Below are positions 1 to 36,244 of a stretch of 36,244 nt of DNA, one piece after another. Source of the stretch: a virus. The DNA lies in the IMG/VR virus record IMGVR_UViG_3300032308_000783, positions 1 through 36,244 of that record. One strand, given 5' to 3'. A program made the translations under genes and the position numbers. Under the pieces are notes generated by a model. It did not search any database. It had not been told where the DNA came from and saw only the letters and a list, made by a program, of their open reading frames with translations. The stretch's first letter is position 1. The number at the start of each line of letters is the position of its first letter.

Positions 1-111
1 CAAGTCCATGGGCAACACGAGATATATGCAACCACCATCCTTGCTTTTGAGTTCAATGCCCAGTTCTCTAGCCGCATCGCAAAAGTCTTCATACAGTTTA
101 AAGTTATACAT
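1..111 (-). CDS. Duplicated 5' part of the 137-aa unknown gene (same gene as 35819..36232)
   Basis: Because of the terminal repeat, the first 37 codons of the gene at 35819..36232 also appear here, running off the left edge. This is the same gene, not a second one. Its ATG overlaps the stop of the 50-residue gene at 111..263 (TAATG). That overlap shows that the two genes are neighbours across the join. Confidence 0.9.
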   Translation of the reverse strand, partial: MYNFKLYEDFCDAARELGIELKSKDGGCIYLVLPMDL

Positions 112-123
112 TATTCTACTGCC
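1..123. repeat. Terminal direct repeat, left copy
   Basis: These 123 bases are identical to the last 123 bases of the window. The simplest reading is a circular assembly or a circularly permuted genome. The length is also typical of an assembler k-mer overlap, so it should not be taken as a true physical terminal repeat without end mapping. The unique circle would be 36,121 bp. Confidence 0.95.
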
Positions 124-263
124 TCTTTAATAATGTCTAAACGATTGTATGCGTCTTTATGGCGTGTTTCCATATAGTCAATGATGTCCTCTTGCGTGGT
201 TGTTAGTGGAAAATCTAAGACATTTACCAAGTGTTGATCTAAATAAACCATTACTTTTAACAT
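111..263 (-). CDS. Small unknown protein (50 aa), early-type gene
   Basis: Encodes a 50-residue protein beginning MLKVMVYLDQ. I do not recognise the family. The start at 263 is chosen because AAGGAG lies at a good distance upstream; a longer reading to 302 would cover the promoter. It has its own sigma70-type promoter (294..322) with a leader of roughly 25 bases. Its stop overlaps the start of the next gene (TAATG), so it is translationally coupled, across the circle join, to the 137-residue gene at 35819..36232. Its size and private promoter suggest an early host-interaction gene, which is inference only. Confidence 0.7.
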   Translation of the reverse strand: MLKVMVYLDQHLVNVLDFPLTTTQEDIIDYMETRHKDAYNRLDIIKEAVE

Positions 264-293
264 TTGCTTCTCCTTGTTATTAACTATACAACT

Positions 294-322
294 ATTATAC
301 ATTTAATGGATTTATTGGTCAA
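294..322 (-). promoter_or_regulatory. Sigma70-type promoter P1
   Basis: On the minus strand TTGACC (317-322) is followed by 17 bases and TATAAT (294-299). The spacer resembles those of the three other promoters of this family (AATAAA..C.TT.AATG). The stretch AATGTATAATAGTTGTATAGTTAA from the end of the spacer into the leader is shared with P2. It drives the 50-residue gene at 111..263. Confidence 0.85.
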
Positions 323-343
323 CAACCCCGCAGGGCTGTTGTT
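321..343. terminator. Hairpin between a stop codon and promoter P1
   Basis: AACAAC-CCC / GGG-GTTGTT stem with a two-base bulge and a GCA loop, placed directly after the stop of the 64-residue gene and directly before the -35 of P1. On the plus strand it is followed by TTTTT, so it looks like an intrinsic terminator in that direction. For minus-strand transcripts there is no T-tract, so termination there is uncertain. Confidence 0.4.
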
Positions 344-344
344 T

Positions 345-539
345 TTACGCAACAGGTTTGCCTAATGCGGCCCATACATAAGCCTTGGACAAGTGCGGAC
401 TGCTAACTCTACCCCAACGGCGTAGTTGAGTGATAAAAGCAATCTTTTCATACTTGTCCAACTGATTGTAAACATCCACGGGTATGTTGTGCTCTTCAAG
501 CACTTTGCGTGACAGTGGTGATATGCGTATAGTTTTCAT
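345..539 (-). CDS. Small unknown protein (64 aa), early-type gene
   Basis: Encodes a 64-residue basic protein beginning MKTIRISPLS. I do not recognise a family. The ATG at 539 is preceded by AAAGGAG at proper spacing and by promoter P2 (569..597), giving a leader of about 25 bases nearly identical to that of the 50-residue gene. The central segment (QLDKYEKIAFITQLRRWGRV) looks helical with a basic patch and could be a small DNA- or protein-binding element. No function can be assigned. Confidence 0.7.
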   Translation of the reverse strand: MKTIRISPLSRKVLEEHNIPVDVYNQLDKYEKIAFITQLRRWGRVSSPHLSKAYVWAALGKPVA

Positions 540-568
540 TACTTCTCCTTTTGTTTAACTATACAACT

Positions 569-597
569 ATTATACATTAAACGCCTTTATTGGTCTG
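569..597 (-). promoter_or_regulatory. Sigma70-type promoter P2
   Basis: Minus strand: CAGACC (592-597), 17-base spacer, TATAAT (569-574). The -35 is weaker than in the other three copies, but spacer and leader match P1 closely. The -10 contains the TAA stop codon (570-572) of the upstream gene. Confidence 0.75.
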
Positions 598-836
598 TTG
601 TATTTAGACAACAGTTCTAGCGGGGTTAGTATGGCCAATTCTTCAGCAAATAGATCCGTATGTTTGGGGTTTTTATGTTGCAACACCACATGTTGGCAGT
701 GGTTTTGCATCATCTTCAAGTCCTCTGATTGCATCAGGACCATTTGTTGTAGCCAAGATTCAGTTTGGCAGTCCAAGCGTCTGGGACAAAAACTGATAGT
801 GCAGTAAGGGAAGTTGTCGTATGGGTAGTCATCCAC
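570..836 (-). CDS. Unknown protein (88 aa)
   Basis: Encodes 88 residues beginning with a GTG start (VDDYPYDN, read as Met) that overlaps the stop of the preceding lipoprotein gene by 8 bases, so the two are probably translated from one message from promoter P3. It holds several Cys and His (FPYCTISFCPRRLDC near residues 9-23; HCQHVVLQHKNPKH near 46-59), which could bind a metal, though no known zinc-binding family is recognised. Its stop lies inside the -10 of promoter P2. Confidence 0.6.
   Translation of the reverse strand: MDDYPYDNFPYCTISFCPRRLDCQTESWLQQMVLMQSEDLKMMQNHCQHVVLQHKNPKHTDLFAEELAILTPLELLSKYNRPIKAFNV
595..614. repeat. Hairpin immediately upstream of promoter P2
   Basis: Perfect 7-bp inverted repeat CTGTTGT/ACAACAG with a 6-base loop, ending within the -35 of P2. 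It lies inside the coding end of the 88-residue gene. Comparable hairpins lie just upstream of P1, P3 and P4. Confidence 0.5.
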
Positions 837-1116
837 GATAGCGATTGGGGTTCGTACAGCCTATTCTCAGTGCCCAAACCATAGCACGTATACGGGCTTG
901 GTATTCTCTGTCATGTTCATTCAGTAGTTCTGGGGCTGTGGGTGCAATGCCAGCCTCACGTTGTTGCTGTTCTAACCATATTATGGTAGCATCTAAATTG
1001 GCACAACTCGTGGTGTTCACTGTGATTTGTCGCAGTTCTGCTAGATCCACTGCTTGTGGCTGGGGTTTGGCGGCACACGCAGTTAGGATCAGGGCTAGGG
1101 CTAGAACTTTAAACAT
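829..1116 (-). CDS. Putative lipoprotein (95 aa)
   Basis: Encodes a 95-residue protein with a short hydrophobic signal (MFKVLALALILTACAA) ending in a lipobox-like LTAC, so residue C14 would be lipidated and the protein anchored in a membrane. Two further Cys (SCANL and GCTN) could form a disulfide outside the cytoplasm. The ATG at 1116 is chosen because an upstream in-frame ATG falls inside the -10 of promoter P3. With this start only six bases separate the -10 from the ATG, so the mRNA would be leaderless. It could be a superinfection-exclusion or outer spanin-like lipoprotein. Nothing in the sequence decides between these. Confidence 0.65.
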   Translation of the reverse strand: MFKVLALALILTACAAKPQPQAVDLAELRQITVNTTSCANLDATIIWLEQQQREAGIAPTAPELLNEHDREYQARIRAMVWALRIGCTNPNRYRG

Positions 1117-1122
1117 ACATGT

Positions 1123-1151
1123 ATTATACATTTTGTGCCTTTATGTGTCAA
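1123..1151 (-). promoter_or_regulatory. Perfect-consensus sigma70 promoter P3 (leaderless)
   Basis: Minus strand: TTGACA (1146-1151), 17 bases, TATAAT (1123-1128). Both hexamers and the spacing match the bacterial consensus exactly. The lipoprotein ATG begins seven bases after the -10. The -35 overlaps the last codons of the upstream 84-residue gene. A small CTGG/CCAG hairpin (1153-1164) lies just upstream. Confidence 0.9.
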
Positions 1152-1395
1152 TCTGGCGTGCCAGTCTGCGTTTGCCTGTGGTTGTGTATTCTGTTTTGGT
1201 TCTCAAATTGTAACTGCGGCGATTGGTGGGACGAGTCATGATGTCTGACACTTTTATCACACGTCCATCTGGCAACTGTATGGTTTCTGGCTGTACTAGG
1301 CGTGGGTCTCTGCGTGTGGATTTGGCTGGCATACCATATTTACGGCTAAATATGTGCGTAGGCAAGGTTTTTCGCTTGACAACGCCATTTGTCAA
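1141..1395 (-). CDS. Small basic protein (84 aa)
   Basis: Encodes about 84 residues rich in Arg, Lys and Thr with few acidic residues, consistent with nucleic-acid binding, but no family is recognised. No ATG is available near the 5' end. The TTG at 1395 is preceded by TAAGGA at suitable spacing and is the best start. An internal ATG at 1332 would give 63 residues. It follows the glycosyltransferase gene in the same direction after a 29-base gap. Its final codons carry the -35 of promoter P3. Confidence 0.6.
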   Translation of the reverse strand: MTNGVVKRKTLPTHIFSRKYGMPAKSTRRDPRLVQPETIQLPDGRVIKVSDIMTRPTNRRSYNLRTKTEYTTTGKRRLARQIDT

Positions 1396-1424
1396 AATAA
1401 TCCTTAATTATATGTGTGCCTTGC

Positions 1425-2525
1425 CTACTCCATCCATCCTGCTCCTGTGTAAACATTTGTAACATCCGCAAAGTACTGTTCAAACTTAGGTGCTATTTGC
1501 TGTAATGTATATTGCTGTGCCCATTCACGTATTTGATAGGGTTCCAAGGATTTTACATCCTCTATGGCTGCGACAAACTCACGCAAGGTATGACAGCGAT
1601 ATCCTGTGAGTCCTGCAATGTTGGTTTCTGGAAACACCGCCCAGTCTGGCGTGATCACAGGTGTGCCTGATAAAAATGCTTCTATTTGTACACCAGCAAA
1701 GGGTTCATTGTACTTGCTGCCTATGATCAAACATTGTGCTTTGCTTAGGAGTTCTGCACGAGTTTGGGGATCAGCATAGCCTACCAGTTCTACGTGTTCA
1801 GGTGTTTGTGTATAGCCCATGGCGGCCAAACTTCCTTGTCCTGCTATCTTCAACTTGATGCCTGCTCTACGTGTGGCTTCTATGGCAATGTCTACACCTT
1901 TGCCTGTGTAGATACGTCCCAGGAATACAGCATAATCTTCTTTGTCTTTTGAGAATACAAAGTCAGCAGGATCAAAGTAGTTGGGAATCACACGCCAGTA
2001 CCAGTCCTGTTTTAGTTGACTTATTGACTCTGCTCCGTACATGGCATTCATGATGGCATGGCTTTCATATACCCGCCAACGTGCAAAGGCGGTTGGATAT
2101 CCAATGCCTGTTTCTATGCAGATCAAGTCCTGTAACTGATCCGCAATGGCCTTGTGTCCAAATCCAAATGTGATGCATACTATGTCATGAGGTTGTGCTC
2201 GTTTACGAATTTCTTTTACAGCACGTTCAGTGAATATTTTGTAAGCATGATCGTTTATGTCAAATTGCGTAAAGCCTGTGGTTTTCCAACTCTTTGCATC
2301 CACATAGGCTTGACCATATGCTTGGATGTGATCCGCATCAGTGACAACTTCAACATGCTCTACATCTGGATATGACCAATCTACAGTGGCGTGTCCATAG
2401 TGAACAATTTCGTGTCCGCGACCGCTCATCATTTTTAAAAACTTATGCACTTTGCTGGTAAATGCACAGCCACAAAACTCTCGTGTGGTTTGAGTATGCG
2501 GAATACCTAATACGTGCAATCTCAT
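1425..2525 (-). CDS. Glycosyltransferase, GT4/GT-B type
   Basis: A 366-residue protein with the two-domain plan of family GT4 glycosyltransferases, which move a sugar from a nucleotide-sugar donor to an acceptor with retention. The C-terminal donor-binding half is clear: AVFLGRIYTGKGVD near 199-212, then KIAGQGS near 226-232, then the EX7E motif (E274 and E282 in EPFAGVQIEAFLSG) and PVITPDW. The N-terminal half is divergent. It lies among early-type small genes and shares an ATGA overlap with the upstream 149-residue gene. Likely targets are host surface glycans (blocking superinfection), a phage protein or modified DNA bases. The sequence does not choose between them. Confidence 0.85.
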   Translation of the reverse strand: MRLHVLGIPHTQTTREFCGCAFTSKVHKFLKMMSGRGHEIVHYGHATVDWSYPDVEHVEVVTDADHIQAYGQAYVDAKSWKTTGFTQFDINDHAYKIFTERAVKEIRKRAQPHDIVCITFGFGHKAIADQLQDLICIETGIGYPTAFARWRVYESHAIMNAMYGAESISQLKQDWYWRVIPNYFDPADFVFSKDKEDYAVFLGRIYTGKGVDIAIEATRRAGIKLKIAGQGSLAAMGYTQTPEHVELVGYADPQTRAELLSKAQCLIIGSKYNEPFAGVQIEAFLSGTPVITPDWAVFPETNIAGLTGYRCHTLREFVAAIEDVKSLEPYQIREWAQQYTLQQIAPKFEQYFADVTNVYTGAGWME

Positions 2526-2971
2526 TCAAACAACTCATTGAACAAGGGAGTTGGCGTCCTTTTGGGTGTGCCATACTTGCTGGGTGGACGATTGGGCACC
2601 GTTTCTCCGCGGTAGCGATTGATCACTTCACGCACACGCATGATGGTTTGCCATACATCGTTTTTGTATCCACTGGTTTTGACCTTGGGTTTGCCCACAA
2701 AATCTTTGTCTTTGGCCACGCACTTGTTAAGATTCAATTTGGCCCGCTCAAATACTGTGGTGTCTGCGGCATAAAAACTGCCAGGACTTTCACTGTAGAG
2801 TGCGTCTAATGCGGCATAGATATCTAACCAATCTTGATTACAGCGTTGATGCAACCAATGATCCCAAATGCATTCATCATCTGCTTCAATACCGCCATCC
2901 ACTTTGCATATTTCATTTAGGATTTTGACAATCTCTTGCAACAACTCTCCACCACGAATAATATCTCCCAT
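2522..2971 (-). CDS. Unknown protein (149 aa)
   Basis: Encodes 149 residues from the ATG at 2971. This start has AAGGAG six bases upstream, whereas the ATG six bases further up would overlap the ribosome binding site. The N-terminal half is acidic with several Cys/Trp residues (DDECIWDHWLHQRC near 36-49), and the C-terminal half is basic (PNRPPSKYGTPKRTPTP). I do not recognise a family. It is translationally coupled through ATGA to the glycosyltransferase, which hints at a joint role. Confidence 0.75.
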   Translation of the reverse strand: MGDIIRGGELLQEIVKILNEICKVDGGIEADDECIWDHWLHQRCNQDWLDIYAALDALYSESPGSFYAADTTVFERAKLNLNKCVAKDKDFVGKPKVKTSGYKNDVWQTIMRVREVINRYRGETVPNRPPSKYGTPKRTPTPLFNELFE

Positions 2972-2981
2972 GGTCATCTCC

Positions 2982-3245
2982 TTATTGTATCGCAGTTAGT
3001 GTTGCAGGATCAACTTCATGGGCTGTGATCATGTATTGACTGGCATCTATTTTGAGCAAGATAGTGTTGCCATTTTTATCCTTTGCTTCTACTATTTCAC
3101 CGTGCATGGCAAATCTCTCCGTGGCATCCACTTCTGGCAGTAGTTCTGGGTGTTGTTTTAGATAAGCCATGCGTTCATCTGGATCTGATATTGCAGCCAT
3201 GGCTTGATTGAATTTCTTTTCTCGTGCTTGTTGTTTATTACTCAT
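2982..3245 (-). CDS. Unknown protein (87 aa), first gene after promoter P4
   Basis: Encodes 87 residues beginning MSNKQQAREK, with a charged helical N-terminus and a short beta-like C-terminal part (NGNTILLKIDASQYMI). No family is recognised. The ATG is preceded by AAAGGAG. It sits about 45 bases downstream of promoter P4 and likely heads an early operon with the 149-residue gene, the glycosyltransferase and the 84-residue basic protein. Confidence 0.7.
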   Translation of the reverse strand: MSNKQQAREKKFNQAMAAISDPDERMAYLKQHPELLPEVDATERFAMHGEIVEAKDKNGNTILLKIDASQYMITAHEVDPATLTAIQ

Positions 3246-3288
3246 TTGTTTCTCCTTTAGGGGTTTGTATTGCTATATATATTTATCT

Positions 3289-3317
3289 ATACTACATTAA
3301 ATGCGTTTATTTGTCAA
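3289..3317 (-). promoter_or_regulatory. Sigma70-type promoter P4
   Basis: Minus strand: TTGACA (3312-3317), 17-base spacer AATAAACGCATTTAATG, TAGTAT (3289-3294). The spacer has the same pattern as the other three promoters. A 7-bp stem hairpin (3328-3346) lies about ten bases upstream. Confidence 0.85.
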
Positions 3318-3725
3318 TGCCTTATGGAGGTCTTTGGGCAAGACCTAACTCATATCTTACTTCGTAAGCCATTTCGTTTTGTTTTTGCCAAAAGATGTTT
3401 TTGTTTTAAGGAATAAGTAGATGCCAAGAGGACTCGCGTAGCGAGTTTTGGCTTCTGCTTGGGACGGCATACGCAGTATGCTGGCCCTGTATATGTATTA
3501 GTAATAACTTACACAAGAGACACCACTACCCTCCCCCCAATTGAATGGCTATAGTAGTAAGCCTGCTCAATCCGTGAACATAGGTTCAGACGCTGAAAAC
3601 AATTTTTAGTCAGATTCATGGCTTCCCCAAGGCGAGGCCTGACAGCCCTGTTTATAGACTTTGCCCTTAGTATTGTCCAGGCTTTGGTCTCTTCCACGCA
3701 CAGAGAGGGTTTGTGTCGCTGGGTG
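3318..3725. other. Non-coding region with clustered palindromes
   Basis: About 400 bases with no convincing gene. Four compact hairpins occur in series: 3328-3346 (AGGTCTT/AAGACCT, 5-base loop); 3356-3368 (CTTAC/GTAAG, 3-base loop); 3423-3452 (GCCAA..ACTCGC-GTA-GCGAGT..TTGGC, two-tier stem); and 3461-3487 (GGG.CGGCATAC-GCA-GTATGC TG.CCC, about 11 paired positions with one mismatch). The 3509-3725 part is different: it is GC-richer with G- and C-runs (CCCTCCCCCC at 3529-3538) and weaker stems. No tRNA or known riboswitch pattern was found. Candidates are a replication origin, a packaging site or a structured RNA. Confidence 0.6.
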
Positions 3726-3950
3726 CTACTGTTTCTTTTTCTTTAAGGATCGCAAATAGCGTTGCTTGTTAAACTGTTTCAATTTACCTTTGCGAAAAGC
3801 AGAATAACTCATGCGAAATTGAGCACCTGATTCCAGGAACTCTTTGTGCCATAAGTGATTTTGTTTTTCGCTTGGACCACGCAGTTGTGCTTTGTAACGA
3901 GCACCGTTGATGTCTCTGCTGGTTTTATTGTCTGTGTGTCCAAATGTCAT
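3726..3950 (-). CDS. Small very basic protein (74 aa)
   Basis: Encodes 74 residues with a strongly basic C-terminus (about residues 54-73, ending LRSLKKKKQ), which suggests RNA or DNA binding. No family is recognised. The ATG at 3950 lacks a clear ribosome binding site. A CTAAATA box lies about 50 bases upstream (4002-4008). The gene is flanked on both sides by structured non-coding DNA, so a link between this protein and those elements is possible but unproven. Confidence 0.6.
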   Translation of the reverse strand: MTFGHTDNKTSRDINGARYKAQLRGPSEKQNHLWHKEFLESGAQFRMSYSAFRKGKLKQFNKQRYLRSLKKKKQ

Positions 3951-4157
3951 ATTAATCTTTTTAATGTTTTACAAACTGTTGGGATAATCAGTTTATAAAT
4001 GTATTTAGTGTTCCGTGTTGCCGCCACTCACGGAACCAAGTGTCCCCCAGGAGTCTAATAGAAAAGAATTTTATGACAAGTGATCGTTGCGATCAAAGAT
4101 AAAAAAAACTATTAGATACTGTGCGTATTTTTATTTAGTAGTTTAACTTGTTTACCG
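3951..4157. other. Intergenic region with nested inverted repeats and CTAAATA boxes
   Basis: No gene is seen. An 8-bp stem (GTTCCGTG/CACGGAAC, 11-base loop) lies at about 4010-4036. A second unit has outer arms TCTAATAG (4054-4061) and CTATTAGA (4109-4116) enclosing a 6-bp hairpin TGATCG-TTG-CGATCA (4081-4095). Minus-strand CTAAATA boxes lie at 4002-4008 and 4132-4138, one on each side of this structure. It could be a leader RNA, a protein-binding site or part of an origin. Confidence 0.5.
4002..4008 (-). promoter_or_regulatory. CTAAATA box (late-promoter-like)
   Basis: ACTAAATAC on the minus strand, similar to the T4-type late promoter core TATAAATA. It is about 50 bases upstream of the 74-residue gene. 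A second ACTAAATA box lies at 4132-4138. Confidence 0.4.
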
Positions 4158-4334
4158 CTATTTTGCAAGTTCAGTTTTACCAAAACGTTGATAGAAAGAA
4201 TATTCAGCATCACTGCACAAACCGTACATGACAATCTTTTCTTCTATTTTACGTAGTGTTTCACGTGTCTGTGTACCTGAGGAAGTTTTTAGGTTCCTTA
4301 CGGTGGTCATAAACGGATCTTTGATAGGTTTCAT
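4158..4334 (-). CDS. Small basic unknown protein (58 aa; up to 81 aa with a GTG start)
   Basis: From the ATG at 4334 the product has 58 residues (MKPIKDPFMT...). An upstream GTG at 4403 would extend it to 81 residues but has no ribosome binding site. The ATG is preferred because TTAAATA sits exactly five bases before it (4340-4346), the same arrangement seen at three other genes of this phage. The protein is rich in Lys, Arg and Thr at the N-terminus with a helical middle. No family is recognised. Confidence 0.5.
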   Translation of the reverse strand: MKPIKDPFMTTVRNLKTSSGTQTRETLRKIEEKIVMYGLCSDAEYSFYQRFGKTELAK

Positions 4335-4471
4335 AATAGTATTTAAGTGTTTTTGACGCCGTTTGGCACCGTTATAAGTAATAGTATAAGCGAGATTAAC
4401 CACGTTTGCAAGGACGATCTTACCCTAAATAGATTTTCGTGGTTTCCCGCGTAAGGTCCAAATTGCCTCGC

Positions 4472-4705
4472 TTACTTTGTACTGATAATAATAGTAGGTT
4501 CTTCATTCTTCTCACGTGCTTCAATGGCTTGCTTGGCCAACAACAAGTATTCCTCTGTGACTATGCCATCACGCACAAAGCCACGCATGACCATATTGGT
4601 CAGACTAAAGATGTCCTGCTCCGTCATGCCAAAGGATTCCAATGCCAAAATAGCATTTTCTAAATCTAGTAATAGACTGCGTTTGTGATCTTTTTTTGTG
4701 CTCAT
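4472..4705 (-). CDS. Unknown helical protein (77 aa)
   Basis: Encodes a 77-residue, mostly helical, charged protein beginning MSTKKDHKRS. Its ATG overlaps the stop of the HNH gene (ATGA) and has AGAGGAG upstream, so it is translationally coupled to the endonuclease. No family is recognised. Its position makes it a candidate partner or modulator of the nuclease. Confidence 0.7.
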   Translation of the reverse strand: MSTKKDHKRSLLLDLENAILALESFGMTEQDIFSLTNMVMRGFVRDGIVTEEYLLLAKQAIEAREKNEEPTIIISTK

Positions 4706-5271
4706 TTCTTCATTCTCCTCTTTCCTCTATAACCTTCTGGTAACCAAGCAAAGCCATTACGCATGGCCCAGCGATGTTGACATGCCCAAGTCTTTGTTTT
4801 GCCATAACGTTTGGCAATGTCCTTTGAACTGGCTGTGCGTCCAAATATGATTTGTTCTTCTGTGTACTTGTATTTGCGGTCTTGTTTGACTATGACACCT
4901 GCCACTTTGGGTCCCATTGCCCAGCGTCCTGCGTCATGCATGATTTGGTTGCGTAGGCTTAGACTACCTGCAATGATATGATCTGGATTACAACAGATGG
5001 CATTGCTACAAGTGTGTATGGCATTCTCTCCTCGTTTGAGAGCACGTCCCAGTTTGAGTTTTAACACCAGGCGATGTACTGTTTGCATGATTGGTTGTTT
5101 GTCTTTGACACGTATGCCACCCACCATGCCATAACCTTGGCGATGCTTGCCACCAGTCCAGTGTATACAACCTGTGGCCTGTGGTTCTTGGTGTGTGTCA
5201 AAATATGCAGGCTTGTACATGACGTCACCAATCCTAACATATTGTGCAAGAGTTGATTTTTTAACAGTCAT
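4702..5271 (-). CDS. HNH endonuclease (189 aa)
   Basis: A 189-residue HNH nuclease of the phage/homing type. Landmarks in order: GCIHWTGGKHRQGYG near 34-48, the VHRL segment with H66, and IHTCSNAICCNPDHI near 85-99, carrying H86, N95 and H98 with Cys residues around the fold. A C-terminal basic segment (SSKDIAKRYGKTKTWACQ, about 148-165) looks like a helix-turn-helix DNA-binding region. The ATG at 5271 has AAAGGA upstream. It is the first minus-strand gene from the divergent promoter region. HNH proteins of this type are often freestanding homing endonucleases. Others aid packaging with terminase, but this one lies far from the terminase gene. Confidence 0.85.
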   Translation of the reverse strand: MTVKKSTLAQYVRIGDVMYKPAYFDTHQEPQATGCIHWTGGKHRQGYGMVGGIRVKDKQPIMQTVHRLVLKLKLGRALKRGENAIHTCSNAICCNPDHIIAGSLSLRNQIMHDAGRWAMGPKVAGVIVKQDRKYKYTEEQIIFGRTASSKDIAKRYGKTKTWACQHRWAMRNGFAWLPEGYRGKRRMKK

Positions 5272-5346
5272 TGCTTTTCCTTTCAAAGTGTAGTAATATT
5301 TAGTATATTATACTTATACACTAAATATAATACAATAGGAATAGCA
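5272..5346. promoter_or_regulatory. Divergent promoter region with CTAAATA boxes on both strands
   Basis: A short AT-rich region between the leftward HNH gene and the rightward GNAT-like gene. It has ACTAAATATT on the minus strand (box 5297-5303) and ACTAAATATAATAC on the plus strand (box 5321-5327), facing outward. Each lies a short distance upstream of a ribosome binding site and ATG. As the only divergent point on the circle it is the natural place where transcription of both strands begins. Confidence 0.6.
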
Positions 5347-5868
5347 ATGAATATAGATCATTTGACATACAAAGAAACTAATCCTTGGACTTGGCTCAAA
5401 GCAGATCATGCGGATGTTGACGCCATTTTAGATTTGGTAGCCGCAAACTATGAACTTGAGATTGATGGAATCCTAACTGCCAATAGACCAAGAATGGCAT
5501 ACCATTTACACAAAGGCATAATGGATCAAATCTTTCGTGCAGAAAGTAACCTAATCACTGTGGCCAAACTTAAAACCACTAATGAAGTTGTAGCATGGGC
5601 TTGGCTTGAACGTGGTAAATTTACTGTGTACGCAGATGAAGAAATGGCAGTGGCTGAATTTGCACACGTCAAATTGGACTTGTCTACCAGACACAAAATG
5701 CAGTTGGTAGCACAGATCTTAGAACAGTGGATTGCTTATGCCACTATGTATGCAATACCTGTGTTGTGTAGTACAAGCATACGTGAAGACCAAGCGGGCT
5801 TTATGCGACTGCATGATGTGTTTGGTTTTAGTCGTAGAGGCAGTTTTGCCTACAAAAGAATATGTTAA
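5347..5868 (+). CDS. GNAT-like acetyltransferase (173 aa)
   Basis: Encodes a 173-residue protein whose layout fits the GNAT acyltransferase fold. It has an N-terminal helical region, central strands (NLITVAKLK and EVVAWAWLER near 75-95), a long helix (residues 117-138) where acetyl-CoA would be held, and a C-terminal FMRLHDVFGFSRRGSFAYKRI typical of the family ending. The classical Q/RxxGxG/A loop is not obvious, so activity is uncertain. AGGA lies upstream of the ATG, and a plus-strand CTAAATA box precedes it. It is the first gene of the three-gene plus-strand operon and is followed by the co-chaperonin gene. Its target is unknown. Confidence 0.55.
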   Translation: MNIDHLTYKETNPWTWLKADHADVDAILDLVAANYELEIDGILTANRPRMAYHLHKGIMDQIFRAESNLITVAKLKTTNEVVAWAWLERGKFTVYADEEMAVAEFAHVKLDLSTRHKMQLVAQILEQWIAYATMYAIPVLCSTSIREDQAGFMRLHDVFGFSRRGSFAYKRIC

Positions 5869-5878
5869 AGGAGAAGTC

Positions 5879-6136
5879 ATGTTACAAGCAACAGGCAAGC
5901 GTTACATTATCAAAGCCATTGAATTGGTAAAAGAATCAGCAGGTGGTATCATTCTTAAGAGCACAGATGCCACACAATTGGCAGAAATTACAAGTGTTGG
6001 TCCACAAGTGGAAGATGCATTGGCAGTGGGAACCACAGTGATAATTGATTGGAATCACACAGTACCTGTCAAACACGCAGATGCTCAATACTATGTGGTT
6101 GACTCACGTGCTATTGCTGCCGTAGTGGAGCAGTAA
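5879..6136 (+). CDS. groES-like: GroES-like co-chaperonin (85 aa)
   Basis: An 85-residue homologue of the GroES/T4 gp31 lid that caps the host GroEL folding chamber. The N-terminus (GKRYIIKAIELVKES) fits the GroES core. The mobile loop that docks on GroEL is recognisable as SAGGIILKS (about 20-28; E. coli GroES has SAGGIVLTG). The C-terminus keeps a strand-turn ending DSRAIAAVVEQ, like GroES SDILAIVEA. It is about 12 residues shorter than GroES, mainly around the roof loop, as in phage lids such as gp31. AAAGGAG precedes the ATG at 5879. It likely retunes the host chaperonin to fold the coat protein or other virion proteins. Confidence 0.88.
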   Translation: MLQATGKRYIIKAIELVKESAGGIILKSTDATQLAEITSVGPQVEDALAVGTTVIIDWNHTVPVKHADAQYYVVDSRAIAAVVEQ

Positions 6137-6137
6137 C

Positions 6138-6350
6138 ATGACCAAAGGCATAGTGACAGTAAAATACAAACCAGAACCAACGGACACACCAATACTAGAC
6201 ATGGCAGGCATAAGAATAGAAATAGATGAAGATGATCCAGAATCAGTTTGGATTTGGATGATTGAAAATGGACTTAAGGTTGAAGGTGGTCGTTTTAGTC
6301 TTGATGAATTTATGCATGTAGTACTAAAGTACTACAACGAAAATTATTGA
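6138..6350 (+). CDS. Small acidic unknown protein (70 aa)
   Basis: Encodes 70 acidic residues (IEIDEDDPESVWIWMIENG in the middle). The ATG follows the GroES stop by one base, with GGAG in the last GroES codons, so it is co-translated with the co-chaperonin. No family is recognised. It ends the plus-strand operon and overlaps the 3' end of the convergent 51-residue gene by seven bases. Confidence 0.7.
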   Translation: MTKGIVTVKYKPEPTDTPILDMAGIRIEIDEDDPESVWIWMIENGLKVEGGRFSLDEFMHVVLKYYNENY

Positions 6351-6499
6351 TTTTTAAGACTGGCTTTGATTTGCAAAATTAGATCTTCAATGCGATCCAA
6401 TCTACGGTCAGTTTGATCTAATTTATCTAGCAGAGCGTTGAAACGTTCTTCACACTCTGCTAGATGATCTTCCAATGAGAATTTGAGCAGTTGGCCCAT
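6344..6499 (-). CDS. Small coiled-coil protein (51 aa)
   Basis: A 51-residue protein beginning MGQLLKFSLE, with a heptad-like helix over most of its length (FNALLDKLDQTDRRLDRIEDLILQIK, split about 20-45), predicting a short coiled coil. Its ATG overlaps the Dps stop (TAATG), so it is translationally coupled to Dps and is the last gene of the minus-strand block. It could be a Dps partner or a minor virion protein. The reading rests on coupling and composition only. Confidence 0.65.
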   Translation of the reverse strand: MGQLLKFSLEDHLAECEERFNALLDKLDQTDRRLDRIEDLILQIKASLKNQ

Positions 6500-6939
6500 T
6501 AATCATCTTCGCCAACTGTGGCTTCAACCATCCAACGGAATTTGGCCAATGCGGCAATTTGATCTTGTGCAAAGTTGCTGATGTCAATGTAGTTTACTTC
6601 TTCAGCAGCATCATTCAATTCATGATATTGATCAATCATGGCTTCCAAAGATTCATCCACTTGTTTGAACAGTTCACCACTGTCGCCTTCTGCTGGGAAG
6701 TCCATAATGGGACTTAGTTGTAGTACTGTCATCAGATCTGAAGGCATGCTACCACGTATGGTTTTTAACTTTTCTGCTAGGATGTCAATGTTGTCTTGAA
6801 AATATTCATAAATTTTTTGTAGCAACTTGTGATCACTATAAAAATTACGACCTTGAATGTTTACATGTGCCACATGAGCACGATAGTAACTGACAAAGTT
6901 AGCGGCAAATACTTCTTCTAGTTTGGTTTGTAGGTCCAT
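6499..6939 (-). CDS. dps-like: Dps-like ferritin-family protein (146 aa)
   Basis: A 146-residue four-helix protein of the Dps family. The ferroxidase residues are all present with the spacing of E. coli Dps (H51/H63/D78/E82): here H25, H37, D52 and E56, within AHVAHVNIQGRNFYSDH and NIDILAEKL. Dps proteins form 12-subunit shells that oxidise Fe(II) with peroxide and store iron, and some bind DNA. It has no long basic N-terminal tail, so DNA binding in the E. coli manner is doubtful. It sits at the end of the virion gene block after the internal-protein genes, so it could be packaged, or it could protect phage DNA from oxidative damage in the infected cell. Confidence 0.87.
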   Translation of the reverse strand: MDLQTKLEEVFAANFVSYYRAHVAHVNIQGRNFYSDHKLLQKIYEYFQDNIDILAEKLKTIRGSMPSDLMTVLQLSPIMDFPAEGDSGELFKQVDESLEAMIDQYHELNDAAEEVNYIDISNFAQDQIAALAKFRWMVEATVGEDD

Positions 6940-6947
6940 AGTATTAC

Positions 6948-7964
6948 TTATTGTCCTGACGTGATCTGGCCATATTGTTGTGCCATTGCTTTTATACGTT
7001 CTATAAAGTTATCTGATGTTGGCGGAGCATTTGGACTTTTGCCACCAGCAATTTGTTCCAAATGTTGTTGTCCACCATATATTTGTATGGTACGTTGATC
7101 ACCTGAGGCCAGCAAGTTTGCGGCTTCTGCTGGTTGTAGTGGAGCAGGTGTGGGCTTGTTGAGTGCTTGGTTACGAAATGCCTGTTGTGCAAATTGTCCT
7201 TGACCAGCACCTAGACGCTCACCCAATTTGGATGCTTCAGCATACTGTTGTGCATCATAGGCATTCAATGCAAGACCTGCTGGCCCCAACACTTTACCAG
7301 CGGCACGCAATGCAGGACTGGCAATTCTACTGACCATTCCTGGTGCTTCACCTGCGGCTGTTTTTAACGAATTCAATGCGGCCACTGCATCAGCATCTTT
7401 GGCAAGATATGCTGGCAATTCAAAACTGCTTAACGCCGCTTTGCCGCCACCTGATTGAACTGCTTCACCAAGCACTTTTAAATCTCCTGGTCGTAATTTA
7501 TCTGCCAATGTGCGAAATGTAGTAGGGTCTACACCAACTGATCCCAAGGCCTGTTTGACTTTGGGTATGGCTTCTTGAGCACCTTTGTATGTTTCATACA
7601 AGGCAAATGGACTTGCACCTGGCATACCAGTGGCCACCATTGTGCCAACGTCAACAATGGCTTTGGCTGGTTTGGCAATATATCCAGAAAATCTATTTGC
7701 GGCTGATTCAACAATGGGTTTGAAAACCTGTGCTTCTTTTAATTCTGTTGCTAGTTGTGCCGCACCAGTTGGACCAGGTCTGTATGTTGCTGGTAGTGCT
7801 GTTTGAAAAGCCTTGTCAGCAACGTCTCCAATTGTGGTTTGTTTTGGTGTAGAACTTGGAGCACCGCCAGATAAAAAACTTTGAATCTGTTCATCACTAG
7901 TACCATCAGGCACTTCTAATGTGATGCGTTCTCCATTTTGTTCAACTGTGACACGTTCAGCCAT
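6948..7964 (-). CDS. Probable internal virion/ejection protein (338 aa)
   Basis: A 338-residue Ala/Gly-rich protein. The N-terminus (RITLEVPDGTSDEQIQSFL, about 13-31) resembles a short module common at the start of phage internal or ejected proteins. A hydrophobic Ala/Gly stretch follows (about 210-235: ALRAAGKVLGPAGLALNAY) that could insert into a membrane, then a Gln-rich tail. Its ATG overlaps the stop of the transglycosylase gene (TAATG), as expected for an ejection-protein operon. The exact role is inferred from context. Confidence 0.6.
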   Translation of the reverse strand: MAERVTVEQNGERITLEVPDGTSDEQIQSFLSGGAPSSTPKQTTIGDVADKAFQTALPATYRPGPTGAAQLATELKEAQVFKPIVESAANRFSGYIAKPAKAIVDVGTMVATGMPGASPFALYETYKGAQEAIPKVKQALGSVGVDPTTFRTLADKLRPGDLKVLGEAVQSGGGKAALSSFELPAYLAKDADAVAALNSLKTAAGEAPGMVSRIASPALRAAGKVLGPAGLALNAYDAQQYAEASKLGERLGAGQGQFAQQAFRNQALNKPTPAPLQPAEAANLLASGDQRTIQIYGGQQHLEQIAGGKSPNAPPTSDNFIERIKAMAQQYGQITSGQ

Positions 7965-10312
7965 TATATTTTCTCACGCTTGATAATTTTAATACCAGTG
8001 TCGCCACCGCCTGTTGGAGGAATAGGTGGTTGATATGTGCCACCAGATTCAACCTGTTTGCGAGCAATTTCTAAACTGGCTCGTGAACGTTCTTGAACGC
8101 TGGTAATCCATTGTTTGACATCTTCAGCAGGCCAACCTTCGTTAGGTCTATTGGCCAATAAGAACTGCAAGTCTCTATCTGTTGGATTAGCACCCAATGC
8201 TTTGGCACCAGCGGCAGTGACCTTGTCAAGATATTCCATGACTCGTTGAGTGTTTCTGGCATCTTTGGTTCCCAATGCCTTGCCAACCATTTGTTCGCCA
8301 GGTATTTGACCTTGTAAAATACTACCAAAGTTTGTCTTTTGATTGTCTAATATATCTATGGCTGTGTTGCCTTTTTCAATGTCACTGATGATAGCGGCTT
8401 GATTTGCTACAACCTCTGCGGCAGCCTTACCAACTTCTTTTTGTGCTCCTTGCTGAGATTGAATTTGAGCCATAGTAGGACGCGGTTGAGCAGGAGTTGC
8501 GCCAGGCACGGCTGGTCCACCCTGTGGTGCTGGTTGTGCAGGTGCTGGTTGTGCAGGTGCAACTGGTCCACCCTGTGGTGGAATAACAGCATTTTGATTG
8601 GCTTGTGACACAGCAGGTGCACCAGGCGCTGGCGCAGGTGCTGGTTGTGCAGGAGCAGTCTGAGTTGTTGGAATCTGTGGTGCTGTTAGTCCAACCTCAT
8701 CTGGTTGTATAGGTGAATAACCTTGACCAACCAGGGCCTTGTTGTAGTCACGCAAGATAGCCATTTGTTCTTCTTTGGTCTTGCCTTGTAACTTGATATT
8801 GACTTCTTGGATTTGTCTAGCCTTCATATCTGCTAAACTACCAGTGCTTGATTGTGGACGGAAACCAGTCATGGGTTTCAAACCTGTGTCAGTTTGAATA
8901 TAACTTTGACCTGTGGATTTGTTGGTAACAACACGACCAACTTCTTTGGTTTGATCATTGATGTAAGTGCCACCAACAATGTCCAAGCCACCCTTGGCAT
9001 TAGGAGCAGTTAACAATTCTTTTGGTGTCAATTCTTTTTCAGCATTGTAACCTTTGACAGGAGCACCTTGGCTGTTGTATTTGATCCAAGTAGGTTTGCC
9101 ATCAATCACAGTCTGGCTCCATGTGTCACCAGCACCCAACTTCATTTGTTCTTCTTTGGCCAAATCAGTTAGACCCAAACGACGGAACAAATAAGCCTTT
9201 AGGTAACTGCCTTCATCGCTTTCTTTTTTCAACGCATTGGCCAATTGTAATCCACCGCGACCTGTGGGATCAGTCAAATATGTTTGTATGTCTCGTTGTG
9301 CCTTGGCTTCTTGTTTCTGTTGTTCTAATAGTGTAGCAGTTTGATCTGCATAAGCACGTCGTGTGGCAGGATCAATAGCATTGCCACCTGTATACGCACC
9401 CATACCAACAGCATTGATATCACCTGAGTTTAAGGCAATTTGATGGATGGCCTGTTCTGTTGGAGTTAATCCAACATCACTTGAAGGCATACCAGCAATC
9501 ATTGGTTCTACACGTTTGGCCAATTCTTGGTTTTTAGGAAATACATCTGTCAAATACGTTTTTGTTTCAGCAGGTATATAATCTTTCCATGTACCGCCTT
9601 CTTTTTCAGCACGAGCAACGGCTTGTTGCACACGACCAGGACCTGCATTGTATGCGGCCACAGCCTTTTCTTGGTCTCCACCAAACTGTTTCAACATGCC
9701 TTGATGATAACGTTGACCAAAAGCCAAGTTACCTTCTTTGGTAGCAATTTCTTCAGCAGTTGCAGGAGCAATACCATAACCAGGTTGTGCCGCTGTGGCT
9801 GGCATGATTTGTGCCGCACCCAGTGCACCTTTGGGACTGGTCAAAATGCCGCCTTGTGGATTGTATTGTTGTCCACCAGATTCCGCTTGAACCATACGTT
9901 GGAATGTTTGATCTGGAGCAACTGGACCTTGTGGTTGTGGAGCACGTTGTTGCATCATTTGGTCACGCATTTGTGCTTCCAAGATACGCTGACTAGCCTG
10001 TGCATCTTGTTGTGGATTTACAGGTTGTTGTAATTCTGGAACTTGATATGTGGGTGCAGGTGGTGCTGGTTGTGGAGGCAAACTGCGATTGATTTCTACT
10101 TGTTGTTCTTGACCATCTGCAACCACAGTTTTCTTTTGACTCACGTCAACACTACCATCTTGATTGTAATCAATTGTGGTTGTTTGTGGTTTTACATTGG
10201 CTTCAGTTTGATTGGCTCTTGTGTCAGCGCCAAAATAGTTGCCCATAACATCCATGTTACTTGCAGGGTCGTCTCTAAATTGGTTTGCTACCAGTGATCG
10301 TAATAAACTCAT
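7964..10312 (-). CDS. Internal virion protein with lytic transglycosylase domain (782 aa)
   Basis: A 782-residue protein with an SLT-type lytic transglycosylase/lysozyme-like domain at about residues 137-250. Catalytic E144 lies in MVQAESGG, followed by KGALGAAQIMPATA and the AVAAYNAGPGRV signature near 217-228. Such virion enzymes open the peptidoglycan locally during genome entry. A Pro/Ala/Gln-rich disordered linker lies at about 545-610, then a helical C-terminus. AAGGA overlaps the preceding stop upstream of the ATG. It is flanked by two other probable internal proteins. It is the only peptidoglycan-degrading enzyme recognisable in the genome. Confidence 0.82.
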   Translation of the reverse strand: MSLLRSLVANQFRDDPASNMDVMGNYFGADTRANQTEANVKPQTTTIDYNQDGSVDVSQKKTVVADGQEQQVEINRSLPPQPAPPAPTYQVPELQQPVNPQQDAQASQRILEAQMRDQMMQQRAPQPQGPVAPDQTFQRMVQAESGGQQYNPQGGILTSPKGALGAAQIMPATAAQPGYGIAPATAEEIATKEGNLAFGQRYHQGMLKQFGGDQEKAVAAYNAGPGRVQQAVARAEKEGGTWKDYIPAETKTYLTDVFPKNQELAKRVEPMIAGMPSSDVGLTPTEQAIHQIALNSGDINAVGMGAYTGGNAIDPATRRAYADQTATLLEQQKQEAKAQRDIQTYLTDPTGRGGLQLANALKKESDEGSYLKAYLFRRLGLTDLAKEEQMKLGAGDTWSQTVIDGKPTWIKYNSQGAPVKGYNAEKELTPKELLTAPNAKGGLDIVGGTYINDQTKEVGRVVTNKSTGQSYIQTDTGLKPMTGFRPQSSTGSLADMKARQIQEVNIKLQGKTKEEQMAILRDYNKALVGQGYSPIQPDEVGLTAPQIPTTQTAPAQPAPAPAPGAPAVSQANQNAVIPPQGGPVAPAQPAPAQPAPQGGPAVPGATPAQPRPTMAQIQSQQGAQKEVGKAAAEVVANQAAIISDIEKGNTAIDILDNQKTNFGSILQGQIPGEQMVGKALGTKDARNTQRVMEYLDKVTAAGAKALGANPTDRDLQFLLANRPNEGWPAEDVKQWITSVQERSRASLEIARKQVESGGTYQPPIPPTGGGDTGIKIIKREKI

Positions 10313-10320
10313 GTTGGTCC

Positions 10321-11043
10321 TTAGATACTAATACCAGTGCTCTTGCCACTGGTAGATGTTGATGTTCCTGTCAAGCCTGCATAACTTGGATTGTAAATAG
10401 CCTGCGGAATTTGAGCATAAGTTTGACCAAGTTGTTGTAAGTATGCCATTGGACTTTGCGCCGCAGTTAGGCCTGCTTGACCTGCTGACAATGCACCTGA
10501 TATACCTTGTTGACCCAATTGGCCTAAGGTGCTTCCAGCAGCCTGCTGTTGTTGAGCAATGTTGTTCAACACACCAGCGGCAGCCTGTTGCTGTTGCATC
10601 TGTGTTAGGCCTGCCAACTGTTGTTGTGCCAATGCACTACGACTACTACCTAATTGACCAGCGCCACCAAATTGTGCCTGTTGTGAGGCCAAGTTTTGAC
10701 CATATTGATATTGAGCAGGAGCCATAGCGGCTTGCATTTGTGCCGCTTGATATTCTGGACTGGCAATGCTTTGTAAGGCATTGATACCTGAAGTGTAAGC
10801 AGTTTGTCCGCCTGCGCCAAGTACGTTTTGTGCTTGATTTGCGGCACCATATAAATTTTTTGCGGCACCAGAAACATCGCCTGATGTTGTGTTGTACAAG
10901 TCAGTTGCTCCGCCCAACAATCCAGCATAGGCTGGCATTACGTTGTTTTGCAAGAAAGCACTTTGTGTGCCCACTTGTCCTGTTTGTGTTGGCGAATTGA
11001 TTGGCGTTGTAGTACTGCCTCCGCTTTGCTTACCGTAACTCAT
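10321..11043 (-). CDS. Probable internal/ejection protein, Gln/Ala-rich (240 aa)
   Basis: A 240-residue Ala/Gln/Gly-rich protein. The central segment GGAGQLGSSRSALAQQQLAGL (split about 128-148) matches a pattern I associate with internal or ejection proteins of short-tailed phages; the family name is not certain. Long helices rich in Gln/Ala follow. It directly precedes the transglycosylase gene, eight bases away. Its 5' end has TTAAATAC (11066-11072) about 22 bases before the ATG, possibly a promoter for the ejection-protein genes. Confidence 0.6.
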   Translation of the reverse strand: MSYGKQSGGSTTTPINSPTQTGQVGTQSAFLQNNVMPAYAGLLGGATDLYNTTSGDVSGAAKNLYGAANQAQNVLGAGGQTAYTSGINALQSIASPEYQAAQMQAAMAPAQYQYGQNLASQQAQFGGAGQLGSSRSALAQQQLAGLTQMQQQQAAAGVLNNIAQQQQAAGSTLGQLGQQGISGALSAGQAGLTAAQSPMAYLQQLGQTYAQIPQAIYNPSYAGLTGTSTSTSGKSTGISI

Positions 11044-11094
11044 ATGTATATCCTAATCTATTATGTATTTAACTTATTTTTATCTGATGGTAGA

Positions 11095-12180
11095 TTACCA
11101 GTCCCATCCACCAAAATCAAAACTATCACTGAAATCAAAACTGTCACTAAAATCAAAACTTGGAGTTTCAAAACTGCTACCAAAGTCAAACCCGCCAGTG
11201 TCAAATCCACCGCCAAAATCAAATGATCCAGCATCCATGGGAGTGGTGTCATAGAAACCACCGTAGTCTTGACCACCTGTGTAATCAAAACCACCGCCAA
11301 AGTTTGAACTATCTACAGGTGTGGTATCATAGAAACCACCGTAATCTTGCCCACCTGTGTAATCAAACCCTGAATCAGAATACATGTCCATGTTGCCACC
11401 ATCTGCTGTTGGGCCATATAAACCGTTGGTGCTGTCATCATAGCCATAATCTGTACCAAATGAATCATTTAGATTGCTACCATCAGCCATTGGGCCGTAC
11501 AATCCATTAGCACCATCATCATAACTAAAATCACCATAATCACCAAACATACCACCCAAAGCGTTCATACCACCACCAATGGCTTTGTTGACTCCACCAC
11601 CAATGGCTTTGTTGATACCACCACCAATGGCTTTGTTGGCCATGTTCATTAAAGGATTACTTTGCTGTTGTCCTGGACGTTGTTGCTGTGGACGTTGCTG
11701 TTGTCTTGGCATTGACAAAGGTTGTGATCTAGGTCTTGCCTGTGGTTGACCATACATTGGTTGTTGACCATACATGGATTGTTGCTGGCGTCTTTGATCT
11801 CTCAAAATTTCTTGCTGTTGTTGCTGTTGACTTGGCGCTGCCATTGGTTGATATGGTTGCTGTTGACTTGGCGCTGCCATTGAAAATGAATTTTCTTGTG
11901 GGGCTTGTTGTGGTGAAAAATTCCAACTTGGTGCTTCTTGATTTAACAATGAAGCCGCTGGATTGGCACCACCACCACCCAAAATACTAGAAAACTTAGA
12001 ACCCATGTCTGAGCCAGTGTTTTGCTGTACTGGTTGTACAGGTTGACCAATGTTGCCACCTGACAATTGGTTGGTTTGCGGACCGCCGCCAAACAGGCCA
12101 GAGAACAATGAATCAAAATCTGATCCTGATGAACCAGTTGATTGCGTGCCTTGAGATCCGCCTAATTTACCTTGACTCAT
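11095..12180 (-). CDS. Disordered Gln/Gly/Tyr/Phe-rich repeat protein (361 aa)
   Basis: A 361-residue low-complexity protein with zones in order: Ser/Gly N-terminus; Gln/Pro/Met-rich middle (about 100-175); three KAIGGG(I/V/M)N repeats (about 182-205); and a C-terminal Asp/Gly/Tyr/Phe region with a tandem repeat (GGFDYTGGQDYGGFYDTTP, twice) and short SFDFSD repeats, ending GGWDW. It lies among the tail and internal-protein genes and resembles the next gene upstream in composition, so both are probably paralogous or co-functioning virion components. Aromatic/Gly-rich sequences of this type tend to self-associate. No named family is recognised. Confidence 0.6.
   Translation of the reverse strand: MSQGKLGGSQGTQSTGSSGSDFDSLFSGLFGGGPQTNQLSGGNIGQPVQPVQQNTGSDMGSKFSSILGGGGANPAASLLNQEAPSWNFSPQQAPQENSFSMAAPSQQQPYQPMAAPSQQQQQQEILRDQRRQQQSMYGQQPMYGQPQARPRSQPLSMPRQQQRPQQQRPGQQQSNPLMNMANKAIGGGINKAIGGGVNKAIGGGMNALGGMFGDYGDFSYDDGANGLYGPMADGSNLNDSFGTDYGYDDSTNGLYGPTADGGNMDMYSDSGFDYTGGQDYGGFYDTTPVDSSNFGGGFDYTGGQDYGGFYDTTPMDAGSFDFGGGFDTGGFDFGSSFETPSFDFSDSFDFSDSFDFGGWDW
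11115..11160. repeat. 18-bp tandem repeats in the 361-aa gene
   Basis: Repeats of the type AAATCAAAACTATCACTG encode the SFDFSD units near the C-terminus. Confidence 0.6.
11245..11370. repeat. 78-bp tandem repeat in the 361-aa gene
   Basis: Two tandem copies with a 78-base period (26 codons), a few substitutions apart, encoding the GGFDYTGGQDYGGFYDTTP unit. The second copy is partial. Confidence 0.8.
11568..11640. repeat. 24-bp tandem repeats in the 361-aa gene
   Basis: Three copies with a 24-base period encode the KAIGGGxN octapeptide repeat. Confidence 0.8.
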
Positions 12181-12181
12181 T

Positions 12182-13333
12182 TTAGCCCATTAATGATCGT
12201 AAATAATCATTGATTTGATTTGGTGCTACTGGCGCACCTGCTGGAGGAGTATATCCTGCAACCGTAGGAGCACCAAAATTAACATTGTTGATATCCATTG
12301 GCGCAACGGGTTGCGGTGTTGGCATTTGTGCTTGTTGCATTGGATTGGTTTCAAATCCTTGATTGACTCCAGGTGCCATTCCAAACACAGTTGGTGCACC
12401 TGGTGCTGTCATTTGTGGCATTGATTGCTGTGGTGCAGTCATTTGTGGCATATTCATTTGTGGTGCTGGTAATTGTGGAAATTGTGTTTGCATAGCAGGT
12501 TGAAAATTGGATCGCATTGGCATACCACCAACTGCTAATTGTCCAAGTGCGCCTTGTCCTGGAGCATTAAATCCCAATGATGTTGCACTTGGTGCACCTG
12601 GATTGCCCCAGGCTGGTTGTGAACTGGCGCCCATAATACTACCAGGTGTATTCAATGGTTTGGTTGGACTCAGTGCGGCTTGATTAACACCAAATGCGCC
12701 AATGCTTCCGCCTGGCGCCGCACCACCACCTGATTTGCTACCAATTAGGTTGCTTAACAAATAACCTGCGCCACCTGCTAATAACATTGGAAACAAACTG
12801 TCCATTAAACTTCCGCCACCACCTCCTCCACCTGATCCGCCACCTGTAACAGCACCTATGGCTCTGTCAAGCAGACTGGGTTGTTGTTGTCCAGGACGTT
12901 GTGGTTGTCCAGGTTGTTGCGGACCAGGTGCGGGCATAGAACGTGTTTGACCAGGTTGTTGTGGTTGACCATATTCTGGCATAGGACGTTGACTTGGGCC
13001 ACCGCCGTAGAAACCGCCTTCTTGTGCGTCTGCATCGCCGCCACCATAGTAACCACCTTGATCTTGTCCATAGCCTAATTCATCATAGGTTGGACCTTGT
13101 TCTTGATATGGAGCATCATACCCTAATTCATCATACGTTGGACCTTGTTCTTGATATGGAGCATCATAGCCCATTTCATCATAGGTTGGGCCTTGAAAAT
13201 CATAGTTGGTATAATCATATGCGGGCATGTCATAACTGTAATCATATGAATCATTCCAAGTCTGCGAAATTGGCTCTGCATTCCACCAATCACTACCTGG
13301 GTCACTAACGTCTACACTAAACCAATCATCCAT
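12182..13333 (-). CDS. Disordered Tyr/Asp/Gly/Gln-rich repeat protein (383 aa)
   Basis: A 383-residue low-complexity protein. The N-terminus is Tyr/Asp-rich with a 16-residue repeat (GPTYDELGYDAPYQEQ, two full and one part copy, about 45-90). A Gln/Pro/Gly stretch and a poly-Gly run follow (GGGSGGGGGGGS, about 168-179), then a short hydrophobic segment (LFPMLLAGGAGYLLSNLIG, about 183-201) that could cross a membrane, then a Met/Pro/Gln-rich tail. Its order of zones partly mirrors that of the 361-residue neighbour, two bases away. A probable minor virion or ejection component; no family is recognised. Confidence 0.6.
   Translation of the reverse strand: MDDWFSVDVSDPGSDWWNAEPISQTWNDSYDYSYDMPAYDYTNYDFQGPTYDEMGYDAPYQEQGPTYDELGYDAPYQEQGPTYDELGYGQDQGGYYGGGDADAQEGGFYGGGPSQRPMPEYGQPQQPGQTRSMPAPGPQQPGQPQRPGQQQPSLLDRAIGAVTGGGSGGGGGGGSLMDSLFPMLLAGGAGYLLSNLIGSKSGGGAAPGGSIGAFGVNQAALSPTKPLNTPGSIMGASSQPAWGNPGAPSATSLGFNAPGQGALGQLAVGGMPMRSNFQPAMQTQFPQLPAPQMNMPQMTAPQQSMPQMTAPGAPTVFGMAPGVNQGFETNPMQQAQMPTPQPVAPMDINNVNFGAPTVAGYTPPAGAPVAPNQINDYLRSLMG
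13074..13196. repeat. 48-bp tandem repeat in the 383-aa gene
   Basis: Two nearly exact 48-base copies (13074-13121, 13122-13169) and a diverged partial third encode the 16-residue Tyr/Asp/Gln repeat. Confidence 0.85.
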
Positions 13334-13372
13334 TTTTATTCTCTTTCAAAGATCGCATATCTATATTTACCG

Positions 13373-13627
13373 TTAGACAAAACTTGGTGGCACAGGCCAG
13401 ACCACATTGGCAGGATATCCTGCTTGTGCTGGCACATCCAATAGGGCTTGTCTATAGGTGGCTAATTCTTGTTGTTGCTCTGTGGTCAACGTGGCATAAC
13501 GTATGGGGTTAAATGTGTCTATTTTTTCCTTTAACAACGTATCACGCAGGCCACGCACGGCTTCTTCTAATCCCACGCGGTTGGTAGGAGTAGGTAGTGG
13601 AAAAGTATTAATGTCAATTTCTATCAT
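13373..13627 (-). CDS. Tail fibre assembly chaperone-like protein (84 aa)
   Basis: An 84-residue protein whose C-terminal half (LTTEQQQELATYRQALLDV followed by PAQAGYPANVVWPVPP) closely fits the phage tail assembly chaperone domain (Phage_tail_APC type: YRQaLrDiP..gfP..VvWP). Such small proteins fold or trimerise the fibre encoded next to them. Here it lies one base after the 1233-residue fibre gene, supporting that partner. The ATG at 13627 has no strong ribosome binding site, so coupling to the fibre gene is likely. Confidence 0.75.
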   Translation of the reverse strand: MIEIDINTFPLPTPTNRVGLEEAVRGLRDTLLKEKIDTFNPIRYATLTTEQQQELATYRQALLDVPAQAGYPANVVWPVPPSFV

Positions 13628-13628
13628 A

Positions 13629-16600
13629 TTATCTTCTGTAGTTTGTCACTGTCAAACTGTAACCGCCAGAACCAATTTGAACAAAGTTTTGTGTAGGAGC
13701 AACGTTGCTTGAAACGTTAATATAAGCACCCCATACCCACAAATAAGTTACTGTTGCTGGAGCGGTTACTGTAAAAATATCAATGATTCCCACTTCATTC
13801 AATCTATAAGGCAATATTGTTTGTGTGCTGGTTATTGGTCCGCCAGTGTATCCTGTAGCGGCTGGAGTTGTTATAAATGATCCTGGTACTTGAGTGTTAA
13901 CACCACCAACACTACGAATTAAAAATCCGTACATTTGTGGAGCAATAGTTGTTCCACCATTGGCAGTGGTAGTTCCCCATACATCTATATATCCACTGAT
14001 CACATTGGTAACATTATTAGTAGTAGCACTAATACTGGTACTGTCAACAACCACATTGACAGTTTGGTAATAATACCAAGTACCGTCATATCCAGCATAA
14101 CCTATTGAAGGAGTTAGAATGGTATATCCTGTGCCCGCTCTGCCAGAAGTTGCTGTAGCAGAGTTAGGAACCATTGTGGTTGTTTGAACAGTATTGGCTT
14201 GTAAGTTGCCTGCTGTGACCAAACCAGCCACAGCCAAGTTACCACCAATTACTGCATTGTTACCAATGTTCAAGTTGTTGCCAATAGCAACACTACTGCC
14301 AATAATGGCATTGTTGCCCACTGTTAGGTTGTTGCCAATCACAGCATTGTTGCCAACACCAAAACTGTCTCCAACCACGGCATTGTTGCCAACCAGCAAG
14401 TTGTTGCCAATGGTGGCATTTGTTCCTACGTTTAGGTTGGCACCTATTTGTGCATTGGTTCCAACAGTCAAGTTGTTGCCAATGGCTAAACTACTACCAA
14501 TGATAGCATTGTTGCCTACTGTCAAATTGTTGCCAATCACAGCAATATTGCCTACTCCAAAGTTGTTGCCAACTAGAGCATTGTTACCAATACTTAGGTT
14601 GTTGCCAATAATGGCATTTGTGCCCACATTTAGGTTGGCACCAATTTGTGCATTTAGGCCTACCAATAGGTTGTTGCCAACCAAGGCATTGTTACCAATA
14701 GCCAAACTGTTACCAATTACTGCATTGTTGCCCACTGTCAGGTTGTTGCCAATGCTGGTGTTGCCTGCCATGCGGGCATCACCTGAGGATGCTTGCATCC
14801 AGAAACCAGGACTGTTGAAATCTCCAACTACACCAAGTCCACCACGCAAGTTTAAGGTATAAACATCATTGGCGTTTAGGGCTGTGGCATTTACTGAGCC
14901 TGTGACAAACACGTTGCCAGAGATAACTTGACCATTTACCTGAGTCCATACGTTGGCTGTGGCATTGTATTCTTTTACTACTATGGTATTGGTTGGTGTG
15001 TACACAAACTGTGCCACGTCACCTGTGATAGGAGCATAACCAGTACCAATTGGAAGTGCCACGTTGGCACGATTGGCCGCAAATGAATATGTGTATTCAC
15101 CTGTGGTATAACTGGTAGGATCACTAGCAGTGGCCACATAAGCCATTGGAACAAATCCACGTGGACCTGTGTCACCCATAAAGCCACTGGATTGAATAGT
15201 GTCTTGCCAGGCCAGTGTACTTACTGTGGCATTGGCATTGGTTGTAAATGCCAATGTTGCTGAACTATAAACTGTTTCAGTTGGAGTTGGAGTTTGATTA
15301 TTCAACAAGGTCCAAGTGGCAATTTGTGGTGGATTGGCAATGGTATTATGTTTGCGAATAATTAATGCACCAGTACCACCATAGGTATTGTATCCGTTGT
15401 TGAGACGGGCAGGCCCACTTGGATTATAATTATAATGTAAATTGTATGATGATACAGCACGGGAAGTTGCTCCACCACCAGATCCAGTACCAAACGCACC
15501 CCATTGTATTTGTACACTAGGATCAAATCCATATGCGTTATATGTAGGATTAAGTTGTAAAGGATAATATGGATTTGTAGGAAAGTTTAATAAAACTTGT
15601 CCTTGCCCAGAAGCCAGTTGATTAGGACCTTTATTACCAAGGCCACCAGCACTTGCTGTTGGAGGTGGACTATAGAATGTGTTGGTGCTGTTTATTAATG
15701 CACCACCACCGCCACCAAAATAAGCCACATTGGCACCTGACCAAGGAGCACCATTGGGCCAAGTATAGGTGCCTGACATTTGACCAAGCCAGGTTATTTC
15801 TCTCCAAGGATCAGCAAAACCTGCGCCACCATTGTATGGAGTATATGAATTTGTATAGGCTGGATATGGTGCACCACCAATGATACCAACACCATCAACC
15901 ATGGCATTACTACCAAATGATCCCAAACGATTAGGATCAGGAATTGTTACACCTGGCGCATTAAATGATGAATTAAATGGAGCAGTCCATGTTCCACCTG
16001 GCCCAGTTAACGTAGTACTTACACCTGCACCGTGATATACCTGATAAGTACCCACTGGTAATGCCACATTACTTGCAACTAAAATATTACCAGCACGGCC
16101 AGGAGTATATGTACCACTACCAGTTGGATTAACGTTGCCATCACTACCTGCAGCAATCAACATTAGATCAACATAAGCAGTATTGCCAGAGACAGTAAAA
16201 GTATCTAAATAGACGTTACCAGTACTGTAGTTAATTCCACCTGTGCCTGTATAATATCCATAACTACTCAATACATTACCAACTGTATAGGTATTAGCAA
16301 ATATAGTATAGTAAGTATTGCTAATACTTGGATATGTAACATTACTCACTGTGTTGGTATAAATTTTAACTATGTTATTGTTATATTTTGTGTTAAATGT
16401 AATGGTACTTGCTGGCAATACATATGGAGTATAAATGTAGTTTGGATCTAATGGCGGAGTACCTGTGCCTGTTGCAAAGTTCCAACTACCAGAATTGACT
16501 AAAGGTGTGTTTGGAAAAAAGTTTGTTAAAGTATATGCATTGAAATCAAAAGTGCTGATACCATCAGTACCAGGTGCGCCATTGGCTCCAGTAGCACCTG

Positions 16601-17330
16601 TAGCGCCATTGGCGCCATTGGCTGTAAATAGTGTGGGGAATGTCCACACTTTGCTTGGTGCCACTACAAAATCTTGACTGCTTTGGAAAGTATTCTGACT
16701 GGTGAATACAAATGTATTACCATCAGCAGGAGGAGTGTTGGCTGACCATCCCACTGGTGGATTTAAAAATAAATTTCCAAAATTGTATGTACCACCTGTT
16801 GGTGTTGCAGGAGTTACATTACCACGACGAAACACAGTTGCGGTAAAGATTGTTTGTGTTGAAGTTACGTCATCCAGGTTGATAGGAACAGTATCTTGTA
16901 CAGAGCGGAAATAGTAGCCAGGACTGGTTGTGTTCACGTTGAAGAATATCTGACGTCCGCCAAGTGTTTGATAAAACAAACTTTTGGTTGTGCCAAAACC
17001 GCCACCTGACACCTGGGTCCATTGATAATCAGCAGGATTGGTATTGAACACATTGGCTGTGGTATTTTGAATACCATAGTACAGTTTGTTGGCACTATTG
17101 CTACTGAAACTACCACCAGTGGCAGTATTGGCATAGGCCACATTCATGTACTGATACAGATAGGCCACAGTGGTGCCCTGTGTGCTGATCACACCAGTGG
17201 TCACGTTGGCAGTCAACACATTGGCAGTATTGGCACCAGTACCGCCTTGACCCAAGTTACTTAGAACATAGTTTAAGGCTGATACTTTGTCTTCATCACT
17301 GCTGTTTGAATCTAATGCAAATGTGCTCAT
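13629..17330 (-). CDS. Large tail fibre/adhesin with hexapeptide-repeat shaft (1233 aa)
   Basis: A 1233-residue fibre. The N-terminus (about 1-235) has beta-rich modules (WTQVSGGGFGTTKSLFYQT, PPVGWSANTPPADG) typical of marine phage fibres. A short collagen-like piece lies near 236-255 ([17 protein letters not shown]). A glycine-rich adhesin-like domain follows (about 390-690), ending GGTGALIIRKHNT. At about 857-1036 roughly thirty six-residue repeats of the form N-(A/L)-x-(I/V)-G-(N/x) should build a beta-helical or trimeric shaft. The C-terminal part (about 1040-1233) is probably the tip. Its ATG overlaps the stop of the gp10-like gene, and a fibre chaperone gene follows. Role: host recognition. 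Confidence 0.8.
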   Translation of the reverse strand: MSTFALDSNSSDEDKVSALNYVLSNLGQGGTGANTANVLTANVTTGVISTQGTTVAYLYQYMNVAYANTATGGSFSSNSANKLYYGIQNTTANVFNTNPADYQWTQVSGGGFGTTKSLFYQTLGGRQIFFNVNTTSPGYYFRSVQDTVPINLDDVTSTQTIFTATVFRRGNVTPATPTGGTYNFGNLFLNPPVGWSANTPPADGNTFVFTSQNTFQSSQDFVVAPSKVWTFPTLFTANGANGATGATGANGAPGTDGISTFDFNAYTLTNFFPNTPLVNSGSWNFATGTGTPPLDPNYIYTPYVLPASTITFNTKYNNNIVKIYTNTVSNVTYPSISNTYYTIFANTYTVGNVLSSYGYYTGTGGINYSTGNVYLDTFTVSGNTAYVDLMLIAAGSDGNVNPTGSGTYTPGRAGNILVASNVALPVGTYQVYHGAGVSTTLTGPGGTWTAPFNSSFNAPGVTIPDPNRLGSFGSNAMVDGVGIIGGAPYPAYTNSYTPYNGGAGFADPWREITWLGQMSGTYTWPNGAPWSGANVAYFGGGGGALINSTNTFYSPPPTASAGGLGNKGPNQLASGQGQVLLNFPTNPYYPLQLNPTYNAYGFDPSVQIQWGAFGTGSGGGATSRAVSSYNLHYNYNPSGPARLNNGYNTYGGTGALIIRKHNTIANPPQIATWTLLNNQTPTPTETVYSSATLAFTTNANATVSTLAWQDTIQSSGFMGDTGPRGFVPMAYVATASDPTSYTTGEYTYSFAANRANVALPIGTGYAPITGDVAQFVYTPTNTIVVKEYNATANVWTQVNGQVISGNVFVTGSVNATALNANDVYTLNLRGGLGVVGDFNSPGFWMQASSGDARMAGNTSIGNNLTVGNNAVIGNSLAIGNNALVGNNLLVGLNAQIGANLNVGTNAIIGNNLSIGNNALVGNNFGVGNIAVIGNNLTVGNNAIIGSSLAIGNNLTVGTNAQIGANLNVGTNATIGNNLLVGNNAVVGDSFGVGNNAVIGNNLTVGNNAIIGSSVAIGNNLNIGNNAVIGGNLAVAGLVTAGNLQANTVQTTTMVPNSATATSGRAGTGYTILTPSIGYAGYDGTWYYYQTVNVVVDSTSISATTNNVTNVISGYIDVWGTTTANGGTTIAPQMYGFLIRSVGGVNTQVPGSFITTPAATGYTGGPITSTQTILPYRLNEVGIIDIFTVTAPATVTYLWVWGAYINVSSNVAPTQNFVQIGSGGYSLTVTNYRR
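14222..14760. repeat. 18-bp degenerate repeat array in the fibre gene
   Basis: About thirty 18-base units of the type TTGTTGCCAATGGTGGCA encode the hexapeptide shaft. They are degenerate at third positions but similar enough to allow slippage or recombination. Confidence 0.8.
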
Positions 17331-18964
17331 TAACGAGTATCCTGTACTATTGTGATCTGCCAGTTGGCTGCTGTGATTTGCCAGTTGCTAACTGCGGTAT
17401 TGGCACCAACTTTTAACGTTGTCACACGTGCCTCATTTTGATCAATCTGCACCCAAGGATCATTGGTATCAATAGGCATGACTTCTGTGGGTTTGAATGT
17501 GGGAGTAGAATCCACGCTGTTAGCACCACCAATGGTAATTTCAACATTGCCTGTGCCGTACACTTCAGGTAACACACGATGCACTTGTACACTGGCTGAG
17601 TATGGTTGACCAAAACTGATATTGTTGCGTTGAAACAAACTGTTGATTGCAGTATTGCTCAAGAAACTGGTTCCTGTGTCTTTTTGCACTAGGTTAGCAT
17701 TGGCAGTAAAAGTTGAATACACAACACCACGTGTGGCAATGTTGATATTGCCTGACACATATCTTGGTGCTTCTGTTGCCTGTGTTGCTAGGGTAACCTG
17801 ACGTGGTGCTTGCCAGGCATCTAGGTCATAACGATAAGCCAACATCTGATTGCATTGACCAGTTGAAGTCAAATCTGGATAATAGATTTCAATCTGATAT
17901 TTGGCTGAGTTGTGTTGCATAAACAGTTGATTGGTATACAAAGGATTTAGATTACTATAGAAATAATCTTTTACACGTTGATTGCCAATGGGTTTGAATG
18001 TGCCGCCATCAAATGACCAAATGTCTCTGGCATCTAGACCAAATACTGTATTGTCCACGTTTGACCAACAGTTTTCATTCAGTAGACCACGACCTTGGTT
18101 GATCAGTTTGAGACCAAACGCAGGCACAGTACTTGATTGGTAAGCAATAGGACTCATTACACATGTGTCCCAATAACTGCAAATATAAAAGTTACCATTG
18201 AGTGGAAAGCCATCTGTGATAGGACCACGCACTGGTAATTCAACTTCGTTGGCCACGTTGGTCACTGTGGGAGCCCATGTTTCTGGACCTGCATTGAGAC
18301 CAAAGTTTTGACTCCAACGAATAGTGGTTGGAAGTTGTTGTACTGTGCCACCACCAGGAACCACGTTGGCATTGATGTCACCAACTAGATTGCCAGCAAC
18401 CAACAATGAACCCAAATTTGGACTGTTGTACACACGAACAAAGCCGCAGGTCAAACTGCTGTAGAGTGGAACTATGTTGCCAGAAATGTTGAATCCAACA
18501 TCGTAGTTCCAATCATAGTTGTCTGGGCCATTGTCATACAGGCGTATTTGACCATATGAGCCTGGTTCAAAATACATGGGTGGATTGATCTGATCATTCA
18601 AGAACAACACAGTACCATTCCATGAATCTGTGATCACTGTGCTGGTGCTGTAACCTGCAAATGTGCCCACACTGGGAGTAATGTCTGTTCTACCACCTGC
18701 TTGGTTGATTTGATACCATTTGCCTTGACTGGTGGCCACAATAAAATAGTATATGCCATCACTGCCAAATCCTGATGTGATAAAAATTTGATTGCCAGGA
18801 ACTTGAGTCAATATGTATTGATCACCTGCCACACTATTGACACCACGTGTGTTGGTTTCAATGTTTTGTCCAGCATTGTATTCGTTAGCACCCAGGGCAC
18901 TTGAAGGCACATCTGGTGTGAAACTCATATTGGTAAAAGGTGTTTTTACTGGATTGACTGCCAT
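17330..18964 (-). CDS. P22 gp10-like tail/stabilisation protein (544 aa)
   Basis: A 544-residue protein resembling the packaged-DNA stabilisation/tail proteins of P22-like and other short-tailed phages (gp10 type), which sit below the portal as adaptor or nozzle. Beta-propeller-like repeats are seen throughout. The most telling segment is ENCWSNVDNTVFGLDARDI followed by WSFDGGTFKPIGNQRVKDYF (about 299-337), a recurrent signature of this group. Its length is usual for such proteins. It lies between the adhesin and large fibre genes. The ATG is 26 bases after the preceding stop. Confidence 0.75.
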   Translation of the reverse strand: MAVNPVKTPFTNMSFTPDVPSSALGANEYNAGQNIETNTRGVNSVAGDQYILTQVPGNQIFITSGFGSDGIYYFIVATSQGKWYQINQAGGRTDITPSVGTFAGYSTSTVITDSWNGTVLFLNDQINPPMYFEPGSYGQIRLYDNGPDNYDWNYDVGFNISGNIVPLYSSLTCGFVRVYNSPNLGSLLVAGNLVGDINANVVPGGGTVQQLPTTIRWSQNFGLNAGPETWAPTVTNVANEVELPVRGPITDGFPLNGNFYICSYWDTCVMSPIAYQSSTVPAFGLKLINQGRGLLNENCWSNVDNTVFGLDARDIWSFDGGTFKPIGNQRVKDYFYSNLNPLYTNQLFMQHNSAKYQIEIYYPDLTSTGQCNQMLAYRYDLDAWQAPRQVTLATQATEAPRYVSGNINIATRGVVYSTFTANANLVQKDTGTSFLSNTAINSLFQRNNISFGQPYSASVQVHRVLPEVYGTGNVEITIGGANSVDSTPTFKPTEVMPIDTNDPWVQIDQNEARVTTLKVGANTAVSNWQITAANWQITIVQDTR

Positions 18965-18990
18965 ATTGATCTGTTCCTAATTTTTATCAA

Positions 18991-19869
18991 TTAATAAGAA
19001 AGGTATTTAATAACTATTATACCTGTTTGTCCACTGGTGGCGCTGACAATCTGACTTTGTCCATTACCAGTTCCGCCTGCTCCACCTGAACCAACTGCTG
19101 TAGGAGCATATCCACCGTGTAGACCAGCACTGATTCCTAACGAGGTAGCAGTACTTGAACTTGGATTGCCAGCGCCACCACCACCTTCAGCGTAGGCCAC
19201 ATTGGCTCCTGTTATTCTACTAAAATATCTTGCGCCACCGTTGCGTAATGTTGCTGTAGGAACGTCCCAGTTACTACTGCCGTTATATGTGAAACCTGCT
19301 CCTGATCCACCTCCACCACCACCTGCACTATATTCTACAGTACTACTAGTACCACCTATACTGGCAGCACCACCTGAAAAACCTTGTCCTGAAGTGCCAG
19401 CACTACCTGCTGTGGTGGTTCCTGTACTGGCTGTCCAACCGCCGCCTCCAGACCCGCCAATGGCACCATTGTCATCATTGGGATTACCACCATAACCACC
19501 ACCAGTGGCAGTTAGTCCTGATACACCAGTGCCTGTGATAGAACTGTTGTCACCATTTGTTGGATTGATTAATGTTGTTCCACTCCAAGAAGCGCCAGAA
19601 CCACCAAAACCCACTGTAATAGTATATGTGGTGCCAGGTGTAATATTGCTTAAAGTTGCGGCAAGTACACCGCCAGCACCACCTCCACCACCCAAACTAA
19701 AATTGGATTGACTATAAGTACCTGAACCACCACCACCTCCACCACCAACAATTAATATTTCAACAGGTGCGGTAATAGTGGCTGGAGCAGTCCAGGTAGT
19801 GCTTGATGTAAATGTTTGTACAGTATATGTCGCTGAATCAAACTGCATCTGCTTCATTGCGCCAAACAT
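18991..19869 (-). CDS. Glycine-rich adhesin (292 aa)
   Basis: A 292-residue protein with repeated Gly runs (IVGGGGGGGSG near 39-49, GGGGGAGG, SAGGGGGGSG and others), an N-terminal TFTSSTTWTAPATITAP strand, and the ending GIIVIKYLSY. This pattern is that of glycine-rich phage adhesins, in which poly-Gly II helices pack together and intervening loops bind the host. Its ATG overlaps the stop of the collagen-like fibre gene (TAATG), so it is likely made in step with that fibre and caps it. The loops between Gly blocks are the expected host-range determinants. Confidence 0.78.
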   Translation of the reverse strand: MFGAMKQMQFDSATYTVQTFTSSTTWTAPATITAPVEILIVGGGGGGGSGTYSQSNFSLGGGGGAGGVLAATLSNITPGTTYTITVGFGGSGASWSGTTLINPTNGDNSSITGTGVSGLTATGGGYGGNPNDDNGAIGGSGGGGWTASTGTTTAGSAGTSGQGFSGGAASIGGTSSTVEYSAGGGGGGSGAGFTYNGSSNWDVPTATLRNGGARYFSRITGANVAYAEGGGGAGNPSSSTATSLGISAGLHGGYAPTAVGSGGAGGTGNGQSQIVSATSGQTGIIVIKYLSY

Positions 19870-22800
19870 TATGCATATCCTTTGACCAGACTGGCATAAA
19901 ACGTGGTACCATTGGGTGTAAAGATATTAATGATATCTACTGCATTGGCCGCAGTACTCAAGGTCTTGCTACCACCTGCATACAACAAGTTACTGGTCAA
20001 CAAACGGTTGCCTGTGGCATCCTGTGTAACAATCAAGGTCACACTTGATCCTGCACTGGCTCCACCAATGTTGTCACTATTGAGTGTGATATCTCCAGTG
20101 GCTGTTACTGTGTACACAGGTGCCTGTTGCACATTTAGGCTCAATGCTCCTGTTGTGGCTGATGTAGCCAAAACCTTTTCACGATAAGTGATGAATTGAC
20201 CTGTCATAGACACGTTGCTGGTCATAGACACGTTACCAAAGTTGTTTACTGGACCTGAGGTTTGTATTGTGGTATTGGTGTCTTCATTAAGAACAGCAAA
20301 ACGACCTAGGATAGGATTGCTGGCTGCACCTACTAGACCTGAACCTGCCCAACCGTTATATGTGTGCAATCCCACTGCATATTGTACTGTTAGGTTTGAA
20401 CTGAATCCTGTAACGAATGGTGTCAATCCACGTGCATATACCACGTTGGCTCTACCGCCTGTGCCTGCTGTGCTTTGTAAGGTTAAGAAAGTCAACTGGC
20501 CAGTGGCATATTGAATGTTGGCAGTTGTGCCAACTGCTGGAGTAACAAACACACCATTGGTGGCTCCAGCGACACCGCCAACACTACCACCACCATTGAT
20601 GCTGACAAAATTACTACCACCTGTCAATGTTGAAGCATTTTGACTGGTTGTGGTCATGGTGCCCCAGGTTATGCCACGTATGTTGGCATCTAAAGCGGCA
20701 GTAAAAGCACGTACACGATCAGTATTGCTCATGCTGTTGGCTGTGACTGGCACTACACCCATCACAACTGCGGAACCCACAGTATTGCGATTTTGTGAGC
20801 CAAAGCCATAACCTGATTGTAGGGCAATGTTACTGCTTTGAGCAAAGCCAATCACTTGACCTGACTGTGATACTATGGTGGCACCACCTGGTGTGGCATT
20901 GGCCAAGGGTGGCTGTTGTAATTGCTCATTGGTGTAGGTTGGATTGTGTACAAAGTAGTTGGCAAAGTCATTGCCTGGTATTGTAAAATCTGGTGTGCTT
21001 AAAGGGAAAGCATTGGCAAATATACGTTCGTTTACGGAATCATACAAGATGTTGCCTGCCAAGTTGCCTGAGAAACTAGCACCACCTCCACCTGTTTGTG
21101 CTACCCATTGTGTGTTGTAATCTGTTGAATCAATTTTGGCCAACACTTGTCCTGCAGTACCACCAACTGGCACGCCTGCACCTGTTACACCAGTGGCACC
21201 AGTTGCGCCTACGTTGCCTTGCGTGCCTTGCGGCCCTGTAGCACCCGTGGGTCCTGTGGCACCAACATCACCCTGAGGTCCTGTTGCTCCAGTTGCGCCT
21301 GCATTGCCTTGCGGACCAGTTGCACCTGTGTTGCCTTGTACACCCTGTGGTCCTGTAGCGCCAGTGGCGCCTGTATCTCCTGTAACACCAGTTGCACCAG
21401 CAGGTCCAGTTGCTCCTGTAACGCCTGTTGCGCCAGTGGCACCTACGTTACCTGTTATGCCTTGTGGTCCTGTAGCACCAGTGGCACCCGCATCTCCTTG
21501 AATACCCTGTGGTCCTGTAGCACCTGTTAGGCCAGTTGCACCTGTAGGTCCTGTTGCCCCTTCTGGGCCAGTTGCTCCTGTAACACCTGTAGCACCAGTT
21601 AAACCAGTGGCTCCAGTTAAGCCCACATTACCTTGAATGCCTTGTGGTCCTGTTGCGCCTGTTGCACCTGAGGCTCCAGTAGCACCCTCTGGACCAGTTG
21701 CACCAGTAATGCCTGTGGCACCAGTAGCACCCACATTTCCTTGAATGCCTTGTGGCCCTGTTGCTCCTTCTAGGCCAGTTGCACCAGTAATGCCTGTGGC
21801 ACCAGTAGCACCCACATTTCCTTGAATGCCTTGTGGCCCTGTTGCTCCAGTGGCTCCTTCTGGGCCTGTAGCACCTACTACACCACTTGCACCAGTTGCT
21901 CCTACAGGGCCAGTTGCTCCTGTATCTCCTGTAATACCAGTTGCACCTACTGGGCCAGTGGCTCCTGTGATACCAGTTGCTCCTGTGGCACCCACATTTC
22001 CTTGAATACCTGTAGCGCCAACATCACCCTGAGGTCCTGTTGCACCTGTATTGCCAGTTACACCAGTGGCACCAGTTGGGCCTGTTGCTCCTTCTGGTCC
22101 TGTTGCGCCTGTAATACCAGTGGCTCCTGTGGCTCCAACGTTGCCTGTAATACCTGTAGCGCCTGTTGCACCTACGGGTCCTGTTGCTCCTGTGGCTCCT
22201 GTGGCACCTGCTGGGCCTACAATAGTACCAATGTTGGTCCAGGTACCTGAATTTAATACCCAAAGATCGCCTGTGGCAAGATCAATAACACCGTTGCCGC
22301 TTACAGCACTTGGAAAGGCTGTGTTTAATGTTGTTTGTGGATTGTTTGGTGGATTTACATTGACGTCTGGTACACTACCAATAATGGTTACTGATGTTCC
22401 TTGTGGTCCAGTAGCGCCAGTAGCGCCTGTAGCACCTGATGCTCCTGTAAGGCCTGTTGCACCTGTGGCTCCCACTGGTCCTGTTGCACCTTCTGGGCCA
22501 GTTGCACCTGTAATACCAGTTGCTCCTGATGCACCTACGTTACCTGTTATGCCTTGTGGTCCTGTTGCTCCAACGTTACCTTGTGGTCCTGTTGCTCCAA
22601 CATCTCCTTGTGGTCCTGTTGCGCCTGTAACGCCTGTGGCTCCTGTAGGTCCTGTTGCCCCTTCTGGGCCAGTTGCTCCTGTAACACCTGTAGCACCAGT
22701 TAAACCAGTGGCTCCAGTCAAGCCCACATTACCTTGAATGCCTTGTGGTCCTGTTGCTCCTTCTGGACCAGTTGCTCCAATGGGACCTTGTGGTCCTGTA

Positions 22801-23432
22801 GCACCAGTAGGGCCAGTTGCTCCAGCAGGTCCTGTGGCTCCTTCTGGACCAGTTGCTCCAATGGGACCTTGTGGTCCTGTAGCACCAGTAGGGCCAGTTG
22901 CTCCAGCAGGTCCTGTTGCTCCAGTTGCACCTGTAACGCCTGTAGCGCCAGTTAAACCAGTGGCTCCTGTGGCTCCAATGTTGCCTTGAATACCTTGTGA
23001 TCCTGTAGCACCAGTGGCTCCAGCAACGCCTGATGCACCTGTGGCACCTGCTGGTCCTGTAGCGCCTGTAACGCCTGTGGCACCTGTGGGTCCTGTAGCG
23101 CCAGTTGATCCTGCTGGACCGCTTGCACCAGTAGCACCCACATTTCCTTGTGGTCCTGTAGAACCTATTGGCCCTGTGGCTCCGCTGGCTCCTGCTGGGC
23201 CAGTAGCACCTGTGGGTCCTGTAGCACCAGTAGCACCAGTAGCACCTGTGGCTCCTACTGAGCCAATGGCAAATGCTTGTACCTGTGTGTTACCTGTGGA
23301 CAACGTAAAAGAAACACTGGCATTGTTGGCCAGTAGTAATAATAGTTGTTCAGCACTGGTTAGTACTGCGGTTCTGCCGCTTAAATTGTATAAACCTGTT
23401 GTGTTCGCTACTGCTACATTTCCTAAAGCCAT
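19869..23432 (-). CDS. Collagen-like tail fibre (1187 aa)
   Basis: A 1187-residue fibre. Residues 1-58 form a non-collagen N-terminus that would attach to the tail. Two long Gly-X-Y blocks (about 59-345 and 410-755), mostly [12 protein letters not shown], form a collagen-like triple helix. They are split by a beta module (about 346-409) containing [19 protein letters not shown]. The C-terminal 430 residues are beta-rich, beginning [20 protein letters not shown], and probably trimerise the fibre or bind the next part. AAGGATC lies upstream of the ATG. It is coupled to the glycine-rich adhesin. The DNA contains long internal repeats, so the shaft length may vary between isolates. Confidence 0.88.
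21541..21656. repeat. 116-bp repeat, copy A, in the collagen-like gene
   Basis: Matches 22642-22757 in the same orientation with one mismatch. The copies are 1101 bases (367 codons) apart, so recombination between them would delete or add the region including the beta module in frame. Confidence 0.85.
21694..21849. repeat. 81-bp tandem repeat in the collagen-like gene
   Basis: Two nearly identical copies with an 81-base period (27 codons, nine Gly-X-Y triplets). Confidence 0.8.
22642..22757. repeat. 116-bp repeat, copy B, in the collagen-like gene
   Basis: Partner of 21541-21656, with one mismatch. Confidence 0.85.
22761..22921. repeat. 81-bp tandem duplication in the collagen-like gene
   Basis: Two almost exact tandem copies with an 81-base period (start of unit TTCTGGACCAGTTGCTCC at 22761 and 22842). 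It is the same period as at 21694-21849, which implies repeated whole-unit duplication. Confidence 0.85.
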
Positions 23433-23447
23433 CTTAAAGATCCTTGA

Positions 23448-24176
23448 TTATTTTAGACTATAACGTCTTTGATTACGCGGTTGCCAAATACTGGTTAAAC
23501 GAGTATGGCCACCTGACCATTTGCCTTTGTTGTTTTGGTCCTCAACTGTGTCGTAGGCAAGATTGAACTTGGCCAGCCATTTGTCAGCATCTTCACTCAT
23601 TTTGCGTTTGTAGTAGTAGTTGTGCAAGGTACCATACACATAGCCTTCTGGGAATGATTGTAGCACCACGTTGTTTTCAATTGGAATACCTGCACCATCC
23701 AAAGCAAACAACTCTGGGAAGGTGGTGTAATAATACATGTTGATCACAGCGCCTTGACCCAGGGCAGGCAAGAATTGATAAGTCTGACCCACTTCACTGA
23801 ACTTGCCGCGATACACCTGTGGAATGTTTACAGGATTCAAGTACAAGTTTTCAATAAGGCTTTGTGTGATAATGTCACGATCACCAATACGATCATACAC
23901 AATCCAAGGACCTGCATATTGACCGCCATTGCCAGGACTGCCTTGATTGAAAAATATGATAGGGCGATTCATGTCACTTGGAATAGGCACATATCCATTT
24001 ACATCAGCAGTACCTACAGTTGTGTAGGGGTCTGTGCGTAAGGCTGGTAATTCAATGTTACGCAACATCATGTCAGTTAAGAAAATACATTGCTTGATTT
24101 CATCATCGTTGCTGGAACCTGTAAAATCTTTAACATATTCTACCAATGCTGAGGCGTTTGGAATCTGTGTACTCAT
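23448..24176 (-). CDS. Head-completion/tail adaptor protein (242 aa)
   Basis: A 242-residue protein placed between the coat region and the tail fibres. The N-terminal helices (SALVEYVKDFTG, DDEIKQCIFLTDMMLRN), a central beta part and the closing helix (EDADKWLAKFNLAYDTVEDQ) are the layout I associate with adaptor or tail-accessory proteins that join portal and tail (compare P22 gp4). The assignment rests on position, size and general pattern; no diagnostic motif is present. Its ATG lies three bases after the preceding gene's stop. Confidence 0.55.
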   Translation of the reverse strand: MSTQIPNASALVEYVKDFTGSSNDDEIKQCIFLTDMMLRNIELPALRTDPYTTVGTADVNGYVPIPSDMNRPIIFFNQGSPGNGGQYAGPWIVYDRIGDRDIITQSLIENLYLNPVNIPQVYRGKFSEVGQTYQFLPALGQGAVINMYYYTTFPELFALDGAGIPIENNVVLQSFPEGYVYGTLHNYYYKRKMSEDADKWLAKFNLAYDTVEDQNNKGKWSGGHTRLTSIWQPRNQRRYSLK

Positions 24177-24179
24177 AAA

Positions 24180-24785
24180 TTATTTTGCGAAGTTCGCACC
24201 TTTGAAGAATTTTTCTGATCCCACTGGGTTTGGATATGGGACATCAATGGGAATAGGCAATTTGCCACCTGGATAGCACACAAAAGCATTGTACTCTTGT
24301 TGTACCACTTTGTAAAATTGTGCCTTTAAGGGCTTGTCACGTTTGATAGCGGCCCAAGGCATGCCACCAAAGTATTTGTTTGAGATTTCAAATGCAACAA
24401 CTTCTGGTAACTCCATCCATTTGTAACCCAATGTGCCATCTGGCATGAGTGGTCCTAACGGATCAATGAAACCTGCTTCTGCACGTTTACGATATTCAGC
24501 ACATTCTTCTTTGATGTACTCCAGATTCATTTGTTCTTTGGTAATAAACAACTTGCCACCTTCACGACGTGTGGTGGTTTTGATGTTGTGGCTCTTGTTC
24601 CAACCTTCATTGGACCAATTGCCTTTCAAGTGATTGTACAGTTTGTCGTTTTTTAGTAAACGATCAGCAATGCCATTATCTGTGGTAACTAGGCCACCCA
24701 CGTCCCAACGGTGAGCGTCTTCATTAAATTCTGGGTCTGGTCCATCCAAATTGGATTTGTCATTGTAGTGTTTAAATTCGTTCAT
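24180..24785 (-). CDS. Unknown protein following the coat gene (201 aa)
   Basis: Encodes 201 residues from the ATG at 24785. An ATG 15 bases upstream would put its codons across the CTAAATA box, and is less likely. The box (24791-24797) lies exactly five bases before the chosen ATG, and no ribosome binding site is seen, so the message may be leaderless. The protein is soluble and mixed in composition, with Trp/Pro-rich parts (PLMPDGTLGYKWMELPEV). No family is recognised. Its position between coat and adaptor genes points to a virion or assembly role. Confidence 0.65.
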   Translation of the reverse strand: MNEFKHYNDKSNLDGPDPEFNEDAHRWDVGGLVTTDNGIADRLLKNDKLYNHLKGNWSNEGWNKSHNIKTTTRREGGKLFITKEQMNLEYIKEECAEYRKRAEAGFIDPLGPLMPDGTLGYKWMELPEVVAFEISNKYFGGMPWAAIKRDKPLKAQFYKVVQQEYNAFVCYPGGKLPIPIDVPYPNPVGSEKFFKGANFAK

Positions 24786-24790
24786 ATTAC

Positions 24791-24797
24791 TATTTAG
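24791..24797 (-). promoter_or_regulatory. CTAAATA box five bases before an ATG
   Basis: GCTAAATA-GTAAT-ATG on the minus strand, just after the hairpin that follows the coat gene. It is likely a late promoter that restarts transcription for the tail genes. Confidence 0.55.
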
Positions 24798-24807
24798 CAT
24801 CGTGAGA

Positions 24808-24829
24808 AAGGGCCCTTGTTAGAGCCCTT
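24808..24829 (-). terminator. Hairpin terminator after the major capsid gene
   Basis: Minus strand: AAGGGCTCT-AACA-AGGGCCCTT, a 9-bp stem with one G-T pair, followed by TCTC. A strong stem with a poor T-tract, as in leaky terminators placed after phage coat genes to raise coat expression relative to later genes. Confidence 0.65.
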
Positions 24830-24872
24830 CCTGATTTGCCGCTGTCTAAGTATTAGTGTGAACTAATAGTGA

Positions 24873-26156
24873 TTAGAATGATTGATTATCCCAAGCACTT
24901 AGACGTGCTACGTATGCTGATGGACGTAGTGATCCACTTGAACCAACAGCACCTGATGCTACACCAACGTATGAACCACTAGCACTGATGTCATGCAATA
25001 CTGCAACACCTGCTGGGTTACGTACAATCAATGTACCTTCCATGATGAACTGGTCTAGTGATGCATCTGCATTACTGAACACTTCATTGTTAGGACCTAG
25101 GTCACGCAAACTACCCCACTGAAGGACTTCGTCATTCAAGAAATAGATGTCGTTACTAGCACCAACTTGATCCATAATCCAACTATCAAAAATTTCATAT
25201 GTATAGTTGAAGTCGCCTTCGTATGTTGCGATTGTGTCACCACGCTCTGCGTTCACACGGTTTACACCACGTGAAGTTGGGAATGTGTCAGACAAATGTG
25301 TACGCAAACTAGTTGGGCAAACGATTGTACGGATTTTGGCGTTGAAACGCTTTTCTGCTGTGGTAACCAATTGCTTGTATACACTTGGAGCAAACTGTTG
25401 TAGGCTTGAAGTGTATGTGAAGTAACCAGAACCCAGTGCTTCACCTGTGTTGAATGCAGAACTGTATGCAACGTTGCCACTTGGACCAGGCTCGCCACCA
25501 ATGATATTTTGAATACCATACTGACCAGTTGTTACCAATGTGTCTGTTGCTTCAATGTTGTAGTTGTATGTAACAAAGTTACTTGCAACTGCTGTGTTGC
25601 CTGTACCATTACCAGCGTTAACTGAATGGGTGGCAGCAAAAGCATTCAAACTACCCATACGACGTCCACCTGTTGTTGGAGTTGTTGGGTTAACAATTAC
25701 TGTACTGCTTTGACCACTGTACTTGGTACCAATTTGGTCTGTACGAACCAATTGTGCTTCTACGTCAAACATCAATTCAATTAACTGTTTGACTTCTTGG
25801 TACGCTTGTGGATCTCCACCAGACTGTTCTACGGCACGTGCTGTACCAGTTGCACCAACTACTGTGCTGAAAATCTGTGTGTAGTTACCTAAGTTGGCAC
25901 GTTGGTTTGGTTCAACGTTTGCTGAACTAACTGCGGCACCTTCTACGTTGGCTTGTGCGGCTGGCGCACGATACACGTCATTGGTCCATAAAGGTAATGT
26001 GGAAACCACTTTACGCTTTTTAGCCATACACATGTTTAATACTGGGGTATCGTCTTTTACACGATTGCTTACGTCTAAGTCTAGATCTTTAACTACGATA
26101 TCAGTTTGGTAAGCACCTGTACCGTTACCAAGAGCGACTGTTGAGTTATATGCCAT
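24873..26156 (-). CDS. Major capsid protein (SU10/DUF5309-like, 427 aa)
   Basis: A 427-residue coat protein. The N-terminal half follows the pattern of the SU10-type (DUF5309) HK97-fold coat proteins: PLWTNDVYRAPAAQANVEG near 55-73, then NLGNYTQIFSTVVGATGTA near 89-107, then a long helix with EVKQLIELMFDVEAQLVR. Length suits the family. It follows the scaffold gene, has a strong AAAGGAG site, and a hairpin terminator stands after it, as expected for the most abundant virion protein. The family label is from recalled patterns; the capsid role is secure from context. Confidence 0.87.
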   Translation of the reverse strand: MAYNSTVALGNGTGAYQTDIVVKDLDLDVSNRVKDDTPVLNMCMAKKRKVVSTLPLWTNDVYRAPAAQANVEGAAVSSANVEPNQRANLGNYTQIFSTVVGATGTARAVEQSGGDPQAYQEVKQLIELMFDVEAQLVRTDQIGTKYSGQSSTVIVNPTTPTTGGRRMGSLNAFAATHSVNAGNGTGNTAVASNFVTYNYNIEATDTLVTTGQYGIQNIIGGEPGPSGNVAYSSAFNTGEALGSGYFTYTSSLQQFAPSVYKQLVTTAEKRFNAKIRTIVCPTSLRTHLSDTFPTSRGVNRVNAERGDTIATYEGDFNYTYEIFDSWIMDQVGASNDIYFLNDEVLQWGSLRDLGPNNEVFSNADASLDQFIMEGTLIVRNPAGVAVLHDISASGSYVGVASGAVGSSGSLRPSAYVARLSAWDNQSF

Positions 26157-26180
26157 AATAATTTCTCCTTTAATTAGGCT

Positions 26181-27350
26181 TTATTTACGTTGACCTCTTA
26201 TTGCTCTCATCTGAGCAACTAAAAGGTTATCTTGGGCTTGTTTATCGCCCGCTCTGGCTTTTTCGCGAAGTTGAGTAATCTCATCTTTTCCGCCTGATGC
26301 AATAGTTGCTGAGCCTTTACGACTTGTCAGTGCCGCAATACTTGATCCAGAACTTTTGGCTTTGGGTCTATCACGGTACTTCAATCCATCGCGTAACAAT
26401 CCTAAGATATGTTCATCGCTGGAAATCAAATCCAGGTTATCAACTCCAGGAACCAATTGGTTCTTGGCACCGTCCCAACCCTTGGCTACTTTGTCACGAA
26501 CCTCTTCATAAATCGCTGTGTTACGCAATTCCTTATCTTGGAATGCTTTGCGATTTGTTTCAAGTATTTCGCGGACCTGATTACTACGCATTTGATAAAA
26601 CTGTTCCACTCTGGGTTTAAGTTGATTAACAGTATGCGATACTTTTTCAAGGTATTGCTGATTCTGTTGCATGTTAGCCTGTATCTGAGCCTGTTGTGCA
26701 GGATCTTGAGTCTGTGCTAACTGTTGCTTAAACACATTTTGGTATTGTTGTACCTTAATGATTTCATCATAGGCCTTTTGTAACTGTGGTCTAACAGTAA
26801 ATTCCATTGCAAGAAAGAGACCTTCTGTTTCTGACTGTTTTACTTTTTTGTATTCGTCAAATTCAGCCTTCTCTATCTTTAACTGGCGAGCATCTTCGCT
26901 AATTGCGGCACCTTGACCTAGTATGGCAGCGGCTTTCTTGGCATCAATTTCAATTTCTTTACCGTTACGCATAAATTTAAATTTAGCGTTGGGATGAGTT
27001 TCTGCAAACTCAAGGAAATCAATAACTTCTGCTTGGGACGTGTCTTCAGTGCTTACCTCTTCAGGGGCGTCTGATTCTTCGTTGCCTTCTACTTCATACT
27101 CTGCTTCTGGTTCTGCAACTTCTGGCTGTACTAAATTGGTATCATCGTCTAAGACTTCTGAACCTTCTGGGGCCACGGGGGCTTCTGCTTTTGCCTGTGC
27201 TTTTGCACCCGTTTCAGTTGGCGTAGTAGCGGGAATTTGGTTACGCATTGCGGCCATCTTCTGTGCTATTGCATCTAAACCTGTACTGACATTTTGGACA
27301 GGGACCGTCTCAGCATTGAGATTAGGTGTGTCCTGGATTAAATTATCCAA
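26181..27350 (-). CDS. Capsid scaffold protein (389 aa)
   Basis: A 389-residue protein with the typical scaffold plan: disordered acidic N-terminus (about 50-110, many Glu/Asp/Ala/Pro), a helical Gln-rich coiled-coil middle (about 150-290) and a basic C-terminus (ending VAQMRAIRGQRK) that would bind the coat protein. It lies directly upstream of the coat gene. No ATG fits. The TTG at 27350 has TAGGAG at ideal spacing and is taken as the start. It would shape the procapsid and leave before packaging ends. Confidence 0.8.
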   Translation of the reverse strand: MDNLIQDTPNLNAETVPVQNVSTGLDAIAQKMAAMRNQIPATTPTETGAKAQAKAEAPVAPEGSEVLDDDTNLVQPEVAEPEAEYEVEGNEESDAPEEVSTEDTSQAEVIDFLEFAETHPNAKFKFMRNGKEIEIDAKKAAAILGQGAAISEDARQLKIEKAEFDEYKKVKQSETEGLFLAMEFTVRPQLQKAYDEIIKVQQYQNVFKQQLAQTQDPAQQAQIQANMQQNQQYLEKVSHTVNQLKPRVEQFYQMRSNQVREILETNRKAFQDKELRNTAIYEEVRDKVAKGWDGAKNQLVPGVDNLDLISSDEHILGLLRDGLKYRDRPKAKSSGSSIAALTSRKGSATIASGGKDEITQLREKARAGDKQAQDNLLVAQMRAIRGQRK

Positions 27351-27364
27351 GTTTTTCTCCTAAG

Positions 27365-27715
27365 TTAAGTGTTGGGCTCTTCAGCATCCTGCTGTTGAGT
27401 TACCACACGATTTTTTAAATGCACTTGTCTTTTCAACAAGCCAATAAAACCATCAATGCCCTGTAGTTGATTGCTTAGGGCAATCCTACGAGCATTGTCT
27501 TCTGCTGTATAACCAGCAATATCAACTTGAGCATCTATGCTTTCAATTTGAAACTGGCGAATAAACAGAATAAAATCTTTATTCTTCAACAAATTTTCTG
27601 CCGCAGTACCAATTGTTTTGACACGATCCAATTGCGTTGGAGTCATGCTTTTGATATTGGTCAAATTTGCGGTCAAGCGGTTGTTAAACGCTTCTATTAC
27701 GTCTTGTTCAATCAT
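27365..27715 (-). CDS. Small helical protein between portal and scaffold (116 aa)
   Basis: A 116-residue, mostly helical protein beginning MIEQDVIEAF. No family is recognised. It stands between the portal and scaffold genes, a position often filled by a small assembly or head protein. Ribosome binding site is weak (GGAACTGA). Confidence 0.7.
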   Translation of the reverse strand: MIEQDVIEAFNNRLTANLTNIKSMTPTQLDRVKTIGTAAENLLKNKDFILFIRQFQIESIDAQVDIAGYTAEDNARRIALSNQLQGIDGFIGLLKRQVHLKNRVVTQQQDAEEPNT

Positions 27716-27743
27716 ATTCAGTTCCGTTCTAATGTAAGTTTAT

Positions 27744-30059
27744 TTATTGTCCGTAAGCCTTGGCTTTGCCTTCTTCTATAAGTGCATAACCTTCCAACTG
27801 ACTGGCCGCTGTGTTGCCATTAACTTCAGCAATGATCTGATCTGCTTTGACTTTGTCTAAGTTAGCACTTGCTAACTTCTTGACATCATCTGGATTTGGA
27901 TTTTCTTTGGCAGCCTGTTGTGCTTGCTCTGCTTTTTGCTGTGCTTCTGTGGCCATTGTGGTTACTTCATCCAAAGTTACTAGATATTGATCAGCATCTT
28001 TAACGCCCAACACATACAGCATGTCTTCATAAGGCTTACGCATTTTCTTAAACAGTTCAGGACTGGTCAATCCCATTTGTATAGCCTGTGCCACTTCCTG
28101 ACTTAGTCCAGTTTGTGCTTGTTTGATGATCTGCAAGCGTTGGATTGAGTTTTCTTCACTACGCATGCCTAGAGCAAGATCAATCTTGATGGTCTTGCGT
28201 TCATTGAAGTTCATGTCATCATAGGATTTATAATCAATAAACTCTGCTAGGCCTTCTGGGTGAAACTCTTGTGCCAATTTACGCACACCGTAGTCATCAC
28301 CATACTGTACTAGAGTACGCCAGATCAACCAAATGGCATCTTTTAAGCCTTCAGCACAGTTCTTCACTGTGTTGTCTTGAATGATTTGATTTGGACTCAT
28401 GGCCAACTGTAGTTTTGCTCCTGAATTACCTGGACTCATTATTTCTGGTGTAAATGTGTCAGCAGGTGTGGTCATACCAACCATGCTCATAACGTCTTGT
28501 TGCAAACGACTCAGAGCCGTGTCAATAAACGCCAGGTTGCCTGCTGGTGGAGGAATTTGATAAATGTCTTTGGCTGGATCAAACTTGCTGTCCAAGATAA
28601 AGATTGCGGATTCACCGTCTTGTAGCATTTCAAAATCCAACTTGTCTGGTTTGACACCAATACGTGGAGTTGCTGTCAGCAAACCCAATTGTATTTCTGC
28701 TCTGTGTCCTGATGTGGCATATTCCTGCATGGGAATTACTGATTCAGCAATACTCATACCATAGAAGTTTTGTGCAAGTGGTTTTGGTACCATGTTGGCC
28801 ACAGGAATAAACTCTACTTCACGTGCTGAAATAATGTACTGTCCTGAATAGATCATTTCTACCAGTTCCAATTCACCATCACCATCAATGTCGTAGTGGT
28901 TCCAAACTGTCAGTACTGTTACTTGACGTGCCGCTGGTTCTGCAGCCGCATAACCTGTTGATGGTAAACCATTGATAGGCACTGAGTCACGTGCATGCAG
29001 GGCCAAGTTGTTTAGTAATGAGCCTGCTTGGTAAGCACCCACGTTGGAGTACTCAGCATAGATCATGAATTCTTCTAGATCAATATCTGGATACAGTTCT
29101 GTTGCTTCCATAATGCTCATAGGCTTGTAGAAACCACAGAATGGTTGTTCTTGAATGTCAATAACTGTGGGATCACACATCCAATAGTGTTGTGCAATAG
29201 GACGGAACTTGACGTTGATGTTGTAGCCAGTTAGTTTGTATTCTGCTTCATACACAGTATTACGTGCAATGGCTTCATCCAAGGCATCTTCACCGTTTTG
29301 TAACTGTATGTTGTCTTCTGGTGTGAGTCCTGCAGGTGGACTGTTTAGGGCATCAAAGTCTTCTGTGACTGCTTTGGCACGACTTTGGTCAATACGATTC
29401 TGTACCAGGACATCTGCTTGTTCTTGTGTGCTCTCTGCTAGAAACTGTTGTGTTTCCAACACAACCTGTTCCATGTTTACTGATTTTTTACGACGGCTCT
29501 GACGCAGAACTTTGAGTCCTGCTTCTTCTGCCTGTTGTTCGTAGGCCTTGAGTTGATCTAGTGTGCCTGATGTGGTCACATAGCGTGTGATTTGCTCACG
29601 CATGGGTGCAATCAGCATTTCACCATTCTTGTGCAAACATGCATCCATGATCCAATGCTGTAAAATAGCGTGTGGATCATTGTTTTGATTGATCAACTTG
29701 TTGACCATGTTGGTGGCCTGACGTGCAGCCACTTCATCTGCTTCGTTGTCAGCCACAAACTCAAAGTTTATTTCACCGTTTTGTGCCAGACCTTTGGAGA
29801 TCACAGCAGTGGCATAGTCTACCACAGGTTTGACCACAGGGTGTATGTAGTCAATGCCGTTTACACTTTCTGTTGACTGTGTAACTGGCAACACCAGGTA
29901 ATGATAATCACTTGCACGGTTTAGGTTGTTCTTGGTAGCCAACAAGCGTAAGTTGGCTGCACACTTGGTGTCCAGCATACTTTTCATCTTGACAAAGCGG
30001 GCCATTTGCCCTTTGTGATTGTTTAAATTATTGACTACAACGTTCTTGATATCAAGCAT
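27744..30059 (-). CDS. Portal protein, P22-like (771 aa)
   Basis: A 771-residue portal, which forms the dodecameric ring through which DNA enters and leaves the head. Length matches P22-type portals (about 725). Landmarks: an N-terminal clip/wing region; a long insert with coiled-coil (about 170-260); WNHYDIDGDGELELVEMIY near 386-404, characteristic of this group; NFYGMSIAESVIPMQEYATS near 435-454; and a Gln/Ala-rich helical C-terminus (about 705-771) that may form a barrel. AAAGG precedes the ATG. It follows terminase in the usual order. Confidence 0.85.
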   Translation of the reverse strand: MLDIKNVVVNNLNNHKGQMARFVKMKSMLDTKCAANLRLLATKNNLNRASDYHYLVLPVTQSTESVNGIDYIHPVVKPVVDYATAVISKGLAQNGEINFEFVADNEADEVAARQATNMVNKLINQNNDPHAILQHWIMDACLHKNGEMLIAPMREQITRYVTTSGTLDQLKAYEQQAEEAGLKVLRQSRRKKSVNMEQVVLETQQFLAESTQEQADVLVQNRIDQSRAKAVTEDFDALNSPPAGLTPEDNIQLQNGEDALDEAIARNTVYEAEYKLTGYNINVKFRPIAQHYWMCDPTVIDIQEQPFCGFYKPMSIMEATELYPDIDLEEFMIYAEYSNVGAYQAGSLLNNLALHARDSVPINGLPSTGYAAAEPAARQVTVLTVWNHYDIDGDGELELVEMIYSGQYIISAREVEFIPVANMVPKPLAQNFYGMSIAESVIPMQEYATSGHRAEIQLGLLTATPRIGVKPDKLDFEMLQDGESAIFILDSKFDPAKDIYQIPPPAGNLAFIDTALSRLQQDVMSMVGMTTPADTFTPEIMSPGNSGAKLQLAMSPNQIIQDNTVKNCAEGLKDAIWLIWRTLVQYGDDYGVRKLAQEFHPEGLAEFIDYKSYDDMNFNERKTIKIDLALGMRSEENSIQRLQIIKQAQTGLSQEVAQAIQMGLTSPELFKKMRKPYEDMLYVLGVKDADQYLVTLDEVTTMATEAQQKAEQAQQAAKENPNPDDVKKLASANLDKVKADQIIAEVNGNTAASQLEGYALIEEGKAKAYGQ

Positions 30060-30094
30060 TATTATTACCTTTGTTTATACATTATTTATTATTG

Positions 30095-31717
30095 TTAGCC
30101 AGATGGGTTATGGCTACGCTTCCACTCTGGTTTGGCTTGTTCATTGTCATATGTACGGTATTGATCGCGTACGGCTCTAAAGCGTTGCTTGGGACTGCGG
30201 CCATCAAATGGTTCGCTAATGCCGTTTAGACAACCCAGCAGAGCATATCTAGCACTATCAATACAGTCGTCTGGATCACTAAAGCGTCCATGTTCATCAG
30301 CATAGTAGTTTTGTGCTTCACGCAGGAATTCCACACAGTTTTCATTCACGTGCAAGGTGCCCAGTTCCAACATTTGTCGCATCACATTGATACCATAACT
30401 TTTATGATTGGTTCTACGGCCTTCTGAGTCAGGTGGATTGCGTATGGCTTCTGGCCACACATTTAATTCATAGCGTTCAAACAGTTCTCTAATGCTGTCT
30501 GCACTCATGGTGTAACGACCTGCTGTGTTGGCATCTGCTGGCAACACAATAGGAGTGCCAAACACTTCTGGTCTCATTAGATGATTGATGTAGTTCATGG
30601 GATTGGCTTCTTCTGTGCCTTTGACCACTATCTGTTGATGCAACCAGGCTTCACCTTCGTGCGGGTAATAGTACATCAGGCTGATAACAGTCTTATCGTT
30701 GACCAGACCAAGGTCCAAGGCAATAACACGATGGATACCGCTAGTATTTCTAAAATCAAAGTCTCCAGTTTTGTAGGTGGGCCAATTCCTGATCTGAAAG
30801 ACAGCACCTTTACCCATGACAGGTACACCATTACGGCGTGCGTCACGCTCATGAGGAAGATAATCTCGTTCAAGTTGTAGTCTCGTTTCATTAAGTAAAA
30901 AGGGTTCACCCCAGGGATCATATTCTGGTACGTCGTCCCACGACACACGTATATGTTCATATCCCTCTTCATGGTTCCAGAACTTTGATACTAGTCCGTT
31001 CAGACCTTTGAGTGGGGTAAACGAACACAGCACTTGTCCTTGTGTGGTGGCAGTACGTGTCACAATTTCTGAGAAGAAATCATCAGGTGGTTGCTCATCA
31101 AAAATTGCCAAGGTAAGTTTAAATCCTTGCATTTGACGCACTTCCTGTGTGTAGTTGGCAAACACCAGATAACTGTTTTCACCTGAACTGTGACGAACTT
31201 CTACACCCAAGCAGTTGGCACCATCATTACGCATGGTGTCAAACTTGATGCAATCACGTGGGATCATGCCTGTGCCTATTGAATCCTGTATCTTGATATC
31301 CTGTGTGCCCAGCAGTTCATTTTGTAGAACCATGGCAACCTGTGTCCAACCTTCGCCTGCTACCATCACAGTCACAGGCTTGTTGAAACGTTTGGCTGTC
31401 GCAGGCCACCACGCTGGATAACGTCCTGTCAAATGACAAGCAGTTTCATAACAAGTGCTGACTGTTTTACCAATACGGTTTGCGGCCAAGATACCACGAC
31501 GATCGCTATGACCAGTTTCAAAGAACTTGACCTGATGATCAAACGGTTTGAAGTATTTGAGTTGATTGTAACGCATGTCATCTTGTATGGCATAACACAA
31601 GTCTTGAAAACGAGCCTTGGCTTCTGAGTGTAGGCCACCAAGATTGTCTGGAGCAAGATTGTGCTGATCACAAGCCACTCTCACTGCTCTACGCATCAGC
31701 ACACCTGGATCAATCAA
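30095..31717 (-). CDS. terL: Terminase large subunit (540 aa)
   Basis: A 540-residue packaging motor with ATPase and nuclease domains. Walker A is ILAANRIGKT (about 76-85), Walker B is LTLAIFDEQ (about 201-209), and the coupling motif is near SFTPLKG (232-238). RNase H-like nuclease residues are D335 in IALDLGLVND, D395 in LPADANTAG, and the DPDDCIDSARYAL region (481-493). The best start is TTG at 31717, which has AGGAG six bases upstream; an internal ATG lies seven codons further. It hydrolyses ATP to drive DNA into the head and cuts concatemers. No concatemer-forming replication gene is recognised in this genome. Confidence 0.92.
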   Translation of the reverse strand: MIDPGVLMRRAVRVACDQHNLAPDNLGGLHSEAKARFQDLCYAIQDDMRYNQLKYFKPFDHQVKFFETGHSDRRGILAANRIGKTVSTCYETACHLTGRYPAWWPATAKRFNKPVTVMVAGEGWTQVAMVLQNELLGTQDIKIQDSIGTGMIPRDCIKFDTMRNDGANCLGVEVRHSSGENSYLVFANYTQEVRQMQGFKLTLAIFDEQPPDDFFSEIVTRTATTQGQVLCSFTPLKGLNGLVSKFWNHEEGYEHIRVSWDDVPEYDPWGEPFLLNETRLQLERDYLPHERDARRNGVPVMGKGAVFQIRNWPTYKTGDFDFRNTSGIHRVIALDLGLVNDKTVISLMYYYPHEGEAWLHQQIVVKGTEEANPMNYINHLMRPEVFGTPIVLPADANTAGRYTMSADSIRELFERYELNVWPEAIRNPPDSEGRRTNHKSYGINVMRQMLELGTLHVNENCVEFLREAQNYYADEHGRFSDPDDCIDSARYALLGCLNGISEPFDGRSPKQRFRAVRDQYRTYDNEQAKPEWKRSHNPSG

Positions 31718-32353
31718 TCAAGACTCCTGATCGTACATGACAGTGGTTGTGGCACCCAGGGCCCATTTGGCATCTGTTTCCACACTCCATCTACGAGTGG
31801 CCACACGGAAGTCTGGCTGTTTTAATTCTTTGGGATTGCTACTGGGTTCTAATATGAGTAGTCTGTTGTTGGGCTGTGCGGCAAACTGTCCGTTGTCACA
31901 ACGCACAAAGTTATAACTCTTGTGATCTTCTACATCTTCTGAAAAGCCTGTGTCCAACACATTGAAGTCTGGATGTGCTGAGTCCACAGTGAACATGTAT
32001 TCACCGCTCATCCAGCCGCCAGATTTCAGTTTGATTTTGCAACGCTGGCTTTGTAACTGTGCTTTTTTGATCACGGTAATGTCGTAACTGAGGCAGTCCC
32101 ATAATTGTAGGTAGTCCAAGGGTAAGGGTTCACCTTCAATGGGTCGCCAACAAAATGCATGTAAGGGCAACTTGTCATAGAGTGCACCATATTCATTTAG
32201 ATATGCTTCTATACGGAATGCTTGACCACGCAGACTTTTGATTGAGATCCACCAGCAGGGTACCAGTTCACCATGACCAGATTCAAAGTCATACAAGAAC
32301 TCCTTGCGTACAAAACATTTCACAGGGGGTAGGTTGGCCACTATGTGACTCAT
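31718..32353 (-). CDS. Unknown protein upstream of terminase (211 aa)
   Basis: Encodes 211 residues, rich in Trp/Tyr and beta-prone, e.g. FLYDFESGHGELVPCWWIS near 19-37. I do not recognise the family. It is coupled at both ends: its ATG overlaps the preceding stop (ATGA) and its own stop precedes the terminase TTG start. This gene order suggests a role in packaging or an early assembly step. It is too long and beta-rich for a typical small terminase. Confidence 0.7.
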   Translation of the reverse strand: MSHIVANLPPVKCFVRKEFLYDFESGHGELVPCWWISIKSLRGQAFRIEAYLNEYGALYDKLPLHAFCWRPIEGEPLPLDYLQLWDCLSYDITVIKKAQLQSQRCKIKLKSGGWMSGEYMFTVDSAHPDFNVLDTGFSEDVEDHKSYNFVRCDNGQFAAQPNNRLLILEPSSNPKELKQPDFRVATRRWSVETDAKWALGATTTVMYDQES

Positions 32354-32634
32354 GGCGTAGCACCTGTTTGTGTTTCACGTATCTGATTCAGTAGCCAGGC
32401 TGTGTGAGCCAGTTCACGCAGTTCTGCTGTGCTCATGCGCCAAGAGTCTGGATCCGCAACATCAACTCCATCACGCTTGTCTAGACCTGCTTGCAGTCTT
32501 TCCATTGTGAGTCTTAAGCAATGTTCTACCTGTCCTGGATACTTGTTGGCAAAGGCTTCACGCAGGCTGCCGTTGACCTTTTGTAGGATTTTGGTATCAG
32601 CAGTTTGTGCTGCCGCTGTGTCTTGACGGTTCAT
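32350..32634 (-). CDS. Small helical protein, possible small terminase (94 aa)
   Basis: Encodes 94 residues from the ATG at 32634, chosen because it overlaps the previous stop (TAATG). The protein is helical and charged, with a middle (HCLRLTMERLQAGLDKRD) and an end (STAELRELAHTAWLLNQIRE) that could make helix bundles. It lies two genes before the large terminase, which makes it one of two candidates for the small terminase subunit. No DNA-binding motif is evident. Confidence 0.65.
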   Translation of the reverse strand: MNRQDTAAAQTADTKILQKVNGSLREAFANKYPGQVEHCLRLTMERLQAGLDKRDGVDVADPDSWRMSTAELRELAHTAWLLNQIRETQTGATP

Positions 32635-33446
32635 TAGACCTGCCAAGGATTGTCATTGATCAATTCATCACGTACCACAAAGTCACGGTCAATCCAAGCG
32701 TCCCATTGGTTGCTGTTGTTCATGCGTTGCTTACGCATAAAACTGCGTAGTTTGGTACCTAGGGCTGTGTAACTACCATTGGCACGCTTGACAATCTGTT
32801 CGCCTTGACGTGGGTCAACCCAGGTGTAACGTTCAGGAACCATTTTGCCATACTTGTTGATTCGTTCGCCCACAGCACGTTGAGCCACAGGTCCAAGTAT
32901 TTCATAGGTGATCATACCGTTGCTGTATTTCTTAAACTGTACAGAGCAGTTCTGATCCTGGCTTTTGAATTCTGGATCTGGGTGTGGAAATAGGCCTGTG
33001 TGGAAACGCAGCACTTCATCACCTGCGGCCACAATTTCTGGATCACGTGGGGGCAGTTCTCTTAGAGCATCTGCTGGAATCATTTCAGCCTTGTCCACAT
33101 AGGGGTTTTCACTGCCTAGAAATTCTGAGTCTGGTATGGAACCATTCAACACATCCATGGCCACTTGATACTTTAGTTTATTGGCACGACCTTTGAGATC
33201 CAACACTACACCTGTGCGATCAAACACAAAGCGTTGTAGTTCTGTGGCTGTGGGAAAGTCTGTCATGAGACCATCCAGATCAAACTCTGGTGCGGCTATT
33301 TTGGATTTGGCTTTGGTTTTTGTTGCCTCAGGAGCCACTGCCGCTGTGACCTGTGTGGTGTGTTCAACTGCTGGGGTGTCTACGTCTGGGGTGCCACCGT
33401 CTATGTCCCATACTGTGGGTTTGGTGGTTGTGGTTTTCTTGTTCAT
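32634..33446 (-). CDS. Unknown protein (270 aa)
   Basis: Encodes 270 residues. The first 50 are Thr/Ala/Lys-rich and disordered. A helical part (TATELQRFVFDRTGVVLDL near 66-84) and a basic C-terminal half rich in Arg and aromatic residues follow (SFMRKQRMNNSNQWDAWIDR). No family is recognised. AAAGGAA precedes the ATG. It follows a hairpin (33478-33498) and likely heads the packaging block with the 94- and 211-residue genes and terminase. Confidence 0.7.
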   Translation of the reverse strand: MNKKTTTTKPTVWDIDGGTPDVDTPAVEHTTQVTAAVAPEATKTKAKSKIAAPEFDLDGLMTDFPTATELQRFVFDRTGVVLDLKGRANKLKYQVAMDVLNGSIPDSEFLGSENPYVDKAEMIPADALRELPPRDPEIVAAGDEVLRFHTGLFPHPDPEFKSQDQNCSVQFKKYSNGMITYEILGPVAQRAVGERINKYGKMVPERYTWVDPRQGEQIVKRANGSYTALGTKLRSFMRKQRMNNSNQWDAWIDRDFVVRDELINDNPWQV

Positions 33447-33477
33447 TGTGTGTTCCTTTCAAATTGTATGCAATGAA

Positions 33478-33498
33478 GGGCATGTTAAGGACATGCCC
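33478..33498. terminator. Hairpin before the packaging-gene block
   Basis: Perfect 8-bp stem GGGCATGT/ACATGCCC with a 5-base loop in the 113-base gap between the 96-residue and 270-residue genes. On the minus strand it is followed by TTCATT only, so termination would be partial. An AT-rich TATTGTTGT/ACAACAATA inverted repeat lies alongside at about 33517-33545. Confidence 0.5.
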
Positions 33499-33559
33499 AA
33501 TAACCTTTGTTGAAATATTGTTGTTGTTGTTACAACAATACTTATCTCGCTGTGAACCT

Positions 33560-33850
33560 TTACTTCTTGAACTTGGCGTTGACTGTGCTCTTGACGGACT
33601 CAATACCTGAGTTGATGAAGTCTTTGGTCTTTTCACCACGCGACGCAAATGCGCCTGTGATCATGTCAGCCAGTGGAGCACGAGTCTCTTTGGCTGCTAC
33701 AAATTCTTTACGCTTGGCAGTGGTCAGGCCTTGGTTGCCTGTGCGTGGGCCTTGCTTGGCATTCACATTGTCTACAGCGTACATGTTCTTGACACTTTTT
33801 GCGCCAGGACTTTTTTCTTCACTAATTCTAACTTTGTTGGAGTATTTCAT
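33560..33850 (-). CDS. Small basic protein with GPRTGN motif (96 aa)
   Basis: Encodes 96 basic residues beginning MKYSNKVRIS, with the motif KQGPRTGNQ at about 32-40 and a helical C-terminus. The GPRTGN motif recurs twice in the 96-residue product of 34219..34509. No family is recognised. It belongs to the run of small overlapping genes that precede the packaging genes; a role as minor virion or DNA-associated protein is possible. Confidence 0.65.
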   Translation of the reverse strand: MKYSNKVRISEEKSPGAKSVKNMYAVDNVNAKQGPRTGNQGLTTAKRKEFVAAKETRAPLADMITGAFASRGEKTKDFINSGIESVKSTVNAKFKK

Positions 33851-33865
33851 TTGGTCTCGTCTTTC

Positions 33866-34219
33866 TTATTCTGAACCTGGAGCAACTGGTGTAAAGAACA
33901 CGCTGGTTGTGCCTGTGTTGGTTATGGCTGATACAAAAACATTGGCCTGGTCAGCCAACTGTGCTGGACCAAAATTGCCCACAACAGTCATGCTTTCATT
34001 TGGTGCTAGGGGAATGCCACCTGCGTCTGAACCTACTAGGGGATGATCCATGGCAATGGCCTGTGCATAGGTTGGGAATATGCCCACATAGGCATAGACT
34101 GTGCTTGATGCATTCAACACATGGAATGTGTTGGTCTTGGTAGCCACGTTGCCCACGTTGGCAGTTGTGCCACCTGTGGGTGCTAGGACCCTGGTTGAAC
34201 CTGTGACTGTTATACTCAT
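33866..34219 (-). CDS. Probable small beta-rich virion protein (117 aa)
   Basis: Encodes 117 residues with alternating beta-prone segments rich in Val, Thr, Asn and Gly (NVATKTNTFHVLNASSTVYA, ESMTVVGNFG, FVSAITNTGTTSVFFTP), the composition of phage decoration or tail proteins. No named family is recognised. Its ATG overlaps the preceding stop (TAATG). The virion role is inferred from composition. Confidence 0.65.
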   Translation of the reverse strand: MSITVTGSTRVLAPTGGTTANVGNVATKTNTFHVLNASSTVYAYVGIFPTYAQAIAMDHPLVGSDAGGIPLAPNESMTVVGNFGPAQLADQANVFVSAITNTGTTSVFFTPVAPGSE

Positions 34220-34509
34220 TATGCGTTACCCTTGCGTGGACCAATACCTAGGTTGATCTTGTCTGCGTTGCCAAATGGTTTGCATGTGGCACCACCGTTG
34301 ATCTTGCCACCTTGAGCGGCTGTGGCTATGGTCACATCTGGTGACACACCATTCAACAAACTGCTTGAACTCTTGTTGCCTGTTCTTGGTCCCATACCAT
34401 AGTTGCCACCTGCGGCGCCACCATGTTGGTTGCCTGCGTAACTTGAGGCCTTGCGGTTTACACCTGTACCAGCCATGCCATCAAAATCTAAGTTTGCGTC
34501 TTTTTTCAT
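34219..34509 (-). CDS. Small Gly/Asn-rich protein with two GPR(T/K)GN motifs (96 aa)
   Basis: Encodes 96 residues rich in Gly, Asn, Ala and Lys, probably disordered. GMGPRTGNK lies at about 38-46 and GIGPRKGNA forms the C-terminus. The shared motif links it to the product of 33560..33850. Its ATG overlaps the preceding stop (ATGA) and its stop overlaps the next start. No family is recognised. Confidence 0.65.
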   Translation of the reverse strand: MKKDANLDFDGMAGTGVNRKASSYAGNQHGGAAGGNYGMGPRTGNKSSSSLLNGVSPDVTIATAAQGGKINGGATCKPFGNADKINLGIGPRKGNA

Positions 34510-34691
34510 TTGTTAAGTCCTTTAACCTTTTTAACTTGTTTATATCCAGCAACACCTGTTGATATGGATTTAATATATTTGCCACTGCCAACCTTCATCA
34601 CAGCCTTGGTTGGGTTCAACTTGTACACACCTTTTGTGGTGGTCTTGGTTGTGCCCTGTTTGGAACTCTTAGCAGTCTTAGAGTTCTTCAT
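34506..34691 (-). CDS. Small Lys/Thr-rich basic protein (61 aa)
   Basis: Encodes 61 residues with Lys/Thr/Ser-rich composition and almost no acidic residues. It is likely to bind DNA or RNA, or to be a small core protein that neutralises packaged DNA. Its start lies inside the end of the 59-residue gene (14-base overlap), and its stop overlaps the next start. No family is recognised. Confidence 0.65.
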   Translation of the reverse strand: MKNSKTAKSSKQGTTKTTTKGVYKLNPTKAVMKVGSGKYIKSISTGVAGYKQVKKVKGLNK

Positions 34692-34857
34692 CTTTGCTGT
34701 CCAAAAAGTTTTTCATTTTTGGTTTGCTCTTGGTCATTTTGTTAGCACCACGATCAACATCTGTGCCTTTGACAATACTGGCAACTTTGGCATGATAGTG
34801 TTCGCTACGCTTACGGCTATGTTCGCTGTGTTGCTGTTCGTTTTTTTGTACTGGCAT
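34678..34857 (-). CDS. Small charged protein (59 aa)
   Basis: A 59-residue protein beginning MPVQKNEQQH and ending LDSKDEEL, rich in His, Lys and Ser. The ATG at 34857 is five bases after a CTAAATA box (34863-34869) and lacks a ribosome binding site, the same layout as at 24785, 35571 and 4334. It overlaps the 61-residue gene. No family is recognised. Support: open frame with overlap into the next gene and the upstream box. Confidence 0.65.
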   Translation of the reverse strand: MPVQKNEQQHSEHSRKRSEHYHAKVASIVKGTDVDRGANKMTKSKPKMKNFLDSKDEEL

Positions 34858-34862
34858 ATGAT

Positions 34863-34869
34863 TATTTAG
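34863..34869 (-). promoter_or_regulatory. CTAAATA box five bases before an ATG
   Basis: GGCTAAATA-ATCAT-ATG on the minus strand, upstream of the 59-residue gene and the following overlapping small genes. Confidence 0.55.
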
Positions 34870-34888
34870 CCTTATCTAAATCTAGTCC

Positions 34889-35224
34889 TTAACGACGTCC
34901 AACGCCACGTATGTTTGTGTTGAAATTCTGTTGACTGTTTCTAACTGCATTGGGATTGGTCTGTGCTGGCATTCCAAAGCCACCACCTGGGCCCATCGCT
35001 TGCGGTGCAATTGGTCCCATCATCTGAGCAGGATTGAACATGCCAGGGCTGTTGGTTCTTGCACCTGGTGGCATTACTCCAAATACTCCACCTGGTCCAC
35101 CTGGACTTATTTGTCCCAGGTTTGGAAATTTTGGTACGTTGTTGGTTGGACCTGATATGCCACCTGGTCCACCAGGACTTATTTTCACTGGATTTATTCC
35201 ACCACCTATCGCTCCCATGCCCAT
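34889..35224 (-). CDS. Gly/Pro/Met-rich disordered protein (111 aa)
   Basis: A 111-residue protein very rich in Gly, Pro, Asn and Met, with repeated SPGGPGG(I/V) units (about 16-22 and 40-46) and MGPIAPQAMGPGGG. It is not a regular Gly-X-Y collagen, and is likely disordered. AAAGG precedes the ATG. It resembles in style the two low-complexity proteins at 11095-13333. No family is recognised. Confidence 0.65.
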   Translation of the reverse strand: MGMGAIGGGINPVKISPGGPGGISGPTNNVPKFPNLGQISPGGPGGVFGVMPPGARTNSPGMFNPAQMMGPIAPQAMGPGGGFGMPAQTNPNAVRNSQQNFNTNIRGVGRR

Positions 35225-35235
35225 AATATCTACCT

Positions 35236-35571
35236 TTATTTGTCTTTGTTCGCTGTGGCCAGACTGGTCAAGGCTTCAGCAAAGGCCTGTGCTTTGGCTG
35301 CTACATGATCATCTGACTCTACAGTCTCTACTTCTACCTTGTCTGCCACAACCTTGTTTAAAAAGGCTCTGTCATAGTTTTCTACCTTTGACCAGTCTGC
35401 ACGGTTGATGGCGCCTGAGTAGTTCATGGCCAAACGTTCAGCATAGGTCATGCCCACTTGGTGTTCTATCTCTCCCAAGAGGTCTTCTAATCTGATTTTG
35501 TTTCCTGATCCTGGCTTGCGACCTGCACCTGGGCGGGCTCCACCGTGACCATTGTTCTTTTTCTTTTCCAT
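35236..35571 (-). CDS. Small protein with GGARPGAGRKPG motif, possible small terminase (111 aa)
   Basis: From the ATG at 35571, 111 residues. A further TTG at 35610 has no ribosome binding site and would span the CTAAATA box. The N-terminus GHGGARPGAGRKPGSG (about 8-23) is a well-known phage motif, often at the start of small terminase or related DNA-binding proteins. The rest is helical and acidic toward the end. Among the genes seen, this and the 94-residue gene at 32350 are the best small-terminase candidates. The motif also occurs in non-terminase phage proteins, so the call is tentative. Confidence 0.6.
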   Translation of the reverse strand: MEKKKNNGHGGARPGAGRKPGSGNKIRLEDLLGEIEHQVGMTYAERLAMNYSGAINRADWSKVENYDRAFLNKVVADKVEVETVESDDHVAAKAQAFAEALTSLATANKDK

Positions 35572-35576
35572 AACAT

Positions 35577-35583
35577 TATTTAG
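35577..35583 (-). promoter_or_regulatory. CTAAATA box five bases before an ATG
   Basis: GGCTAAATA-ATGTT-ATG on the minus strand, in the 83-base gap between the 55-residue gene and the GGARPGAGRKPG gene. Confidence 0.55.
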
Positions 35584-35654
35584 CCGCTTGGAAACTTGAT
35601 CTTTATTCAAGCGTGGGCTTGGTTTGGTACAGAAACACGCTCAGACACCAGGAT

Positions 35655-35822
35655 TCACGTGGCCTGCGGTTCCTGTTGTGCCACACAGCGTATGACCCTG
35701 ACAGGATTTTGCCTGCTCCATCTAGTCCAAAAATCCTCTAGGGCTTGTGGTTCTGATTCAGCCACAATGCTGACTGTGACACGTTCTTCTCTGCGATTTT
35801 CATACACCACTGTGAATTTCAT
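35655..35822 (-). CDS. Small unknown protein (55 aa)
   Basis: A 55-residue protein, beginning MKFTVVYENR and ending QQEPQAT. A beta-prone N-terminus (KFTVVYENRREERVTVSIVA) is followed by a helix (PQALEDFWTRWSRQ) and another strand (VRVIRCVA), so it could be a compact alpha/beta fold. Its ATG overlaps the previous stop (ATGA), which is strong support for a real gene. No family is recognised. Confidence 0.7.
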   Translation of the reverse strand: MKFTVVYENRREERVTVSIVAESEPQALEDFWTRWSRQNPVRVIRCVAQQEPQAT

Positions 35823-36232
35823 TCATCATCTCCTGGTTCTTGCAACTTAGCCCAAACAACGTTCTGTTCAAAGTTATTGATATCCAACATACGCTCTATA
35901 CAAGTCACAATGTCTTGTTTGGTTATATCCTTGCGTGGCTTGCAGTTTACTTCTGGGAACATCCAATAACTGCCATTTTCATAATCTTTGGTATCAAACT
36001 CCAAATGGAAATCACCGTGATTGCTTCGTAAGTGATCTAGTTTTTGTTGCCAAGTTTGCTTGTTTTGTAGAGATTCTAGTTTGTTCAACGGAGTCCAAAG
36101 CATGGCCCAAAATCTCTTGTTCAAGTCCATGGGCAACACGAGATATATGCAACCACCATCCTTGCTTTTGAGTTCAATGCCCAGTTCTCTAGCCGCATCG
36201 CAAAAGTCTTCATACAGTTTAAAGTTATACAT
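35819..36232 (-). CDS. Unknown protein (137 aa), complete copy across the circle join
   Basis: Encodes 137 residues beginning MYNFKLYEDF. Mixed alpha/beta with many Trp and charged residues (FWAMLWTPLNKLESLQNKQT; HGDFHLEFDTKDYENGSYWM). No family is recognised. Its start is within the terminal repeat; on the circle it follows the 50-residue gene at 111..263 with a TAATG overlap, and its stop overlaps the 55-residue gene (ATGA). It thus links the early block to the small-gene run and is probably transcribed from promoter P1. Confidence 0.75.
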   Translation of the reverse strand: MYNFKLYEDFCDAARELGIELKSKDGGCIYLVLPMDLNKRFWAMLWTPLNKLESLQNKQTWQQKLDHLRSNHGDFHLEFDTKDYENGSYWMFPEVNCKPRKDITKQDIVTCIERMLDINNFEQNVVWAKLQEPGDDE

Positions 36233-36244
36233 TATTCTACTGCC
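36122..36244. repeat. Terminal direct repeat, right copy
   Basis: Exact copy of positions 1-123. It carries the start codon and first codons of the 137-residue gene that reads leftward from 36232. Confidence 0.95.

Follow-up and report, generated by a model that had tools for sequence, protein, structure and literature searches.

Through analysis of the genome of an uncultivated freshwater phage, 36,244 nucleotides long (the window), with portal, terminase and head families of the podovirus type, four promoters sharing a conserved box between the -35 and -10 hexamers have been identified. The box, with the consensus TTGACC-N-ATAAATCC-N-TTWAATG-TATAAT, marks a promoter class that is common to several largely unrelated phage lineages and stands apart from the box-less promoters beside it.

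Promoters P1-P4 and their genes

The four sites are real, all lie on the minus strand and each possesses a 17-nt spacer: (i) P1 at 294-322, with the -35 TTGACC at 317-322, the -10 TATAAT at 294-299 and a predicted transcription start at 287, placed from the TATAAT-N6-A pattern seen in many phages; (ii) P2 at 569-597 (-35 CAGACC, 592-597; -10 TATAAT, 569-574; predicted start 562); (iii) P3 at 1123-1151 (-35 TTGACA, 1146-1151; -10 TATAAT, 1123-1128; predicted start 1116); (iv) P4 at 3289-3317 (-35 TTGACA, 3312-3317; -10 TAGTAT, 3289-3294; predicted start 3282). Counted after the sixth -35 base, the spacers are AATAAATCCATTAAATG, AATAAAGGCGTTTAATG, CATAAAGGCACAAAATG and AATAAACGCATTTAATG, respectively, and P1 matches the spacer box at 16/16 positions. 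If a sigma70-type promoter is defined by a TTGACA-like hexamer that stands 16-18 nt from a TATAAT-like one, the set is of this type, the hexamers matching at 11/12 positions in P1, 12/12 in P3 and 10/12 in P4. The pattern TTGACN-N17-TATAAT, proposed in the initial annotation, holds for P1 and P3, but not for P4, owing to its -10, or for P2, whose CAGACC form also occurs in the relative L027 (CAGACCAATAAAGGC). TG directly adjoins TATAAT (AATGTATAAT) or TAGTAT at all four sites, and an extended -10 TGn at -15/-14 is absent from P1-P4; two variants in G018 and G009 carry TGC before the -10.

Scored with a 29-nt matrix built from the other three sites, P1-P4 reach 29.1-32.7 bits and each is outranked only by those three, whereas, over both strands of the window, no unrelated site exceeds 9.7 bits, which bears out the original description of four sites with 17-base, mutually similar spacers. 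When just the spacer is scored, no more than 4-7 of the 72,456 positions in the window do as well. The conserved unit continues downstream as TATAAT-N6-AT and then AGTTGTATAGTTAATAA-AAGGAG in P1 and several others; in P1 this part (264-293, minus strand, AGTTGTATAGTTAATAACAAGGAGAAGCAA) includes the ribosome-binding site AGGAG.

The small gene behind P1 (111-263, minus strand) encodes 50 aa from an ATG behind a ribosome-binding site, and the mechanical ORF list stretches it to 302, i.e. into the promoter; it has no Pfam or NCBIfam match. The 64-aa product of the gene following P2 (345-539, minus strand) has no family match. P3 precedes a gene of about 95 aa (829-1116, minus strand) with a lipobox-like N-terminus (MFKVLALALILTACAA). 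Since its ATG sits at the predicted start site, the P3 mRNA is predicted to be leaderless; an ATG lies 5-7 nt past TATAAT in 17 of 71 non-redundant box promoters. P4 is followed by genes for 87 aa (2982-3245, minus strand), 151 aa (2522-2977) and a group 1 glycosyltransferase (1425-2525).

Each site had been described as a "hairpin-promoter cassette". The hairpins upstream of P1 (321-343, minus strand; shuffle p 0.02, the 50-mer folding at -18.4 kcal/mol) and P2 (595-614, minus strand; 7-bp stem, shuffle p 0.08) were found as described, the former strong and the latter weak, each with its 3' arm overlapping the -35, whereas the short inverted repeat upstream of P3 (1153-1164, minus strand; p 0.18) and the inverted repeat upstream of P4 (3328-3346, minus strand; p 0.16) do not go beyond shuffles. 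The hairpin has been rejected as a conserved part of the unit, because P1 alone among 20 box promoters reaches a shuffle p<=0.05, compared with 3 of 28 box-less promoters.

The spacer box in unrelated phages

The box also occurs in other phage records with almost no proteins in common with the window, with 12 copies in the jumbo-phage record G001 (357 kb), 11 in another such record, G018 (289 kb), and 7 in G004 (220 kb), all in a single orientation within these three records and none on the opposite strand. A reversed-pattern control gave 0 matches in all 49 records, and nearly all box-like matches found sit in register within a promoter. TTGAC...TATAAT pairs on the gene strand are separated by exactly 18 nt in 19/19 cases in G018 and 11/12 in G009. 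As initially anticipated, the conserved spacers stand before small genes that are unrelated, and many more box sites are present in viral contigs of other samples.

Among 44 unselected consensus promoters from four records, 16 score at least 12 for the box and 28 at most 9, leaving the range in the middle empty; the probability that a random 18-mer attains 12 is 2e-4. Because 28 of the 44 lack the box in records that bear it, plain sigma70 recognition does not require it, and the early claim of spacer conservation beyond the needs of sigma70 is upheld. PHROG has no match for 8 of the 10 genes examined behind box promoters of G018. Downstream of box-less promoters in this record and its relative G009, by contrast, lie genes for IscU, a radical-SAM protein, an exonuclease and DnaJ-like proteins. 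The median gene size of 91 aa behind box promoters versus 126 aa behind box-less ones (p 0.06) is only suggestive of smaller genes in the box class.

Loss of the spacer likeness in close relatives, foreseen as a sign against the element, is seen in most relatives of about 36 kb (box-less relatives include G025, G041 and G045), but the nearest relatives with the promoter region (G021, G024 and L027) have kept a full or diverged box.

The box is absent from 397 sampled Pseudomonadota genomes, a sample that may not include the phages' host. In 257 Gb of bacterial genomes the box is at chance level: the exact 24-base pattern has 0 matches, and a looser pattern has five scattered, chance-like ones, which fall in Clostridia and a single-cell genome of Pelagibacter. 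Allowing <=3 mismatches in 398 Pseudomonadota genomes, the sole match is the genome previously matched. The 43-base cassette gave nothing convincing in cultured-phage or plasmid records. Naming a host through the GroEL of G011 led to no host, the best bacterial copy in the sample being 73% identical.

Candidate readers and origin of the box

P1-P4 are probably early promoters for the host sigma70 RNA polymerase, akin to the "uber" promoters of T4, with the box read by a common host component. The host vegetative (sigma70-type) polymerase would fire these strong promoters, each serving one small gene or short operon, most likely early in infection. The spacer box (ATAAATCC-N-TTWAATG) and the conserved start region (N6-AT...GTTAA...AAGGAG) add to the -35 and -10, and something that the hosts of these phages have in common would read or sense the box. 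This reader may be the polymerase itself, its contacts and the shape of the DNA being adjusted to give very high strength, as happens in T4 early promoters, or else a DNA-binding protein of the host; convergence on the box, or its exchange, would have taken place in hosts that the phages share. We infer the early timing, as well as the exact positions of the starts, the reader's identity and the host. Tentatively, an undescribed regulator or polymerase specificity of the host might recognise the box, which several unrelated lineages of 36 kb to over 350 kb would independently exploit for a distinct class of takeover genes.

It is rather doubtful that the box is the site of a dedicated transcription factor, of host or phage, which acts between -35 and -10 and switches a phage regulon on or off apart from plain sigma70 promoters. 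The box-less consensus promoters, which coexist with box promoters in the same records and separate cleanly from them, leave room for a separate regulator, and the in-register matches and the mostly small unknown genes behind the box also suit it. However, the palindromic character of the box is weak, since A and T are about equally frequent at one arm position, which breaks the symmetry, and MerR-type spacer activators have longer spacers (19-20 bp). A dyad-symmetric operator (TAAAT-CC-ATTTA in consensus) was considered, and about half of the sites break its symmetry. Also against such a factor, no protein recurs in every box-bearing phage within the comparable sequence, several records being fragments in which a common phage gene could be missed. 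A phage regulator reading the spacer, as first suggested, appears disfavoured on gene content, because no protein in common with G009, G011 or G015 was detected in the window, the three shared with G018 include no recognisable regulator, and neither a phage sigma factor nor a multi-subunit RNA polymerase was found. G011 has no common protein of at least 100 aa with the other fetched records. Sigma70 region 2 (PF04542) is absent in nine records, in a search with 10/14 controls positive that a divergent sigma factor could escape.

That the likeness arose without selection on the spacer, one promoter cassette having recently been duplicated or copied horizontally, is unlikely. From the -35 through the ribosome-binding site P1 resembles P2, and window positions 264-323, covering P1, match positions 60807-60866 of the jumbo-phage record G018 over 60 bp at 88.5% identity. 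Gene exchange between the window phage and G018 did occur: the gene at 31718-32353 has 89% protein and 80.7% DNA identity to its G018 counterpart, a likeness that is consistent with a shared host. Nevertheless, spacer identity is 0.73 within genomes versus 0.70 between unrelated phages, for sites partly chosen for the box, so that local duplication is disfavoured as its explanation, and the proposed spread by duplication of the promoter module is not sustained. The unselected downstream stretch is 0.42 identical within genomes and 0.43 between, upstream flanks are at background (0.30) against 0.7 for the box, and the box persists in proteomically unrelated phages.

Chance or composition in an ordinary strong sigma70 promoter of an AT-rich intergenic region is hardly credible: P1-P4 do combine near-consensus hexamers with an AT-rich spacer, but the leave-one-out and spacer-only tests, the clean two-class split and the recurrence in many phages, with the empty reversed control, refute it. 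Least credible of all is an RNA polymerase of the phage's own, of the kind known from phiKZ-like jumbo phages or acting at N4 hairpin promoters; despite the hairpins near P1 and P2 and the likeness to phiKZ/AR9 virion-polymerase early promoters, extended conserved AT-rich motifs of jumbo phages with a start 6 nt downstream and read by the phage's own enzyme (PMC5312081), the near-consensus -35 lies at a fixed 17-nt spacing, the hairpin conserved at every N4 promoter is not conserved in box promoters (n=20), and no N4-size polymerase gene occurs in the window, its two largest ORFs carrying collagen and hexapeptide repeats. A multi-subunit phage polymerase was rejected, the beta-subunit family PF00562 being absent from the window, G001 and G018 (14/14 controls positive). 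For a single-subunit polymerase of the T7-like kind, PF00940 had no match, in a search without positive control.

Relation to known promoters and significance

"Additional regions of consensus" and "uber" promoters have been documented for T4 early promoters (PMC2988021), which resemble the box promoters in their near-consensus -35 and -10, extra consensus positions common to many promoters of one phage, sites across the genome and use of the host polymerase, here inferred. They differ in the extra consensus itself, box promoters having TG abutting the -10 rather than TGn, and in its range, which is one phage group in T4 and several largely unrelated lineages for the box; the window, at about 36 kb and with podovirus-type head families, is not T4 or a T4-like phage. 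The start-associated sequences of cluster K mycobacteriophages (PMC3203893) are likewise short asymmetric repeats ahead of many non-structural genes, mostly in one orientation and nearly absent from host genomes (the box, from bacterial genomes), but they lie at the start codon, with a proposed role in translation, and not between -35 and -10. Cluster O mycobacteriophages have several SigA-like, host-type promoters per genome and some predicted leaderless mRNAs; in the parts of that account considered here, a conserved spacer box is not described and the 17-bp palindromic repeats are a separate element (PMC4351075).

A promoter signature common to unrelated phages, yet apart from neighbouring ordinary promoters, points to a host system that they share. 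For the majority of freshwater phages the host is not known, and the box is a means of grouping phages by host, and of finding early takeover genes, from sequence; box promoters can also serve to examine how the spacer modulates promoter strength. If an undescribed regulator or polymerase specificity of the host does act on the box, the box would represent a host-linked regulatory code in sequence, through which uncultivated phages could be assigned their hosts.

Promoter unit and its extent in the window

The four predicted sigma70-type promoters P1 (294-322), P2 (569-597), P3 (1123-1151) and P4 (3289-3317) lie exactly where the initial annotation had placed them, all on the minus strand, which carries nearly all large genes of this 36,244-base virus record with terminase, portal and head proteins. 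When a 29-position matrix was built from three sites and applied to the fourth, the omitted site scored 29-33 bits and was outranked by the other three sites alone, the best non-member site in the window reaching 9.7 bits; scoring by the spacer only, 4-7 of the 72,456 window positions match. The -35 of P2 reads CAGACC in place of TTGAC, and the -10 of P4 reads TAGTAT in place of TATAAT.

The conserved spacer sequence between -35 and -10 is termed the box. DNA similarity reaches from the -35 as far as the ribosome-binding site (window 264-323 against the 289-kb jumbo-phage record G018; 60 bp, 88.5%). Seventy-one non-redundant box promoters display only a weak GG upstream of the -35, a strong box and -10, and then a weaker N6-AT; as these promoters were chosen for the box, its conservation is not independent evidence, while that of the flanks is. 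Of the 71, 17 have an ATG 5-7 nt past TATAAT that begins a frame of 40 codons or more, with almost none at neighbouring offsets; we read these ATGs as predicted leaderless mRNAs and as an indication of where transcription starts. P3 belongs to this type (TATAAT-ACATGT-ATG; predicted start 1116).

The hairpin that had been proposed for every promoter is real at P1, marginal at P2 and not above chance at P3 and P4, and it is not a conserved part of the promoter unit, since other box promoters do not share it. At some jumbo-phage sites a terminator-like hairpin (CCCGC...GCGGGTTTTTT) immediately precedes the -35; hairpins, where present, are therefore read as putative ends of the preceding unit.

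The gene order of relative L034 makes it probable that the window is a near-complete genome in circularly permuted form: a homologue of the left-end gene (1141-1395) and its early promoters are found there directly upstream of homologues of the window's right end and terminase. The window's largest proteins carry collagen-like or hexapeptide repeats and are encoded on the minus strand: 1187 aa with many collagen-like repeats (19869-23432, within the highest-G+C region) and 1233 aa with hexapeptide (left-handed beta-helix) repeats close to the C-terminus (13629-17330). A Ferritin/Dps-like protein (6499-6939, minus strand) has a relative in G018 at 32%.

Distribution of the box

The search of viral contigs suggested in the initial annotation was productive: 27 stretches among 2.9 million contigs, or 51 with a looser pattern, were found, most of them closely followed by a gene start; a few matches inside genes resemble chance (e.g. 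L011, L018, L020, L023). At up to 3 mismatches the box is present in 15 of 49 records, always on one strand, with 12 copies in 357 kb (G001), 11 in 289 kb (G018, a tailed phage with a sheath) and 7 in 220 kb (G004); the reversed pattern gave no copies in the 49 records. By our reading of the material, these records are of fresh-water origin. Box-bearing phage records also contain genes for IscU (L198, 12841-13218), a tryptophan-halogenase-like protein (L029, 4361-5938) and GroES/GroEL (L160, 3752-5668).

Most of the window's ~36 kb relatives (terminases 71-80% identical) lack the spacer likeness, whose loss in relatives had been set as a refuting observation, but full or diverged forms are kept at early regions of G021, G024, G044 and L027. 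Three box-less relatives (G025 at 143, G041 at 6210, G045 at 32627) have in common another conserved sequence at the start region, approximately TATAAT-ACACWTACATTGTTAAACATTAAGGAGG, possibly the equivalent signal for another host.

The exact 24-base pattern is absent from 84,980 genomes of bacteria and archaea, and the looser one matched five times in bacterial genomes (Clostridia and a single Pelagibacter). With 3 mismatches allowed, 397 sampled Pseudomonadota genomes yielded no match, the sole one being in a genome already found, and none was convincing among 50,697 phage or 72,556 plasmid records.

Two promoter classes and the candidate reader

All exact TTGAC...TATAAT pairs were collected from G018 and the 65-kb phage record G009, and those on the gene strand are 18 nt apart in 19/19 and 11/12 cases, respectively. 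Two further records brought the set to 44 promoters, chosen without use of the spacer, in records themselves found via the box. Their box scores fall into two groups, 16 at 12 or above and 28 at 9 or below, with zero in between (a random 18-mer reaches 12 with a probability of 2e-4), which argues that the polymerase using these promoters has no need of the box and that the box marks a class.

Family searches of box-bearing phage records revealed no multi-subunit polymerase and, in nine records, no sigma70 region 2, with controls detected in both; no PF00940 match to a single-subunit RNA polymerase was found in a search run without a positive control. G011 has no protein of 100 aa or more in common with the other records compared, G015 has few, and the window shares none with G009, G011 or G015. 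As no single protein occurs in all box phages among the records compared, a host reader would be the simplest account. Spacer identity is 0.73 within genomes versus 0.70 between, a figure partly built in by site selection, and that of the downstream stretch, free of this effect, is 0.42 versus 0.43; the upstream flank gives 0.32 versus 0.29, and 'between' mixes related and unrelated pairs, as G018 and G009 are mutually related. Window spacers compared with those of G011 and G015 reach 0.74, matching the within-window value. The window gene 31718-32353 and its G018 counterpart (89% protein and 80.7% DNA identity) look like a recent exchange with this jumbo phage, which fits a shared host. Its 211-aa product (minus strand) belongs to PHROG 3704, named ferredoxin there, lacks a Pfam match, and has its closest cultured-phage relatives in cyanophages, at about 55%.

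Known promoters and the genes behind the box

No description of the box was found in a literature search confined to open-access papers. The nearest documented kind is the T4 early promoters, whose near-consensus sites carry 'additional regions of consensus' (PMC2988021). In contrast to these, box promoters have a different consensus, no TGn element, and a box common to several phage lineages. Only single traits link box promoters to cluster K start-associated sequences (PMC3203893), AR9 early promoters (PMC5312081) and cluster O SigA-like promoters (PMC4351075).

Box-less promoters of G018 and other box-bearing records precede genes for IscU, a radical-SAM protein, an exonuclease, DnaJ-like proteins, a tail-fibre-like protein and GroES. 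Genes behind the box have a median of 91 aa versus 126 aa for those behind box-less promoters, a difference that is only suggestive (p 0.06), and 8 of the 10 tested in G018 have no PHROG match. The box-driven genes resemble a putative early takeover class.
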